A stretch of 64,000 nucleotides of DNA from an uncultured Blastocatellia bacterium (GTDB lineage Bacteria; Acidobacteriota; Blastocatellia; Pyrinomonadales; Pyrinomonadaceae), in contig CAMLLD010000026.1 of assembly GCA_946480785.1 (NCBI GenBank), forward strand, positions 5,830 through 69,829. Reading direction: 5' to 3'. A program made the position numbers and the translations under genes. This document shows, in pieces, positions 1 to 64,000 of this stretch. Within the stretch, counting starts at the first letter, position 1. Each line of letters opens with the position of its first letter. Below the pieces are notes generated by a model. That model searched no databases. It was not told the origin of the DNA and saw nothing but the letters and a program-made list of their open reading frames with translations.

Positions 1-1720
1 CTTTCACTTTCACGCGTCCGGTGGTTGCAACCAGCACCCGGCCTTCGCCACGTTCGCCGAGCGCGAGGCCCGGGCGCAGCGAGATCACGCCTGCAACGCG
101 GCTGTCGTAAGACTGGTTCGAGGCTACGACCTGGTTTGATTTGCTGGAGTCGAGAACTACAACTGTGCCTGCGGCGAGGTCCTGTGGAGAGTCAACCCAT
201 TCGGCCATGTCCTGGTACTTCGCATTGATGTTGCCGCCGACGTCGATATTGCCCGTTACCTTGATGTTTCCGGTGACGTGCAGCTTCTCGGTCGGACTCG
301 GCGTAGCGACGCCGACATTGCCGGTGGCGTAGTTGATCGTCGTACCACTCGTGGCCCATTGGCTGCCGACGACGGGCGAACCGCTTATCGTGAGCCCGGT
401 CGCGTTGACTGTGCCGTTAACGTCGAGCTTCGTTGTCGGCGAAGCGACGCCGATGCCTACATTGCCGGTGCCGTAGTTGATCGTCGTACCGCTGGTGGTC
501 CATTGCGAACTTCCGACCTGCGACCACGCAGTCTTGCAATCACCCGCAATGCACAATCCGCCGGATGTGTTGAGCTGGCCGCCTTGCACGTCGAGCCGAT
601 AAGCGGGCGACGTCGTGCCGAGACCGAGAGAGCCCGTTTGCGTCAGTGTTAAGCGAGCTGTGGTTCCAGGTGAGTCCCAGAACTGCAAGGCATCGGAACC
701 GGTGGCATTGTTCACGAGATACCACTTATTTACTCCATTCACCGCCAGCGTGACGTTTGGGTTAAAGCCGGTGGCGGAATCAATGATGATGCCCCCGTTC
801 GTGTTATCTGTTTTCTTGAAACGGGCGACGTACTGGCTGGCGGCTACGACGTCGAATTTATAGCCCGGGGTGGTGGTGCCGATGCCGACGTTTCCCGCCG
901 AAGTGATGCGCATGCGCTCAGCGAGCGTTCCGGTGAGCATCGTGTTGAATGCGAGTACCCCGGAGTTGAGTGCGCCATCGGTAGACGTACCGATCGTAGT
1001 AAGCCGCTTCTCGTTGCCATCGGCGATGTTGCTGTTCGCGAAAGAGATCACGCCGATGGGGTTGTTTGCACTGGTGAGATTCTTGCTGAGAACCAGACTG
1101 GCGAGCGGGACGATATTTGCGGTCGCGGTCCCGTAACCGAGTTCCATGACCACGTTGTTCTGCGAGCTGTAGCCCGAGTACAACTCCGTCTTGGTGCTGA
1201 TGCTGCCCGCGAGAAAATTGCCGGAAGTGACCAGTCTTTCTTGCGGACTCGTCGTGCCGATGCCGACGTTACCGGCGGCGTTGACGGTCATGCGAGCTGT
1301 GGGCGTAAACGGGCTGCCGGTCGAGATTCCATTGTTGGCATAGAAAGTTACGCTGCCAACGTTCATCTCGATCATGCTGGCGGAGAGCGACTTCGCAATC
1401 CAGCCACTGTTGTAGGCCGCGCCGGCGGATAGAACAGCATGGGATGGTCCACCACTGTAGAGATAACCGCCGCTATCGGCGGCGCCCATCCCGAAGCGAA
1501 CCTGCGCCCGATCCAAGGCGTTGGTGATGTCGAATTTGTAATTTGGACTAGTCGTGCCGACGCCGACGTTGTTTGAGTTGGTATTCGAGATGTTGCCGTT
1601 AACATCGGGCGCGGTCCATTGCGCTTTGGCCACCGCGGGCTGTGATAGAAATAACGCCATGAAGAACACCGCGCACACGAGGAGGGCAAGCGCCTTATGC
1701 GCCTTTGAGATCGTTTCCAT
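1..1720 (-). CDS. Secreted modular protein with NVGIGTTSP repeats (C-terminus beyond window)
   Basis: An uninterrupted frame of 573 codons starts with ATG at 1720 behind a GGAG box and runs off the left edge. Residues 1-33 are a Sec signal peptide (hydrophobic LALLVCAVFFMALFL, then AVAKA). The body repeats the motif NVG(I/V)GTTSP about every 60-110 residues, each copy followed by a (Y/E)(K/R)(F/L)(D/V)-type strand. Degenerate copies include SLGLGTTSP and NVGIGVASP, and two near-identical SQWxTSGTTINYxTGNVG units lie near the visible end. The last visible part has MAEWVDSP, GTVVVLD and RVAGVIS. Such repeats are known from phage tail-fibre-like and bacterial surface proteins, often ending in an intramolecular chaperone domain. 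Here that end is out of view. It is probably a secreted beta-rich fibre or surface protein; its binding partner is unknown. No phage genes adjoin it. Confidence 0.85.
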   Translation of the reverse strand, partial: METISKAHKALALLVCAVFFMALFLSQPAVAKAQWTAPDVNGNISNTNSNNVGVGTTSPNYKFDITNALDRAQVRFGMGAADSGGYLYSGGPSHAVLSAGAAYNSGWIAKSLSASMIEMNVGSVTFYANNGISTGSPFTPTARMTVNAAGNVGIGTTSPQERLVTSGNFLAGSISTKTELYSGYSSQNNVVMELGYGTATANIVPLASLVLSKNLTSANNPIGVISFANSNIADGNEKRLTTIGTSTDGALNSGVLAFNTMLTGTLAERMRITSAGNVGIGTTTPGYKFDVVAASQYVARFKKTDNTNGGIIIDSATGFNPNVTLAVNGVNKWYLVNNATGSDALQFWDSPGTTARLTLTQTGSLGLGTTSPAYRLDVQGGQLNTSGGLCIAGDCKTAWSQVGSSQWTTSGTTINYGTGNVGIGVASPTTKLDVNGTVNATGLTISGSPVVGSQWATSGTTINYATGNVGVATPSPTEKLHVTGNIKVTGNIDVGGNINAKYQDMAEWVDSPQDLAAGTVVVLDSSKSNQVVASNQSYDSRVAGVISLRPGLALGERGEGRVLVATTGRVKVK

Positions 1721-2082
1721 GTCTGTCTCCTAAAGAGTTGTCTGCAAAAAAGACTTAGGCCGGTGAGCCTGGTCTTCAGCGCAAGTATCCTGAACTGTTT
1801 CCGTAGCTAAAAAGTTTGCTCTGGGCTAATACGGAAAGCCCGATTTGGGGAGTAAGAGGATGAACCCTTGGCTCGTTCTGGCCCTAATTCGTTGGACCAC
1901 TGTTGCCGATGTTGGACCACCTTGAGATGAGAACGAGGCGCATCATAGAGTGCTCGATTTCGGCTGTCAACAAAATTCTCAATTAATTGATCGACATCCG
2001 ATCTCTCGCTTTGTTATCCATATGTATCTGTGCTACGAATGCGACTCGTGGAGTGAATTGCTAACAGCGACTAAGCACACCG
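1721..2082. promoter_or_regulatory. Divergent intergenic region with a 12-bp palindrome
   Basis: This 362-base gap separates the fibre-like gene from the channel gene and must hold both promoters. It contains a perfect 12-base palindrome TCAATTAATTGA at 1979-1990 in an AT-rich stretch, and two copies of GTTGGACCAC at about 1892 and 1911. No convincing -35/-10 pair was found. The palindrome is a possible operator by position only. Confidence 0.3.
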
Positions 2083-2655
2083 ATGACTACCGGACGAGTT
2101 GAAGCATTCAGCGATGGCGTGATCGCGATCATCATCACGATCATGGTCCTGGAGCTGCGGCCGCCTCATGAAGCCACGCTCGCGGGCTTGCGCCCGTTGC
2201 TGCCGGTGCTCCTCAGTTACGTGATGAGCTACATCTATATTGGAATCTACTGGAACAATCATCATCACTTGCTGCATGCCGCACAACATGTAGACGGTCG
2301 CTGCCTTTGGGCCAACCTGCATCTGCTGTTCTGGTTGTCGTTGATTCCGTTTGTGACGGCGTGGATGGGTGAGAACCATTTCACGACGTGGCCCGTCGCG
2401 CTTTATGGCGGTGTGTTGCTGTTGAGCGGGATCGCTTACTACATCCTCGTGCGCGCGCTACTCGCCTCACAGGGAAATGACCTGCTCGCCGCCGCGCTCG
2501 GCTCAGACTTCAAAGGCAAGATCTCGATCGTAATCTACATGATCGCGATTCCGCTCGCCTTCGTGCGCGCGTGGCTCGCTTTCCTGTTCTACGTCTTCGT
2601 GGCCATCATCTGGCTCATCCCCGACCGCCGCATCGAGCGCAACGTGGTGGAATAA
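2083..2655 (+). CDS. TMEM175/DUF1211-family potassium channel-like membrane protein
   Basis: A 190-residue membrane protein beginning with the family signature RVEAFSDGVIAI (residues 5-16) in the first helix. The RxxxFSDG motif defines TMEM175/DUF1211 proteins, where the first helix lines a potassium-selective pore; bacterial members assemble as tetramers. Several more hydrophobic helices follow, including LLPVLLSYVMSYIYIGIYW and a His-rich HHHLLHAA stretch typical of the family. Length is close to a single six-helix bacterial repeat. The ATG at 2083 precedes the signature by four residues, which supports the start. The TonB receptor begins 46 bases downstream, so cotranscription is possible but a functional link is not evident. 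Confidence 0.85.
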   Translation: MTTGRVEAFSDGVIAIIITIMVLELRPPHEATLAGLRPLLPVLLSYVMSYIYIGIYWNNHHHLLHAAQHVDGRCLWANLHLLFWLSLIPFVTAWMGENHFTTWPVALYGGVLLLSGIAYYILVRALLASQGNDLLAAALGSDFKGKISIVIYMIAIPLAFVRAWLAFLFYVFVAIIWLIPDRRIERNVVE

Positions 2656-2701
2656 ATCTTCCGCTTTGTTATCGGCGTGAAGTTGTGCTACCAAATGCGC
2701 C

Positions 2702-5164
2702 ATGTTAAGCGCAGTACTATTGGCACTTCTGTTTTTAACTCCCCAGGGTGGCAGCATCAAAGGAAAAGTTGTTGCCGATATTCCGGAACAACGCAAAGCT
2801 CTTCCGGGTGTCGTCGTTACGCTGAGCGGCGATCGCCTCGGCGATAAGAAACTTCAGAGCGTCACGGATTCCGACGGACAGTTTGATTTCACCGGGCTTA
2901 TCGCCGGCGATTACACCGTCACCGTCGAGTTCTCCGGTTTCAAGAAGTACGAACAGAAACTCAGCGTGCAGATCGAGGCGACGGTCGAACACAACGTACT
3001 GTTGCAACCAGTGCCGCTGAGTGAGTCCGTAACAGTCACCGACGATCCGCGCGATCCGGTCCGAACAGAATCCTCAACGCCTTCCGTTCTTACGACGCAA
3101 GCGCTGCGCGACGCGCCGCTGATCGATCAGAAGTTTCAGGACGCGCTGCCGTTGTTGCCGGGCGTAGTGCGTGGACCGGACGGCAATCTCAACATTAAAG
3201 GCACGCGCCCGACGCAGAGCGGTATTCTGGTTTCGAGTCTCAACGTTACCGATCCGGTGACGGGCGCGCCCGCGATCGAGTTGCCGCTCGAAGCGGTCGA
3301 CACGGTGCAGGTCTACTCGAATCCGTATTCGGCGGAGTTTGGCAGGTTCACCGGCGCGGTCACGACGATCGAAACGCGTTCGGGCAGCAACGACTGGCGC
3401 TATCTCGTCACCGGCACACTCCCGCGGCCGCGCTGGCGCGACGGCAAGATCTTCGGCATCGGCGCGGCGACGCCACGCGTCGCGGTCGGTGGTCCGATCA
3501 AGAAAGACAAGCTGTTCTTTTTCCAGAGCGTCGAATATCGCTTTGTGCGCAACGAGGTTCCGAGCCTTAAAGCACTCAACGAATCACAACGCGACATCAA
3601 GCGCGAAAGCTTCGACTCGTTCTCGCGTATCGATTACGTCGTCAACCCAAACAATCGCTTGACCGGCAGCTTCTCGTTGTTTCCGCAGAAGTTTGATTTC
3701 TTCAATCTCAACACCTTCAATCCGTCCGACACGACCGCGAACTTTCATCAACGCGGCTGGTTTCTCGCGCTCAACGAACAGGCGACTTTTCAATCAGGCG
3801 CGCTGCTGCAATCGAGCTTCAGCGCGAAACAGTTTGACGGCGACATCTTCGGCAACAGCGTCGCGCCTTATCTGATCGCGCCCGATCGCAATTTCGGCGG
3901 CTGGTTCGATCGACAGCATCGCGACAGCCGCCGTTACGAGCTACTCGAGAGCTATAACTTCCGCCCGCAGTCGTGGCACGGCTCGCATGCCTTCAAAGCC
4001 GGACTCAACTTCAGTCACACGTCTTTCACGGGAACCGATCGCAGCAACCCGGTCACGATCCTGCGCGCGAACGGCACGCGCTATCAGTTGATCGATTTCA
4101 CCGGCGCAGGTGTGCTCGAACAAAAACAGAACGAGTTCTCCGCTTTTCTGCAGGACAAATGGATCGTAAACAAGCGAGTCGTGCTCGATCTGGGCTTGCG
4201 TTACGATCGCGATCAGCTCGGTGAGGAAAACAATCTCGCGCCGCGACTCGGCGTCGTAATCGCGCCGACAGATTCCGGCCGTACGATCGTGCGCGGCGGC
4301 ATCGGAATTTTCTACGACAAGATTCCGCTGAACGTCGGCGCGTTCGAACAGTATCAGGATCTCGTGGTCACGACTTTCGCAAACAACGGTACCACCGTCG
4401 TCGATGGTCCACGCACTTTCCGCAACACTGCGCCGGACGATCTGAAAAACCCCTACAGTCTCGCGTGGAACTTGCAGGTGGACCACGAGCTAAACAATCA
4501 CCTGCTGCTGCGGCTCGGTTACGAAGAGCGCAGTACGCGCCGTGATTTCGTGCTCCAACCGATTGCTAACCAGTCCACGCCGGCTGACGGCTTGCTTTTC
4601 CTGGAGAACTCGGGAAGATCGCGTTATCGCGAACTGCAGGCGGTCGCGCGCTTCCGTTTTCAGGAAAGTCGCAACATCTATTTGTCGTACGTGCGCTCGC
4701 AATCGCTCGGCAATCTGAATGACTTCAACACCTACTTTGGCAATCAGAAGCACCCGGTGATTCGTCCGGACGAGTACGGCAAACAGCCTTACGACGTGCC
4801 GAACCGGCTGCTGTTCTGGGGCGACTTCGGTTTGCCGTTTGATATCGTCGCGACACCGGTGTTGGATTGGCGCAGCGGTTTTCCGTTTTCGTTGCTGAAC
4901 GAGCAGCAGGACTTTGTTGGACCACGTAACGAGGGCGGTCGTTATCCGCAACTGATGACGCTCGATCTGCTGGTGACGAAAGGTCTTTCGATTCCGTTTC
5001 GCGGCAAGAAATACAAAGGCCGCGCGGGCTTTACGATCTTCAACATCACGAACCACTGGAACCCGCGCGACGTGCAGAACAACCTGGACGCCGCGCAGTT
5101 CGGCACGTTTTATAACAGCGCGGATCGTAGTGTGAGATTGAAGTTCGAGTTTGTGAAGTATTGA
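2702..5164 (+). CDS. TonB-dependent receptor, Oar-like, with carboxypeptidase-regulatory-like domain
   Basis: An 820-residue outer-membrane protein. A short signal sequence (MLSAVLLALLFLTPQ) is followed at about residues 18-100 by a beta-sandwich like the carboxypeptidase regulatory domain (SIKGKVV, GVVVTLSG, DGQFDFTGLIAGDYTVTV). A plug domain (about 115-225; LPGVV, NIKGTRPTQSG, VQVYSNPYSAEFG) and a long beta-barrel ending in FEFVKY with a C-terminal aromatic follow. Such Oar-like receptors are abundant in Acidobacteria and are thought to take up large organic ligands or act in secretion. The ligand here is unknown. The CocE-like hydrolase starts 29 bases downstream, so the receptor may supply its peptide or ester substrates (inference). 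The ATG at 2702 starts directly with the signal peptide. Confidence 0.85.
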   Translation: MLSAVLLALLFLTPQGGSIKGKVVADIPEQRKALPGVVVTLSGDRLGDKKLQSVTDSDGQFDFTGLIAGDYTVTVEFSGFKKYEQKLSVQIEATVEHNVLLQPVPLSESVTVTDDPRDPVRTESSTPSVLTTQALRDAPLIDQKFQDALPLLPGVVRGPDGNLNIKGTRPTQSGILVSSLNVTDPVTGAPAIELPLEAVDTVQVYSNPYSAEFGRFTGAVTTIETRSGSNDWRYLVTGTLPRPRWRDGKIFGIGAATPRVAVGGPIKKDKLFFFQSVEYRFVRNEVPSLKALNESQRDIKRESFDSFSRIDYVVNPNNRLTGSFSLFPQKFDFFNLNTFNPSDTTANFHQRGWFLALNEQATFQSGALLQSSFSAKQFDGDIFGNSVAPYLIAPDRNFGGWFDRQHRDSRRYELLESYNFRPQSWHGSHAFKAGLNFSHTSFTGTDRSNPVTILRANGTRYQLIDFTGAGVLEQKQNEFSAFLQDKWIVNKRVVLDLGLRYDRDQLGEENNLAPRLGVVIAPTDSGRTIVRGGIGIFYDKIPLNVGAFEQYQDLVVTTFANNGTTVVDGPRTFRNTAPDDLKNPYSLAWNLQVDHELNNHLLLRLGYEERSTRRDFVLQPIANQSTPADGLLFLENSGRSRYRELQAVARFRFQESRNIYLSYVRSQSLGNLNDFNTYFGNQKHPVIRPDEYGKQPYDVPNRLLFWGDFGLPFDIVATPVLDWRSGFPFSLLNEQQDFVGPRNEGGRYPQLMTLDLLVTKGLSIPFRGKKYKGRAGFTIFNITNHWNPRDVQNNLDAAQFGTFYNSADRSVRLKFEFVKY

Positions 5165-5193
5165 TTTAAAATCCTTTTCCTTCGGAGTTACGC

Positions 5194-7086
5194 ATGCGAA
5201 CTCTTCTAGTTCTACTTTTACTGTCTTCAACAATCCTGGCCCAAACACTTCCAAACGAAACACCTTCAACCTTCAACCCGACTAACGCCGGCTTCAACTA
5301 CACCCGCCGCGAAGTGATGATACCGATGCGCGACGGCGTCAAGCTGCACACCGTCATCCTCGTGCCCAAGGGCGCACGCAACGCGCCGATCCTCCTGACG
5401 CGCACGCCTTACAACGCCGACGAGCTGACGACTCACGTGAACAGCTCGCAGCTCGGCCCTGCTTTGTACGGCTACGACAACGCCACCGACGTGATCGTCG
5501 AAGGCGGTTACATCCGCGTCATTCAGGACATTCGCGGCAAGTACGGCTCGGAAGGCGACTACGTGATGAACCGCCCACTGCATGGTCCACAAAATCCGAC
5601 GAACGTGGACCACGCCACCGACACGTACGACACGATCGACTGGCTCGTCAAAAACATTCCCGAGAGCAACGGGCGCGTCGGCATTCTCGGCATCTCCTAC
5701 GATGGTTTTCTGCCGCTGATGGCGCTCATCAATCCGCATCCCGCGTTGAAAGTCTCAGTGCCGATGAATCCGATGGTCGACGGCTGGCGCGGCGACGACT
5801 GGTTTCACTGGGGCGCGTTTCGCCAGCAGGGCATGAGCTACATCTACGATCAGCAAGCTACGCGCGCGAACGACATCACGTGGTGGACCAGCCACGCCGA
5901 CGATTACGACATGTTTATGGAAGCAGGCTCGGCCGGCGAGCTCGGTCGCCGCCGCGGACTCGAACAAGTCGGCTTCTGGCGCAAGCTGCTCGAGCATCCG
6001 AGTTACGACGCTTACTGGCGCGATCAGGCCGTCGACAAGATTCTCGCGACGCAGCCGTTAAAGGTGCCGGTGCTGCTGGTCCATAGTCTGTGGGACCAGG
6101 AAGACATCTACGGCGACATCGCGGTTTACAAAGCCATCGAGCCGAAAGACACCAACAACGACAAGGTGTTTCTGGTGCTCGGCCCGTGGCATCACGGCCA
6201 GGAGATTCGCGAAGGCAGCGCGCTCGGCGCGATCAAATTTAATAGTGACACCGCCCTCACGTTTCGGCGTGAAATACTGCGGCCGTTTCTCGATCAGTAT
6301 TTGAAAGAAGGCGCGCCGAAGGCGAACATCGCGCCCGTTACTGCGTTCGAAACGGGCACGAACACGTGGCACAAACTGTCTTCGTGGCCGGCGGGTTGCG
6401 AAAAAGGCTGCGCGGTCAAACCGACGCCGCTTTATCTAACGGGCGGTTTGAAAGCGAGCTTCACGCAAAGCTCGCAAGCGCCGGGCTATGAGGAGTACAT
6501 TTCCGATCCCGCGAAGCCGGTACCGTTTCGCGCGCGGCCGATCGACAACGCGAGCTGGTCGCGCTGGCTCGCGGACGATCAGCGCGAGATGTCGGGACGT
6601 CCGGACGTGCTCGTGTTCACTTCCGACGTGTTGACCGAGCCGGTGAAGATCAGTGGCGAGCCGATCGCGAACCTGATCGCTTCGACGAGCGGCACTGATT
6701 CCGATTGGGTCGTGAAGTTGATCGACCTGTATCCCGATCAGGTTGCCGGGCAGCCGAACATGGGTGGTTATCAGTTGATGATCTCGGCGGACGTGTTTCG
6801 CGGTCGTTATCGCGAGAGCCTCGAGGTGGCGAAACCGATCGCCGCCAACACGCCGCTGCTTTATCGCTTTGGCTTGCCGACGGCGAACCACGTATTTCTG
6901 CCCGGGCATCGCATCATGGTCCAGATTCAGAGCTCGTGGTTCCCGCTCACCGATCGCAACCCGCAGACGTTCGTGCCGAACATCTTCTGGGCGAAGCCCG
7001 AGGATTATCAAAAGGCCACGCAAAGGATTTACAACGCTGCCGGGCAGGCCAGCTTTGTCGAACTCCCACTCGTTACGAAACCGTGA
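5194..7086 (+). CDS. CocE/NonD-family secreted hydrolase (X-Pro dipeptidyl-peptidase S15-like)
   Basis: A 630-residue alpha/beta hydrolase with a Sec signal (MRTLLVLLLLSSTILAQ). The nucleophile elbow GISYDG puts the catalytic Ser at residue 168. The acid is expected in HSLWDQED and the His in GPWHHGQ. The N-terminal RDGVKLHTVILVPKG and QDIRGKYGSEGDY are typical of CocE/S15 enzymes, and the C-terminal third has the jelly-roll seen in the family (PVKISGEPIANL, ending near SWFPLTDRNPQTF). Members hydrolyse acyl esters, amides or Xaa-Pro dipeptides; substrate cannot be read from sequence. It probably acts in the periplasm or outside the cell. SD sequence TTCGGAG precedes the ATG. It sits between a TonB receptor and an esterase in the same direction, suggesting an uptake and degradation unit. 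Confidence 0.85.
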   Translation: MRTLLVLLLLSSTILAQTLPNETPSTFNPTNAGFNYTRREVMIPMRDGVKLHTVILVPKGARNAPILLTRTPYNADELTTHVNSSQLGPALYGYDNATDVIVEGGYIRVIQDIRGKYGSEGDYVMNRPLHGPQNPTNVDHATDTYDTIDWLVKNIPESNGRVGILGISYDGFLPLMALINPHPALKVSVPMNPMVDGWRGDDWFHWGAFRQQGMSYIYDQQATRANDITWWTSHADDYDMFMEAGSAGELGRRRGLEQVGFWRKLLEHPSYDAYWRDQAVDKILATQPLKVPVLLVHSLWDQEDIYGDIAVYKAIEPKDTNNDKVFLVLGPWHHGQEIREGSALGAIKFNSDTALTFRREILRPFLDQYLKEGAPKANIAPVTAFETGTNTWHKLSSWPAGCEKGCAVKPTPLYLTGGLKASFTQSSQAPGYEEYISDPAKPVPFRARPIDNASWSRWLADDQREMSGRPDVLVFTSDVLTEPVKISGEPIANLIASTSGTDSDWVVKLIDLYPDQVAGQPNMGGYQLMISADVFRGRYRESLEVAKPIAANTPLLYRFGLPTANHVFLPGHRIMVQIQSSWFPLTDRNPQTFVPNIFWAKPEDYQKATQRIYNAAGQASFVELPLVTKP

Positions 7087-7110
7087 TTGTCTTTGCAAGG
7101 AGCTGTGCAA

Positions 7111-7857
7111 ATGAAACCTTACCTGTTACTCGCGCTCACACTCGTGCTGCTAAGTTTCGCGTCGTCGACTGTGGTCAAAGACGACATCACCAAGGAGCTC
7201 ATCACCTCCAACGGCAAGACGCGCGCTTACTACCTCTACGTTCCTTCCACGCTCAAGCCCGGGACTCCAGCGCCGCTAATCGTGATGCTGCACGGCTCCG
7301 GCCGCACCGGCACCTCGCTCGTCGAGAAATGGAAAGACTACGCGAAGAAGGAAGGCATCATCATCGCGGGGCCCGACTCGACGAACACGCGCGGCTGGGC
7401 GTCGCCCGTTGATGGTCCTGACTACCTGCGCGATCTGGTTGAAGAGCTGAAAGCGAAGTATCCGATCAATCCGCGGCGCGTGTATTTGTTTGGCCACTCG
7501 GCGGGCGCTTGCTTCGCCCTGCACATGTCGTTGATGGAGTCGCAGTATTTTGCGGCGACCGCGATTCACGCGGGGGCGTTGACTGAAGACGAGATGTCGA
7601 TGACGGATCTGGCGAAACGTAAGATTCCGATCTCGATTCAGGTGGGCGACAGCGATCAGTTCTTTCCGCTGAAGCCGGTGCGCGCGACGCGCGATGCGTT
7701 GAAAGCCGCGGGCATTCCAGTCGACCTGATCGAGATACCGAACCACGATCATTGGTACTACGATTCGGCGTCGAAGTTTAATCAAACGGCGTGGGAGTTT
7801 TTGAAGAAGTACGAGCTCGACGCCGATCCCGTTTATCAGAAGTACAACTGGAACTAG
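7111..7857 (+). CDS. Secreted alpha/beta hydrolase, PHB-depolymerase/LpqC-like esterase
   Basis: A 248-residue secreted enzyme. The ATG at 7111 was chosen over an in-frame TTG at 7087 because AAGGAG lies 8 bases upstream and the protein then opens with a signal peptide (KPYLLLALTLVLLSF). The fold shows the oxyanion HGSGRTG (61-67), the elbow GHSAGA with Ser130, a candidate Asp at 180 or 182 in VGDSDQFFP, and His at 212 or 214 in NHDHWYY. This matches polyhydroxybutyrate-depolymerase-like or feruloyl-esterase-like small hydrolases. It lies 24 bases after the CocE-like gene and is probably cotranscribed. The exact substrate is unknown. Confidence 0.8.
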   Translation: MKPYLLLALTLVLLSFASSTVVKDDITKELITSNGKTRAYYLYVPSTLKPGTPAPLIVMLHGSGRTGTSLVEKWKDYAKKEGIIIAGPDSTNTRGWASPVDGPDYLRDLVEELKAKYPINPRRVYLFGHSAGACFALHMSLMESQYFAATAIHAGALTEDEMSMTDLAKRKIPISIQVGDSDQFFPLKPVRATRDALKAAGIPVDLIEIPNHDHWYYDSASKFNQTAWEFLKKYELDADPVYQKYNWN

Positions 7858-7914
7858 GATTTTTACCGACCCGTGTACGCACAGTTTGATCTTCGAGCAC
7901 GGCGGTTCGCCCTT

Positions 7915-8152
7915 GAGCGCCGAAGGCGCGGCCAGAAGGTAGCCAGGGGCAAGCGCGCAGCGCAGCGAGCGCGCCGCCCCTGGATCTCTCAAAACACAGA
8001 TTGAGGCCCAGAGGGCCGACAGAACCTGCGCGCCGCCGCATGGCTGTCGCCCGTTCCGGGCTCACCCGTTTTCGCTAGTGATCCAGGAGCTGCGTGCACC
8101 GCTTCGCGGCGCACTTGCCCCTGGCTACCTTCTGGCCGCGCCTTCGGCGCTC
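7915..8152. repeat. Long inverted repeat: 39-bp perfect arms, about 72 bp with imperfect extension
   Basis: Bases 7915-7953 are the exact reverse complement of 8114-8152 (39 of 39). Homology continues inward imperfectly to 7986 and 8080, where both arms end in a GATCCAGG/CCTGGATC boundary. About 93 bases separate the arms. The repeat is very GC-rich and has no coding potential of its own. It fills most of the gap between the esterase gene and the convergent 8213-8779 gene. It may be a transcription stop or the remains of a small dispersed element. Confidence 0.85.
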
Positions 8153-8212
8153 ACTGTGAGCGATACGATCACGCTTTCGGTGCTCACCGTTAATGTGCTC
8201 GCGCTTTCCACT

Positions 8213-8779
8213 TTAGAGCGACACGACGGCGCCGTCGGGGAAGACGAGGTGATGGACTTTGATCGCCGGCGGCGAGAAGTTTGGATCGATGATTACAGTT
8301 CGCACCTTTCGCGATCGCTGGTTCATGCGCGCCACGTAGCCCGTGTCACCCGCTTGATACAGCAGTAACAAATCGCCCTCGTACTCGAGTGAGTAGACGC
8401 GCTCGATACGTTCTGGCGCGCCTACCTTCAGATAAAAAGACCGCCGCACGCCCGCGTGTGACGTCGCTTCACCCGTCCCGTCGTGCCGCAGGATGTACTT
8501 CGCCATTGACGTCGAGAACAGAAAAAACGTGCGCTCGTTGGCGCTTGCCTCCCCGAAACGTTCGGCCAACACAAACGGCGACTCTTCCGCACGCTGCGCC
8601 CGAACCGTACGTTCACCGCTCGCCGCCAACGAAGACATCGCTGGCAACGAAGACACCGACGACGATGAAGACGCCGGCAACGAAGAGACCGCCCTCAACG
8701 AAGACACCGCCGGCACTGAAGACGCAGACGCCAACACCGCGAGCGCCACCAGCACACACACCACCACAAACTTCTTCAC
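8213..8779 (-). CDS. Small secreted protein with Ser-rich VSSLPA repeats, unknown function
   Basis: A 188-residue protein with a GTG start at 8779 (AAAGGAG nine bases upstream) and a Sec signal (KKFVVVCVLVALAVLAS). Residues about 20-55 are a low-complexity region of VSSLPA-like units (AVSSLRAVSSLPASSSSS), encoded by degenerate tandem repeats at 8625-8735. The remaining part (about 60-188) looks folded: ESPFVLAERF, MAKYILRHDG, YSLEYEGDLLLLYQAGD, then VFPDGAVVSL at the end. I recognise no family. The divergent gene at 8841 shares its promoter region. Confidence 0.65.
   Translation of the reverse strand: MKKFVVVCVLVALAVLASASSVPAVSSLRAVSSLPASSSSSVSSLPAMSSLAASGERTVRAQRAEESPFVLAERFGEASANERTFFLFSTSMAKYILRHDGTGEATSHAGVRRSFYLKVGAPERIERVYSLEYEGDLLLLYQAGDTGYVARMNQRSRKVRTVIIDPNFSPPAIKVHHLVFPDGAVVSL
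8625..8735. repeat. Degenerate tandem repeat inside the Ser-rich gene
   Basis: On the + strand the unit AACGAAGACACCG with variants recurs at roughly 15-21 base spacing (several copies between 8625 and 8735). Read on the minus strand it gives the VSSLPA-type peptide repeats. The units stay in frame, as expected of a coding repeat expanded by slippage. Confidence 0.7.
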
Positions 8780-8840
8780 GACTTGTTTCTCCTTTGGCGG
8801 GGCGGTGAGGTATAGTCAGTTTACTACAGCGAGGAAGTAC

Positions 8841-9146
8841 ATGGACAGACGAAGACTCGAGCAGCTTGAGCAATACGTGCTTGGTTTCTTCCGCACCGCC
8901 GGCCGCTCGCGCATCCCGGCGCAGGAACTGTTCGACAGCACCGCCGAGTTCGCCAACGCCGACATCGTCAGGGCCCTCGAAGACCTCGAGAAGTCGCAAC
9001 GTCTGGTCGTGCGTCACACGACCGAAGGCACTGATTACGTCTCACTAACGCAGCAAGGCGCAGCGTTCCTTGACCTCGCTCAAACAGACTCCGACGAAGG
9101 GTCAGCACTGCCACATCCACCGAAGAGTGCGACCAAAAACAGTTGA
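8841..9146 (+). CDS. Small protein with probable winged-helix fold
   Basis: A 101-residue protein. The ATG at 8841 is preceded by GAGGAAG. An in-frame upstream extension would overlap the divergent gene and was discarded. Helices LEQLEQYVLGFF and QELFDS, then DIVRALEDLEKSQRLVVRH and a strand pair TDYVSLTQQG, have the order of a winged-helix DNA-binding domain, where the segment after DIVRAL would be the wing. The C-terminal 20 residues are polar and probably disordered. It may be a regulator; no target or ligand is evident. The gene is divergent from the Ser-rich secreted protein and is followed 7 bases later by the next gene. Confidence 0.6.
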   Translation: MDRRRLEQLEQYVLGFFRTAGRSRIPAQELFDSTAEFANADIVRALEDLEKSQRLVVRHTTEGTDYVSLTQQGAAFLDLAQTDSDEGSALPHPPKSATKNS

Positions 9147-9153
9147 GCAATTA

Positions 9154-9714
9154 ATGATGGTGTGCCATCGCAAACAAACTCGGTTCGGGTTCCTCGCAGT
9201 GCTCATACTCGCATCGTGTCTTAACGCCCTGGCCCAGCAGGAGCGCGCCGCGGCGATGCGGTCGGCCCATGCGGGCAACACGCTCAACGAGCTCCGCGAC
9301 AAGCACCGCGCCCTGCTGGTCGTGTTTCGGTCGCGCGTGCTCGACGTCAACGACCGCGAGCGCGCCATCATGGAAGACGTGCTCAAGGCCGACCCGCAAC
9401 CCAAGGGACGCGCTCGCTGGGTCTACAATCAACTCGCACAAAAGCTGAACAGCTACGTTAATAAATACAAAAGCCTGACCGCCGCCGAAGGTCTCGCCGA
9501 CGCTGATTACATCATCTATTTCAACGTCGTCGAGTATCGGCGCATTCTCGACGCCGTCTACCCGTACGGCGAGCTCTTCGTGATCGTCAAAGGCTCGCCG
9601 GCGCAACTGAAACCACCGCATGTCGTCTGGCGCGCGGACAAAGTGCTCTTTGCCGGCGATGCCATCGGCGATCTGATCAAAGAACTCAAAGCAGTGCGCG
9701 GCGAAGGCTCATAA
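9154..9714 (+). CDS. Secreted hypothetical protein
   Basis: About 186 residues. I place the start at ATG 9154 (or 9157), just after the stop of the preceding gene. The in-frame start at 9070 lies inside that gene and would bury the signal peptide. The N-terminus reads as a signal sequence (TRFGFLAVLILASCLNALAQ, with a possible lipobox ASC). The mature part is helical first (NTLNELRDKHRALLVV), then mixed (ADADYIIYFNVVEY, GELFVIVKGS). No family recognised. No clear Shine-Dalgarno, so coupling to the upstream gene is plausible. Confidence 0.6.
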   Translation: MMVCHRKQTRFGFLAVLILASCLNALAQQERAAAMRSAHAGNTLNELRDKHRALLVVFRSRVLDVNDRERAIMEDVLKADPQPKGRARWVYNQLAQKLNSYVNKYKSLTAAEGLADADYIIYFNVVEYRRILDAVYPYGELFVIVKGSPAQLKPPHVVWRADKVLFAGDAIGDLIKELKAVRGEGS

Positions 9715-9728
9715 GCAGCGCGCATCCT

Positions 9729-9786
9729 TGGAGTGCGCCGACTTGTCGGCGCTTTGGCCAAAGCGGTGCTAAGGCACCGCACTCCA
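9729..9786. repeat. Dispersed palindromic repeat, copy A
   Basis: A 58-base element with ends TGGAGTGC and GCACTCCA in inverted orientation. Inside are two further hairpins, GCCGACTTGTCGGC and GCGGTGCTAAGGCACCGC. The same arrangement recurs at 43759-43818 and as a right half at 50228-50260. All three copies sit just after a gene's stop codon, like REP-type elements that stabilise or end transcripts. Confidence 0.8.
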
Positions 9787-9897
9787 GAGAGGCGCAAAAC
9801 CCAAACTGACCCAGTACTTCTTTTTGCAACGAGCCGAAAATCCGGACGTGTATGCAATCCGTGAAACTTTAGGCGGTTTAGACTCACTAACCTGATC

Positions 9898-12800
9898 ATG
9901 TTGCGTTGCGCCCTACTCCTCTGTGTCCTCGCTATGCCCGTTCCGGCCCAGCAAACGAACGGCATGGTGAAGGGCACTGTCACGGACCAGCTCGACAGTC
10001 TGGTCGTCGGCGCGACCGTCACGTTGCGAAATGCGAACGAAGTAGTAGTCAGCGCGAAGACCAACTCAGCGGGAGTCTACGAATTTAAACATCTCGCTCC
10101 CGGAACATACACGCTGAAGGTCATCGCTCCCGGTTTCAACGTTTTCGAAGAGAAATCCGTCAACGTACGCGCGCGCGAAACCACCACGGTCAACGCGCAA
10201 CTCGACGTGGCGTTTGAAGAGCAGCAGGTAGTCGTCGACGATCGAAACATCAGCACCGACGCCGACAACAATGCCGGCGCGGTCGTCTTGCGCGGCCGCG
10301 ATCTGGAAGCCTTGCCGAACGATCCGCAAGCATTGCTCGCGGCGTTGCAATCACTCGCCGGGCCAGTAGATCCCGAAGCCGGCGGTCCGCAAATTAAGGT
10401 GGACGGCTTCTCGAACGGCCAACTGCCGCCGAAAGAAGCGATCCGCGAAGTGCGCGTAAACAACAACCCGTTCTCCGCGGAAAACGAGTTTCCCGGTTTC
10501 GGCGGCATCGAGATCTTCACGCAACCCGGCGCCGACAAGTGGCACGGCGGGATCGCTTTCGACTTCAACGACGAAAGCCTCAACTCGCGTAATCCATACA
10601 CGACGCGACGCGCGCCTTATCAACAACGCGCGTACAGCTTCAACCTGAGTGGACCAATTAAACCCAAACGCGCGTCGTTCTCAGTTTTCTTCAATCGCTA
10701 TCTCAGCGACGCGAACTCAGTCGTGAACGCCACCGTTCTCGACGACGCGACGCTCAAGCCCGTCACGCTCAATCAATCATTCATCACGCCGGAGAAGACG
10801 AACTACGGCAACGGTCGCATAGATTTCAAGATCAATAAACAGCACACGCTCGTGGGCCGGTTCAGTTACAACGGGTCCACGCAGGATCTACAGGGCATCG
10901 GCGGCTTCGCGCTGCCGTCGCGAGCTTACGGCGGGCGACGGACCAACTTCGTCGTGCAGCTTACCGAGACGGCGATGCTCAACGAAAAGACCGTCAATGA
11001 GACTCGCTTTCAGTGGATTCGCAGCCGGTTCAAGCAGACGAGCACCGACGATGGTTTCGCTTTGAACGTGCAAGACTCGTTCTTCGGCGGCGGCTCTCAG
11101 GTCGGCGCTTCCAGCAACACGCAGCAGCGCTTCGAGCTACAGAATTTCACTTCGTGGACCAAGGGGAATCATTTTCTCAAAGTGGGCGCACGGCTGCGGC
11201 ACTCGCATATCGACAGCGTCTCGCCCGGAAACTTCGGCGGCACTTACACCTTCGCGGGCGGACTTGGTCCAAAACTCGATGCGAACGATCAACCAGTGCT
11301 CGGACCGAACAATCAGCCGCTCTTAGTTGAAGTCAGCAGTCTCGAACGCTATCGCCGCACGCTCGCGTTCGCGCGCGCCGGAATGAGCCCGGCGGCGATC
11401 AGGTTGCTCGGCGGCGGCGCTACGCAGTTCTCGATCGCGGGTGGCATTCCGGAAGCGGAAGTGAAACAGACAGACGTCTCGTTCTACCTGCAGGACGAGT
11501 GGAAGGTCAGACCAAACTTCACCCTCTCGCCGGGTCTGCGTTACGAGAACCAAAACAACATCGACAACAACTTCGACTTCGCGCCGCGGCTCGCGTTTGC
11601 GTGGTCGCCGAACTTCGGCGGCAAGAAAGCAGCGCCGGCGCCGGTTAAGCCCGCAGCGCCCGCTGACTCGAGCGCCGCGACGCCAGCCAAACCCGTGACG
11701 CCGGCCAAACCCGCAACACCAACCGCAACGACTGCGGCAACTACACCAGCAGCAGCCGCGCCGCCGCCTGGACCACCAAAGACAGTCTTCCGCGGCGCTG
11801 CAGGACTCTTCTACAACCGCGTCTCAGAAGACCTGACACTGCAATCGATCAGGTTCGACGGCGTTCACCAGCAACAATACGTCGTCACGGATCCGCAAGT
11901 GCTCAATCTGTTTCCCGCCATTCCGAGCATCGATCAACTCTCCGCGTTTTCACAACCACAACTGCGCCGCGACATCGCCGACGACTTTCACACCTGGCGT
12001 TCACTGCGCGTGATGTTCAGTGTCGAGCGTCTGCTGCCGGCGAAGATCAGATTGTCAGTCACTTATTTTTACGGTCGCACCACGCGGCAAATGCGCGCGA
12101 CGAACATCAACGCTCCGCTCGGCGGCACGTTCATCCTCGGCCAACCGGACAGCGGCGTGCGGCCGCTCGGCAGCGCCGCCGGAAACATCTTCGAGTACCA
12201 ATCGAACGGCCGCTCCATCGGAAACACGCTCAGCGTCAACGTCAACGGCAATTTGAAGAAACTCAGTTTTTGGGGCGGCCTCAACCTCAACAAAACGAGA
12301 AACACCGACAGCGGCACGAGCGGTTCGCCGTTCGACGCGTATGACTTCAGTCACGAGTGGGCGCGCACGCCGTACGGCAGCTTGCTGTTCGCCTACGGCG
12401 GCAACAGTTATTCAGCGCCGCACGACATCAGCTTCAACACGTTCATGCTGGCCAGCTCCGGTGTGCCGTTCAACATCACGACGGGCCGCGACACGAATGG
12501 CGACACGATCTTCAGCGAGCGGCCGGCATTTGCCACCGATCTCAACAAACCCGGCGTGGTGATCACACCGCTCGGCGCTTTCGATCCGACGCCCGTGCCC
12601 GGACAGACGATCATTCCGCGCAACTTCGGACGTGGTCCAGGGTTTATGTTGGTGAGCTTGAATGTGGCGAAGACGTGGAAGTTTGGTAAAGCGATCGAGC
12701 CGAAGAGTCCGCCGCCGGGTGGTCCAACCACGACCAATGCGGGGAGTGCCGCAACGACCGCGGGCAATGCGCCGGCGAAACCACCCGCGAAGCCGCCGGT

Positions 12801-12999
12801 GCAACGACCTTACTCTTTGACGTTCTCGATCAGCGTCAACAATCTCTTCAATCGCAACAACCAGGGAAGTCCCGTCGGCAACATGGCCTCACCTTACTTC
12901 TTGAAATCCGCTTCGGCTTCAAATAACTTCTTCTTCGGCCAGGGCAGCGGCTCCGGCGGCAATCGCACCATCACCTTGAGACTCAGGCTGGGTTTCTGA
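9898..12999 (+). CDS. TonB-dependent receptor, Oar-like, with Ala/Pro-rich loop insertions
   Basis: A 1033-residue outer-membrane protein with a signal peptide (LRCALLLCVLAMPVPAQ) and an N-terminal carboxypeptidase-regulatory-like domain (about 20-110; GMVKGTVTDQLDS, AGVYEFKHLAPGTYTLKV). A plug region (IKVDGFSNGQLPP, VRVNNNPFSAENEFPGFG) and a large barrel ending in TLRLRLGF with C-terminal Phe follow. Two low-complexity inserts rich in Ala, Pro, Thr and Lys lie at about residues 577-630 and 940-970, inside what should be barrel loops. Such PAKP-type linkers look like periplasmic spacers rather than loops, which is odd. The ligand is unknown. A Dabb protein follows after 24 bases. Confidence 0.85.
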   Translation: MLRCALLLCVLAMPVPAQQTNGMVKGTVTDQLDSLVVGATVTLRNANEVVVSAKTNSAGVYEFKHLAPGTYTLKVIAPGFNVFEEKSVNVRARETTTVNAQLDVAFEEQQVVVDDRNISTDADNNAGAVVLRGRDLEALPNDPQALLAALQSLAGPVDPEAGGPQIKVDGFSNGQLPPKEAIREVRVNNNPFSAENEFPGFGGIEIFTQPGADKWHGGIAFDFNDESLNSRNPYTTRRAPYQQRAYSFNLSGPIKPKRASFSVFFNRYLSDANSVVNATVLDDATLKPVTLNQSFITPEKTNYGNGRIDFKINKQHTLVGRFSYNGSTQDLQGIGGFALPSRAYGGRRTNFVVQLTETAMLNEKTVNETRFQWIRSRFKQTSTDDGFALNVQDSFFGGGSQVGASSNTQQRFELQNFTSWTKGNHFLKVGARLRHSHIDSVSPGNFGGTYTFAGGLGPKLDANDQPVLGPNNQPLLVEVSSLERYRRTLAFARAGMSPAAIRLLGGGATQFSIAGGIPEAEVKQTDVSFYLQDEWKVRPNFTLSPGLRYENQNNIDNNFDFAPRLAFAWSPNFGGKKAAPAPVKPAAPADSSAATPAKPVTPAKPATPTATTAATTPAAAAPPPGPPKTVFRGAAGLFYNRVSEDLTLQSIRFDGVHQQQYVVTDPQVLNLFPAIPSIDQLSAFSQPQLRRDIADDFHTWRSLRVMFSVERLLPAKIRLSVTYFYGRTTRQMRATNINAPLGGTFILGQPDSGVRPLGSAAGNIFEYQSNGRSIGNTLSVNVNGNLKKLSFWGGLNLNKTRNTDSGTSGSPFDAYDFSHEWARTPYGSLLFAYGGNSYSAPHDISFNTFMLASSGVPFNITTGRDTNGDTIFSERPAFATDLNKPGVVITPLGAFDPTPVPGQTIIPRNFGRGPGFMLVSLNVAKTWKFGKAIEPKSPPPGGPTTTNAGSAATTAGNAPAKPPAKPPVQRPYSLTFSISVNNLFNRNNQGSPVGNMASPYFLKSASASNNFFFGQGSGSGGNRTITLRLRLGF

Positions 13000-13023
13000 C
13001 CGCGCCTGAAGACTGGTCCAAAC

Positions 13024-13314
13024 ATGCTGACACATATCGTGGTCTGGAAGTATCGTGTTGACGTCGAACAGTCTGCGCGCGAAGAGCACGTGAATCGATT
13101 GCGCGCGCTCGCGTCGCTGGTTCCCGAAGTGCAAACACTCGCAGTCGGCTCTGACACGTTGTTTCTGCCGCGCTCGTACCACACCGGTCTCGTCGCGACG
13201 TTCGCCGATCGTGCCGGGCTCGACGCTTACACCGATCATCCCGAGCACCTTAAAGTCGTTGCGTTTGGCCGAACGATCAGCGAGCACGTCGCGTCAGTTG
13301 ATTTCGTCGATTAG
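13024..13314 (+). CDS. Dabb (stress-responsive alpha/beta barrel) domain protein
   Basis: A 96-residue single-domain protein. It opens with the family's MLTHIVVWKY strand and shows VQTLAVGSD, HTGLVATFADRAGLDAYTDHPEH, then FGRTISEHVASVDF, the standard Dabb order of a ferredoxin-like dimer. Family members include stress-induced plant proteins and small enzymes; no catalytic role can be claimed here. The next gene starts 7 bases downstream, so they are likely cotranscribed. Confidence 0.85.
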   Translation: MLTHIVVWKYRVDVEQSAREEHVNRLRALASLVPEVQTLAVGSDTLFLPRSYHTGLVATFADRAGLDAYTDHPEHLKVVAFGRTISEHVASVDFVD

Positions 13315-13320
13315 AAAATC

Positions 13321-14454
13321 GTGTTCAAGAAGCTCGCGATCGCGTGTGTTGTCCTGCTCCTGCTGAGCCAGGTTCCTTTTGTCTACCGGCGCTACAAACT
13401 CCGCAAGCTGAGCGCCGCAATCAACCAGATCAACTCCCAACGAACTGCGCCCGCAACGTCACCGCAGTGGTCCGAGTACAAAGGCGTGATCCACGTCCAC
13501 TCTTTTCTCGGCGGCCACAGCTCCGGCACGTTCTCCGACATCATCGCCGCCGCACAAGCCAACCAACTCGACTTCGTAGTCATGACCGAGCACACCGAAA
13601 AAGATTTCGACACCGCGGCCATGACTCTGAAAGACCGTCACGCGGGTGTGCTTTTCATCAACGGCAACGAGACGGCCGCGGCAAACGGCGACCGCCTGCT
13701 GACACTGCCGGACAACATCGCGATCGCCGCGTATCCCGAAGACCTCAAAAACTGGGACACGCCGGGACTCAGCGGCGTCGAGGTCTACAACGTCTACACC
13801 AACACGCGCGGGGCGAATCCAATCACCGCCTTTTTCGACGTGCTCTGGTCGCATCGTGCTTATCCCGATCTGCTTTTCGGGCTCTATTACGAACGCCCGA
13901 CGGAAAGTCTGAAGAAGTGGGACGAAGCGTTGGTCCATGCGCGGCTTACGGCCACGCCCGGCAACGACGCGCACGCGAACATCGGTTTGAATTTGCGAGA
14001 CGGTGCGGGAAAAACTCTGGCCGGTATTCAACTCGATCCTTACTCAACAAGCTTCCGGCTCGTGCGTCTGCACGTGCTCATCGACTCCAGCAAGACGCTG
14101 GACACAGCGCAACTCCTCGACGCCATCAAAGCCGGCCACTGCTTCATCGGCTTCGATCTCTTCGGCGACACCACCGGTTTCAGATTCGAAGCGACAACCG
14201 CGACGGAAACCCGACCTCAAGGCGACGAGGTTCCGGTGCAAAACGACCTGCGCTTGCGAATCCAAACGCCGGTAGCAAGCCGCGTGGTGCTGCTCAAAAA
14301 CGGCTCACCGATTCTGAACGAGACCGGTTTTACGACAAAGGAGTTTCCAATAACGGAGCGAGGCGTGTATCGCGTGGAAGTCTACTTACCGGAGGTCGAG
14401 CGGATCATCGGTGAAAAACCGTGGATCATTTCCAACCCGATTTACGTTCGTTGA
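13321..14454 (+). CDS. Membrane-anchored PHP-domain metallohydrolase-like protein
   Basis: A 377-residue protein with a GTG start and an N-terminal transmembrane anchor (KKLAIACVVLLLLSQVPFV), so the enzyme domain faces the periplasm. PHP metal ligands are visible: HVHSFLGGHSSG (His58, His60, His66), DFVVMTEHTE (Glu90, His91), NGNETAA (Glu117), a His in LWSHRAY and GNDAHAN. This is the CehA/McbA-like type with a final beta-sandwich (LRIQTPVASRVVLLKNG). PHP proteins cleave phosphoesters; the substrate is unknown. Length fits periplasmic PHP proteins of this type. Confidence 0.8.
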   Translation: MFKKLAIACVVLLLLSQVPFVYRRYKLRKLSAAINQINSQRTAPATSPQWSEYKGVIHVHSFLGGHSSGTFSDIIAAAQANQLDFVVMTEHTEKDFDTAAMTLKDRHAGVLFINGNETAAANGDRLLTLPDNIAIAAYPEDLKNWDTPGLSGVEVYNVYTNTRGANPITAFFDVLWSHRAYPDLLFGLYYERPTESLKKWDEALVHARLTATPGNDAHANIGLNLRDGAGKTLAGIQLDPYSTSFRLVRLHVLIDSSKTLDTAQLLDAIKAGHCFIGFDLFGDTTGFRFEATTATETRPQGDEVPVQNDLRLRIQTPVASRVVLLKNGSPILNETGFTTKEFPITERGVYRVEVYLPEVERIIGEKPWIISNPIYVR

Positions 14455-14469
14455 CTTTAAAACGGCTGC

Positions 14470-14505
14470 GCCCCACCGGGTGCCCTGCTAGCGGCCCTGT
14501 GGGGC
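14470..14505. repeat. Hairpin after the PHP gene
   Basis: GCCCCAC at 14470-14476 pairs with GTGGGGC at 14499-14505, 16 bases past the PHP stop codon. A second hairpin GCCGGA/TCCGGC follows at about 14518-14533, ahead of TTATTCATTT. Together they are a plausible terminator region. Confidence 0.5.
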
Positions 14506-14564
14506 GACAAACCATCGCCGGAAAGCTCCGGCTTATTCATTTGGAAGCGGTGCGTACGTTCACC

Positions 14565-14656
14565 GGAGTACTGTGGGGATCTAGTGTTTGATCCCACGCT
14601 CCCTTAGCCCTCGTATGGTGGGGTTGAGGGAGACAGCCTTCCACACACTGTTTTTT
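14565..14656 (+). ncRNA. Candidate structured RNA ending in a T-run
   Basis: The 301-base gap 14455-14755 has no ORF. Within it are two strong stems: GTGGGGATC with GATCCCAC (14573-14597, one bulge) and CTCCCTTAGCCC with GGGTTGAGGGAG (14599-14632). CCACACACTG and TTTTTT (14651-14656) follow. Back-to-back hairpins and a T-tract in a gap of this size suggest a small RNA or long terminator read on the + strand. It does not match tRNA, tmRNA, SRP RNA or RNase P signatures that I know. Orientation and ends are guesses. Confidence 0.3.
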
Positions 14657-14755
14657 CAAGTTCGTCCAGTCTAGGCATGGCCCCACTACCTGTCAAGATT
14701 CAGCTTGACCGAATGTGATCCGTACAAACTCACATTCGTTTAGAATGCCCACCTA

Positions 14756-15634
14756 ATGGAAATCAAAATCCGCACGCCACAGAATTTCAACTTCAAGCGA
14801 ACTGTCATCAGCCACGGCTGGTACGGCCTGCCTCCCTTCTCGCTGGACTCCGAAAAGTGGCTGCTCACGCGCGTCATCGATCTCGCCCCCAAACCGCCCG
14901 TCACGATCGTGATGGCCGGACGCAAAGGCCACGTGCGGGTCACAACTTCGCGCTCGCTCAACGAACGCGAGACAGCGAAAGTCACGCGTGACGCGCGTCA
15001 CATGCTGCGCCTCGACGACGACCTCGAACAGTTCTATCTCGCGACCGGAGCCGACGCGGAGTTTGGCTGGATCGCGACGCAGGGCGCCGGCCGCCTGTTG
15101 CGTTCGCCCACAGTCTACGAAGACCTCGTGAAGATGATCTGCACGACGAATTGTTCGTGGGCGTTGACCGTGAAAATGGTCACCGGACTGGTCGAGAACC
15201 TGGGCCGCGAAAGCGACGACCAGCGCCGTTCGTTTCCCACTCCGGAAGCGATGGCCGCGATGCCGCTGAGGTTTTTTGTCGACGAGGTTCGCGCCGGTTA
15301 TCGCGCGTCGTATTTGAAGGAACTCGCCGAGCGGGTGGCGTCGGGTGAACTCAACGTAGAGGAATGGCTGACGAGTCCGCTTTCAACCGCCGAACTCACG
15401 AAACAGATGAAAGGCGTTAAAGGCGTAGGGCCATACGCGGCGGAAAATCTGTTGAAGTTGTTGGGACGTTACGACGGGCTCGCGCTCGACTCATGGACTC
15501 GCGCGCGGTTCTACAAGATCAGAAACAGCGGCCGGAAAGCAAACGACAAAAAGATCGCGCGCTACTACTCACGCTTCAACGAATGGCGCGGTCTTGCGCT
15601 CTGGTGCGATGTCACCCGCGACTGGCTGGATTGA
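14756..15634 (+). CDS. HhH-GPD base-excision DNA glycosylase (AlkA/OGG-like)
   Basis: A 292-residue enzyme that would remove damaged bases from DNA. The C-terminal half has the helix-hairpin-helix (about 215-237; MKGVKGVGPYAAENLL) followed by the Gly/Pro-Asp element, with the catalytic Asp at 245 in LALDSWTRARF. The Lys used by OGG/MutY-type bifunctional enzymes is not at the usual HhH position, so a monofunctional AlkA-like mechanism is more likely. The region ICTTNCSWALTVKMV (128-142) corresponds to the substrate-pocket helix of the family. The N-terminal half resembles the AlkA/OGG beta-domain. Lesion preference is unknown. Confidence 0.8.
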   Translation: MEIKIRTPQNFNFKRTVISHGWYGLPPFSLDSEKWLLTRVIDLAPKPPVTIVMAGRKGHVRVTTSRSLNERETAKVTRDARHMLRLDDDLEQFYLATGADAEFGWIATQGAGRLLRSPTVYEDLVKMICTTNCSWALTVKMVTGLVENLGRESDDQRRSFPTPEAMAAMPLRFFVDEVRAGYRASYLKELAERVASGELNVEEWLTSPLSTAELTKQMKGVKGVGPYAAENLLKLLGRYDGLALDSWTRARFYKIRNSGRKANDKKIARYYSRFNEWRGLALWCDVTRDWLD

Positions 15635-15636
15635 AA

Positions 15637-15679
15637 CCACAGATTACACAGATCAAAAAGCGATCTGTGTAATCTGTGG
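15637..15679. terminator. Perfect 18-bp inverted repeat between convergent genes
   Basis: Bases 15637-15654 (CCACAGATTACACAGATC) are the exact reverse complement of 15662-15679, with a 7-base loop. It lies 2 bases past the glycosylase stop and 12 bases before the stop of the convergent gene. It would work in both directions as a transcription stop. Its sequence resembles dispersed repeats in related genomes. Confidence 0.75.
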
Positions 15680-15691
15680 ATGACCGTGTCT

Positions 15692-16252
15692 CTACTTATT
15701 GAAAACCAGCGTGGAGTCCTGCGGGCCGCGCGGGCTTTCGCTATGCCGAGTCACTGTCAATGTCTTGCCGTCGGCTGAGAGCTGCAGTTTCTCAGTCGTG
15801 GTCGCGGTGACCTCACCGTTTGGTCCTTCAAAAGTCGACTTGCTCGACAGCTCCAGCGTCTTGCCGTCACCGGATACCGTCGCCTTGCGAGCGACTTTTC
15901 CTCGTCCACCCATGTCGGCGGAAGTTTCACTGCCGTCGAGATTGAACGTTCTTGGACCACCGAAGCCGCCCATGCCGCGGCCCTGACCACCACCACCGGC
16001 CGGGCGATCGCCACCACCCATGTTTGCGGGGGGATTACCGCCGGTGACCTTCTCTTCGATCGTGATCTCTTTATCGGTTTGCGTGATCACCCACGAAACG
16101 CTTTCGGCGTTTTGCAGGCGCGGATTGAGACCCTGGCTTTTGCTCTTATCAAGCGTCCAGGTGCCGCCGAAGTTCGCAGGCGCGGCAGCATGCACGGCCA
16201 GAGCGATTACAAGCGCGCTCATCATGCCAAGAGCGCAAAGCAACTTTCTCAT
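15692..16252 (-). CDS. Small secreted Gly-rich protein, lipocalin-like in pattern
   Basis: A 186-residue protein with a good SD (AGGAG, 7 bases before ATG) and a signal peptide (RKLLCALGMMSALVIALAVHA). The mature start NFGGTWTLDKSKSQG is the pattern found in many secreted acidobacterial proteins and resembles the first strand of a lipocalin-like barrel. A Gly-rich loop (about 77-100; GGGDRPAGGGGQGRGMGGFGG) interrupts strands such as WVITQTDKEITIEEKV, KATVSGDGKTLEL and KTLTVTRHSE. Function unknown. Confidence 0.65.
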   Translation of the reverse strand: MRKLLCALGMMSALVIALAVHAAAPANFGGTWTLDKSKSQGLNPRLQNAESVSWVITQTDKEITIEEKVTGGNPPANMGGGDRPAGGGGQGRGMGGFGGPRTFNLDGSETSADMGGRGKVARKATVSGDGKTLELSSKSTFEGPNGEVTATTTEKLQLSADGKTLTVTRHSESPRGPQDSTLVFNK

Positions 16253-16531
16253 TCAAGATCTCCTTACTATCAGTGGGATTGTCCAAATAATTGACGAATG
16301 CGCCGCAGTCTAACAAATGAGCAAACGAAAAACTGTAAGGAACTGCAAAGAATTGTAAAGAGAAGGTAAAGAATTACGCTGCGGAACCTTTGCTTGAAGC
16401 AGCGCGTACGAACGAGGTCTTTGAAAAACTAATCGAGTTCATTTTCTGTCATAAGCAAACTCCGAGTGGTGTTTAGTTCGCAGGAGGAGCTCGAGAACAA
16501 GTTAGCTAACTAAATCCCAAGGAGAGTGGTA
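16253..16531. promoter_or_regulatory. Divergent intergenic region
   Basis: This gap carries the promoters of the two divergent secreted-protein genes. The segment about 16320-16375 has imperfect repeats of AACTGTAAGGAACTGCAAAGAA type (A-rich with AAAGA units). No clear operator or promoter pair was identified. Confidence 0.25.
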
Positions 16532-16906
16532 ATGAAGTCAATCATGAATCGAATGCTGGTCGTTTTAATGGTCGGGGCCCTGACGAGTGTTGTGGCGCTG
16601 GCCAAAGTGCAGAAGCACAGAGTCACCTTTGATAACGACATCAAGGTGAATGGGTCGCTGGTGAAGAAAGGAACCTACGACGTCAAGTTTGACGATCAAA
16701 CTGGTCAACTGACGATCGCGAAGGATGGAAAAGTTATCGCCCAGGCAATGGCCAAGCTCGAGCCGCGCGCGAAGAAAGCGAACGATTTTCAACTGCGTTC
16801 GAACGGCAGCGGTGACGACACTCATCTCGTCGGCGTGACCTTCGGTGGTTCCGACAAAGACGTTGTGATCAGCAACAGCGGCGCAACAACCACGGGTAGC
16901 AACTAA
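16532..16906 (+). CDS. Small secreted beta-rich protein, unknown function
   Basis: A 124-residue protein. The ATG at 16532 has GGAG 7 bases upstream and was preferred to the in-frame GTG at 16526, which overlaps the SD. The signal peptide is LVVLMVGALTSVVALA. The mature part consists of short strands (HRVTFDNDIKVNGSLVKKGTYDVKF, QLTIAKDGKVIAQAMAKL, HLVGVTFGGSDKDVVIS). This pattern recurs in small periplasmic acidobacterial proteins; I know no function. A terminator follows directly. Confidence 0.65.
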   Translation: MKSIMNRMLVVLMVGALTSVVALAKVQKHRVTFDNDIKVNGSLVKKGTYDVKFDDQTGQLTIAKDGKVIAQAMAKLEPRAKKANDFQLRSNGSGDDTHLVGVTFGGSDKDVVISNSGATTTGSN

Positions 16907-16939
16907 CAAGAGTTTCTCTGAACGGCTGCAATCCCCTCT

Positions 16940-16980
16940 TACGCCTCGAGGCTCGCCCGCTTCGAGGCGTAGTTGTTTTC
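16940..16980 (+). terminator. Rho-independent terminator
   Basis: TACGCCTCGA at 16940-16949 pairs perfectly with TCGAGGCGTA at 16962-16971, followed by GTTGTTTTC. The 10-bp stem and T-rich tail sit 34 bases after the small secreted-protein gene. Confidence 0.75.
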
Positions 16981-17005
16981 CCGTCACTGATCTAATATCT
17001 CTCCC

Positions 17006-17998
17006 ATGAGATACAGAAGGTTTGGGCGCACGGGTTGGGAAGTTGGGGAGATCGGCTATGGCATGTGGGGGATGGCCAGTTGGTCCAACTCCGACGACGA
17101 AGAATCGCTGCGCTCGCTGCAAGTTTCGATAGATCACGGCTGCAATTTTTTCGATACTGCGTACGCTTACGGCGAAGGCCACAGCGAGGGACTGCTCGGC
17201 CAAACCGTTCGCGCCAATCCCGACAAACGTCTCTACACCGCGACGAAGATCCCACCCAAGACGCGTCAGTGGCCGGCCACGGAAGATTCCAAGCTGCAGG
17301 ACACTTATCCACCGGATTACGTGGAAGAGTATGTGCATCGCAGTCTGGAGAACGCGCAGTTGGACCAGTTTGATCTGATGCAGTTCCACACCTGGAACGA
17401 CGAGTGGATGCGTGACGATCGCTGGTTCTACAAGCTCGACGATCTGCGCAGTCAGAAATTGATCAATGCGATCGGGATCAGCATCAATCGCTGGGAGCCG
17501 TGGAACGGCGTGCGCGCGGTGCGCAGCGGGCAGATCGACGCGGTGCAGGTGATCTACAACATCTTCGATCAGAATCCGGAAGATGAGTTGTTTCCGGCGT
17601 GTCGTGAGATGGATGTGGCGGTGATTGCGCGCGTGCCGTTTGACGAAGGAACGTTGACGGGCACGTTGACGAAGGAGAGCAAGTGGCCCGAAGGTGATTG
17701 GCGCAACACTTACTTCGTGCCCGAGAACTTGATCCCGAGCGTGGAACGAGCGGATGCGATCAAGAAGCTGCTCGAAGAGTGGAACCGCGAACACGAGACG
17801 CACATCACGATGCCGGAGCTCGCGTTGCGCTTCATACTCGCGAATGAAGACGTGAGTACGATCATTCCCGGGATGCGCAAGTTGTCACACGTGGAGTCGA
17901 ACATCGCGGCGAGTGATGCTGGACCATTGCCGCGTGAGTTACAGGAGAAGTTGCGGACGTTTCGCTGGGTGCGCAAGCCGACGCCGTGGTCACAGTAA
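17006..17998 (+). CDS. Aldo/keto reductase
   Basis: A 330-residue NADPH-type oxidoreductase. The catalytic tetrad is complete: Asp50 and Tyr55 in FDTAYAYGEGHSE, Lys81 in TATKIPP and His128 in MQFHTW. The C-terminal cofactor segment STIIPGMRKLSHVESN (about 288-303) is typical of the family. Start ATG 17006 opens with MRYRRFGRTGWEVGEIGYG, the canonical AKR beginning. Substrate unknown; the nearest subgroup is the general aldo/keto reductases (YajO/AKR11-13-like). The gene stands alone between a terminator and a DinB gene. Confidence 0.9.
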   Translation: MRYRRFGRTGWEVGEIGYGMWGMASWSNSDDEESLRSLQVSIDHGCNFFDTAYAYGEGHSEGLLGQTVRANPDKRLYTATKIPPKTRQWPATEDSKLQDTYPPDYVEEYVHRSLENAQLDQFDLMQFHTWNDEWMRDDRWFYKLDDLRSQKLINAIGISINRWEPWNGVRAVRSGQIDAVQVIYNIFDQNPEDELFPACREMDVAVIARVPFDEGTLTGTLTKESKWPEGDWRNTYFVPENLIPSVERADAIKKLLEEWNREHETHITMPELALRFILANEDVSTIIPGMRKLSHVESNIAASDAGPLPRELQEKLRTFRWVRKPTPWSQ

Positions 17999-18051
17999 GG
18001 ACGGCGTCATCACTCTAAGATCCATAAGATCCCCCTCTTAACGACGTCACG

Positions 18052-18561
18052 ATGTCAGCTCTCGACGCTGAATCTCTGATCGCCGCGTGGCGCACTAACA
18101 ACCGCGTCACGACCTATCTGATCGAAAACCTGCCGGCCGAGTTGTGGTCCATGGACGTTCCCGGCGTGCCGCGCCGCACGATTCGCACGATCGCCGCGCA
18201 CCTGCACAACTCGCGTTGCGCTTGGATCAAATCGCTCGGCGCACGCCACGGGATCGCGACGCCGAGTCGCGTCGATCTCCGGACAGTGCGTCCCGCAGAA
18301 CTCTTACGCGCGCTTTCGCGGAGCAGCGAAGGCATCATCGCCCTGATTCGTCTCGGCGCTGAACGCGGCGGCTCAGTCCCGCCGGCGCACTGGCAAAACT
18401 TTCCCACCGATCTCGTTCACTTTCTCAACTACTTCGTCGCCCACGAAGCCCACCACCGCGGTCAACTGATCTTGATCGCGCGCCAACTCGGCCACCGCCT
18501 GCCGCGCGAAGTTGTCGATGGCCTGTGGCAATGGAAGATCCGCGCGCGCGCGCGTAGTTAG
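18052..18561 (+). CDS. DinB-family four-helix protein
   Basis: A 169-residue DinB/YfiT-like protein. Likely metal ligands are His50 (AAHLHNS) and His131/His135 (AHEAHHRGQ), spaced as in the family. Members are four-helix-bundle metalloproteins, some of them thiol-dependent transferases (bacillithiol, mycothiol or glutathione). The specific reaction here is unknown. Length and the HxxHHRGQ motif fit well. Confidence 0.8.
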   Translation: MSALDAESLIAAWRTNNRVTTYLIENLPAELWSMDVPGVPRRTIRTIAAHLHNSRCAWIKSLGARHGIATPSRVDLRTVRPAELLRALSRSSEGIIALIRLGAERGGSVPPAHWQNFPTDLVHFLNYFVAHEAHHRGQLILIARQLGHRLPREVVDGLWQWKIRARARS

Positions 18562-18886
18562 GAAGCTCAGTGGGGCAATACTCCCCATCTCGCAGTAATA
18601 GTTATTGAATCTAAGTCGCGGAATTGACAGTGCTGCGGGCAGGTGTTACACAGTCTTCATCTCGGATATTTGAAGTACGCTAAAAAGAAATCACTTCCTC
18701 CTCCGCTGCTCTGCGCTGTCGCTGGTCTCATCTCAGACAGCCGAAGTGATAAACCCCAAAAAGTTACGAAGCGACCGGTTTTTGGGCGACTCAGTCTGCA
18801 GACTCGCGCCCGCGATAGAAGTGTGTGGCTGACGTGTCCGGAGAAAACGGCGCGGGCAGCAAACTTAGTTATCAAGGGGAAGATCT
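18562..18886 (+). promoter_or_regulatory. Long leader of the Crp/Fnr gene with a TTGACA box
   Basis: A gene-free stretch of 325 bases. TTGACA at 18624-18629 is followed after 17 bases by TACACA (18647-18652), a plausible sigma-70 promoter with a weak -10. Downstream, CCCAAAAA and TTTTTGGG can pair around 18757-18787, and GAGTCTGCAGACTC-like symmetry follows. A transcript would have a structured leader of about 230 bases, which suggests post-transcriptional control. Confidence 0.4.
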
Positions 18887-19612
18887 ATGCCTACGGCCCT
18901 CACGCAAACTGCTGCATTTAGAAATCGGATATTGGCAGGCCTGCCGCGCGAAAAATACCCTGAACTGTTTTCCAATCTTAAGCCCGTCGAACTGCATACG
19001 CAGGAGATCCTTTACCACGCGGAAGATGAAATGCGTTCTGTTTATTTCATTAACAACGGCATCGCTTCCCTGATGTCAATTACGAGCGAAGGCAATAGCA
19101 TCGAGGTTGGTAATATCGGCAGAGAAGGAATAGTGGGTGTTCCGGTGCTGCTGACGCACCTCAAAACGCCTCATCAGGTAATGGTGCAAGTGCCCGGTGA
19201 CGCATTCATGCTCAGCGCCGATCTTCTGAGACAGGAATTCAGCAAGGACGGCATCTTAAAAGATCGGCTTCTCTCCTATACTCACGTGCGTGCTACCTAT
19301 ATGTCCCAACTCGGTGTTTGCAATCACTTCCATACCGTCGATAAGCGGCTTTGCCGTTGGTTGCTGGTCAGCAGTCTCCAGATGCAATCACAAAGCTTTC
19401 GCATGACGCACGAATCACTTTCGCAAGTGCTGGGCACCGGTCGAACCGGCGTTACGATGGCGGCAAACAAACTCCAAAAGGCAGGCTTACTCAAGTATCA
19501 CCGCGGCGAAATTACGATTCTCGATCGCGCCGGTATGGAAAGCGCGTGCTGCGATTGCTATCAAATCACTAAAGAGCTCTTCGCCTCTTTATTCGGCTCT
19601 TCAATGTCCTAA
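18887..19612 (+). CDS. Crp/Fnr-family transcriptional regulator
   Basis: A 241-residue regulator. The N-terminal cyclic-nucleotide-type beta-barrel spans about 20-130 (ELHTQEILYHAEDEMRSVYFINNG, SIEVGNIGREGIVGVPVLL), then a dimer helix and a C-terminal winged HTH (about 160-220; MTHESLSQVLGTGRTGVTMAANKLQKAG). It lacks the N-terminal FNR cysteine cluster and the clear cAMP-contact RGE/RS motif, so the effector is not obvious. Two Cys at CCDC near the C-terminus are unusual. It directly precedes the peptide-maturation cluster, separated by 14-bp repeats, and is the best candidate for its regulator. Confidence 0.85.
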   Translation: MPTALTQTAAFRNRILAGLPREKYPELFSNLKPVELHTQEILYHAEDEMRSVYFINNGIASLMSITSEGNSIEVGNIGREGIVGVPVLLTHLKTPHQVMVQVPGDAFMLSADLLRQEFSKDGILKDRLLSYTHVRATYMSQLGVCNHFHTVDKRLCRWLLVSSLQMQSQSFRMTHESLSQVLGTGRTGVTMAANKLQKAGLLKYHRGEITILDRAGMESACCDCYQITKELFASLFGSSMS

Positions 19613-19647
19613 TCTCACGACCACTAAGCGCGAGTTATGGTCAGCGA

Positions 19648-19684
19648 GTGACGGTCACTCAGTGACGGTCACGGAATGACGGAC
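19648..19684. promoter_or_regulatory. Three 14-bp tandem repeats, putative operator of the peptide cluster
   Basis: TGACGG starts at 19649, 19663 and 19677, exactly 14 bases apart. The first two units contain the hyphenated palindrome GTGACgGTCAC (19648-19658 and 19662-19672). The GTGA/TCAC half-sites resemble those bound by Crp-type proteins, and the upstream gene is one. The repeats lie between the regulator and the radical SAM gene. Confidence 0.5.
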
Positions 19685-19748
19685 GGCTGAATCATTTTTT
19701 TCGTATCGTTTGCCACGTTCACTCATTGCTAAGCAGACTCGCCTCCCA

Positions 19749-21191
19749 ATGACGGGTCAGTTTACTTGCCCAGATAAATTGTTGTTCTTCCCCCGTCCAA
19801 ATCATCTGGTTACTGATCTGCCTGAGGCGTACATGGAATTAGTTCAAATCGCTCACCGGTTTCTTTCGAACCAGGAGCTTACAAAACGGCAAGAAACTCG
19901 CTACGTCCAATTCACTGAACCCTTTCAGCCGAACGGCTTACCTTATCTTTCAGAAGGCTTCAACATCCGTTTGCATACCGGTGATTGGGCGGCGCTGTTT
20001 CCGCGCTATCACCTGATGTTCGTCTCTCCCGATCTGCAACGTACGAGGGAATTCATCGCTCACCAGGCGAATGGGTATGAACGGCTGCTTACTGAGCCGA
20101 TGAAGGAAAGTTTCGCAACGTATTTTCAGTTCCCGCGCGATCCTTACCCGGACTCGAATCCTTTCCCGCAAGGACAAGTTTTGGATTCGACGATCTGTTT
20201 TCTGCCGACAAACGACTGTAGCCTGGGATGTAAATACTGCTTCTCCGGTGCTCAACCTAAAAAATTTGGCGCTATCCCATGGGAGATCGCAAAAGCGGCT
20301 ATAGACCTCGGAACGAGGAATGCCGTCATGAATCGGATACGGTCAGGAAGCGGCAAGCTCGAGATTCGTTTTTTTGGCGGAGGCGAGCCGACTGAGTACT
20401 GGGATAGTTTTTCTTCCATCGTCGAGTATGCAAGAGCGAATGCCAAAAAGAGCAATGTCGACGTTACGGTAGCCACGATCACAAATGGCCAGGTCGATCC
20501 GGAACACTACGAATGGTTCAGAGATAACATCGACGAAATTACCGTCTCCATGGATGGCCCACCCGAAATCCAAAACGCGCAACGCCCAACCGCCGCCGGC
20601 GAGAACTCCTTTGATAAGTCCTGGGCATTTCTGTCGCAGATGGACGCGTTCGAGAAGAACATCAAGTGCATACGCGTAACCGTCACGGCCCAGACCGTCA
20701 CTCGAATGGAAGAGATAACGACGTTCTTTTGGGACAACCTCCAAAAGCCCTACACCATGCAATTCGAAGCGGTCTATTTTTCAGAGGTGGGAAGGCAGAA
20801 CACTGAAATGCCGCAGGCCCTGGAGTTTGTCAAAGAGTTTCGACGTCTGGAGGAGATGGTTTATCAACGTTGCGCCGCCGGTCAAAAACACGGATTGGTC
20901 GGGTCGGCCGCAAAACCTCTGGCCATTCGCGTCGGCGCGTACTGCGACTCGTTGGAAGGAAGAGGATTGTTTGTTACGCCCGATGGTTACTTAAGCATCT
21001 GTTCCGAAATCAGTGTGCCCACCGATCCACGCAAGGACGATTACTTCGTCGGCAAGTACGATTCATCCACCAAACGATTCCATGTTTCAGAGCGAGGCGC
21101 CGCAAATATACGCAAGGGCACTCCCTGGTGGTGCCGCGGCTGCTTTGCACAATTTTCGTGTCGGGGTGGTTGTGAACTCGCAAAACGCTGA
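19749..21191 (+). CDS. Radical SAM/SPASM peptide maturase
   Basis: A 480-residue enzyme (493 if it starts at TTG 19710; neither start has a good SD). The SAM [4Fe-4S] motif CSLGCKYC gives Cys157, 161 and 164. FFGGGEPTEYWDS (208-220) is the SAM-binding GGE region. The SPASM domain near the C-terminus shows Cys399, GxxxxC418, then CxxCxxxxxCxxxC at 462, 465, 471 and 475; the last Cys of the seven-Cys consensus is missing because the chain ends at LAKR. Residues 1-145 form an extra N-terminal domain. SPASM enzymes install thioether, C-C or other crosslinks in peptides. The Cys-rich precursor encoded 211 bases downstream is the obvious substrate. Confidence 0.9.
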   Translation: MTGQFTCPDKLLFFPRPNHLVTDLPEAYMELVQIAHRFLSNQELTKRQETRYVQFTEPFQPNGLPYLSEGFNIRLHTGDWAALFPRYHLMFVSPDLQRTREFIAHQANGYERLLTEPMKESFATYFQFPRDPYPDSNPFPQGQVLDSTICFLPTNDCSLGCKYCFSGAQPKKFGAIPWEIAKAAIDLGTRNAVMNRIRSGSGKLEIRFFGGGEPTEYWDSFSSIVEYARANAKKSNVDVTVATITNGQVDPEHYEWFRDNIDEITVSMDGPPEIQNAQRPTAAGENSFDKSWAFLSQMDAFEKNIKCIRVTVTAQTVTRMEEITTFFWDNLQKPYTMQFEAVYFSEVGRQNTEMPQALEFVKEFRRLEEMVYQRCAAGQKHGLVGSAAKPLAIRVGAYCDSLEGRGLFVTPDGYLSICSEISVPTDPRKDDYFVGKYDSSTKRFHVSERGAANIRKGTPWWCRGCFAQFSCRGGCELAKR

Positions 21192-21402
21192 TAAGTACAT
21201 CAGGCGCTGGTGGTGCCAGATGGTCAGGGCCAATATCAGAAACACCTGGACCGATGTACGAGCAAACCGAATACAGGCGCGAGCGCGAATTGGAGACCCG
21301 CACGGTGAAGAGTTGATATGGCTGCCGATATGGGATGTCTCCGCTTCGATGGATGATTAGCCCAAACCAGTCGTTCCCAAACTTACGAAAGGAGGTGAGC
21401 CT

Positions 21403-21555
21403 ATGTCCTACGAAAAACCTACTATTGTCACTCTGACATTTGCTGAAGTCGAAAACGCCAAGATCGTGGCGATGCTGCAATCACAACCGGACCAGCCAGT
21501 TGATGGCGGCGGCGGATGTCAATGTCAATGTCAATGCCAATGCCAGGCACAGTAG
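21403..21555 (+). CDS. RiPP precursor peptide with a (Cys-Gln)5 core
   Basis: A 50-codon gene with one of the best ribosome binding sites in the window (AAAGGAGGT, 6 bases before ATG). The leader (about residues 1-34) is MSYEKPTIVTLTFAEVENAK and on to PDQPVD, with a YEKP start seen in leaders handled by PqqD-type domains. A GGGG stretch (35-38) follows, then CQCQCQCQCQAQ (39-50) to the stop. Five Cys alternate strictly with Gln. It lies between a SPASM maturase and a PqqD-fusion protein, the usual place for a precursor. Gly-Gly may mark the cleavage site. Expected products are thioether-bridged or metal-binding peptides (inference). I know no described family with this core. Confidence 0.85.
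   Translation: MSYEKPTIVTLTFAEVENAKIVAMLQSQPDQPVDGGGGCQCQCQCQCQAQ
21517..21552 (+). repeat. Hexanucleotide repeat encoding the Cys-Gln core
   Basis: Six 6-base units (TGTCAA with TGC/CAG variants, the last GCACAG) run in frame from 21517 to 21552. Copy-number change by slippage would add or remove whole Cys-Gln pairs without frameshift. Confidence 0.85.
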
Positions 21556-21575
21556 ACCGACGATAAACAGATTAC

Positions 21576-21612
21576 CCGGAATAAGCCGGATCTCTTATCC
21601 GGTTTATTCCGG
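21576..21612 (+). terminator. Hairpin after the precursor gene
   Basis: CCGGAATAAGCCGGAT (21576-21591) pairs with ATCCGGTTTATTCCGG (21597-21612) over 16 positions with one G-T pair and a 5-base loop. There is no T-run, so it is more likely an RNA-stabilising or attenuating element that lets the precursor be made in excess over the downstream enzymes. Confidence 0.65.
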
Positions 21613-21671
21613 CTAACATCGCAGTTATTTGCGCCGGCCCATCACACCGCGCGTAGTTCAGGGGATTTGCC

Positions 21672-22910
21672 ATGAATACCTATCACCCGCTTTGTGCGCT
21701 TGAGAACCTGCAGATCGAAGCAGCCGGGAATGAATTCATTGTCTTCGACTCTAAAGCAAAAACATTCCATCTCTTAAATTCCACTGCTTACAGCATTCTC
21801 GAGGCGTGCAACGGCTCAAATACGATCAGCGATATTGCGACGAGCCTATCCGGTAAATTCGGTCGTGAGGATGTGGATTCGGTTTTAGCAGACGTCACCG
21901 AAACTGTTGGTTTGCTTGAATCCAAGGGATTGCTGTCGCTTGTGACCAGTGAATCTGTTTCGCCGATTGAATCAGGGCTTGGTAGTGATGGCCCGCTTCT
22001 GGCTGTCTCTGTTACCGGAACAAGCATGTTCCCGGTGCTCCTTTCCGGAGACAAGGTGTTAGTAAAGAAGATTTTACCGGAAGAGTTAAGTGTTGGCGAC
22101 ATCGTTGTTTGGTCAAATAACTCCAGGGAGTGGATAGCCCATCGGATCATTTCACTTGATACATCATCCACTCCGGCACTGATAACCACGAAAGGTGATC
22201 TGTACTATCAGGCAGATCCACCGATTGCAGTCGATCGAATATTAGGGAAGGTCATGGCGGTGCTTCAGGATGGCGAGCTCAAATGGCTTAAGGATCTTGA
22301 AAGCAGTGGGAGTCCGGCAGCGCGGAATGGATCGAGTGCGGAGCAATCACAACGGAGACCTTCGTACAAGGGACTGAAGGTGCTGGACCTGCGGGAAATT
22401 TCGGTTGATTGCATTCAAAGTATCGAATCAGTTGAGGACGTCAGTCTCGTCGTCCTCGCTCCTGAAAACGAGCACGCGTGGCCGCAAGTAGCAACAAAGA
22501 ATGTAAAGTCGGTTTTCACCGCGCCTAAGGAATACAGGTTATACACGGGCCAACCGGAGTTGTTACCAGAAATGCTCGAGTTCATGCCCGAACCGCTGCG
22601 GCTGATCGTATCGGGACAACTCTTCCTCACGCGCTTTGAGCCGCAACAGATACGCGAGACGTTCAGGGAGTTGATAGTGATGGGGCAGGTATATGTGAGC
22701 TCAGTCGAAGGAAAAACTGCAGTTGAATCGATCGCAAAAATCATCACCGGCGGGATCTCGATTGTGCCGGCGGAACACACGCGCTGGCTCGGCGAATCGA
22801 TTCTGGGCCCGGAGTATACAAGTCAGCACAGGCCCCTCGTGGCGATCGGAGATTTGTCGATTTCCGAACGCCTGAAGCAAATGCCGACCGGTGTGACGGT
22901 CTACAGATAA
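21672..22910 (+). CDS. PqqD-like domain fused to S26B-type peptidase and an unnamed C-terminal domain
   Basis: A 412-residue three-part protein. Residues 10-92 match a PqqD-like RiPP recognition element (FIVFDSKAKTFHLLNSTAYSILE, then helical to LLESKGLLSL). Residues 108-205 match a signal-peptidase fold of the ER/SipW (S26B) type: GTSMFPVLLSGDKVLV with Ser118, IAHRII with His157, and TTKGDLYYQADP with Asp176, all expected catalytic residues. No transmembrane helix is seen, unusual for a signal peptidase. Residues 235-412 form a domain I cannot name (KVLDLREIS, LIVSGQLFLT, LIVMGQVYV, RWLGESIL) repeated as the whole of the next gene product. Likely role: bind the precursor leader and cleave it, possibly at the GGGG junction (inference). 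Confidence 0.8.
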   Translation: MNTYHPLCALENLQIEAAGNEFIVFDSKAKTFHLLNSTAYSILEACNGSNTISDIATSLSGKFGREDVDSVLADVTETVGLLESKGLLSLVTSESVSPIESGLGSDGPLLAVSVTGTSMFPVLLSGDKVLVKKILPEELSVGDIVVWSNNSREWIAHRIISLDTSSTPALITTKGDLYYQADPPIAVDRILGKVMAVLQDGELKWLKDLESSGSPAARNGSSAEQSQRRPSYKGLKVLDLREISVDCIQSIESVEDVSLVVLAPENEHAWPQVATKNVKSVFTAPKEYRLYTGQPELLPEMLEFMPEPLRLIVSGQLFLTRFEPQQIRETFRELIVMGQVYVSSVEGKTAVESIAKIITGGISIVPAEHTRWLGESILGPEYTSQHRPLVAIGDLSISERLKQMPTGVTVYR

Positions 22911-22935
22911 TCAGTTTGAAAGTCAGGAGCAGCTC

Positions 22936-23622
22936 ATGGGAACTACTATCAAAGACGTGCCGATCCTCGATTTGAGATCGGTATCACGCGACGCGATCTC
23001 GCAGATTGACCTCGTGGAAAACATAAAGACTGTTGTGGTGAGCACTGAAAACGTAGAAGCGTTTATGTCGGTGCCGAGAGTTGAGGTCCGCTCTCATCTA
23101 ATCATCCATCCTGACGAAAAACTGTTCATCGGTCAGATTGAGTTCAACGATAGTTTTCTAAATCAACTCTCCGCAAACACGAAGCTCGTTATCCTCGGTC
23201 ATGTGCTGATCGACGGGTTCACCATATCATTGTTCCACGAACGTATTCAGAGTCTTAGAGTCTACGGACAAATAGTCTATGCGGATGCCAGAAGTGCGGC
23301 GGCGCTGCTGGCTCGGTTGGAAAGACTGCAAGGCCAACTAATACGAATGCGTCCCAACTCTATTCGCTGGATAGGCGTGACAAACCTGAACGCGAATAAA
23401 TTGGACGCCGTTGCCGGCCGGCCGGTCGTCAGCATAGGTCCGATAAAAATCGATCCGGACCTGCCTGCGACCGACATTACAAAAGCAATCCCTTCGATGG
23501 TCCAGATCGGCGAGATTATCGGACCGGAAGAAGCTGTGTCCGCGCTGTTTTCTGTCTGCGAACGACGATTAGGAACGTACCGGTTAGCTCAAGTGGAAAA
23601 GGCTCACTACGCGGGTACTTGA
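22936..23622 (+). CDS. Stand-alone copy of the C-terminal domain of the PqqD-peptidase protein
   Basis: A 228-residue protein without signal peptide or membrane helix. Its first 185 residues parallel residues 235-412 of the upstream protein: VPILDLRSVSRDAI to KVLDLREISVDCI, VVVSTENVEAF to VVLAPENEHAW, LFIGQIEF to LYTGQPEL, LVILGHVLIDGF to LIVSGQLFLTRF, LRVYGQIVYA to LIVMGQVYVS, IRWIGV to TRWLGE, RPVVSIGPIKI to RPLVAIGDLSI. The repeated L-x-V-x-G-x-V strands suggest a small beta-sheet or beta-helix scaffold. It may be a partner or chaperone in the maturation complex (inference). SD GGAGC precedes the ATG; the ABC gene follows within 8 bases. Confidence 0.7.
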   Translation: MGTTIKDVPILDLRSVSRDAISQIDLVENIKTVVVSTENVEAFMSVPRVEVRSHLIIHPDEKLFIGQIEFNDSFLNQLSANTKLVILGHVLIDGFTISLFHERIQSLRVYGQIVYADARSAAALLARLERLQGQLIRMRPNSIRWIGVTNLNANKLDAVAGRPVVSIGPIKIDPDLPATDITKAIPSMVQIGEIIGPEEAVSALFSVCERRLGTYRLAQVEKAHYAGT

Positions 23623-23630
23623 GAGCACTA

Positions 23631-25478
23631 ATGATGACGGTTCGGAAGCTCGCGCAAAGTGTTTCTGCCTACCTCAGCATTCTTCGTATCGTATCCGCGG
23701 GGAACCGTTCTCTCTTTGCTACGTCGCTGGTTGTTAATATTCTAATCGCACAAGTACCGGCCCTGTTGGCCTACACCAGTAAGAACGTTGTCGACTCGCT
23801 GCTGTCGCGAAGTTACGCTACCCGCTCCTTCATTCCTCTTTCGCCGCCCCTCTTCTTTGGGTGTGTTTATCTTTGCCTGTTGCTGGCCCAATACGCAGGC
23901 CAGGCCCTGCTGCTCCATTTGAATGAAATGCTGACTGAGAGTGGCTCGAAGCATATTCACGCGCAGATCATTCAGTCAGCTATTCGAATGGAAGGTCTTT
24001 ATTATTTTGAAAACCCCGCGTTTCATAATCGAAGATCGTTGCTGGAACGGGATGCTTTGTACATCCCGATGAATATCCTGCGCTTCGCGACCGACGTCTC
24101 GAGTATTGCGGTTACCACCTTTGGCATGGTGCTGCTACTCGCCGGTCTTCACCCGCTCATACCCGTTCTAATCCTGCTCTCCGGGATACCGGATGTGATC
24201 GCCCAGAAAAAAGGCCATCGACTGATCTATGAAGGCATCAGGGAAACTGCCCACGAGGAACGAAGAAAAGAATACTTTCGCTCGGTGCTGCTCGACGAAG
24301 AACACGCCAAGGAAGTACGACTCTATAACCTCGCCAACTATTTCATCAGCAAATACAACGAGTCGTTCAGACGCGTTCTCGAGCTCGTCGTCCCCATCCG
24401 AAAGCGTCACATAAGAAGCTCGAATCTTAGTCGTGTTCTTGTGACTATAGGAGCTGTTCTTCCTTATCTCTGGACCATCGGCAAAGCGTTGCGCGGTGAA
24501 ATCACTCCGGGCCAGTTGGTCCTCTTTATGACCGCGATAGTCGTAATCCATCAGCAGATGGCCAGAACAGCCCAAACGCTCGCTGGTCACCAGGACGTTA
24601 TCTATGTGATGAGAGAGCTTGCTGCGTGGCTGGAAATGAAACCGGATCTCGTTTCAGTGGCGCCGAATCTTCAGGTAAGGAGAAAGCCTGAGCTGCCGCC
24701 ACAGGTCAGAATCTCCAATCTGTGGTTTAGTTATCCCCGCTCCGATCGAGACGTGTTGCGCGGAGTTGATCTCGAAATACCCCACGGAAAATCGCTGGCG
24801 ATCGTCGGCCGAAACGGCTCCGGTAAAACAACTCTCGTAAAGCTCTTGTGCCGGTTGTATGACCCCACTCAAGGGACAATCTGCTACGACGGGATCGACA
24901 TCCGGCTGCTCAATCTCGATGACTTGCGAAACTCCATCGGAATTATTTTCCAGGACTTCAACCGGTATCACTTAACGATCAATGAGAACATCGCCCTCGG
25001 AAAGGCTACCGACAATGCGACGCTCAATGATGTACATCAAGCTGCCACAGCGGCCGGGGCAGCGGATTTCATCGAGCGCACGGCGCAAGGTTACGACACG
25101 CTGCTGGGCAATCAATTTTCAGGCGGGCACGAATTGTCCGGTGGCCAATGGCAACGGCTGGCGCTCGCGAGAGCTTTTTTTCGCAACGCGGGCCTGCTGG
25201 TGCTGGATGAACCTACTGCGTCGGTGGACATCGCTACTGAAGCCCGCCTCTATGCACGTTTCAAAAAGATGACCGAGGGCAAAACGGCCCTGTTGATCTC
25301 GCATCGGTTGTCTACTGTTCGCATTGCCGATCGCATCGCTGTTCTCGAAGCCGGCAAGGTCATCGAATTCGGAGATCACGAGAGCCTCATGAGTTTGCAG
25401 GGGACCTACAATGAGATGTTTGTGATCCAGGCGGAGCGGTTTCGACGATCAGAGGAATTTGCAACTATCCAGCGCTAA
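23631..25478 (+). CDS. ABC exporter (membrane and ATPase domains fused), peptide cluster
   Basis: About 615 residues; start at ATG 23631 (23634 or TTG 23619 also possible). The N-terminal half has six predicted helices (LFATSLVVNILIAQVPALLAY and others). The ATPase half has Walker A GRNGSGKTT, signature LSGGQWQRLALARAF, Walker B LLVLDEPTASVD with catalytic Glu, and a switch His in ISHRLSTV. No C39 peptidase domain is present, so leader removal must be done elsewhere. Its stop overlaps the start of the second exporter (TAATG), so the two are translationally coupled and probably form a heterodimer. It likely exports the matured peptide. Confidence 0.9.
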   Translation: MMTVRKLAQSVSAYLSILRIVSAGNRSLFATSLVVNILIAQVPALLAYTSKNVVDSLLSRSYATRSFIPLSPPLFFGCVYLCLLLAQYAGQALLLHLNEMLTESGSKHIHAQIIQSAIRMEGLYYFENPAFHNRRSLLERDALYIPMNILRFATDVSSIAVTTFGMVLLLAGLHPLIPVLILLSGIPDVIAQKKGHRLIYEGIRETAHEERRKEYFRSVLLDEEHAKEVRLYNLANYFISKYNESFRRVLELVVPIRKRHIRSSNLSRVLVTIGAVLPYLWTIGKALRGEITPGQLVLFMTAIVVIHQQMARTAQTLAGHQDVIYVMRELAAWLEMKPDLVSVAPNLQVRRKPELPPQVRISNLWFSYPRSDRDVLRGVDLEIPHGKSLAIVGRNGSGKTTLVKLLCRLYDPTQGTICYDGIDIRLLNLDDLRNSIGIIFQDFNRYHLTINENIALGKATDNATLNDVHQAATAAGAADFIERTAQGYDTLLGNQFSGGHELSGGQWQRLALARAFFRNAGLLVLDEPTASVDIATEARLYARFKKMTEGKTALLISHRLSTVRIADRIAVLEAGKVIEFGDHESLMSLQGTYNEMFVIQAERFRRSEEFATIQR

Positions 25479-27298
25479 TGAGTATGCGATTGCTGAACAA
25501 AGTAAAGATCGTCCTGCGAGTCTGGAGATTTCTTTATCAGTATCAACGGTACGGGATCCTGTGGGGAGTTGCGCTCATTCTCGCCGGTCTGTATCCCGCA
25601 ATCACTGCGTGGATCTCCAAACAGGTTATCAATGCCGTCTTCGCGCCAGCTCACCAGCAGCTTGTAAGCTGGCTACCGAACGCCTTCCTGTTCGCGATCG
25701 CCTATGGTGTTGTCAGCCTGGTACACGGAATCATCACCACGTCTTCCGCCGTTGAGCTGGTTACGATCAAAGATAGGAATACTCGGGTCACCGATCAGTT
25801 ATTGATGGAGAAAACAGCGGGCTCCATAGGTATCACGGCTTATGCGCTTTCACAGACCAGAGATGAGATCCGTTTAGCATCAATAGGCGGACAATCTTTA
25901 CCAGCTTGTTTCACTGAGAGCGTCGACCTGTTTCAACATTTGGTTGCGGTAATCGCCTTGTCGATTATTCTCATTCATTACCATCCGTTAGTGGCGGCGA
26001 TAGTTTTGTTGCCGGCGATACCGCTGCTTTACACCCAACCAAAAGTTCGGGCCAACACTGTGGCGGCGTTGATCTATGAGAGCCCGTTGTATCGGCAGAT
26101 GGGATATTTTCTCGAGTTGATGCTGGGGACGAGCACGGCCAAGGAAATCAGGATTTATCGCACCGGCCACTTTTTCCTTGATAAGTATCGGCACGCGGCG
26201 GATGCGATTATCAAGAAAGCCCGAGGTCTACGCTGGAGCGCCACGAAAAGCGCCATCTTGTGGGGATCGCTCGCTGCCGCAGGGATCGGCGGAGCTTATC
26301 TCTACATCATCTATTTGGCGACGACCAACGCGATCAGTATTGGTGACGTGGTGATGTACAGTGCCGCCGTGTTCTACACTGGCGGCTCCATCCGCGCGTT
26401 AATTCAGAGTGCGTCTTCGTTGTCCGGCAGCATTATTTCGGTAGAGAATTTCTTTGCCTACCTCGATCAACAGCCTCCGGCGGTTGCGTCACAATCCATT
26501 TCAGGCGTGGCGACGGCTGATTTGAGAAGCCCGGAGTGGAAGATAGACCACCTTACGTATTCGTATCCCGAACGCAGCGAGAAAGCGCTCGACGATGTCA
26601 GCTTTAGTATCAAGCCAAAAGAGAAGATCGCCATCGTTGGCCTGAACGGAGCGGGTAAGACAACGCTTATGAAGCTGATGCTGCGTCTACTCGAGCCTGA
26701 TGAAGGGACTATCAGCTTTCGCGGAATCGACCTCAGAGACTGGGACGTGCCAGTGCTGAGGAAAAACTTCGGGGTTGTCTTTCAGGATTTCTCGAAGTTT
26801 AAGTTAACGCTTTACGACAATATCGCTTTGGCCTTAAATGGAGCGTCTGCGGATCATCGTGATGCTGCGGTATTCAATGCCGCTCGTTTGGCAGGAGTAG
26901 ACGAGATTGCCGATCGCTCACCGCAAGGTTACCAAATGCAACTCGGAAAGGAGTTTTCAAAGGGCACCGATCTGTCAGGAGGACAATGGCAACGCGTCGC
27001 CGTTGCCAGAGGATTTGTCAGAGATGCCGAGGTGGTTTTTCTTGATGAACCCACCGCCGCCCTGGATGTGAAAACAGAGCGAGCGCTGTTTGAGCAGTTG
27101 ATGGCTTTGGCGCAGAATAGAACGGCAATCATAATCTCGCACCGGTTATTCGTTACGCCCATGGTCGATCGCATATTGGTGCTTGACCGTGGACGCCTGG
27201 TTGAGGAGGGCCGGCACGATCAACTCATGAGACGAGACGGTGTTTATGCAGAGATGTTCAAAACTCAGGTAGGACTATATTGGCCGGCGGCACAGTAG
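25478..27298 (+). CDS. ABC exporter, second half-transporter of the peptide cluster
   Basis: A 606-residue half-transporter. Membrane helices fill residues 20-310. The ATPase has Walker A GLNGAGKTT, signature LSGGQWQRVAVARGF, Walker B VVFLDEPTAALD and ISHRLFVTPM. Both nucleotide sites of the pair keep the catalytic Glu, so each could hydrolyse ATP. Sequence similarity to the upstream exporter is clear only in the ATPase half. It starts one base inside the upstream stop codon. Confidence 0.9.
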   Translation: MSMRLLNKVKIVLRVWRFLYQYQRYGILWGVALILAGLYPAITAWISKQVINAVFAPAHQQLVSWLPNAFLFAIAYGVVSLVHGIITTSSAVELVTIKDRNTRVTDQLLMEKTAGSIGITAYALSQTRDEIRLASIGGQSLPACFTESVDLFQHLVAVIALSIILIHYHPLVAAIVLLPAIPLLYTQPKVRANTVAALIYESPLYRQMGYFLELMLGTSTAKEIRIYRTGHFFLDKYRHAADAIIKKARGLRWSATKSAILWGSLAAAGIGGAYLYIIYLATTNAISIGDVVMYSAAVFYTGGSIRALIQSASSLSGSIISVENFFAYLDQQPPAVASQSISGVATADLRSPEWKIDHLTYSYPERSEKALDDVSFSIKPKEKIAIVGLNGAGKTTLMKLMLRLLEPDEGTISFRGIDLRDWDVPVLRKNFGVVFQDFSKFKLTLYDNIALALNGASADHRDAAVFNAARLAGVDEIADRSPQGYQMQLGKEFSKGTDLSGGQWQRVAVARGFVRDAEVVFLDEPTAALDVKTERALFEQLMALAQNRTAIIISHRLFVTPMVDRILVLDRGRLVEEGRHDQLMRRDGVYAEMFKTQVGLYWPAAQ

Positions 27299-27307
27299 CA
27301 GAACCTC

Positions 27308-29752
27308 ATGACTCACTTCTTTAAATTCTTCAAAGGGATCTTAAAAGACGTACGTTATGCCGGCCGCCGGCTGCGAAAATATCCGGTGTTGTCGTTTGGC
27401 ATCGTGTTAACTGTGGCCCTTGGCATCGGTGCCAATGCAACGATTTTCGGCGTCATCAATGCAGTGCTGCTGGATCCACTTCCTTACAAAAATCCCGATC
27501 GCCTCGTGCGGCTTTGGGAAAATAATCCGGGGCAGACTCAGCCTGAATCTCCTGTCTCCGTGCCGAACTTCCAAGACTGGCAACGGCAGCAGTCGGTCTT
27601 TCAGGAACTAGCGGCATTAGAGCCGGCGACTTTCAATATCACGGGTTGGGGTGAACCGCAGCGAGTCGCCTCCGCTCGCATCACCGCTAACCTCATACCA
27701 GCGTTGGGAGTCTCTCCCGAACTCGGCCGCAGTTTTCTTCCTGAAGAAGAACAGCCGGGCCACAGTCGCGTCGCACTATTGAGCGACACGCTTTGGCAGC
27801 GACAATTCGGCGCCGATCGATCCATCGTGAATCGAACGATTCAGCTCAACGGTGAGACTTATACCGTAGTCGGCGTGATGCCACCCGGATTCCAGTTCAG
27901 TGGCAATAGAGAGCTGTGGGTCCCGCTGGTAATCGATCCGCAGAAGGAACCCTGGCGCGCCGACCGCAGTAATCGCAATCTGTCGGTATTTGGCCTGCTG
28001 AAACCCGGGGTAAGTTTCAACCAGGCGGTTTCAGATATGAACGTCGTAGCCCAACGTTTGGGAGAACAGCATCCGGAATCAAACACAGGATGGCGCGTGC
28101 ACCTGAGCACGTTTTATGACTGGCTCGTGCCGAAAGAGGTGCGGACCGCGATGCTGGGGTTGTTTATCGGCGTCAGCTTATTGCTGTTGATTGCCTGCGT
28201 GAACGTGGCAAATCTACTGCTGGCCAATGTGACGTCGCGGCAACAGGAAATGGCGATGCGCGCCGCTTTAGGCGCATCTCCCAGTCGTTTGATTAGACAA
28301 CTATTGAGCGAGAGCTTGCTGCTGGCACTGTTCGGTGGAGTGCTCGGGTTGGCGTTCGCCTTTTGGGCCACGAGAGTGATTTCCTCCGCCAACATGCAAA
28401 ATATCGCTCGACTCAGTGAGGCTCGCATCGACGGTTCCGTACTCGTCTTTACGTTGATCGTGACCACTATTACCGGAGTGATTTTCGGCCTGGCGCCGGC
28501 TTGGTTCGCTTCCCGCGTCAATCTTACCGACAAATTGAAAGAAGGCGCCCGCAGCGTTAGCGACAAGGGAACGCACCGCCTGCGTAGTGCGTTGGTGGTG
28601 GCGGAAGTCACGATGGCGGCGGCGGTCCTCGTGAGTGCGGGCTTGTTGGTGACCGTGTTGGCGCGGCTGCAAGCTGTGCCGCCAGGCTTCTCACCCGATA
28701 ACGTTTTTACGATGCAGATTAGCTTGCCGGGATCGAAGTACGGTGAGCGCCAGCAGCGAGTTAATTTCTTCGATCAACTGCTGCAGCGGCTGCGCGCGAT
28801 TCCTGGTGTGGTCGACGCCGCGGCAGTTCAACAAGCGCCGGGATCCATCAACGACTGGTCCTTGGAAATTATTCTGGAAGGCGCCGCGGCCGCAACGACG
28901 CAGACGAAATCATCCGCCCAGGCACACGCTGTTACCCCGCGTTATTTCCAGACGATGGGCATTCCGTTTATACAAGGACAGGATTTCGCATACCACTATC
29001 GAGCGGATCAACCGCTGGAATATATAGTCAGCGAAAGCTTCGCGCAGCGCTATTGGCCCAACGAAAATGCCATCGGCCAACATTTTCGTGCAGGCCCAAA
29101 TAATCCCGTTGGCACAGTGGTGGGTATTGTTGGCGACGTGCGTACACTCAACTCGCAGCAGGACGCCGCGCCTGCTTTCTACTTTCCTTACGGTTACGTT
29201 GGTATGCCCGGAATGGTGGTGGTGGTGCGCACAAACGGCCCACCGGAAACCTTTGCGACATCGCTTCGCGCCGAGGTGAGCCAAATCGATCGGGACCAGC
29301 CTGTATATAACGCGCGAACTATGAACGAAATCATTGCTCGCGCCACCTCGCAGCAACGTTTTCAGGCAATCCTATCGAGCACCTTTGCCGTCGTCGCTTT
29401 GCTACTGGTGGCTGTCGGGATCTATAGCGTCGTGGCCTACTCGGTACGACAGCGCCATCGGGAGATCGGTATCCGCATGGCTGTGGGGGCGAGTGCTCCG
29501 AAGATATTGATCATGGTCATCGCGCAGGGCATGCGTAATGTATTGCTTGGCCTGGCGCTCGGACTCGTTGGTTCCGTAGCCTTAACGCGCTTGATAGGCA
29601 GTTCCGTGTTCGGGCTTACGACGCCGGCAACAGACCTGCGCATCTATCTTCTGGTCGCGTTGCTACTCATGGCCGTTGCCTTCATCGCTTGCTATCTACC
29701 GGCCTGGCGCGCAACAAAGATCAATCCTTCGCTGGCGTTGCGAAGTGAATAA
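27308..29752 (+). CDS. ADOP-family/MacB-like FtsX permease
   Basis: An 814-residue membrane protein with two halves. The N-terminal part begins KDVRYAGRRLRKYPVLSFGI and GIGANATIFGVINAVLLDPLPY, the hallmark of ADOP permeases. A periplasmic MacB-like core domain follows (PVSVPNFQDWQ, GVMPPGFQFSG). Two FtsX-type segments come at about 280-400 (IGVSLLLLIACVNVANLLLA) and 690-814 (VALLLVAVGIYSVVAYSVRQRHREIGIRMAVGA). These permeases lack their own ATPase and usually work with a LolD/MacB-like one. It starts 10 bases after the second exporter and closes the cluster. It may help move the peptide across the outer layers or give self-protection (inference). Confidence 0.85.
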   Translation: MTHFFKFFKGILKDVRYAGRRLRKYPVLSFGIVLTVALGIGANATIFGVINAVLLDPLPYKNPDRLVRLWENNPGQTQPESPVSVPNFQDWQRQQSVFQELAALEPATFNITGWGEPQRVASARITANLIPALGVSPELGRSFLPEEEQPGHSRVALLSDTLWQRQFGADRSIVNRTIQLNGETYTVVGVMPPGFQFSGNRELWVPLVIDPQKEPWRADRSNRNLSVFGLLKPGVSFNQAVSDMNVVAQRLGEQHPESNTGWRVHLSTFYDWLVPKEVRTAMLGLFIGVSLLLLIACVNVANLLLANVTSRQQEMAMRAALGASPSRLIRQLLSESLLLALFGGVLGLAFAFWATRVISSANMQNIARLSEARIDGSVLVFTLIVTTITGVIFGLAPAWFASRVNLTDKLKEGARSVSDKGTHRLRSALVVAEVTMAAAVLVSAGLLVTVLARLQAVPPGFSPDNVFTMQISLPGSKYGERQQRVNFFDQLLQRLRAIPGVVDAAAVQQAPGSINDWSLEIILEGAAAATTQTKSSAQAHAVTPRYFQTMGIPFIQGQDFAYHYRADQPLEYIVSESFAQRYWPNENAIGQHFRAGPNNPVGTVVGIVGDVRTLNSQQDAAPAFYFPYGYVGMPGMVVVVRTNGPPETFATSLRAEVSQIDRDQPVYNARTMNEIIARATSQQRFQAILSSTFAVVALLLVAVGIYSVVAYSVRQRHREIGIRMAVGASAPKILIMVIAQGMRNVLLGLALGLVGSVALTRLIGSSVFGLTTPATDLRIYLLVALLLMAVAFIACYLPAWRATKINPSLALRSE

Positions 29753-29785
29753 CGCGAGCAGTTGATCGTTACTACTGGCTCGCGT
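29752..29785. terminator. Hairpin between convergent operons
   Basis: ACGCGAGCAGT (29752-29762) pairs with ACTGGCTCGCGT (29774-29785) with a single bulge. It spans the end of the permease gene and the stop of the convergent prolyl oligopeptidase gene, so it may stop transcription from both sides. Confidence 0.5.
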
Positions 29786-31910
29786 CTTTACTCGCTTTCG
29801 TGTCCAGCACTTTCACCAGAAACGCCCAGCGGTCGGCGATCTCGTCGATGATCTTCGAGGTCGGCTTGCCGGCGCCGTGGCCGGCTTTTGTTTCGATCCG
29901 GATCAAGATCGGCGCGTCGCCGGCTTGTGCTGCTTGCAGCGTCGCCGCGAATTTAAAACTGTGTCCCGGCCAAACGCGATCGTCGTGATCCGCGGTCGTG
30001 ATCATTGTCGGCGGATACGACGTTCCGGGCTTGATGTTGTGCAGCGGCGAATACGCATACAACGCCTTGAAGTCGTCCGCATTGTCGGACGAGCCATAAT
30101 CCGAAACCCACGCCCAACCAATCGTGAACTTCTGAAACCGCAGCATGTCCATCACTCCAACCGCCGGTATCGCCGCGCCAAACAAATCCGGCCGTTGCGT
30201 CAACGCCGCGCCAACGAGCAACCCGCCGTTACTCCCACCACCGATCGCGAGCTTCGGCGTCGACGTGTACTTGTTCGCAATCAACCACTCCGCTGCGGCG
30301 ATGAAGTCGTCAAACACGTTCTGCTTTTTTAACTTCATTCCCGCCTGGTGCCACTCTTCACCATACTCGCCGCCGCCGCGCAGACTCGGTTGCGCGTAAA
30401 CGCCGCCCATCTCCATCCACACGAGATTCCCAACCGAAAACCCCGGCGTCAGCGAGATATTGAAACCACCATAACCGTAGAGATAAGTCGGGTTATTGCC
30501 GTCAAGCTTCAACCCCTTCTTGTGCGTGATGAACATCGGCACCTTCGTGCCGTCTTTGCTCGTGTAGAAAACCTGCTTCGTTTCGAAGTCAGACGGATTG
30601 AACTCGACTTTCGGCTGGCGAAAGATCGTGCTCCTGCCGGTGGTGAAGTCGTAACGATAGATCGTCGGCGGCGTGGTGAAGCCGGTGAACGAGTAGAATG
30701 TCTCTTTGTCCGTGGCCTTGCCGCCGAAACCTTCAGCAGTACCGATGTCGGGAAACGCGATCTCGTTCACAAACTTGCCCGCTGTGTCGTAGATCTTCAC
30801 CTGCGTGTACGCGTCTTTCAGGTAGTTCAAAACGAACTTGTGATTCACGAAACTCGTGCCTTGCAGCGTCTCTTTGCTCTCCGGCACGACGACTTTCCAA
30901 TTCGCGCGCTCAGGCTTCGCGACGTCGATCTCGATCACTTTGCCGCGCGGCGCATCCAAATCAGTCTGGAACCAGAAGCGGGAGCCTTCGTTACCGACAA
31001 ACGTGTAAGCCGCGTCGAAAGCGTCAAGCAGCTTCACCACCGGCGCGTCCTTGGCTTTGAGATCCTTGTAGTAGACGCGGCTCTTCACGTCAGTGCCCTG
31101 CGAAACGTTGATGATCAGATAGTTGCCGTCTTCCGTAACCGAACCGCCTAACAACCACTCCTTCTGATCCGGCCGCTCATAAACGAGGGCGTCTGAAACC
31201 TGCGGCGTGCCGAGCTGATGGTAGTAGATCTTCTGAAAGTAGTTCGTCGCTTTGAGCGCATCGGCTTTGGGCTCGTCGTAGCGACTGTAAAAGAAACCTT
31301 TGCCGTCGCGCGTCCACGAGACGCCGGAAAACTTCACCCACTTAAGATCGTCCGCGAGATCTTTACTCGTCGTGACGTCGCGAACTTTCCATTCCTGCCA
31401 ATCCGAACCTGACGCCGAAAGACTGTAAGCCAGCAGCTTGCCGTCGGGACTCACTTGCAGACCCGAGACCGCCACCGTGCCATCAGACGAGAGCGTGTTC
31501 GGATCGAGCACCATCTGCGGCTGCGCGTCGAGCGCGTTGACCGTGTAAAGCACCGACTGGTTCTGCAAGCCGCTGTTGCGCGTGTAGAAGTAGCGATTGC
31601 CTTCTTTGAAAGGGACGCCGTACTTCTCGAAGTTCCACAGCTTCGTGAGTCGCTCCCGGATCGCTGCGCGTTGCGGAATCGAGTTGAGAAAGCTAAAGGT
31701 CAACTTGTTTTCGGCTTCGACCCACTGGCGTGTTTCTTCGGAGTCGAGGTCTTCAAGCCAGCGATACGGATCGGCGACTTTCACACCGTGGTAAATGTCG
31801 ACCTGATCGCTCTTTCTGGCCGGGGGATAGTCGTAGTTTTTGGTCATAAATATCGTTGTTGCAAAGAGGCACACGACGGCAGTGATACGGGTGAGTGGGG
31901 TAAGCAACAT
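29772..31910 (-). CDS. Prolyl oligopeptidase family serine peptidase (S9A)
   Basis: A 712-residue secreted or membrane-anchored peptidase (hydrophobic ITAVVCLFATTIFM near the N-terminus). A beta-propeller fills about 70-430 and the hydrolase domain the rest. The triad is visible: Ser in GGGSNGGLL, Asp in DHDDRVWPGHS and His in KAGHGAGKP. The opening YPPARKSDQVDIYHGVKVADPYRWLEDLDSEET is diagnostic of S9A enzymes, which cut short proline-containing peptides after Pro. ATG 31910 has GGGAG 8 bases upstream. It is probably periplasmic and used in peptide nutrition. Confidence 0.9.
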   Translation of the reverse strand: MLLTPLTRITAVVCLFATTIFMTKNYDYPPARKSDQVDIYHGVKVADPYRWLEDLDSEETRQWVEAENKLTFSFLNSIPQRAAIRERLTKLWNFEKYGVPFKEGNRYFYTRNSGLQNQSVLYTVNALDAQPQMVLDPNTLSSDGTVAVSGLQVSPDGKLLAYSLSASGSDWQEWKVRDVTTSKDLADDLKWVKFSGVSWTRDGKGFFYSRYDEPKADALKATNYFQKIYYHQLGTPQVSDALVYERPDQKEWLLGGSVTEDGNYLIINVSQGTDVKSRVYYKDLKAKDAPVVKLLDAFDAAYTFVGNEGSRFWFQTDLDAPRGKVIEIDVAKPERANWKVVVPESKETLQGTSFVNHKFVLNYLKDAYTQVKIYDTAGKFVNEIAFPDIGTAEGFGGKATDKETFYSFTGFTTPPTIYRYDFTTGRSTIFRQPKVEFNPSDFETKQVFYTSKDGTKVPMFITHKKGLKLDGNNPTYLYGYGGFNISLTPGFSVGNLVWMEMGGVYAQPSLRGGGEYGEEWHQAGMKLKKQNVFDDFIAAAEWLIANKYTSTPKLAIGGGSNGGLLVGAALTQRPDLFGAAIPAVGVMDMLRFQKFTIGWAWVSDYGSSDNADDFKALYAYSPLHNIKPGTSYPPTMITTADHDDRVWPGHSFKFAATLQAAQAGDAPILIRIETKAGHGAGKPTSKIIDEIADRWAFLVKVLDTKASKDASQ

Positions 31911-32088
31911 GAAAACGCTCCCTTTTCAGATTCGATGGCAACGCAGGTATGGTAAACAGGTGAGAGTATACATAGGTTTCGAAGGCGCACAAAACAGTTG
32001 ACAACCGGGAAATGAATGAGTGAATCTAAGTCAACGCTTGCCGCCCCCCGGTAAGCAGGAATTTGATCCGCAGCTCTCCTAAGCAGCT

Positions 32089-33360
32089 ATGAAAATGAGA
32101 AGTCTAATCGCCCTGGCGCCAGTTCTCTTTGTCTTTTCCGCCGTGGAAATTCGGGCACAGGAGAGCAATACCAATCAGCTCGTGCGGCCGCGCGTCGTCG
32201 CGCAAAATCCGGCCGCTCCGACGGTAAATCCGAAATTACCTGTAACTGTTAATCCGAACGTGCCGCTGCCGGAGAGCGCTCCCGCAGCAACGACCGCTGC
32301 GGAAACACAGAAACCGGCCACGACTGCGCCGCTCAATTTCCTGACGCCGTCGCTGATTCAGTCGCGCATTTCCGAAGCGCGCCGGATGATGAAGACACGG
32401 CCGGTGACGACGGCGTTGACCGTGCCGTCGATCGACTTTGTCACGATCGCGGCGCTCGATCGCGAAAACGCCAAAACGCACCTGATCACACTTTCGAAGC
32501 AGTCGTTTCTGACGAAGGGCGCGCAGGTCAACGCGATCTCTTCATTGGGGACAAACGTCACGATCAACGTGTTGCGCGCGAATGGAGTCAACACCGCGCT
32601 CACGATCTTCACGCCCACGGGACAGTCGCTCGTGCCGCTCACGGTCGAGTATCCGATCGAGCGCAACGGGCTGTTTCGCGAGATGGCGTATTACACGTCC
32701 GCGCACCCGGCGCTGCTTTCGAACGACCTCGTGCGCTCGGGACAATCCTACATCCGCAACATGCTCGACCTCGCCGCGACGCGACTGCGGAACAGTGGCG
32801 TGCCCATCTCGCCGCAGATCGTGGACGTCGCCGAGCGTCTATGCGTTGTCGAACACGTCGATCACGAGCGCTTCCGCGCTGAAAACCGCATCGCTTTGTA
32901 TGAAGAGATCTATTCGCTGTTTGCGCTCAACGAGCTAGACACGTATCGCTTTTCAGTGAGCAGCGCGGGCGCGGGCGGGATGGTGCAGATGATTCCGTGG
33001 GCTTACAACCTCGAGCGCACGCGGCATCCGGGCGTCGGTCTCATTCCCGATTTCGTCACCGGCATGCGCAATCACGCGAATGCGCTGCAGGCGATGCTGC
33101 TTTACATGAACGACACGTGGAATGAATTAGCCGCGAATGAAGATGTGAAGAATGCGTTGGACACACAACTCGCGACGCCGACTGAATTGCTCGCCGCAGG
33201 TTACAACTCCAACGCCGCGAAGCTGCCGCTTTATTTGAAGCGCGGCGGCGACGCGTGGCGCACGTTGATTCCGCGTGAGACGCAGATGTACCTGCAGATC
33301 TACAAATCCTTCGAGAGCCTCGTGCCGCTGAAGGCGCGCTACAATCCCGTTACTAAGTAA
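32089..33360 (+). CDS. Secreted protein with lytic-transglycosylase-like (lysozyme) fold
   Basis: A 423-residue protein with a signal peptide ([20 protein letters not shown]) and a Pro/Ala-rich linker (about 35-80). The C-terminal third resembles SLT enzymes: [17 protein letters not shown] corresponds to the GAxGLMQ motif, and [13 protein letters not shown] to the final YNAG motif. A Glu in LNELDTY lies 12 residues before the first GA Gly, the spacing of the catalytic Glu in lytic transglycosylases. A middle region ([38 protein letters not shown]) is unrecognised. It may cut peptidoglycan or another glycan. Its stop overlaps the convergent ABC gene by 8 bases. Confidence 0.65.
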
Positions 33361-35155
33361 CAGCCTCGCGATAGGAGGGGTCGGCATATTGGAGCTTGTA
33401 GAGTTTCCAATAGAGGCCCCGCTCCGCCAACAGTTCCTGGTGCGTTCCCTGCTCGCGAATCTCGCCGTGGTGCAACACGATGATGCGATCCGCGTTCTGA
33501 ACCGTCGACAAACGATGCGCGACGACGATTGACGTGCGGTCGCGCATTACGCGTTCGATCGCCGCCTGAATCAGTTGCTCCGTCTCGGTGTCGATCGAGC
33601 TCGTCGCTTCGTCGAGAATCAACAACGCCGGGTCAAAGGCGAGAGCACGGGCAAATGAAATGAGTTGCTTCTGGCCCACCGACAGCCCCGCGCCACGCTC
33701 ACGCACTTCCGCTTTGTAGTTGTCTTTCAGACGACTAATGAAGCTATCCGCGTGAACTTCACGCGCCGCCCAACGCACGCGCTCTTCACTAATGTCTTCA
33801 CGCCCGAGACGGATGTTGCCTTCGATCGTGCCGCTGAACAGAAACACTTCCTGCAGCACCACGGCGAAGTTTTCACGCAAAGCTTTCAAGTCCCACTCGC
33901 GCAGATCGACGCCGTCGAGCAGGATGCGGCCACGTTGAATGTCGTAGAAACGCATCAACAGGTTCGTGATCGTCGTCTTGCCCGAACCTGTGTGACCCAC
34001 GAGCGCGATCGACTGTCCCGGCTCGACCGTGAACGACACGTCTTTCAAAACATAGTCTTCGTCCTTGTAAGCGAACCACACGTTCTGAAACTCGATGCGG
34101 CCGCGCGCGCGTTCGGCTTTCACAGGCTCCGCCGGCGAGAGAATCGCGATCGGCAAGTCGAGCGTCCTGAAAATGCGATGCGACGCCACGACCGCGGCTT
34201 GCAGCACGTTGTACTTGTCCGAGATGTCGCGGATCGGCTGAAACAACTGTTGCGAATACTGAATAAACGCGACGAGCGCGCCCAGCGACAGCACGCCGTG
34301 CATCACGCGATAACCGCCGTACCAGATGATCAGCGCGACGCCGATCGCGCCGATCAGATCGACGAGCGGAAAGAACACCGCGTAATAAAAGATCGTGTCG
34401 ATGTTTGCACGCCGATACTCGTCGTTGATGCCCTCGAAAGTGTTGACCGACTTCGCTTCGGCGTTGAAGATTTGGACGGTTTGCGCGCCCGCGAAGTGCT
34501 CCTGCAGAAACGCGTTGATGCGCGCGATGCGCGTGCGCACGAGGTCGTAACCACGCCGCGCGCCGCGCCGAAACCACGTCGTCGCGCCGAAGAGCAGCGG
34601 CACCGTCAACAAAGTGATCAACGTCAACCGCACGTCCATCCACATCATCACGGAGATGATCGCGACGATCATCACGAGATCGCCGAGCAGGTCAGTCACA
34701 CCGGCGGTGAAGAGCTCGTTGAGCGCATCGACGTCGCTCGTGAGCCGCGTCATGATGCGGCCGACGGGATTGCGATCGTAATAAGCGATCTCCTGATGTT
34801 GCAGCTTGTCGTAAAGCTCCTTGCGCATGTCGAACATGACGTACTGTCCGATGCTGTTGAGCAGGATCGCCTGGAAATAAGAAAAGACGAGTCGCAGCAG
34901 TTGCGTGGCGAAGTACAACGCGACGAGTAAGCCCAGGCCTTCGAGTCGTTTCGGAAGGATGTGCCAATCGATCGCGTACTGCGTGAACTTGGGCTGAAGT
35001 ATGCCGAGCAGGTTGAGCGCGAGCGTCAGCAGGAGCGCCGGAATCAGCAGACGCACGTACGGCTTGAGATAGCGCAAGAGCCGCCGCGCGACCTGAAAGT
35101 CGTAAGTCTTGCCGATCGCTTCTTCTTCGTGAAACTGTGTTACTGCCGTCGCCAT
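33353..35155 (-). CDS. ABC exporter, catalytic half of a heterodimer
   Basis: A 600-residue half-transporter. Six membrane helices lie in about 30-320. The ATPase shows Walker [10 protein letters not shown], Walker [13 protein letters not shown] with the catalytic Glu, AHRLSTVQ, and a signature changed to [15 protein letters not shown]. The partner gene lies upstream 9 bases away. Such pairs (YheI/YheH, TM287/288, TmrAB type) have one canonical and one degenerate ATP site, matching what is seen. Substrates of the family are drugs, lipids or peptides; none can be assigned here. Confidence 0.9.
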
Positions 35156-35164
35156 TTAAATAAA

Positions 35165-36907
35165 TTAAGTTGCCGCCAGTTCTTCCTCGAGCAGTTGCCG
35201 TTCATACAAGTCAGCGTATTCGCCTTCCAACGCGAGCAGCTCGTCGTGAGTTCCCTGCTCCACGATCCGTCCTTCGTCTAAAACACAGATCAAATCAGCG
35301 TCGCGCACGGTCGAGATGCGATGCGACACGATCAAGCTCGTGCGGTCGCGCATCACGCCGCGTAGCTGCGCGAGAATCTTCTCTTCCGTGTACGTGTCGA
35401 CCGACGACAACGCATCGTCGAGAATCAAAATCTTCGGTGCGCGCAACACTGCGCGCGCGATCGCCGTGCGCTGCTTCTGCCCGCCCGAAAGCGTGATGCC
35501 GCGTTCGCCAACGAGCGTGTCGAAACCATTGGGAAACCCCGCGATGTCGTCTGACAATCCCGCGATCTCCGCGGCCCATTCGATGTCCGCCATCTCCGCT
35601 TTCTCGACGCCGAACGCGATGTTCCCTTTGAGCGTGTCGCTGAACAAAAACGTTTCCTGCGGCACGTAACCGATGCTCGAGCGCAGTTGCTTCAACGGAT
35701 ATTTCTGAATCGAGATGCCGTCGATGAACACCGTGTTCTCCGGCGCCTCAATCAAACGCGGGATCAGGTTCGCGATCGTCGATTTCCCGCTGCCGGTGCG
35801 GCCGACAAAAGCCACCGTGTGGCCCGCGGGAATCTTCAAGTTCACGTCGCGCAGCACCGGTTCGTCGTTCTCGTGGTAACGAAACGTCAGGTTGCTAAAC
35901 TCGATCTCGCCCTTGATCGGCGGCTGCTCGGTTACGTGGGGCTCGTCGGCGATAGTGGGCTTGATGCGGAGGACCGCGTTGATGCGTTTCAGACTCGCGG
36001 TGCCGCGTTGATAAAGATTCACGACGTAGCCCAGCGCAATCAGTGGCCAGATCAAGCGCGTGAGATACAGATTGAACATCGTGAACTCGCCCACCGTGAT
36101 CTCGCCGCGTATTGCGAGCGGCACGCCGACCCAGATGATCAGCACGTAGCCGACGCCGATCAGAAAAGTCATCAGCGGGCGCATCAGCGCGTCGATGCGC
36201 ACGAGTCCGAGGTTGCGCTCGGCGTACTCGCGGTTGAGTTCATTGAACGCCGCCATCTCCGCGTCTTCCTGCGCGTACGCGCGCACCACGCGCACGCCCG
36301 TGAAGTTTTCCTGCGCGCGCGCCGTGATCTGCGCGAAGAAGTCCTGGATCTTTTCGAAACGCGTGTGGACCTGTTGGCCGAAAAACTTGACCGTCAACGA
36401 CACCAGCGGCATCGTCAAAAAGAGCAACAGCGTGAGCTTCCAGTTGAGGAAGAACAGGAACGGCAAGACCAGCACGACGACGAACACCGTCTGCAACGTG
36501 TACATGATCATCGGTCCCGCGAGCTGGCGCACCGCCGCGAGATCGTTCGTCGCGCGCGCCATCAGGTCGCCGACGCGATGTTCGTGATAGAACGACAGCG
36601 GCTGATCGACTAGATGGCCGTAAAACTCCTCGCGCAAGTCGTACTCGACGTTGCGCGACATGCCGATCAGGATGCGGCGTTGCAGGAAGAGAAAGACGCC
36701 GCTGACTATGCTCGCAGCGAGGACCTTTCCGGCCGCGATCGTCAGGTTCGTCCAACTGACTTGATGCCAGTTTGCATCGACCGCCCGCCCGACGATGAGC
36801 GGAATGAACAGACCAACAACAACGCCGGCCAGAATACAAGCGATCCCGATTATTAGTTGTAATTTATAGCGACGAAAATAACGCGCAAATTTCCTTAAGT
36901 CATCCAT
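35165..36907 (-). CDS. ABC exporter, degenerate-site half of a heterodimer
   Basis: A 580-residue half-transporter with membrane helices in about 15-300. Walker A is GRTGSGKST, the signature is the canonical [16 protein letters not shown], but Walker B reads [12 protein letters not shown] with Asp in place of the catalytic Glu. That is the mark of the non-hydrolysing site in heterodimeric exporters. The switch His is present ([10 protein letters not shown]). It is first in the two-gene unit and starts at ATG 36907. Confidence 0.9.
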
Positions 36908-36937
36908 CCGTCGCTACAGCTTACCAGATGTGACAAG

Positions 36938-37363
36938 TCAGGCGGTTATGCGGAGGTAGGTGCTGAGGGCGGTGGCGGCGAGTTTCTCGTTTTCGTCGAA
37001 TAAGTCTGCTGAAACCGTGATCACGCGGCGGCCCGCGCGCACGACGCGCGCCACCGCTTTCGCCGCGCCGTTGCTCACCGGCCGCAGATAATGAATCGTC
37101 ATGTCGACGGTCACGGTGCGCTCACCTTCGTCGAGTATCGGAATGATCGCAAACGCAAACGCGGAGTCGATCAGCGAAGCCATCACGCCGCCGTGCACGA
37201 TGCCGTCGTTGCGCATCAACTCGTCACGCACGTGAACCACGAGCGTCGCCGTTCCCTGCCCGACGGATTCGACTTCAATACCGAGCAGCTTCAGAAACGG
37301 CACGCCCGCGCGCGCGTGTTCGATGCGCCGCCGTTGTTCGTCCGTCAACTCCGCCGTGTTCAT
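36938..37363 (-). CDS. PaaI-family hot-dog thioesterase
   Basis: A 141-residue acyl-CoA thioesterase of the PaaI/YdiI group. The signature HGGVMASLIDSAFAFAI (about 77-93) holds the hot-dog helix, with the preceding DELMRNDGIVHGG placing the catalytic acid region. TVDMTIHYLRPV is the typical following strand. It hydrolyses an acyl-CoA that cannot be named. The ATG overlaps the stop of the YbjQ gene by 4 bases (ATGA), part of a four-gene overlapping unit read leftward from 38808. Confidence 0.85.
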   Translation of the reverse strand: MNTAELTDEQRRRIEHARAGVPFLKLLGIEVESVGQGTATLVVHVRDELMRNDGIVHGGVMASLIDSAFAFAIIPILDEGERTVTVDMTIHYLRPVSNGAAKAVARVVRAGRRVITVSADLFDENEKLAATALSTYLRITA

Positions 37364-37767
37364 GAACGAAAACTCTCTCCCGGATTCAACGGCTCGACGA
37401 TCACCGCCGTGCCGTACGCGAGCACTTCCGTAACGCCCTGCGAAAGCTCGGTCGTATCGTAACGCGCGCCGATGACGGCGTTCGCGCCCAACTCGGTCGC
37501 GTGTTGGATCATGATGTCAAACGCGTCTTCTCGCGTCTGTTCGCAGAGCTTGGTCCAAACGGTGATATTGCCGCCCACGATCGTTTGCAACGTCGCGCCA
37601 AGCGTCGCGAAAACATTGCGCGAACGCACGACGATGCCGCGGACGACGCCGAGGTTCTGCACGACGCGATAGTTCGGCAGGTCGAAGGCAGTCGTGACCA
37701 TCTGGTGCGAAACGGAATAACGCGGCGGGCTGACGGCGTAAGGAGCGCGTTGGACGGCGTCACTCAT
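37360..37767 (-). CDS. YbjQ/UPF0145 family protein
   Basis: A 135-residue protein matching the YbjQ family: VVQNLGVVRGIVVRSRNVFA, EDAFDIMIQHATELGANAVIGARYDTTEL and VLAYGTAVIVEP. Family members form pentamer-like assemblies of unknown function, sometimes called heavy-metal-binding. There is an N-terminal extension of about 28 residues. ATGA overlap with the gene before it indicates coupling. Confidence 0.85.
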   Translation of the reverse strand: MSDAVQRAPYAVSPPRYSVSHQMVTTAFDLPNYRVVQNLGVVRGIVVRSRNVFATLGATLQTIVGGNITVWTKLCEQTREDAFDIMIQHATELGANAVIGARYDTTELSQGVTEVLAYGTAVIVEPLNPGESFRS

Positions 37768-38171
37768 GATTTTTTCCTCGGTTTGGGGGACTTCTTAGAA
37801 CGCTTATAAAGACTGGCGCCAGATGAAACAGCTTTTGTTTTTGGGATGAATAGAAACGTTTGCAGGTCGCAACGGTTGCTCTTATTGAAGACCACGCCTT
37901 CCTGTTCCAGCATGCGTTGCTGCTTGTCGTGCGGCAACACGAGGCGGCCGGTCGAGGTCGCGCCCTGCGCGTTGAGCACGCGATGCCACGGCGTGCCGTC
38001 AGGCGAAGAGTGCATGCAGAAGCCGACGGTGCGCGGCGTGTAACCGTCGCCGAGCAACTCGGCAATCTGCCCGTAAGTCATCACTCGCCCGCGCGGAATG
38101 CGTCGCACGAGAGCGTAAACGCGTTCGCGATACTTTGGGTTTCCCTGCTTCGGCTTTTCAGTGGGTTTCAT
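37764..38171 (-). CDS. Alkyltransferase-like protein (ATL) of the MGMT family
   Basis: About 135 residues; start ATG 38171 chosen over 38213, which lies deep in the upstream gene. The DNA-binding HTH is seen in RGRVMTYGQIAELLG, with Arg47 (PRTVGFCM) as the base-flipping finger. The alkyl-acceptor motif PCHR of true methyltransferases is replaced by PWHR (61-64), with Trp62. ATL proteins of this type bind O6-alkylguanine without removing the alkyl group and hand the lesion to nucleotide excision repair. The C-terminal tail is Lys-rich (KRSKKSPKPRKKS). Confidence 0.85.
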   Translation of the reverse strand: MKPTEKPKQGNPKYRERVYALVRRIPRGRVMTYGQIAELLGDGYTPRTVGFCMHSSPDGTPWHRVLNAQGATSTGRLVLPHDKQQRMLEQEGVVFNKSNRCDLQTFLFIPKTKAVSSGASLYKRSKKSPKPRKKS

Positions 38172-38808
38172 CGTTTGCCAGGGTTCGCAAGACAGCGCGC
38201 GCAGGCGCGCCATCGCCGAGCTGCGTGCGCAAACGCAGCGGCAAGCAGATCAGTTCATACTTCCCCGCCGGAACGTGCGCGAGATTCAGACCTTCAAGAA
38301 TGATCACTTCGTGAGACAACAACGCGCGATGAACCCCGTTATCCGGCGAATGAAACTGCTCGATCGAGAGATAATCAATGCCGACTAACTTCACGCCTTG
38401 TGCGATGAGTCTTTTCGCTGCGGGCAGTTCGAGATATGTGAAGTTAGTTTTGAACTGGTTGTCCCAGAGGGCGGAGTTGCGCGTCTTGAAAAGCACGCGG
38501 ATCGTTCCCGGCGCGCAGTGCGCCGCGACAAACGCTTCGTCGATCGTTAGCGTGTCGTCCGGAACCTCGATCACGTGGGCTTCACCAATCAACACCTCGA
38601 GATCGAGCGACTCAACCTGCTTCGCGCCTTCGATGAAGTGCGCGGGCGCATCGACATGCGTGCCCGTATGCGCGCTAAAACAGAGCGCCGAAACGTTCGC
38701 GTCGCCGCCGTTCGCGAGGCTCGACCAGTTGTCGATCTTTATTGCGGGATCGCCCGGCCAGGACGGCAGCTCCGTGCTGATCGGAACGCTGAGGTCGTAA
38801 ATTGGCAC
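38158..38808 (-). CDS. Cyclase-family hydrolase (kynurenine formamidase-like)
   Basis: A 216-residue metal-dependent hydrolase. The family motif HTGTHVDAPAHF (about 48-59) binds the metal. YDLSVPISTELPSWPGDPA is the usual opening and IDYLSIEQF the usual later motif. KynB-like members hydrolyse N-formylkynurenine; others act on isatin or unknown amides, so the substrate is open. The 3' end overlaps the ATL gene by 14 bases. The divergent mqnA gene starts 43 bases away. Confidence 0.85.
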   Translation of the reverse strand: MPIYDLSVPISTELPSWPGDPAIKIDNWSSLANGGDANVSALCFSAHTGTHVDAPAHFIEGAKQVESLDLEVLIGEAHVIEVPDDTLTIDEAFVAAHCAPGTIRVLFKTRNSALWDNQFKTNFTYLELPAAKRLIAQGVKLVGIDYLSIEQFHSPDNGVHRALLSHEVIILEGLNLAHVPAGKYELICLPLRLRTQLGDGAPARAVLRTLANDETH

Positions 38809-38851
38809 TGGCGAATAGTAATATGGCGTTGGTTAATATACTAGCAGCCAC

Positions 38852-39649
38852 ATGATCACACCGTTCAGACTCGCCGCTTCCAGTTACCTGAATTCCGCGC
38901 CGCTGATTTGGAGCTTTCTTAAAGGCCCGAAACGCGGGCGCGTCGATTTTGTTGAAGCCGTGCCGTCGCGCTGCGCCGCGCTGCTCGCGCAAGCAGAAGT
39001 CGAAGGCGCACTCGTGCCGGTGATTGAGTATCAACGGATCGCGGGCGGCGCGCTCGTCGCAGACGTTTGCGTCGGTTCGCAGAAGGAGGTGCTGAGCGTC
39101 GTGCTCGTTTCGAAAGACACCGAGCTCGAACACGTGCGCAGCGTCGCTTTGGACGAGTCGTCACGAACTTCCGCCACGCTAGTTAAAATTATCTTTCGCG
39201 AGTTTTTGGACCACGAGCCGGCGTGGACAGTGCGCACACCGAACCTGGAAGAGATGCTCGAACGTAACGACGCCGCGCTGATTATCGGCGATCCGGGAAT
39301 GACGTTTCCGCGCGCCGGACTGAAGGTTTGGGACATGGCGAGCTTGTGGCGCAAGTACACCGGACTCGGGTTCGTGTTTGCGATGTGGATGGTGCGCGAT
39401 GAAGCACTCGAGCGAGCGCGAACAGTTGATTTCGCGGGCGCGCGTGACGAAGGCGTCGCTCACGTTGAAGACATCGTCGCCGAGTATCAAAACAAGATCC
39501 CGCTGCCGGTGAGCGAGTTGCGAAAGTACCTGACCGAGAACATCGTGTTTCACGTAGACGAGTCGATGCAGCGTGGGCTACAGCTCTATTACGAGCTCGC
39601 TTTCAAACACAAACTTATCGACTCGGTGAAACCGCTGCGGTTTGTTTAG
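38852..39649 (+). CDS. mqnA: Chorismate dehydratase, futalosine menaquinone pathway
   Basis: A 265-residue MqnA. It turns chorismate into 3-enolpyruvyl-benzoate, the first step of the futalosine route. Typical features are the start RLAASSYLNSAPLIW, the SRCAALLAQAEVEGALVPV segment, IGDPGMTF and the LGFVFAMWMVRDEAL region near the end of lobe 2. The fold is that of a periplasmic-binding protein without signal peptide. mqnC follows 23 bases later, which fixes the assignment. Confidence 0.92.
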   Translation: MITPFRLAASSYLNSAPLIWSFLKGPKRGRVDFVEAVPSRCAALLAQAEVEGALVPVIEYQRIAGGALVADVCVGSQKEVLSVVLVSKDTELEHVRSVALDESSRTSATLVKIIFREFLDHEPAWTVRTPNLEEMLERNDAALIIGDPGMTFPRAGLKVWDMASLWRKYTGLGFVFAMWMVRDEALERARTVDFAGARDEGVAHVEDIVAEYQNKIPLPVSELRKYLTENIVFHVDESMQRGLQLYYELAFKHKLIDSVKPLRFV

Positions 39650-39672
39650 CGTTTTTGGTAAGCTACAAGAGA

Positions 39673-40812
39673 ATGACACAGGCACTACAGATACAGCAGA
39701 TTTTGGACCGAGTGCTCGACGGCGAGCGGATGACTTCAGACGAATGCCGCACGCTGCTCGAGTCGCACGAGATCGCTCGCCTCGGTGTCGCCGCCGATGA
39801 GATCCGCGCGCGCCGCCATCCCGACAACGTCGTCACCTACATCATCGATCGCAACATCAACTACACAAACGTCTGCAACGTGGTCTGCACGTTCTGCGCG
39901 TTCTATCGCCGGCCCGGCGCGCCCGACACTTACGTGCGCACCTTCGACGAGATCTGCGAAAAGATCGACGAGACGATCGCGCTCGGCGGCACCGGGGTGT
40001 TGATGCAGGGCGGACTGCATCCCGATTTCGGCATCGAGTGGTACGAAGACCTGTTGCGCAACCTGCGCGCGAAGTATCCCGGCTTTCAGTTGCACTGCTT
40101 TTCGCCGCCCGAGATTCACAACCTGCACCTGATCTCGAAACTCGATTACGAAACGATCATGGCGCGTTTGAAAGCGGCGGGACTCTACAGTCTTCCCGGC
40201 GGCGGCGCGGAAATTCTCGACGACGAAGTGCGCAAGCGCGTGGCGACGAAGTGTACGACTGACGAGTGGCTCGCGGTGATGCGTGCGGTTCATCGCGTTG
40301 GACTGCGCTCCACCGCGACCATGATGTTCGGCATCGGTGATACCATCGAGCATCGCGTGCGCCACTTGCAACGCATTCGCGATCTACAGGACGAGACCGG
40401 CGGCTTCACCGCCTTCATTCCCTGGACTTTTCAACGCGAGAACACGGCGCTCGGCCGCAAGATTAAAGACGAGCCGACGGGTGTGGATTATCTGAAGATG
40501 CTGGCGGTGTCGCGGCTGTTCCTCGACAACATCGAAAACTTTCAGTCGTCGTGGCTGACGCAGGGCTTGCGTCTCGGGCAGGTCGCGTTGCGCTTCGGCG
40601 CGAACGACATGGGCTCGATCATGATCGAAGAGAACGTCGTGTCTGCCGCCGGCGCGAACAATCGCGCCGACGAGAAGATGCTGCGTTACCTGATCAGCGA
40701 AGCCGGCTTCATCCCCCAGCAGCGCGACATCCTCTACGAACACGTCAACCGGCCACAGACATCCACGGACAAACACGGATCTGACCAGACCGATTTTGCT
40801 CTGTCCGTGTAG
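39673..40812 (+). CDS. mqnC: Cyclic dehypoxanthinyl futalosine synthase
   Basis: A 379-residue radical SAM enzyme of the futalosine pathway. Cys68, 72 and 75 (CNVVCTFC) bind the cluster, within YTNVCNVVCTFCAFYRR. SLPGGGAEI, STATMMFGIGDT and IPWTFQRENTAL are conserved MqnC segments. Start ATG 39673 fits better than TTG 39655. The last about 20 residues (PQTSTDKHGSDQTDF and on) are encoded by a dispersed palindrome rather than by conserved sequence. MqnB and MqnD are not in the window. Confidence 0.92.
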   Translation: MTQALQIQQILDRVLDGERMTSDECRTLLESHEIARLGVAADEIRARRHPDNVVTYIIDRNINYTNVCNVVCTFCAFYRRPGAPDTYVRTFDEICEKIDETIALGGTGVLMQGGLHPDFGIEWYEDLLRNLRAKYPGFQLHCFSPPEIHNLHLISKLDYETIMARLKAAGLYSLPGGGAEILDDEVRKRVATKCTTDEWLAVMRAVHRVGLRSTATMMFGIGDTIEHRVRHLQRIRDLQDETGGFTAFIPWTFQRENTALGRKIKDEPTGVDYLKMLAVSRLFLDNIENFQSSWLTQGLRLGQVALRFGANDMGSIMIEENVVSAAGANNRADEKMLRYLISEAGFIPQQRDILYEHVNRPQTSTDKHGSDQTDFALSV

Positions 40813-40831
40813 GTCCGTTAAATCCGTGGCC
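40751..40831. repeat. Imperfect palindrome spanning the mqnC 3' end
   Basis: The left arm from GGCCACAGAC (40751) and the right arm ending in AATCCGTGGCC (40831) pair imperfectly over about 33 bases each (shared CGGAC, ACACGGA). The element covers the last codons and stop of mqnC and touches the stop of the convergent RNase gene. It probably acts as a two-way terminator. CCACGGAC/TCCGTG repeats of this kind are commonly dispersed. Confidence 0.65.
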
Positions 40832-43446
40832 TAAACCAACGCGAAGTCAAACTGTTCCTGGTGAATGGTCGGATCGCTGGTGATGTCGATTGGACCAAGA
40901 TAGTCCTCGATCTCCGTCATCACGTCGCGCTCGGTTGTGCGCAGCGCTTTCGCCACGTCCGGATTGATCCGCAACGTCACCTGCTTGTTCTCGGCGTCGC
41001 CGTTCACTTCTTTCGCGAGGCGCCGCGCGTCTTCGAGCAGCTCGTAACAGATCGTCTGCGGCGACTTCACGAGGCCCGCGCCGGTGCAGTACGGACACGG
41101 CGAACAGAGCGTGCGCTCCAGCGACTGCTTCACGCGCTTGCGCGTCATGATCACGAGGCCGAAGTCGTTGAACGAAAGCACCTTCGTCGGCGACTTGTCG
41201 TTGCGCAGCGCGTCCTGCAACGCTGTCATCACTTTCTGCCGGTTGCGGCGCTCTTCCATGTCGATCAGGTCGAGCACGATGATGCCACCGAGGTCGCGCA
41301 GGCGAATCTGCCGGACGATCTCGTCCACGGCTTCGAGGTTCGTGCGCGTGATCGTGTCTTCGAGACGGCCACTGCCGCGCCCGACAAACTTGCCGGTGTT
41401 GACGTCGATCGCCACGAGCGCTTCGGTCTGGTTGATGACGAGATAACCACCTGACTTCAACCACACGCGCGGCTTGATCGCTTTATCGATCTCCGTTTGC
41501 ACGCCGTAGGCTTCGAGAATCGGCTGGTCCTTCGTGTAGAGCTTCACGCGCCGCACCAGCCGCGGCTGAATGCGATTAACAAACTCGACGATCGCCTGGT
41601 ACTCCTCTTCCGAGTCGACGCGAATCGATTCGAAGTCGTCCGACAACTGATCGCGCAGCAAACGCTGCACGAGATCGAGATCGCGATGGACCAGCGACGG
41701 CGCTTTCGCTTTCTCTGCCCCCGCACGAATATCGAGCCACGTACGAACGAGATAACGCACGTCCTCGCGCAAGTCTTTCTCAGTGATCCCAACGCCCGCC
41801 GTGCGCACGATAAAGCCACCGGACGGAATGTCTTCTTCGGCACGGATCGTCTGAATCAACTTGCGCAACCGATGACGCTCAGTATCCGACTCGATCTTGC
41901 GCGACACACCGACGTGTTCGACCGTCGGCATGTAAACCAGAAACCGGCCCGGCAGCGCGATGTGCGACGTGATGCGCGCGCCTTTCTTGGCGATCGGCTC
42001 TTTCGCGATCTGGACCAGGATCTCCTGGCCTTCGCTTAACAGGTCAGTGATCGCGGGCTGATGGCGTTCGCGACGCTGGCCACGATAACCGCGCTGCTCG
42101 CGACGCTGATCCCGATCGCGATCGCGTCCGCGTGGTCGTGGTGAATGCGACTCGGCCGGCGGCGCGGGCGGCGCAGCGACCTCGACCTCCTCTGCTTCGA
42201 CAAACTGTGTCTGCTCGACCTCGTCGTCGAGTCCGTCCGACGAAATCGCGCTCTCCTGTTCGGCCGGCCCGCTCGAACCCGGCTTGTTCTTGCTCGAGCG
42301 ACGACGGCGGCGCCCGCCGCGGCGCGTCGCAAATTCACCGCGCGACTGTGTCTCCATCATGCTCGCTTCTGAATCAGCGTAAGGCTCACCACCCTCGGCT
42401 TCGTTCGCGCTCGCAGCGGCTCGTTTCTTCGAAGACTTTTTGGTCGACGCTTTCTTTTTGGCAGCAGTCTTGGTTGCTGCTTTGGCCGGGCGCTTCTTCG
42501 TCGCTGCTGCTTTACGCGAACGTTTGGTCGTCGTTTCCGCAACCGGTTCGGCCGCCGCTTCTTCTTCGTCGTCACTCACGCGCTGAAACGCAAAACTCTG
42601 CGGTGTGTCATCGCTGACGTCGTCAACGAAACTCGAAACGTGCGCTTCGAGCGGACGCCGTTCGGTGCGCATCGGCTCGACGTCAACATCAGCGTCATCG
42701 TCGATGCGTTCGAACGTATCTCCACCGAAGCCGCTCGGCAGTAACGAACCGACTTCCGCAGTGCGAAAGTCGTCTTCCATGTTGAACTCGACCGCGTGAA
42801 TCTGATCGAAGATGCGTTCCTGCAGTCGCGCATCCTTGAACATCTCGCCGTTTGCGGCGGTCTCCTCTTCGTCGACGATGCGCTCGATCGAAGGATCGCC
42901 GGCGACGAAAGGTGTATCAGGCACTTCGAAATCCGGCTCCTCTGCCGGCATCGACGCAGCGCTCGGCGTCTCGTCGCGTTCCCATCGCCCACGACGCCGA
43001 CCACGGCGCCCGCGACGCTTTCCTGACTCACCACCGTCGGCACTTTCAGCGGGCGCGGTTTCTTCATGCCGCAACGGCTCGACGCGCTCCTGCGTGGCCT
43101 CGATGCGCTGCTCGCGTTCGACGCGATTGAGGGCGATTTCTTCGGCCGCGGCGTGTTCCGCGTCGGGCGTGCCCTTTTTGGACTTGTCGATGACGATTCT
43201 TTCAAACTCTTCCTCTTCATCGAAGAAGTCGGAAACGTAGAGGAACGCGTCGCGTTCGAGGCCGATGTCGACGAAAGCCGACTGCATTCCGGGCAGGACG
43301 CGCATCACGCGGCCCTTGTAGATGTTTCCGACGATTCCCTGGTGTTGTTCACCACGTTCGATGTAGAACTCTGCGACCTTATCGTCTTCAATGATCGCAA
43401 TCTTCTTCTCGCGTCCGTTGACGCTAACGATTAGTTGTTTAGACAT
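40831..43446 (-). CDS. Ribonuclease E/G with a large disordered insert in its S1 domain
   Basis: An 871-residue endoribonuclease. Residues 1-73 are the first part of the S1 RNA-binding domain (VGNIYKGRVMRVLPGMQSAFVDIGLERDAFLYVSDF). About 390 residues of acidic and Lys/Arg/Ala-rich low complexity follow (DEEEEFE; KKRPAKAATKTAAKKKAS; RDRDQRREQRGY). The S1 domain resumes at ITDLLSEGQEILVQ (about 467). The catalytic DNase-I-like part has VAIDVNTGKFVG with a metal Asp and LIDMEERRN. The Zn-link is CSPCPYC. There is no long C-terminal tail. It would process rRNA and mRNA. The left end is shared with the mqnC palindrome. Confidence 0.9.
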   Translation of the reverse strand: MSKQLIVSVNGREKKIAIIEDDKVAEFYIERGEQHQGIVGNIYKGRVMRVLPGMQSAFVDIGLERDAFLYVSDFFDEEEEFERIVIDKSKKGTPDAEHAAAEEIALNRVEREQRIEATQERVEPLRHEETAPAESADGGESGKRRGRRGRRRGRWERDETPSAASMPAEEPDFEVPDTPFVAGDPSIERIVDEEETAANGEMFKDARLQERIFDQIHAVEFNMEDDFRTAEVGSLLPSGFGGDTFERIDDDADVDVEPMRTERRPLEAHVSSFVDDVSDDTPQSFAFQRVSDDEEEAAAEPVAETTTKRSRKAAATKKRPAKAATKTAAKKKASTKKSSKKRAAASANEAEGGEPYADSEASMMETQSRGEFATRRGGRRRRRSSKNKPGSSGPAEQESAISSDGLDDEVEQTQFVEAEEVEVAAPPAPPAESHSPRPRGRDRDRDQRREQRGYRGQRRERHQPAITDLLSEGQEILVQIAKEPIAKKGARITSHIALPGRFLVYMPTVEHVGVSRKIESDTERHRLRKLIQTIRAEEDIPSGGFIVRTAGVGITEKDLREDVRYLVRTWLDIRAGAEKAKAPSLVHRDLDLVQRLLRDQLSDDFESIRVDSEEEYQAIVEFVNRIQPRLVRRVKLYTKDQPILEAYGVQTEIDKAIKPRVWLKSGGYLVINQTEALVAIDVNTGKFVGRGSGRLEDTITRTNLEAVDEIVRQIRLRDLGGIIVLDLIDMEERRNRQKVMTALQDALRNDKSPTKVLSFNDFGLVIMTRKRVKQSLERTLCSPCPYCTGAGLVKSPQTICYELLEDARRLAKEVNGDAENKQVTLRINPDVAKALRTTERDVMTEIEDYLGPIDITSDPTIHQEQFDFALV

Positions 43447-43758
43447 TTCTTACCTTTTCTGAGATTGGTCAGCGCGCCGCGAAACCGGGGTAGAGACCAG
43501 TTTCCGCGGGGCTGAATGCGGATGGATTGGGCGTGGTGCGCCGCATGGGGCGCAACTCGGGTCGCGCTCGGATCACAAACGTCCGGGACGCGACAACAAT
43601 TTCTTTCTCTCAACAGAAAACCTGACTAGCCGCTTGGCGGGCCGGAGATACTGTTACAGGGAGCGCATGCTAAACGAGAATCAGTACCTCGGAGCTTGTG
43701 CTCTGAACCTGGTCAGCCGCGGAGTATACCCCAAATCCCTCAATATTCCCTAATTGCT
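43447..43758 (-). promoter_or_regulatory. Long upstream region of the RNase E/G gene
   Basis: About 310 bases without a credible gene precede the RNase start. The sequence is GC-rich with several possible pairings near the start codon (for example CGCGGAAACTGG with CCGGTTTCGCGG on the minus strand). RNase E genes often autoregulate through their 5' leader; that this holds here is inference. Confidence 0.3.
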
Positions 43759-43818
43759 TTGGAGTGCGCCGACTCGTCGGCGCTTTGGCTAAAGCGGTGA
43801 CAAGTCCCCGCACTCCAA
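43759..43818. repeat. Dispersed palindromic repeat, copy B
   Basis: A 60-base element TTGGAGTGCG...CGCACTCCAA with inner hairpin GCCGACTCGTCGGC. It matches copy A at 9729-9786 along its length with a few changes in the second inner hairpin. It lies 3 bases beyond the stop of the DUF983 gene. Confidence 0.8.
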
Positions 43819-43821
43819 GGC

Positions 43822-44226
43822 CTAATGTTCCTTCCCGCCTTCGTAACGCGAGAAGGGTGTGTACTTCGGCAACGACTCGACAATGTAGTCAAAACCGAGC
43901 CATAAACTCCAACTGTGATGATAGAACGCGACCGGAACGATCAGCGCCAGGATGAATAGCACCACCAGCACGCTCTCGTAATTCGCGCCTAAAATCAGCA
44001 AACAAAAGAAGCAGACCAGCAGGATTGCGAACTCGGTCGTCACCACGTTCGCGAGAATTGCCCCCACAAAAAACCCGTCCTCGCGTTTGAACAGCGCCAT
44101 GCAGGTGGGGCAGTGATGGCGGATGCGAAACGGGTGCGAGAAAATCTTCGACTCACCACACACGGGACACAACAGCCGCAAACAACGACGTAGTACCTGC
44201 TTGATCTGTTGGAAATCTTTTTTCAC
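43822..44226 (-). CDS. DUF983-family membrane protein with zinc-ribbon
   Basis: About 134 residues if read from GTG 44226. The longer frame to 44406 enters the divergent gene and has an unrelated N-terminus. Two CxxC pairs form a zinc ribbon (LLCPVCGESKIF, HHCPTCMALF), followed by the family's REDGFF and two membrane helices (TTEFAILLVCFFCLLILG, VLVVLFILALIVPVAFYHH). This is the DUF983 pattern; its function is unknown. Confidence 0.7.
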   Translation of the reverse strand: MKKDFQQIKQVLRRCLRLLCPVCGESKIFSHPFRIRHHCPTCMALFKREDGFFVGAILANVVTTEFAILLVCFFCLLILGANYESVLVVLFILALIVPVAFYHHSWSLWLGFDYIVESLPKYTPFSRYEGGKEH

Positions 44227-44378
44227 TACCCGCCGCCATATTACCCCGCGAACGGGCAAACAAACCAGCGGCAACAAAAACCGCCAATAAAAGTTTCTTG
44301 ACACTCCGCGGCGGGTTTGGGTAACAAAGGGCCGACACCGTAACGACTCAACTCCCTGACCCAAAGGATGCTTCGAAT

Positions 44379-44723
44379 ATGTCCTGGAACAGAATCGTAC
44401 TGCCAATGGAGGACGACCCCAACCCCGAAACCATCGAGATCGGAAATATGGGCTGGGAAGTCTATCGACGGGAAAATGAGCCGGCGGGCTTTGCGATGTT
44501 TCACGTCACGTTTGCCGACGAGACGGGCCGGAAGTATGAGCGTATCGTCTATCTTTCACCGGTAGCTTCGGAGCTGTGCCGGAACATCGCCGAGAAGTAT
44601 TCGCTCGAGCCGTGCAAAACGCCCGCGCGTGACGAGTCGAACATCATGTTTGTGTTCGGCGATCCGCGGATGATGGGACAACTCCGCGACTCCGTGGACA
44701 CCGACGCTCTCGTCGTGACTTAA
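44379..44723 (+). CDS. Conserved-looking small soluble protein, unknown function
   Basis: A 114-residue acidic protein starting MSWNRIVLPMEDDPNPET. It has alternating strands and one helix (WEVYRRENEPAGFAMFHVTF, ERIVYLSPVASELCRNIAEKY, ESNIMFVFGDPRMM). No signal peptide and no known motif. The end is 4 bases from the stop of the convergent S9 peptidase gene. Confidence 0.5.
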   Translation: MSWNRIVLPMEDDPNPETIEIGNMGWEVYRRENEPAGFAMFHVTFADETGRKYERIVYLSPVASELCRNIAEKYSLEPCKTPARDESNIMFVFGDPRMMGQLRDSVDTDALVVT

Positions 44724-44727
44724 AACA

Positions 44728-46917
44728 TCACATCTTCACATAACGATCGAACCACGCCAGCGTGCGCTCGAGCGCGTCCACGCGATGACGCGGCTCGCGC
44801 AGGCCGTGGCCTTCACGCGGATAACGCACCAGCACCGTGTCCACACCGCGACGCTTCAACGCCATGTACATCTCTTCCGCCTGCGTGATGTGCACGTCGT
44901 TATCATTCTCACCGTGAATAAACAGCGTCGGCGTCTGCACCTGCCGCACGTAACGCAACGGCGACCATTGCCACAGCAAATCAAAGTTGTCCCACGGAAA
45001 CCCGCCGAACTCCGCGTGAATTAGATCCTGATAAAGCGACGTCGCGTAGAAACTGATCAGATTACTCACACTCGCCGACGCCACCGCCGCACGAAAACGC
45101 GGCGTCTGCGTAATGATCCAGTTCGTCATGAACCCGCCGTAACTGCCGCCCGTCACCGCCAGCCGGTCGCTGTCGATCCACGAGTTTTTCTTTAACACTT
45201 CATCAACACCGAGCATCAGGTCGCGATAATCACCGCCGCCCCACTCGTTCACTGTGCCGTCAGAAAACTTCTGCCCGTAGCCGCTCGAGCCGCGCGGATT
45301 CAGATAGAGCACGCCGTAACCACGCGCCGCGTAAGCTTGAAAGCTCGCATTGAACGACCAGCCATACATGCCGTGCGGACCACCGTGAACGCTCAGGATC
45401 AACGGACACTTGTGATCGTTCGAGCACGCGGGCGGCTTCATCAACCAGCCCTGGATCTGCGTGCCGTCGAAACTCGCGAAGTTGATCTCTTCAGGCGGCA
45501 CGAGCCGCACGGAACGAACAAACGAATCGTTGTGCGCGCTCAAACGCCGCATCGGCACGAGGCCGCCGATACCGATCCACACTTCCGCCGGGCGCAAAGC
45601 GCTGCCCAACGTAAGCGCCATCGGAAACGCGACTTCCGCGCCGCCGGTGCGCGTCACCGTCTGCGAGCGTTGCGCAAAACTGAAGCTCGTAATCTGAAAC
45701 GGTTGGGCCAGGGCCAGCGGCGAGCCGGACTCGGTGCGAAACTTCGATTCGCCGAGATCGAAGCCGCCCGCGAGTTGATCCTCAAGCGTGTAAAGTGAAA
45801 AGCGATTGACGCGCCCGCTGCTGACGGACGTCTTGAAGATCGTCGTGTAGCCGCGATCGCCCGCGAGATAAAAGATCGAGTTGCCGTCCGGCGACCACTG
45901 CGGATCGCGCACGCGCCTATCTTGATCCGTCACGACTTCACGACCGCCGCCGCCCGCGGCGTTGATGACCCAGAGATGCGCGTCTTCAGCGACGCTGTCG
46001 ATCGTCGTCACGTCACGGCGCGTCGCGGTGTAAGCGATCATTTTGCCATCGGGCGACCACGTCGGATCGTATTCACAGCCCTTCGTTTGGGTGATCTGGC
46101 GCGTCTGACCGCTGAAGTCGACAGCGAATATGTCGGAGTTGTTGTTCGCGTCCGGGTCGGATTCGTGGTTTGAAAGAAACGCGATCTCGTCGCCACGCGG
46201 ACTGAAACTGACGGCGTGATCGTAGAACGGGCCGGAAGTCAGTTGCTGCGGATATGGGCGCTCGACGTCGACGAGCCAGATGTGCGTGCGTTGATTGTCG
46301 GAGAGCGACGTGCGCGATTTGTACTGGATGCGATCGATGACGCGCGGATCGTTGGGCTTTGAATCCGTGTCGGCCTTCGCCGAGATATAAGCGATGCGGC
46401 GCGAGTCGGGAGACCATGCGAACGGCTCGCCCGCGTAAGTGATGAAGAAGTTAGTCGACTGAATCGGCGCGATGAAGCGCGGCGCTTCGGGCTTGTCGAG
46501 CTTCACGACCCAGAGCCCGTCCTGCTCTTCTTTTTGCGAGAGAAAGGCGATTGACGAACCGTCGGGCGACCAGCGTGGTGTTGATGCGTTCCAACCTGAA
46601 GGAAGCAGCGGGCGCGAGATCGAGCGCGTGTCGGGCCAGTCGACATAAGGCACCGTGCGGCGTTGGAACGGCTGCACCGGCGTGACGACGAATGGTTCCG
46701 CTCCCACACGCGCGAGCCAAAGCGTGCTCACGTTCTTGTCTTCGTCGACAGCGGAGACAGTGTAGACGACCCACTGTCCGTTCGGCGCGATCTGCGCGTC
46801 GGTGACGTTGGCGATGCGCAGGATGTCGGAGGGGATCATTGTGCGGCGTGGTTGGGCCACCACTTCCCCAACCAAAGACAACACTACAACCGCAGCAGCA
46901 AACTTAAACTTGATCAT
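44728..46917 (-). CDS. Secreted S9 family peptidase (acylaminoacyl/dipeptidyl peptidase type)
   Basis: A 729-residue enzyme. ATG 46917 starts at a signal peptide (IKFKFAAAVVVLSLVGEVVAQ); the longer frame upstream belongs to the neighbouring gene. Residues about 30-430 contain TolB/WD40-like propeller repeats (RWSPDGSSIAFLS, TWSPDGKMIAYTA, QWSPDGNSIFYLA). The hydrolase domain has Ser in TGGSYGGFMTNW, Asp in HGENDNDVHITQ and His in REGHGLREPRHR. It releases short peptides or blocked amino acids in the periplasm. Its start overlaps the stop of the preceding gene (ATGA), so translation is coupled. Confidence 0.9.
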   Translation of the reverse strand: MIKFKFAAAVVVLSLVGEVVAQPRRTMIPSDILRIANVTDAQIAPNGQWVVYTVSAVDEDKNVSTLWLARVGAEPFVVTPVQPFQRRTVPYVDWPDTRSISRPLLPSGWNASTPRWSPDGSSIAFLSQKEEQDGLWVVKLDKPEAPRFIAPIQSTNFFITYAGEPFAWSPDSRRIAYISAKADTDSKPNDPRVIDRIQYKSRTSLSDNQRTHIWLVDVERPYPQQLTSGPFYDHAVSFSPRGDEIAFLSNHESDPDANNNSDIFAVDFSGQTRQITQTKGCEYDPTWSPDGKMIAYTATRRDVTTIDSVAEDAHLWVINAAGGGGREVVTDQDRRVRDPQWSPDGNSIFYLAGDRGYTTIFKTSVSSGRVNRFSLYTLEDQLAGGFDLGESKFRTESGSPLALAQPFQITSFSFAQRSQTVTRTGGAEVAFPMALTLGSALRPAEVWIGIGGLVPMRRLSAHNDSFVRSVRLVPPEEINFASFDGTQIQGWLMKPPACSNDHKCPLILSVHGGPHGMYGWSFNASFQAYAARGYGVLYLNPRGSSGYGQKFSDGTVNEWGGGDYRDLMLGVDEVLKKNSWIDSDRLAVTGGSYGGFMTNWIITQTPRFRAAVASASVSNLISFYATSLYQDLIHAEFGGFPWDNFDLLWQWSPLRYVRQVQTPTLFIHGENDNDVHITQAEEMYMALKRRGVDTVLVRYPREGHGLREPRHRVDALERTLAWFDRYVKM

Positions 46918-47459
46918 GGCTTCGGTGTGGGCTTCGGCGTGGACTTGTCTTCGATCTTCAAACTGTTGCGCACCGTGTCCCACGCGGGAGTGGACTCCTT
47001 GATCTCGCGATCGGGACCGAAGATGGTCAGGATCACGACGCGTTGGCCCAACAGCGCCCAATAGATCTTCGCGGCGCCGGGCTCGCCGAGGTTCGCCGAG
47101 ACTTTCACGCCGTCGGCTTTCACGCCCGCGATCTCCGAGCTGTCAGCCGACTGCTGTGGTTTCGCGCCCATCGATTCAAACTGCTTCCCGACAGAGGCGA
47201 CGTAGGGATCGATGAATGCTTTCTTCGCATCGGGAAACTTCTCCGGCGTGATGTGACCCTTGTGAACGAACACGCGGATCTGCACGTCGCTCTTGGGCCG
47301 TGCGAGAGTTACTTGTTGCGCGTCGGGATTGCTGTCGTCGTAGACGGTCCAACCGTCGGGATAATCGAATGAGACACCGTTAGCGCTGAAGGTCTTGTTG
47401 CTCTGCGCCAGCGCTCCACTTAAAAACAAAACGGCAGCTACTGCCAAAAGTATTTTCAT
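46914..47459 (-). CDS. Secreted PsbP/DcrB-like small protein
   Basis: A 181-residue protein with a signal peptide (KILLAVAAVLFLSGALAQ). FSANGVSFDYPDGWTVYDD and ARPKSDVQIRVFVHKG are the opening strands seen in PsbP/DcrB-like (Mog1 fold) proteins, and WALLGQRVVILTIFGPD with DTVRNSLKI closes the fold. The C-terminus is a short Thr-Pro-Lys tail. Function is not known. It sits between the decarboxylase and the S9 peptidase with 4-base overlaps on both sides. Confidence 0.7.
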   Translation of the reverse strand: MKILLAVAAVLFLSGALAQSNKTFSANGVSFDYPDGWTVYDDSNPDAQQVTLARPKSDVQIRVFVHKGHITPEKFPDAKKAFIDPYVASVGKQFESMGAKPQQSADSSEIAGVKADGVKVSANLGEPGAAKIYWALLGQRVVILTIFGPDREIKESTPAWDTVRNSLKIEDKSTPKPTPKP

Positions 47460-48895
47460 CTCGCCCTCCGCAATTGTTCATTCAACAACTCCCACACCTG
47501 CCGCACGTGCGCTTCCGTCGTGCGAATGTTCCCGATCGACAACCGCAGCGTTAGCTTGTTGTTCAGCTTCGTGTGCGACAGCAACGCGCGCCCGCTTGCG
47601 TTCACACCGTGCATGATCGCTTCGTTCAGCGCGTCGAGATCTTTCTCGGCAAGGCCTGAACGATGAGCGCGGAAACAAACGAGCGCCAACGGATGCGGCG
47701 CCATCAACTCCCAATCCCCAGCACTCTCGGCCCACGACGCAAACAAATTCGCCAAACGCACGTGCTCGCGAATACGCGCCGCCAAACCTTCATGCCCGAA
47801 GTAACGAATCACCATCCACAACTTCAGCGCGCGAAAACGTCGCCCGAGCTGAATGCCGTAATCCGATCCGCTGCGCACCTTCTCCTGTTCCGGCGTTTTC
47901 AAATACTCCGGCACGAGCGAAAACGCGCGCTTCAACAGATCCATGTGGCGGCAATAAAGCACCGACAGATCGAACGGCGTGAACAACCACTTGTGCGGAT
48001 TCGTCACGAGCGAGTCAGCGCGTTCGCAACCCGCGAGTATCGACCTGAACTCGGGCACGATCGCCGCCGAACCCGCGTACGCCGCATCGACATGCAACCA
48101 CAGCGCGTGCGCTTCGCAAATGGGCACGATCTCCGGCACCGGATCGATGCTGGAAGTCGAAGTTGTTCCCACTGTCGCAACGACGCAGAACGGCAGATGA
48201 CCGGCACGTTTGTCTTCTTCGATCGCCGCTGCGAGTGCGCGCGGGTCCATGCGAAACTCCGCATCGGTCGGAATCTTGCGCAAAGCACGCTGCCCGAGAC
48301 CAAGCGTGATCACGCCCTTCTCGATCGACGAATGCGCCTGCTCGGAAACGTATATCCGCAGCAGCGGCAGATCGGCCCGGCCGGACATGCCGTCTTCACG
48401 AACGCGTTGTTCGACACCTTCACGCGCGGCGGCAATCGCGTGCATGCTCGAAACCGAGGCCGTGTCGTAGATGATTCCGCTCAGGCCGGGGTCGAGTCCC
48501 ATCATCTGCCGCAGCCAGTCGAGCGTTACTTCTTCGAGTTCGGTCGAAGCGGGCGACGTGCGCCAGAGCATCGCTTTGTTATCGAAAGCGGCCGTCAGCA
48601 GTTCGCCCAAGATGCCCGGCCCGGAAGTCGAAGTCGCGAAATAAGCGAAGAATGAAGGATGGCTCCAGTGCGTCAACGCCGGCACGATGAGTCGATCGAG
48701 GTCCGAAACGATCTGCTCCATCGGCTCGCCATCTTCCGGCGGCGCTTCAGGCAACTGCGCCTTCAAGTCGCCCGGCTCGATCGCAGCAAGCACAGGTAAA
48801 TCGTCGATATGCTCGAAATAGTCGGCGATCCAGTCTATAAGTTGATGGCCGAAGCGGCGAAAGTCCGCCCCGCTCATATCCAGGTTGTTGTTCAC
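47456..48895 (-). CDS. PLP-dependent aromatic-L-amino-acid decarboxylase family
   Basis: A 479-residue group II decarboxylase. The PLP Lys is residue 302 in SLVTNPHKWLFTPFD; His188 (SEQAHSS) stacks on the cofactor and Asp270 (WLHVDAAY) pairs with its pyridine. HWSHPSFFAYF (about 76-86) is the substrate-side motif of aromatic decarboxylases. It would convert Trp, Tyr, DOPA or Phe to amines; the residue set does not settle which. It heads the leftward unit with the PsbP-like and S9 genes. Confidence 0.88.
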   Translation of the reverse strand: MNNNLDMSGADFRRFGHQLIDWIADYFEHIDDLPVLAAIEPGDLKAQLPEAPPEDGEPMEQIVSDLDRLIVPALTHWSHPSFFAYFATSTSGPGILGELLTAAFDNKAMLWRTSPASTELEEVTLDWLRQMMGLDPGLSGIIYDTASVSSMHAIAAAREGVEQRVREDGMSGRADLPLLRIYVSEQAHSSIEKGVITLGLGQRALRKIPTDAEFRMDPRALAAAIEEDKRAGHLPFCVVATVGTTSTSSIDPVPEIVPICEAHALWLHVDAAYAGSAAIVPEFRSILAGCERADSLVTNPHKWLFTPFDLSVLYCRHMDLLKRAFSLVPEYLKTPEQEKVRSGSDYGIQLGRRFRALKLWMVIRYFGHEGLAARIREHVRLANLFASWAESAGDWELMAPHPLALVCFRAHRSGLAEKDLDALNEAIMHGVNASGRALLSHTKLNNKLTLRLSIGNIRTTEAHVRQVWELLNEQLRRAR

Positions 48896-48997
48896 GGCGC
48901 CCTATCTTAACTCTAATTTTGACTAAGAAGGGGCTGAAAGCTATTATTCACGGCGATTAGACCCGCATCAGAAAACTTCTAGCCCGCGAGGAACTAT

Positions 48998-50209
48998 ATG
49001 AAACGCATTTTGGTAGCTGTAATCGTTTCGTTGAGTCTGTTGAGCGCCTGCAATAATTCGGGCGGCGACAACAAAGTGCGCGTCGGCGTCTTCATGTCGC
49101 TTACCGGCACGACCGCAAACTTCGGTATCTCGTCAGTTAACGGCATAAAGATGGCCGCTGACGAGGTCAACAATGCCGGCGGCATCAACGGCAAGCAGAT
49201 CGAGTTGCTGGTCCAGGACGATCGTTCCGACGCGTCCGAGGCCGCGACGATCGTGACGAAGTTTGTGACGCAGGACCAGGTACACGCGGTCCTCGGCGAA
49301 GTGGCGAGCTCGCGTTCGATCGCTGCCGCGCCCATCGCCCAGAATGCGCACGTGCCGATGCTCACGCCGTCATCGACGAACCCCGAAGTTACCAAGAAGG
49401 GCGACTACATCTTCCGCAGTTGCTTCATCGATCCGGTGCAGGGCGCCGCGATCGCGCAGTTTGCGGCGAAGTCGCTGGGCGCGAAGACCGCGGCGATCAT
49501 GGTTGACCGCAAGAACGATTACTCGACCGGGCTGGAAAAAGTAATCAACGAAACGTTTACCAAGATGGGCGGCAAGATCGTCGCCGTGCAGTCGTATCAG
49601 GAAGGCGATCAGGATTTCAACGCGCAGTTGACTTCGCTCAAGGGCGCGAATCCCGAGGTGATTTTTGTTCCGGGTTATTACAACGACGTCGGTTTGATCG
49701 CGAAGCAGGCGCGCGACAAAGGCATCACGGTGCCGCTAATCGGCGGCGATGGTTGGGACTCGACTCAGCTTTACGCCATCGGCGGCTCGGCTTTGAACGG
49801 CTCTTATTTCACCAACCACTACTCGCCTTACGATACCGATCCGAAAGTGCAGAAGTTTGTTAACGACTACAAGTCGCGTTACGGCAGCTTGCCCGACGCG
49901 CTCGCCGCGACCGCTTACGACGCCGCGCACATCATGTTCGACGCCATCAAGCGTTCGAAGTCGCTCAATGGACCAGACATTCGCGACGCACTCGCCGCGA
50001 CCAAAGACTATCCCGGCGTGACCGGCACAGTAACCTTCAATCAGAATCGCGACGCCGTGAAGCCGATCGTGATGATCGAGATCAAGGACGGCGGCGTGTA
50101 TGCCGTGAAGGAACACGTCAATGTCGAAGGCGCAGCGCCCACTTCGACCGCCAACAACGCGCCGGGAGCACCAGCGGCGACTGTGCCGGCCAAGACCGCG
50201 ACCCAGTGA
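48998..50209 (+). CDS. Branched-chain amino acid-type substrate-binding lipoprotein
   Basis: A 403-residue periplasmic binding protein. The signal ends in a lipobox (LLSACNN), so it is lipid-anchored. KVRVGVFMSLTGTTANFG, INGIKMAADEVNNAGGINGKQIEL and TPSSTNPEVT are LivK-family hallmarks. The C-terminus has an Ala/Thr/Pro-rich tail. It is the first gene of a liv unit that ends with a second binding protein at 53838. The bound ligand may be an amino acid, amide or short peptide. Confidence 0.88.
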   Translation: MKRILVAVIVSLSLLSACNNSGGDNKVRVGVFMSLTGTTANFGISSVNGIKMAADEVNNAGGINGKQIELLVQDDRSDASEAATIVTKFVTQDQVHAVLGEVASSRSIAAAPIAQNAHVPMLTPSSTNPEVTKKGDYIFRSCFIDPVQGAAIAQFAAKSLGAKTAAIMVDRKNDYSTGLEKVINETFTKMGGKIVAVQSYQEGDQDFNAQLTSLKGANPEVIFVPGYYNDVGLIAKQARDKGITVPLIGGDGWDSTQLYAIGGSALNGSYFTNHYSPYDTDPKVQKFVNDYKSRYGSLPDALAATAYDAAHIMFDAIKRSKSLNGPDIRDALAATKDYPGVTGTVTFNQNRDAVKPIVMIEIKDGGVYAVKEHVNVEGAAPTSTANNAPGAPAATVPAKTATQ

Positions 50210-50227
50210 TCGCTATCAGCACTTCTA

Positions 50228-50260
50228 CCAAAGCGGCGCTCGCAGGGCGGCACACTCCAA
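50228..50260. repeat. Dispersed palindromic repeat, right half only (copy C)
   Basis: CCAAAGCGGCGCTCGCAGGG and on to CACTCCAA match the right half of copies A and B. It lies between the binding-protein gene and livH, and could weaken read-through so that more binding protein than permease is made. Confidence 0.55.
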
Positions 50261-50300
50261 AGGTCGAGGTTGGCAAATCACCAGCCGGCGAATCACACGT

Positions 50301-51269
<969 letters not shown>

Positions 51270-51284
51270 GGACGACGAAGAAGA

Positions 51285-52361
51285 GTGCCCCGGTTACTGC
51301 GTAATCTCATCATCGCCCTGATCGTCATTGCCGTCCTCATCGGACTCGATTTCGTCTTTCAGGGACGGACGCTCAACCCCTACTTCGTGCGTATCCTGAT
51401 GCTCTGCGGCATCGCGATCACGCTCGCAGTTTCACTCAACCTGATCAACGGCTTCACCGGACAGTTCTCGATCGGACACGCCGGCTTCATGGCTATCGGC
51501 GCGTACTCGTCGGCGTATTTTTCTGTGAACTACGGTATGAACCTCGCGAACGCGCTCGGTGGCGGCAAGCTCGGCTGGGTCGTCGCGCTCACGCTCGCCA
51601 CGTTGATCGGCGCGTTCTTCGCCGGTCTGGCGGGACTCGCCGTCGGCATTCCGAGTTTACGTCTGCGCGGTGACTATCTCGCGATCGTCACGCTCGGCTT
51701 CGGCCAGATCATTGTCGTCTTTCTCAACAACATCGACGCGATCGGCGGCGCGCGTGGTTACTCCGGCATTCCCATCGTCAAGAGTTTCTTTTGGATTTTT
51801 CTGATCGCGGTCCTGACGGTCGTGATCGTCTTCAACATCGTCAACTCCGCCTTTGGCCGCGCGTTGATCTCGATTCGCGACGACGAACTTGCCGCCGAGG
51901 CGATGGGCGTGAACACGACGCGCTACAAAGTGATTGCGTTTGTGATCTCGTCGGCAATGGCAGGCGCGGGCGGCGTGCTGCTGGCCCACTTCGATGGTTA
52001 TCTGAATCCGAAGTCGTTTGAGTTTCTCAAGTCGTTCGAGATCCTGATCATGATCATTCTCGGCGGCCTCGGATCGATCGTCGGTTCGATACTGGGCGCG
52101 ATCCTGTTGACTGTTTTGCCGGAAGCGCTGCGTGGGTTTGCCGAGTATCGCATGGTGATCTACTCGCTGCTACTGATCATTCTCATGATCGTGCGGCCGC
52201 AGGGTTTGCTCGGATCGGCGGCGCCGCTCAAAGCGTGGCGCAAGCGCGCGAAGCGACTCGCGGAATCAGCGGGTGGTGGTCCAACCGCGGCGCCGACCAA
52301 TCCGGCCACCGTAGCGACTCAGCCTGAGCGACCAGTGCCCGGAGGTGAGAATCTCAAATGA
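51285..52361 (+). CDS. livM: Branched-chain amino acid ABC transporter permease
   Basis: A 358-residue permease with a GTG start 15 bases after livH. SLNLINGFTGQFSIGHAGFMAIGAY, GIPSLRLRGDYLAIVTLGFGQI and IILGGLGSIVGSILGAI are LivM signatures. The last 35 residues (GGGPTAAPTNPATVATQPERP) are a cytoplasmic disordered tail. The stop overlaps the next start (ATGA). Confidence 0.9.
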   Translation: MPRLLRNLIIALIVIAVLIGLDFVFQGRTLNPYFVRILMLCGIAITLAVSLNLINGFTGQFSIGHAGFMAIGAYSSAYFSVNYGMNLANALGGGKLGWVVALTLATLIGAFFAGLAGLAVGIPSLRLRGDYLAIVTLGFGQIIVVFLNNIDAIGGARGYSGIPIVKSFFWIFLIAVLTVVIVFNIVNSAFGRALISIRDDELAAEAMGVNTTRYKVIAFVISSAMAGAGGVLLAHFDGYLNPKSFEFLKSFEILIMIILGGLGSIVGSILGAILLTVLPEALRGFAEYRMVIYSLLLIILMIVRPQGLLGSAAPLKAWRKRAKRLAESAGGGPTAAPTNPATVATQPERPVPGGENLK

Positions 52362-53140
52362 GCACTAACACAAACGGGCAGAGCGTCGTACTGGAAACAC
52401 AAAAAGCGACGATTCGTTTCGGCGGCCTTACTGCCGTCAACGAACTCGACATGAGCGTCAAGCAGGGCGAGATCTACGGTCTCATCGGTCCAAACGGCGC
52501 CGGCAAGACAACGATCTTCAACCTGCTCACGGGCGTTTACGAGCCGACGTCCGGCGAGATCCATTTCGACGGCCGGCGTATCGACGGCCTGCGTCCTTAC
52601 CAGATCGCGAGTCGCGGCATCTCGCGCACGTTTCAAAACATCCGGCTGTTTCCGAGTATGACGGTGCTCGAAAACGTCATGACGGCGTGTCACATTCACG
52701 TGGGCCAGAACTTGCTCGACGCCGTCCTGCGCACGCCGCGCTACCTGAACGACGAAAAGAAACACGAGGAATACTGTTTCGAGTTGCTGGAGATTTTCGA
52801 CCTCGCGCGCGTCAGTGAAGAAGGCGGTACGAGTTTGCCTTACGGTTCACAACGACGGCTCGAGATCGTGCGCGCGCTCGCGACGCGTCCGAAGTTGTTG
52901 CTGCTCGACGAGCCCGCTGCGGGCATGAATCCGTCCGAGCAGGAAGATCTGATGCACCTGATCAAACAGATCCGCGACCGGTTTGGACTGACGATTCTAC
53001 TCGTCGAACACAACATGAAGGTCGTGATGGGCGTCTGCGAGCGCATCCAGGTGGTCGACTACGGAAAATGCATCGCGCTCGGCCTGCCGCAGGACATCAA
53101 GAACGATCCCAAAGTGATCGAAGCGTACTTAGGCGATTAA
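52358..53140 (+). CDS. livG: Branched-chain amino acid ABC transporter ATPase
   Basis: A 260-residue ATPase. Walker A GPNGAGKTT, a signature region altered to LPYGSQRRLEIVRAL, Walker B LLLLDEPAAGMNPSE and switch His in LVEHNMKVV. The Tyr-Gly-Ser-Gln form in place of LSGGQ is common in LivG. ISRTFQNIRLFPSMTVLENVM is the Q-loop region. Confidence 0.92.
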   Translation: MSTNTNGQSVVLETQKATIRFGGLTAVNELDMSVKQGEIYGLIGPNGAGKTTIFNLLTGVYEPTSGEIHFDGRRIDGLRPYQIASRGISRTFQNIRLFPSMTVLENVMTACHIHVGQNLLDAVLRTPRYLNDEKKHEEYCFELLEIFDLARVSEEGGTSLPYGSQRRLEIVRALATRPKLLLLDEPAAGMNPSEQEDLMHLIKQIRDRFGLTILLVEHNMKVVMGVCERIQVVDYGKCIALGLPQDIKNDPKVIEAYLGD

Positions 53141-53845
53141 ATGCTGACTCTCGAAGACGTCTCAGTGAACTACGGCGCGATCGAAGCGCTGACCGGTATT
53201 TCGCTCCGCGTCAACCAGGGTGAGGTCGTCACGCTCATCGGTGCGAACGGCGCCGGTAAAACCACCACCCTGCGCACTATCACCGGACTGCTCGAGCCAC
53301 GCGCCGGCAAGATCACTTTCGAAGGCGAAGACATCGGCGGCAAAGCGACTCACAAACTCGTCGCGCGCGGCATCTCGATGTCGCCCGAAGGCCGCGGCGT
53401 GTTTGCCAATCTCACGGTGCGCGAGAACCTGCAAATGGGCGCGTACCTGATCCGAAACAAAGCGCAGGTCGCTGCCGACATGGACCGCGCGTTCAAGATG
53501 TTTCCGCGTCTCAAAGAACGCGAGTCGCAGAAAGCCGGCACGCTTTCCGGCGGCGAACAACAAATGCTCGCGATGGGCCGCGCGTTGATGTCGAATCCGC
53601 GCCTGCTGCTACTCGACGAGCCTTCGCTTGGACTCGCGCCGCTCGTCGTGCACACAATTTTTGAAGCGATCGATGAAATCAAGTCAAAGGGAACCACGAT
53701 CCTGCTGGTCGAACAGAACGCGCACGCTGCTTTGGGCCACTCCGATCGCGCATACGTGCTGGAGACCGGACGAATCGTGATGGAAGGTCCGTCGAAGGAC
53801 CTCGCGAGCGATCCCAGAATTAAAGAAGCGTATCTCGGTGAGTAA
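53141..53845 (+). CDS. livF: Branched-chain amino acid ABC transporter ATPase
   Basis: A 234-residue ATPase starting on the base after the livG stop. Walker A GANGAGKTT, signature LSGGEQQMLAMGRAL, Walker B LLLLDEPSLGLAP, and VEQNAHAALGHSDRAYVLETG, which is diagnostic of LivF. MSPEGRGVFANLTVREN is the Q-loop region. Confidence 0.92.
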   Translation: MLTLEDVSVNYGAIEALTGISLRVNQGEVVTLIGANGAGKTTTLRTITGLLEPRAGKITFEGEDIGGKATHKLVARGISMSPEGRGVFANLTVRENLQMGAYLIRNKAQVAADMDRAFKMFPRLKERESQKAGTLSGGEQQMLAMGRALMSNPRLLLLDEPSLGLAPLVVHTIFEAIDEIKSKGTTILLVEQNAHAALGHSDRAYVLETGRIVMEGPSKDLASDPRIKEAYLGE

Positions 53846-55109
53846 TTCACACCTTAACGACCGCCTCATTCCCAACTCTCCCACGCCACGCTCAACGACT
53901 CTTTATCTGCGCAGCCTGCTGTTGCCCGTCGCGATCGTGCTGCTCGCGCTCGCTTTCTCCTGCGCGCGCAAGGTGGACAACAACGCGCCACCGAAACCCG
54001 GCACGATCAAGATTGGTTATTTCGGCGATCTGAGCGGGCAGACATTTAACTTCGGCCGTTCCGCCTACAACGGCGTGCTCATGGCCGCGGCGGAGATCAA
54101 TCAGTACGGCGGCATCAACGGGCGCCAGATCGACGTTGTCATCGAAGACGATAAGGGCAGTCCCGAAGAAGCCGCGCGACTCACGGCGAAACTGATCGAT
54201 CGCGACAAAGTGGTGGCGATCATTGCGGGCGGCACGTCGGGCAACAGCCTCGCGGCCGCGCCGAAAGCGCAGGCGTCGCACGTACCGCTCATCTCACCGT
54301 CGTCGACCGACCCGGCGGTGACGCAGACCGGCGATTACATCTTTCGCACCTGTTTCGTCGATTCGTTTCAGGGCGAGGCGATGGCGAGTTTCGCGGCCAA
54401 CACGTTGAAGGCGAAGAAGGCGGCGATTCTTTTTGATTTCAACACGCCGTACGGCCGCGGCCTGACGGAGTTTTTTGGCGTCGCGTTTTGGAAGTTGGGC
54501 GGCGCTGTCGTGAGCAAGCAGTCGTACGTGCAGGGCGACGCGGATTTCAAAGGACAGTTGAGCACGATCAAGGCGGCGGAGCCGGACGTGATTTACATTC
54601 CCGGTTACTACGCCGACGTGGCGCTGATCGCGAAACAGGCGCGGGCGATGGGTATGGACCAGCCGCTACTCGGCGGTGATGGCTGGGACGCGCCGGAGTT
54701 GTGGCAGTTGGGCGGCGACGCGCTGAACAATTCTTACATGTCGACGCATTACTCGGTTGACGATCCGTCGCCGGCGATTCAGGCGTTTGTGCAGCAGTAC
54801 AAGCAGCGTTACCAGAACCTCGTGCCGGATGCGCACGCGGCGCTCGCCTACGATGCGGCGCGTGTGCTGTTTGACGCGTTGCAGCGTTCAGGAACGACTG
54901 ATAGTACGAAGTTGCGTGACGCGCTGGCGCAGACGAAAGATTTCGGCGGCGTGACCGGCATCATCACGATAGATGGCGATCGGAACGCGATCAAACCGGC
55001 AGTTGTTTTGAAACTTCACGACGCGGCTTTCATTTTTCAGGAGCGCATCCAGCCGCAGTCTCTTCCTACTTCTGTAACTGTTTCCGCGCCGACTGCAACT
55101 CCTCACTAA
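53838..55109 (+). CDS. Second branched-chain amino acid-type substrate-binding lipoprotein
   Basis: A 423-residue binding protein with a GTG start inside the end of livF (8-base overlap). A basic N-terminus, a hydrophobic stretch (LLLPVAIVLLALAFSC) and a lipobox Cys indicate a lipoprotein. GTIKIGYFGDLSGQTFNFG and INGRQIDVVIEDDKG match the LivK family and align with the first binding protein of the unit, from which it differs enough to suggest another ligand. The 3' end overlaps convergent argH by 44 bases. Confidence 0.88.
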   Translation: MSNSHLNDRLIPNSPTPRSTTLYLRSLLLPVAIVLLALAFSCARKVDNNAPPKPGTIKIGYFGDLSGQTFNFGRSAYNGVLMAAAEINQYGGINGRQIDVVIEDDKGSPEEAARLTAKLIDRDKVVAIIAGGTSGNSLAAAPKAQASHVPLISPSSTDPAVTQTGDYIFRTCFVDSFQGEAMASFAANTLKAKKAAILFDFNTPYGRGLTEFFGVAFWKLGGAVVSKQSYVQGDADFKGQLSTIKAAEPDVIYIPGYYADVALIAKQARAMGMDQPLLGGDGWDAPELWQLGGDALNNSYMSTHYSVDDPSPAIQAFVQQYKQRYQNLVPDAHAALAYDAARVLFDALQRSGTTDSTKLRDALAQTKDFGGVTGIITIDGDRNAIKPAVVLKLHDAAFIFQERIQPQSLPTSVTVSAPTATPH

Positions 55110-56421
55110 CCTTCTCGGGCGCAGTGCCGCCGATCTGTGACTTCGATCCTAAGGTTCGTTCCAACGACAACGCCTCGAAAACCTGGGCGTCAATCAACTC
55201 TGAAAATCCTTTGAGTTCCGTGAGCGAGAGTCGTTCAATCTCCTTCCCCGCTTCAACCGCACGCATCACGATCTTCCCAACTACTTCATGCGCCTGCCGA
55301 AATGGCATCCCTTTACGCACTAAATAATCCGCGAGCTCAGTAGCATTCATATAACCCGTCGACGCCGCAGCCAGCGCGCGCTCTTTGTTAACCCCGACAT
55401 TGCGCAGCACAGTACCAGTGACCTGCAAACACCCACTCACCGTGTCGACACAGTCAAACACCGCTTCCTTGTCTTCCTGCATGTCTTTGTTGTACGCGAG
55501 CGGCAGCCCTTTGAGCACCGTCAACACGCCCAACAGATCGCCAAACACACGCCCCGCTTTCCCCCGCACCAACTCCATCGAATCAGGATTCTTCTTCTGC
55601 GGCATCAGACTCGATCCCGTCGCAATCGCATCACCGAGCTCAAAGAACCCAAACTCCGTCGTCGAATAAAGAATGACATCTTCCGCGAGACGCGACAGAT
55701 GGACCATCACGAGCGCGCAGTCACTGAGAAACTCAACACAGAAATCACGATCGCTCACGGCATCAAGACTGTTCCGCGTCACGCCCTCGAATCCCAACAA
55801 CGCCGCCAACGCCTCTCGATCGATCGGAAACGAAGTTCCCGCGAGCGCCGCCGAACCGAGCGGCAACACATTCACGCGTCGCCTCGTCTCGGCAAGCCTT
55901 TCACGATCGCGTTGCAACATCTCGAAGTAAGCCAGACACCAGTGGGCCAACAGCACCGGCTGCGCGCGTTGCAGATGTGTGTACCCCGGAATCACGACCT
56001 CCCGGTTTCCCTCACCAAACTCAACCAGCGCGGTCTGGACCTCGCGTACCAATCCGCTTAGATCGTCGAGCGCCTCACGCAGCCACAACCTGAAATCCGT
56101 GGCCACCTGATCGTTACGACTGCGCCCCGTGTGCAGCTTGCGCCCCGTGTCACCGATCAACTCAACCAGACGCGCTTCCACAAACGAATGCACGTCCTCG
56201 GCTGACGAACCAGCATCCACGCCCTGCTCGCCTATCTGCTTCAATCCGTGTCTGATCTGACTCGCCTCAGTGCTCGTTACGATTCCCGCGTGCTCCAACG
56301 CGCCGCACCACGCGATGCTCGCCTGCACGTCGACCGCAAACAACCGGCGGTCAAAGCGAAACGAGTTGTTGAACTCCGCAAACTGCGGGTCCGATTTTCC
56401 CTTGAATCTTCCACCCCACAT
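55066..56421 (-). CDS. argH: Argininosuccinate lyase
   Basis: A 451-residue lyase that splits argininosuccinate into arginine and fumarate. The family signature GSSLMPQKKNPD holds the catalytic Ser loop; MWGGRFKGKSDPQFAEFNNSF is the standard start and TGRSRNDQVATDFRLW the substrate loop. It is divergent from argR-argG and shares their control region. Confidence 0.93.
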   Translation of the reverse strand: MWGGRFKGKSDPQFAEFNNSFRFDRRLFAVDVQASIAWCGALEHAGIVTSTEASQIRHGLKQIGEQGVDAGSSAEDVHSFVEARLVELIGDTGRKLHTGRSRNDQVATDFRLWLREALDDLSGLVREVQTALVEFGEGNREVVIPGYTHLQRAQPVLLAHWCLAYFEMLQRDRERLAETRRRVNVLPLGSAALAGTSFPIDREALAALLGFEGVTRNSLDAVSDRDFCVEFLSDCALVMVHLSRLAEDVILYSTTEFGFFELGDAIATGSSLMPQKKNPDSMELVRGKAGRVFGDLLGVLTVLKGLPLAYNKDMQEDKEAVFDCVDTVSGCLQVTGTVLRNVGVNKERALAAASTGYMNATELADYLVRKGMPFRQAHEVVGKIVMRAVEAGKEIERLSLTELKGFSELIDAQVFEALSLERTLGSKSQIGGTAPEKVSEELQSARKQLQK

Positions 56422-56463
56422 AAACCTTCGTCCTCAGTTGATCTCCACGCAACCCGCATGATA

Positions 56464-56507
56464 GTTTATTCATCTATGCAACGATTATGCAAGTTGTATG
56501 AATAAAC
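56464..56507. promoter_or_regulatory. Putative ArgR operator, inverted repeat overlapping the argR start
   Basis: GTTTATTCAT (56464-56473) and ATGAATAAAC (56498-56507) form a perfect 10-base inverted repeat. Both contain TGAAT/ATTCA, the core of ARG boxes. The right arm is the start of the argR coding sequence. Binding would block both argR and divergent argH. Confidence 0.6.
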
Positions 56508-56911
56508 GAGAGCGGCAACAAAAGATATTGAGCCTGATCCAAGCCAAGCCAATCGGCACGCAGGAAGACCTGCGCGCCCTGCTCGAACGCGCGGGCGTCA
56601 CGGCCACGCAGTCGAGCGTCTCGCGCGATCTCGAAGAGCTCGGCATCGTGAAGCAGCACGGCCATTACACGCTGCCGCGAGCCAACGGCACGTCCGCGCG
56701 CGGACTGCTGAGTTTAGACCAGGCCGGCGATAGCCTGGTAATCGCACGCACGCTGCCGGGGCTCGCTTCGGCGGTCGCAGTGGAGATCGATGCGGCCGCG
56801 TTGACCGATGTGGTGGGGACGATCGCGGGTGAAGACACGATCTTCATCGCGGTGCGCGACGCGAAGGCGCAAAAGACTACGGTCAAAAAGGTTTGGGAAC
56901 TGTTTCAATGA
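56498..56911 (+). CDS. argR: Arginine repressor
   Basis: A 137-residue ArgR/AhrC regulator. The N-terminal winged helix (about 1-65) contains [20 protein letters not shown] and [17 protein letters not shown], with the SSVSRD recognition helix. The C-terminal arginine-binding hexamer domain ends in [19 protein letters not shown]. It heads the arginine operon and probably autoregulates through the inverted repeat at its own start. Its stop overlaps argG (ATGA). Confidence 0.93.
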
Positions 56912-58101
56912 CGAACTTAAAAAAGATCGTGCTTGCCTACTCGGGCGGCCTCGACACTTCAGTCATGCTGCGCTGGCTGAAGGAGCGCTACCACTGCGAG
57001 GTCGTTTGTTTTTGCGCGAACGTGGGCCAGGGCGCGGAGCTGTCGGGTCTCGAAGAGAAAGCGCATGCGACCGGCGCGTCGAAACTCTACGTCGAAGATC
57101 TGCGCGAAGAGTTTGTGCGCGATTACGTCTGGACCGCGGTCAAAGCCAACGCGGTTTATGAGGGCGTCTATTTGCTGGGCACTTCGCTCGCGCGTCCCGT
57201 AATCGCGAAGAAGCAGATCGAGATCGCGCACGCGGAAGGCGCGGATGCAGTGGCCCACGGCGCGACGGGCAAAGGCAACGACCAGGTGCGGTTCGAGCTC
57301 ACGTACTACGCGCTGCAACCGGACATCAAGGTCATCGCGCCGTGGCGTGAGTGGGAATTCAAGGGCCGCACGGATCTGATCGCGTATGCGAAGCAGCACG
57401 ACATTCCGGTCACGGCAACGGCCGAGAAGCCGTATTCGACCGATGCGAACCTGATGCACATCTCCTACGAAGGCGGGATTCTCGAAGACCCGTGGGCCGA
57501 GCCGCCCGAGAACATCTTTCAACTCACGCGCTCGCCGGAGAACGCGCGTGGCGAAGCGCAGTACGTCGAGATCTCTTTCGAGAAAGGCGAGCCGGTGGCG
57601 ATCGATGGCCGCAAACTCGATCCCGTTACGCTGCTGGAGACGTTGAACAAGCTCGGTGGCGAGCACGGCATCGGGCGCGTCGACCTGGTGGAGAATCGCT
57701 TCGTCGGTATGAAGTCGCGCGGTGTTTACGAGACGCCGGGCGTGACGATCCTGCACGCCGCGCATCGTGCGCTCGAGTCGATCACGCTCGATAGAGAAGT
57801 GATGCACTTGCGCGATTCGCTCTCTGTGAAGTTTGCCGAGAGCATCTACTACGGTTTCTGGTTCGCGCCCGAATTCAAACTGCTGCGCCGGACGATTGAA
57901 GAGACGCAGGCGACGGTGACGGGCGACGTGCGTTTGAAGTTGTTTCGCGGTAACGCGATCGTAGTCGGACGCCGTTCGCCACATTCCCTTTACGACGAAC
58001 GCATTGCCACGTTTGAAGCCGACACTGTTTACAACCAGCGCGACGCCGAGGGCTTCATCAAACTCAACGCGCTGCGGCTGCGGTTAGGAGGTGCACGATG
58101 A
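56908..58101 (+). CDS. argG: Argininosuccinate synthase
   Basis: A 397-residue enzyme joining citrulline and aspartate with [19 protein letters not shown] is the PP-loop; [16 protein letters not shown] and [21 protein letters not shown] are conserved active-site segments. ATG 56908 overlaps the argR stop, ATGA style. It ends in an overlap with the P-loop gene, so translation is coupled. Confidence 0.95.
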
Positions 58102-59168
58102 ATGAGATCAATGTTATCGACGTCGACAAGATCGGATCGGCGACGTCGCCGCTCGGTTTGACGAAAACGGTGGCGCTCATTTCGGCTAACGATTCGCCGA
58201 AGGCGGGTGACGTGATCGTCGTGCGTGCGCTGACTGACAGCACGACATACAACATGCTCGAGTTGCCGACCGGGCGTCTCGCGAAGATCAATCCCGGCGA
58301 TCTGTTGCTCGGTGTCTTGGGGCGACGGCGCGCGTTGAAAGGCTTCGTCGGCGACGTTCCGGAAACTGTCGCGAGCGGAGATCGACTGCACCTGCTGAAC
58401 ATGGGCGGCGTGATCGGCCGTTGCACCGGGCATCATTCGAGCCTGAGCGACGCGATCGAGCTGGAAGTAATTGGCCTCGCGTGCGACGAAGACGGAAAGG
58501 TGCTGAACATCGCGGACGCGTGTTTGCCGTCGCGCACGCAGCTCGGCGAGACCGCCCCGATCGTGATGATCGCGGGGACGAGCATGAACAGCGGCAAGAC
58601 GTGCGCGGCGACGGAGTTGATCAAGCAAGCCACGCATGCAGGTCTGCGCGTCGCGGCCGGGAAGCTTTCCGGCGTGGCTTGTTTGCGCGACACGTTGAAC
58701 ATGTCGGACCACGGCGCGATCGCGACCGCGAGTTTTCTCGATTGCGGTTTGCCGTCGACGGTGGACGTCGCGGATCTCGCGCCGACAGCGAAAGCGATTG
58801 TCGCGAAGTTGAACGAAGCGAATCCCGATCTGATCGTGATCGAGTTGGGAGATGGGATTCTCGGCGGCTACTCGGTCGATACGATCTTCAGCGATGTCGA
58901 ACTGCTCGAAGCGACGGCGGCGCTTGTGTTTTGTGCGTCGGATTACGTTGGTGCGTGGGGCGGGATCGAGCTGCTGCGCCGGCGCGGTGTCGAGGTCGAT
59001 GTGATCTCGGGCTCAGTGACCGACTCGCGCATGGGCGAAGACTACGTGCGGGAGCAGTTCGGCGTGCCTGCCGCAAACGCGCGACGTGAAAGCAGAGCGT
59101 TGTTTGATCTGGTGATGGGATCTGTTTCATCTGTGTTGGAAAAAAGCGATGCAGTTAGCACCACGTAA
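58098..59168 (+). CDS. P-loop protein of unknown role inside the arginine operon
   Basis: A 356-residue soluble protein. Strong SD (AGGAGG) and ATGA overlap with argG show it is a true operon member. Residues about 1-145 form a beta-rich domain ([21 protein letters not shown] and others). A nucleotide-binding P-loop lies in [16 protein letters not shown] (about 158-173), followed by [18 protein letters not shown] and [14 protein letters not shown], an arrangement like dethiobiotin-synthetase/MobB-type NTPases, possibly DUF1611-like. No step of arginine synthesis is known to need such a protein. It may be a regulator, a missing-step enzyme or linked to neighbouring metabolism. Confidence 0.7.
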
Positions 59169-60183
59169 AATCAAAGTAGCGATCCTCGGTGGTTCAGGCT
59201 ACGGCGGCTCGGAGCTGCTGCGCATTCTGCTCTTCCATCCGAACGTCGAAGTCGTCTTCGTCACGGCGAACGAACACGCGGGGAAGTCTGTCGGCGAAGT
59301 GCATCGCAACCTCCACGGTCTAACAGATCTGACTTTCGTCAAACAACCGGAAACGTTTGGCGACGTGGAATGCGCGTTTCTCGCGCTGCCGCACGGCCAG
59401 GCGATGTCGATCGTTCCTGACCTGCCGAAGAAGATCAAAGCGATCGATCTCTCGGGCGACTTCCGCCTGCGCGATCAATCCAGCTTCGAGCAGCACTACA
59501 AACAATCGCATACGGCGATGGACCAACAAGCCGAGTTTGTTTACGGCCTGACGGAGACGAATCGCGAAGCGATACGCAGCGCGCGTTTGATCGCCAACCC
59601 CGGCTGCTTCGCGACCGCGACACTGCTCGGACTCGCGCCACTCGTCGCCAGTGGTCTGCTCAACGGCCGCGTGATCGTCGACGCGAAAACGGGTTCATCA
59701 GGTTCGGGCGCAAAGGCTGCGACCAACACGCATCATCCGCAGCGAATGAACTCGTTTTACGCTTACAAGCCGTTCACGCATCAACACGTACCGGAGATCG
59801 AACAGGAGCTCCAGCACGTCGGTGACTGGACCAACGAGCTCGTTTTCATGACGCATTCGCTGCCCGTCGCGCGCGGCATCTTCGCGTCGATCTACGCCGA
59901 AGCGAAGCGCGAACTCAGCGCGGCTGAACTGCGCGCGATCTTCGCGGACTACTATGCGGATTCATTTTTCGTTCGCCTCGTGGAAGGTTCGCCGGACATC
60001 AACTGGGTGAAGACCACGAACTTCTGCGACCTCGGCTTCGCCGCGCGCGGCAAACAGATCGTCGTCTTCTCCGCGCTCGACAATCTCGTGAAGGGCGCGG
60101 CCGGACAGGCGGTGCAGAACATGAACCTGATGTTTGGCCTCGAAGAAACGACCGGCCTGAAGTTAGTAGGAACAAATCCATGA
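59149..60183 (+). CDS. argC: N-acyl-gamma-glutamyl-phosphate reductase
   Basis: A 344-residue NADPH-dependent reductase. The Rossmann motif is GGSGYGGSELLR (14-25), the catalytic Cys154 lies in ANPGCFATA, and HPQRMNSFYAYKPFTHQHVPE is the conserved substrate segment. The start overlaps the P-loop gene by 20 bases. Confidence 0.94.
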   Translation: MQLAPRKIKVAILGGSGYGGSELLRILLFHPNVEVVFVTANEHAGKSVGEVHRNLHGLTDLTFVKQPETFGDVECAFLALPHGQAMSIVPDLPKKIKAIDLSGDFRLRDQSSFEQHYKQSHTAMDQQAEFVYGLTETNREAIRSARLIANPGCFATATLLGLAPLVASGLLNGRVIVDAKTGSSGSGAKAATNTHHPQRMNSFYAYKPFTHQHVPEIEQELQHVGDWTNELVFMTHSLPVARGIFASIYAEAKRELSAAELRAIFADYYADSFFVRLVEGSPDINWVKTTNFCDLGFAARGKQIVVFSALDNLVKGAAGQAVQNMNLMFGLEETTGLKLVGTNP

Positions 60184-61349
60184 CCACGGCGCTGCTAAAC
60201 GAGATAGTCGCGAGCGAAGAACAGTTTCAGCTCGCGACTTACAAGAAGATGCTGATCGCGGCGGAGCGCGGCGAGGGCGTCTGGATCTACACGAGCGACG
60301 GCGAGCGCTATCTCGATCTTTACGGCGGCCACGCGGTCGCGGGCACGGGCCATTGTCATCCGCACCTCGTGAAAGCGATTCGCGAGCAAGCGGGGCAGTT
60401 GTTGTTCTATTCCAACTTGGTCTACTCGAACGCGCGTGCCCGGGCGGCGGAAAAACTCGTTTCAGTCGCTCCCGCGTCCCTCACGAAAGCTTTTTTCTGC
60501 AACTCGGGCACGGAGGCGAACGAGAACGCGATGCGCATGGCGCGCATGGCGACCGGGCGCGAACAGATCATCACGTTTTCCGGCGGCTTCCACGGCCGCA
60601 CCGCCGACGCGATCAGCGCGACCTTTCTCGGCAAGTATCGCGAGATCGGAAAACCAAACGTGCCGGGCCATTTGCAAGCGGAGTTTGGCGACATCGAGTC
60701 GGTGCGCACGCTCGCGGATGAAAGTGTGGCGGCGATCATGCTGGAGCCGATTCAGTCGATGGCGGGTGTGCGCGCGGCTGAGCCGGGTTTTTATCGTGCC
60801 TTGCGCGCGTTGTGCGACGAGCGCGGCATCGTGTTGATTTACGACGAAGTGCAGACCGGAGTGGGACGCACGGGCGAGTGGTTCTTCGCCGGCAGCGACG
60901 CGGGCGACGGCGTCGTGCCCGATGTCATCTCGTTGGCGAAAGCGCTCGGCAGTGGCGTGCCGGTCGGCGCGTGCCTCGTCAGTGAAGAGATCGCGTCGCA
61001 TATTAAGGAGAACGATCTCGGCACGACGTTCGGCGGTGGGATGTTGGCGATGGCCGCAGTGACCGCGACGCTGGAAGCGATCGAAGCGGATCGCATGTTG
61101 GAAAATGTGAAGCGCGTTGAAGCGTATTTGAGAGAGCGGCTGCGCGAGGTCGAGCAGGTGGTGGCGGTGCACGGGCGGGGTTTTCTGCTCGGGATCGAGT
61201 TCGCAGAAAAAGCTGCGCCGATTCATCAGAAGCTGCTCGAACAGAAGATCATCACCGGCACGTCAAGCAATCCGAAGGTGCTGCGGTTGCTGCCGCCGTT
61301 GTGTTTGCGAGAGGCCGAGGTTGACTTGTTTGTCGAGGCTTTAAAATGA
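60180..61349 (+). CDS. argD: N-acylornithine aminotransferase
   Basis: A 389-residue class III PLP aminotransferase. FFCNSGTEANENAMRMAR and TFSGGFHGRT bind phosphate; LIYDEVQTGVGRTG holds the PLP Asp; the Schiff-base Lys lies in ISLAKALGSGVPVGA. In this operon it should make N-acetyl- or N-succinylornithine from the semialdehyde. ATGA-type overlaps join it to argC and the carbamoyltransferase. Confidence 0.94.
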   Translation: MTTALLNEIVASEEQFQLATYKKMLIAAERGEGVWIYTSDGERYLDLYGGHAVAGTGHCHPHLVKAIREQAGQLLFYSNLVYSNARARAAEKLVSVAPASLTKAFFCNSGTEANENAMRMARMATGREQIITFSGGFHGRTADAISATFLGKYREIGKPNVPGHLQAEFGDIESVRTLADESVAAIMLEPIQSMAGVRAAEPGFYRALRALCDERGIVLIYDEVQTGVGRTGEWFFAGSDAGDGVVPDVISLAKALGSGVPVGACLVSEEIASHIKENDLGTTFGGGMLAMAAVTATLEAIEADRMLENVKRVEAYLRERLREVEQVVAVHGRGFLLGIEFAEKAAPIHQKLLEQKIITGTSSNPKVLRLLPPLCLREAEVDLFVEALK

Positions 61350-62314
61350 ATTTTTTAACCACTCTCGACAGCGACCTCAATCACCTGATCTCCTCGGCCA
61401 CACGTTTTAAAGCCGGTGACGACTTATCGAAACCCTTGACGGCAAAATCCGTGGCTTTGGTGTTCTTTAATCCGAGCCTGCGCACGCGCGCGTCGATGCA
61501 GGTCGGGATTTACGAACTCGGTGGTAATGCGGTGATGCTCGAACCGGGCGGCACGAGCTGGACGCTTGAACATCGCGACGGCGCGGTGATGGATGGGGAT
61601 AAGACCGAACACGTCGCGGAGTTTGTGCGCGTGCTCGAACGTTACTGCGTCGCGATCGGTGTGCGTACGTTCGCGGCGTTGAAAAACTGGGAAGAAGAGC
61701 GGACCGACCCGGTGCTCAACGCGTTTGCGAAGTATGCGTCCGTGCCGATCATCAATCTCGAATCCGCGATGCATCATCCGTGTCAGGCGGCGGCAGATAT
61801 GATGACGATTCGTGAAAAACTGGGCGCGGGGCGTAAGCGTGTCGTGCTCACGTGGGCCTGGCATCCGAAGCCGTTGCCGATGGCGGTGCCGAACAGTTTC
61901 GCGCTCGCGGCGGCGCAGATGGGCCACGATCTCGTTATCGCGCATCCGCCGGGTTACGAACTCGATGAAAAATTGATCGATACCGCGCGCAGACACAGCC
62001 GTGTCGAGATCACGAATGACATCGACGCCGCGTTCGACGGCGCGGAAGTGATCTACGCGAAGAGCTGGGGCGCGAAACAGTTTTACGGCGACGCGGATCG
62101 AGATCTTTCGGAACGGGCGCAGTACAGAGACAAGTGGATCGTGAATGAAGACAAAATGAGCCGAACCAATAAAGCGGTTTTCATGCACTGTTTGCCCGTG
62201 CGGCGCAACGTGATCGTCACCGACGCCGTGATCGACTCCAAAGCGTCAGTCGTGATCGACGAGGCCGAAAACAGGTTGCACGTCCAAAAGGCCGTACTCG
62301 CACAAATCTTATGA
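61346..62314 (+). CDS. argF': N-acetyl- or N-succinylornithine carbamoyltransferase
   Basis: A 322-residue transcarbamylase of the AOTC/SOTC group rather than ordinary OTC. Phosphate-binding FFNPSLRTRAS (40-50), HPCQ (144-147), LTWAWHPKPLPMAVPNSF (168-185) and HCLPVRRNVIVTDAV match that group. The decisive specificity position, Glu in acetyl enzymes and Pro in Bacteroides succinyl enzymes, is Thr87 (VMDGDKTEH). The AVPNSFA and HPPGYELDEK segments look more like the succinyl type. It carbamoylates an N-acylated ornithine before deacylation. Confidence 0.88.
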   Translation: MNFLTTLDSDLNHLISSATRFKAGDDLSKPLTAKSVALVFFNPSLRTRASMQVGIYELGGNAVMLEPGGTSWTLEHRDGAVMDGDKTEHVAEFVRVLERYCVAIGVRTFAALKNWEEERTDPVLNAFAKYASVPIINLESAMHHPCQAAADMMTIREKLGAGRKRVVLTWAWHPKPLPMAVPNSFALAAAQMGHDLVIAHPPGYELDEKLIDTARRHSRVEITNDIDAAFDGAEVIYAKSWGAKQFYGDADRDLSERAQYRDKWIVNEDKMSRTNKAVFMHCLPVRRNVIVTDAVIDSKASVVIDEAENRLHVQKAVLAQIL

Positions 62315-63222
62315 GCGCCAGCCACCCATCGATCGACAACCAAACTCGTCTCGACTTGTTGCGCGAGGCGCTGCCGTACATCCAGCGATTCAAGGGCCAG
62401 ACCTTTGTCGTCAAACTTTCCGGCAAAGTCACCGAGAACCACGATAACCTTACGTCGCTCGCCGAAGAGCTTGCTCTACTTCATCAAGTCGGCATTCGCA
62501 TTTGCTGCATACACGGCGGCGGCAAACAGCTCAGCGAACTCGCTTCGAAACTCGGCGTCGAGCAGACCATCATCGAGGGCCGTCGCGTCACCGACGACGC
62601 CACACTCGAAATGGCGAAGATGATCTTCGCCGGCAAGATCAACACCGACATCCTCGCGGCACTGCGCCAGCGCGGCATCGAAGCCGTTGGCTTGTCGGGC
62701 GTTGACGGCAACATCGTGCACGCCGAGAAACGTCCGCCGAAAGAGATTCTCAACCGACAAACAGGCGTCCGCAACACCGTCGACTTCGGTTACGTCGGCG
62801 ACGTCGTGCAGATCAACTCGCGTCTGCTCACCGTCCTTTTGGACCACGGCTACCTGCCCGTGGTCTCTTCGCTCGGAGCAGACGACGAGGGCAGCGTCTT
62901 CAACATCAACGCCGACACGATCGCCGCCGAGATCGCCGTCCGCTTGCAAGCAGAGAAATTGATTTTGCTCAGCGACGTCGACGGCATATACCTCAAGCCT
63001 GGCGACGCGCAGACAAAGCTCTCCCGGCTCACGGCCGAGGAGGCCGATCAACTAATCACGAGTGGCGCGGCGACCGGCGGAATGATCCCCAAGCTGCAAA
63101 GCATAACCACGCTTTTGCGTCGTGGCGTTCACTCCGCCCACATCATCAGCGGCACGAACCGCAACGCCCTCTTGTCAGAAGTCTTCACTGACAAAGGCAC
63201 CGGCACGATGATCGTTGCTTAG
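62311..63222 (+). CDS. argB: N-acyl-glutamate kinase
   Basis: A 303-residue amino-acid kinase. IHGGGKQLSELASKLG is the glutamate-binding glycine loop, GNIVHAEKRP and LILLSDVDGIYL are conserved, and GGMIPKLQSITTLLRRG closes the ATP site. N-terminal helix PYIQRFKGQTFVVKLSG suits the longer arginine-regulated hexameric type. Last gene of the operon. Confidence 0.94.
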   Translation: MSASHPSIDNQTRLDLLREALPYIQRFKGQTFVVKLSGKVTENHDNLTSLAEELALLHQVGIRICCIHGGGKQLSELASKLGVEQTIIEGRRVTDDATLEMAKMIFAGKINTDILAALRQRGIEAVGLSGVDGNIVHAEKRPPKEILNRQTGVRNTVDFGYVGDVVQINSRLLTVLLDHGYLPVVSSLGADDEGSVFNINADTIAAEIAVRLQAEKLILLSDVDGIYLKPGDAQTKLSRLTAEEADQLITSGAATGGMIPKLQSITTLLRRGVHSAHIISGTNRNALLSEVFTDKGTGTMIVA

Positions 63223-63230
63223 CTTTTATT

Positions 63231-63809
63231 TCACCCGATCGGTGACTGCGGCAGAAACCGATCGCGATCGAACGGCGGATCTTCGTGATCGGGAATGTTA
63301 TCCGCGGGCCAATCACTCGCCCACTGCTGCCGATAATTCTCATCCGCGTAGTATTTCAAGAACGTCTGATTGTCTTCCTCACTGCCGCTGCCCGTGAGAT
63401 CGATCATGTACGCATAACTCGGATTTTCCGGAAACAGCACCGCTTCCTCGCGTAAACCATCGTGATAGAGATACTCGTAAAGCCCGCGATCCGCGAGGTG
63501 GTTCGTATGCAGGAGATAAGCGCCGAGCGACGCCATGCGCTCGACGATCTCCTTCAGTTTGGCGGTGAGTGCGTCGTCGTTGAGTTGGTCCGGCGGCGGC
63601 ACTTCGAGTCCGGAATTCTCGAGCAGTCGTAGCAAACTGATCGGCTCGGCGTGCTCGTATTCGAGCACGTGACGCAGAAACTCTTCTTCCATGTCGGCCG
63701 GCATCGATTCGAGCGACATCGTGCTGCCGCCGAGTTTTTCCACTTCCTGGCGCAGCTTCGCGATACGTTCTTCCTGAGTTGGTTCGTCGGCGAATTGTAT
63801 AAAGGTCAT
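63231..63809 (-). CDS. Acidic soluble protein, unknown function
   Basis: A 192-residue acidic protein (MTFIQFADEPTQEERIAKLRQEVEKL) with mainly helical N-terminal half (MEEEFLRHVLEYEHAEPISLLRLLE) and a mixed C-terminal half (HLADRGLYEYLYHDGLREEAVLFPENP, ADNIPDHEDPPFDRDRFLP). No signal peptide or known motif. The start has AGGAGCC upstream. The stop is 8 bases from the convergent argB stop. Confidence 0.6.
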   Translation of the reverse strand: MTFIQFADEPTQEERIAKLRQEVEKLGGSTMSLESMPADMEEEFLRHVLEYEHAEPISLLRLLENSGLEVPPPDQLNDDALTAKLKEIVERMASLGAYLLHTNHLADRGLYEYLYHDGLREEAVLFPENPSYAYMIDLTGSGSEEDNQTFLKYYADENYRQQWASDWPADNIPDHEDPPFDRDRFLPQSPIG

Positions 63810-64000
63810 TCTGAGGCTCCTTAAGAATCGAGAGGTTTAAGGTTTGAGGCGCCTACGGAGTTACAGTGAGGGCCTCCGTCCGATTGTGAGATTCAGACGC
63901 GCATTCTACGCATCGTCGCGAAAAAGTAAAGTGGTGGTCCGACTATGGTGATGTAAAAGTCTGTGTGTAAAAAGCAAGAGGGTGTAAGTTGGTTAGTGAC
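63810..64000. other. Right-end intergenic stretch
   Basis: About 190 bases upstream of the last gene, reaching the window edge. No gene, clear promoter or repeat is seen. Confidence 0.4.

Follow-up and report, generated by a model that had tools for sequence, protein, structure and literature searches.

A short cysteine-glutamine array peptide beside a radical SAM/SPASM enzyme: a probable new family of RiPP precursors in Acidobacteriota

What is made from a 50-codon open reading frame (ORF) that ends in a run of alternating cysteines and glutamines and lies next to a gene for a radical SAM/SPASM enzyme? Such an ORF occupies positions 21403 to 21555 (+ strand) of the window, by which we mean the whole 64,000-nucleotide stretch of DNA analyzed here. 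A first-pass annotation had proposed that it encodes a RiPP precursor whose strictly alternating Cys-Gln core is modified by the enzyme, for instance with Cys-to-Gln thioethers, into a ladder-like or metal-binding peptide. We find a gene family, an enzyme family, a gene order in common with a second locus (L001), and a rule by which a Gln follows nearly every Cys at a distance of three residues. The precursors are probably SPASM-matured RiPPs of the thioether type with a new array rule.

Results

The ORF belongs to a family of short peptides with a conserved leader

The ORF runs from ATG to TAG and encodes MSYEKPTIVTLTFAEVENAKIVAMLQSQPDQPVDGGGGCQCQCQCQCQAQ. A strong ribosome-binding site, AAAGGAGGT, ends 6 bases upstream of the start codon. 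GGGG closes the leader, and the core, CQCQCQCQCQAQ, consists of five CQ units followed by AQ. The ORF, its ribosome-binding site, the GGGG leader end, and the (Cys-Gln)5 core are thus all present as first annotated. Codons within the array are mixed (TGT and TGC, CAA and CAG), and the array is therefore not a perfect DNA repeat.

Searching 5.8 billion proteins with the precursor returned 33 matches, including the window's own; the other 32 had E values of 2e-21 to 7e-6. A profile search, with a profile (A4) composed of 17 of these 33 precursors and the L001 precursor, scored the 7994 candidates with the most shared words and yielded 75 homologous short proteins, the window's included and all 33 earlier matches among them. 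A 76th precursor is the L001 copy, from a Bryobacteraceae genome, where it lies in the window's gene order. Both the shared words and the profile include the repeat, so these numbers describe precursors with similar cores, and very different ones would be missed. The homologues rule out a chance ORF at this position.

Across the precursors, leader columns are conserved (typically M-x-Y-E-K-P-x-[IV]-V-x-L-T-x-A-E-L-E-N) while cores vary. The family is rare in the reference genomes searched: 84,980 species were scanned, and two close loci emerged. The protein collection holds 75 precursor protein clusters; so far, it has been placed in Acidobacteriota. When 18 of the 76 precursors were scanned against curated models, NCBIfam gave one weak match (E 0.067) and Pfam one weak match (E 0.082), both to unrelated families, and nothing else was matched. 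Since neither library searched has a model for these precursors, annotation likely misses the family. Literature searches found no paper on it, and it is apparently undescribed.

Gene order is shared with a second locus

The genes of the window are arranged in the order Crp/Fnr-family regulator (starting at 18887), SPASM enzyme (about 19830), precursor (21403), a fusion protein with a PqqD domain (21672), a solenoid protein (22936), and two ABC exporter halves (23619 and 25478). In L001, an uncultured Bryobacteraceae contig, this order is kept from the enzyme through the second ABC half; the fusions are 43% identical and the solenoid proteins 53% identical. The argininosuccinate synthase of the window is 91% identical to that of a Pyrinomonadaceae genome and 56% identical to that of a Bryobacteraceae genome, and a further comparison (86% and 38%, respectively) agrees; the window thus probably derives from the Pyrinomonadaceae lineage. 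In L002, a Pyrinomonadaceae contig, the regulator is followed by the first 151 residues of the enzyme and then by the contig end.

Homologous short ORFs beside related SPASM enzymes, whose absence would by the first-pass annotation have refuted its proposal, were thus found. Adjacency of enzyme and precursor is seen directly in the window and L001, and ten more of the 75 precursors share a longest-contig size with an enzyme: their longest contig, one of nine, matches exactly in length that of an enzyme homologue, among 58 for which a length is given. Eight precursor/enzyme contig pairs differ by 1 to 20 bases, from which we estimate that chance would account for about 0.2 exact matches. Two different precursors, P0112 and P0134, apparently lie on one contig (length, 18530) with one enzyme homologue, P0070.

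The short precursor, the conserved leader, and the adjoining modifying enzyme are the features by which a RiPP is recognized. Together, the conserved leader and variable core, the L001 gene order, and a SPASM enzyme that is CteB-like and carries an RRE-like region at its N terminus strongly support the assignment of the ORF as a RiPP precursor gene, which bears out this part of the proposal made from the sequence.

The enzyme is CteB-like, and its frame is broken in the window

Domain matches agree that a radical SAM/SPASM enzyme precedes the precursor and that a PqqD-domain protein follows it. Both neighbors had been identified correctly; what the first description had missed is that the frame of the former is broken near its 3′ end and that the latter is a three-part fusion. 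The enzyme gene spans 19830 to 21191 (+ strand); the ORF was listed from 19710, and relatives start at the Met at 19830. Compared with relatives, which continue through GGCEPRSQN to the last SPASM Cys, the window frame stops after GGCELAKR, and the last SPASM Cys is lost to another frame, in which related sequence remains open to 21360. This break, in the region from 21150 to 21360, reflects either a wrong assembly or a broken gene copy. An intact enzyme, P0034, is 97% identical to that of the window, and the relatives have the CX3CX2C motif, the SPASM Cys pattern, and the fold. The dedicated enzyme family keeps ten cluster Cys.

The nearest solved structure is CteB, which aligned from the N-terminal region through the SPASM domain. 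Scored with the broken window copy, the best NCBIfam match was NF047865 (PapB/freyrasin), at 89 bits against a cut-off of 340; TIGR03974 (SCIFF maturase) gave 86 bits against 425. The HxsB and CXXX-repeat maturase models gave 59.8 of 370 and 40.1 of 350 bits, respectively.

Accessory proteins and an RNA hairpin

The fusion (21672 to 22910, + strand) joins a PqqD domain and an S24/S26 peptidase-like domain to a C-terminal domain that is related to the product of the following gene. Its PqqD domain (Pfam, 36.3 bits; cut-off, 23.4) probably presents the leader. The S26-like domain passed the cut-off for archaeal-type signal peptidase (57.8 versus 51.85). In the L001 fusion (11731 to 13047), this domain lacks the presumed Ser and His of the window copy and so may be noncatalytic. 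The solenoid protein (22936 to 23622, + strand) is 26% identical to the C-terminal part of the fusion (E 6e-15). Its model is confident (pLDDT 89.9), matches to leucine-rich-repeat-like families are weak, and structure comparison gave no convincing solved relative. The end of the fusion (22347 to 22907) and the solenoid protein are related domains with no family match, and the latter may serve as a scaffold. Pfam identified the two ABC exporter halves (23619 to 25478 and 25478 to 27298, both + strand), and its matches to both contain no C39 peptidase domain.

A strong RNA hairpin with a 16-base-pair stem follows the precursor gene (21576 to 21612, + strand; −26.7 kcal/mol for 21565 to 21625). 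The gap between the precursor and PqqD-fusion genes of L001 (11658 to 11730) also holds a hairpin (−33.1 for 73 bases). Plausibly, the hairpin raises the level of the precursor transcript over that of the genes behind it.

Gln occurs three residues after nearly every array Cys

A typical core of the family reads C-x-(C-Q)n-x-Q. For the main count, the array was defined by Cys alone, as the largest group of Cys with gaps of no more than 6 residues; this definition yields 40 distinct arrays among the 76 precursors, and these arrays contain 238 Cys. Of these Cys, 231 are served by a Gln at +3, an offset that makes 35 of the 40 arrays complete. Gln at +1 serves 209 Cys and completes 17 arrays; at +5, 191 Cys are served and no array is complete. 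An alternating interior fits every odd offset, so the ends of the array decide the register. Relative to the first Cys, Gln is found at −1 in 0, at +1 in 17, and at +3 in 38 of 40 arrays; relative to the last Cys, it is found at +1 in 38, at +3 in 37, and at +5 in 0. When every one of the 76 precursors is counted, the figures are 416 of 423 Cys served and 71 arrays completed at +3, and 386 and 45 at +1; the precursor sequences are related, and these array counts are of nonindependent events. The odd pairings −5, −3, −1, +5, and +7 completed none of the 40 arrays.

Five arrays are incomplete at +3. That of P0032, on a contig of 510 bases, runs on into KSGLRL; that of P0132 reads CYGMCCCQ; and those of P0095, P0134, and L001 have extra Cys outside the register.

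Strict Cys-Gln alternation, as first proposed, did not survive as a family rule: a residue other than Gln follows the first Cys in 23 of the 40 arrays, and Cys is replaced at 17 inner positions. With position 2 free and the last Cys followed by Q-x-Q, a strict (CQ)n pattern is ruled out. The residues found at position 2 under a slightly different array definition are Q, E, G, A, K, R, C, D, H, L, and T. Two observations from the Cys-only count speak against strict pairing: position 2 is Gln in 45 of the 76 precursors, and at the 17 inner positions with a non-Cys residue, the Gln three residues later is still present in 16. Gln is therefore found without need of a Cys, yet Cys is nearly always found with its Gln. 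This asymmetry suits a donor that requires an acceptor, but Gln may also be kept for some second reason.

In a shuffle test with another array definition, 199 of 200 Cys were served at +3 and 180 at +1, compared with at most 172 in shuffles, figures that are partly built in, as this definition already requires Gln at the even positions starting with position 4. A still earlier definition favored arrays ending in Gln, and the Cys-only count was relied on instead; since that count bears out the +3 rule, our overall assessment is unchanged from the earlier one.

Discussion

Proposed chemistry and its alternatives

The Cys-to-Gln thioethers suggested in the first-pass annotation would be consistent with the Cys(i)/Gln(i+3) rule read from the arrays. 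We favor the reading that the ORF is the precursor gene of a new radical-SAM RiPP family in which interlaced rings arise as a SPASM enzyme of the CteB/PapB type forms thioethers between Cys(i) and Gln(i+3), and we regard its chances as about even. The leader would be bound by the fusion's PqqD domain, by the RRE-like region at the N terminus of the SPASM enzyme, or by both. The enzyme would generate a radical at a carbon in the Gln(i+3) side chain and join that carbon to the thiol of Cys(i). By analogy with PapB acting on Glu, this carbon would most likely be Gln C-gamma, the amide equivalent of Glu C-gamma. Repeated links would give interlaced four-residue rings (in the window, C1-Q4, C3-Q6, C5-Q8, C7-Q10, and C9-Q12), and the product, a compact stapled rod, would be released from its leader, with the pair of ABC half-transporters serving for export. 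Our inferences concern the nature of the bond, which carbon is used, the sequence of steps, the protease, and export. In its fullest form, the proposal has Cys(i)-S-C(gamma)-Gln(i+3) thioethers, five to seven in number and fully interlaced, along an alternating core, giving a continuously stapled rod with all Cys closed off; this we advance tentatively, as somewhat short of an even prospect.

We know of no earlier RiPP with a Gln-acceptor thioether. PapB is described as joining Cys to Asp C-beta or Glu C-gamma, tolerating CXnD with n of 0 to 6, and forming nested rings (PMC9413430). Acceptors given for QhpD and CteB are Asp, Glu, and Thr (PMC11002830); that of NxxcA is Asn, and TQQ has an ether to Gln C-alpha (PMC8326336).

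A coarse geometry scan covered all-L, trans two-residue repeats on a 20-degree grid, with checks for C-alpha clashes only and with limits of our own choosing. When C-beta atoms had to lie within 4.6 Å, roughly what an S-Cgamma link spans, i to i+3 was allowed by 216 of 13986 shapes, i+5 by 97, and i+1 by none (closest approach, 4.66 Å). The closest i+3 shapes are compact, with a rise of about 2 Å per residue; only 2 fall within 3.2 Å, the span of an S-Cbeta link.

The scan bears on the possibility that Cys and Gln are joined by another bond, such as an S-to-C-alpha (sactionine) link, or in another register, such as Cys(i)-Gln(i+1), in which the first Cys and the final Gln would stay free. SPASM enzymes do make C-alpha and other thioethers (PMC8326336, PMC11002830), PapB is reported to link even adjacent Cys and Asp, if incompletely (PMC9413430), and the array interior would accommodate any odd offset, +1 serving most Cys. 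However, the i+1 register leaves the first Cys without a Gln in more than half of the arrays, does not explain why 37 of 40 have a Gln at +3 of the last Cys, and is one for which neighboring C-beta atoms never came within our own 4.6-Å limit. We consider another bond or register unlikely.

CxC arrays are typical of metallothionein-like chelators, and the cluster includes an exporter pair. The peptide might accordingly chelate metal, its CxCxC thiols binding Cu(I), Zn, or similar, while the SPASM enzyme modifies something else or little. Such a role gives no grounds for expecting Gln to be fixed at +3 of the last Cys, where 37 of 40 arrays have it (0 of 40 at +5), and the dedicated enzyme retains its ten cluster Cys; we think it rather improbable. 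More doubtful again is that the enzyme is an epimerase making alternate D-residues for a beta-helix, in which case the period of 2 would matter and Cys-Gln bonding would not. The thioesters of complement C3 and alpha-2-macroglobulin form in the folded protein and need no radical SAM enzyme. A ladder of such internal Cys-Gln thioesters (loss of NH3) can be largely set aside, for although the GCGEQ motif of those proteins has the exact Cys-x-x-Gln spacing (PMC9363628), here a SPASM enzyme accompanies the precursor.

If the Cys(i)-Gln(i+3) thioether reading is true, Gln joins the known acceptors of radical thioether enzymes, and the product is a peptide that nature encodes genetically and staples continuously. 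From the array rule follow precise predictions as to which Gln serves which Cys.

Relation to known systems

A close parallel is freyrasin (PapA-PapB), a ranthipeptide described with a SPASM maturase, repeated donor/acceptor motifs, a donor Cys before the acceptor, and nested rings (PMC9413430). In contrast with the CX3D/E motifs of that family, which use Asp or Glu as the acceptor, the cores found here carry CX2Q with Gln as the presumed acceptor, and the window cluster has the PqqD/S24-S26 fusion and the solenoid protein. SCIFF/CteB (thermocellin) provides the nearest enzyme structure, but the 18 precursors scanned had no SCIFF match, and the acceptor in thermocellin is given as Thr C-gamma (PMC11002830). 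NxxcA, a streptococcal beta-thioether peptide, likewise has a thioether between residues three apart and an amide side chain (Cys23 to Asn20; PMC8326336), but there the acceptor precedes the Cys and the ring is single. The His-Xaa-Ser (Hxs) and CXXX-repeat systems also pair repeat peptides with radical SAM maturases, but their repeats differ, the window core contains no HxS repeat, and the enzyme falls far under their cut-offs.

A possible operator upstream of the enzyme gene

The regulator gene (18887 to 19612, + strand) matches Pfam HTH_Crp_2 and cNMP_binding; its product is 74% identical to the L002 copy, which also lies upstream of the enzyme. Between the regulator and enzyme genes are two GTGACGGTCAC near-palindromes, 14 bases apart (19648 to 19672); 0.09 would be expected in the window, for a pattern chosen after the sequence had been seen. 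These TGAC-N-GTCA near-palindromes are a possible operator of the Crp/Fnr regulator. None occur in L001. L002 has four TGACAGTCA copies with the same 14-base period in the same place (9815 to 9865). Tandem near-palindromes of this type are thus found between the Crp/Fnr and enzyme genes in two related lineages.
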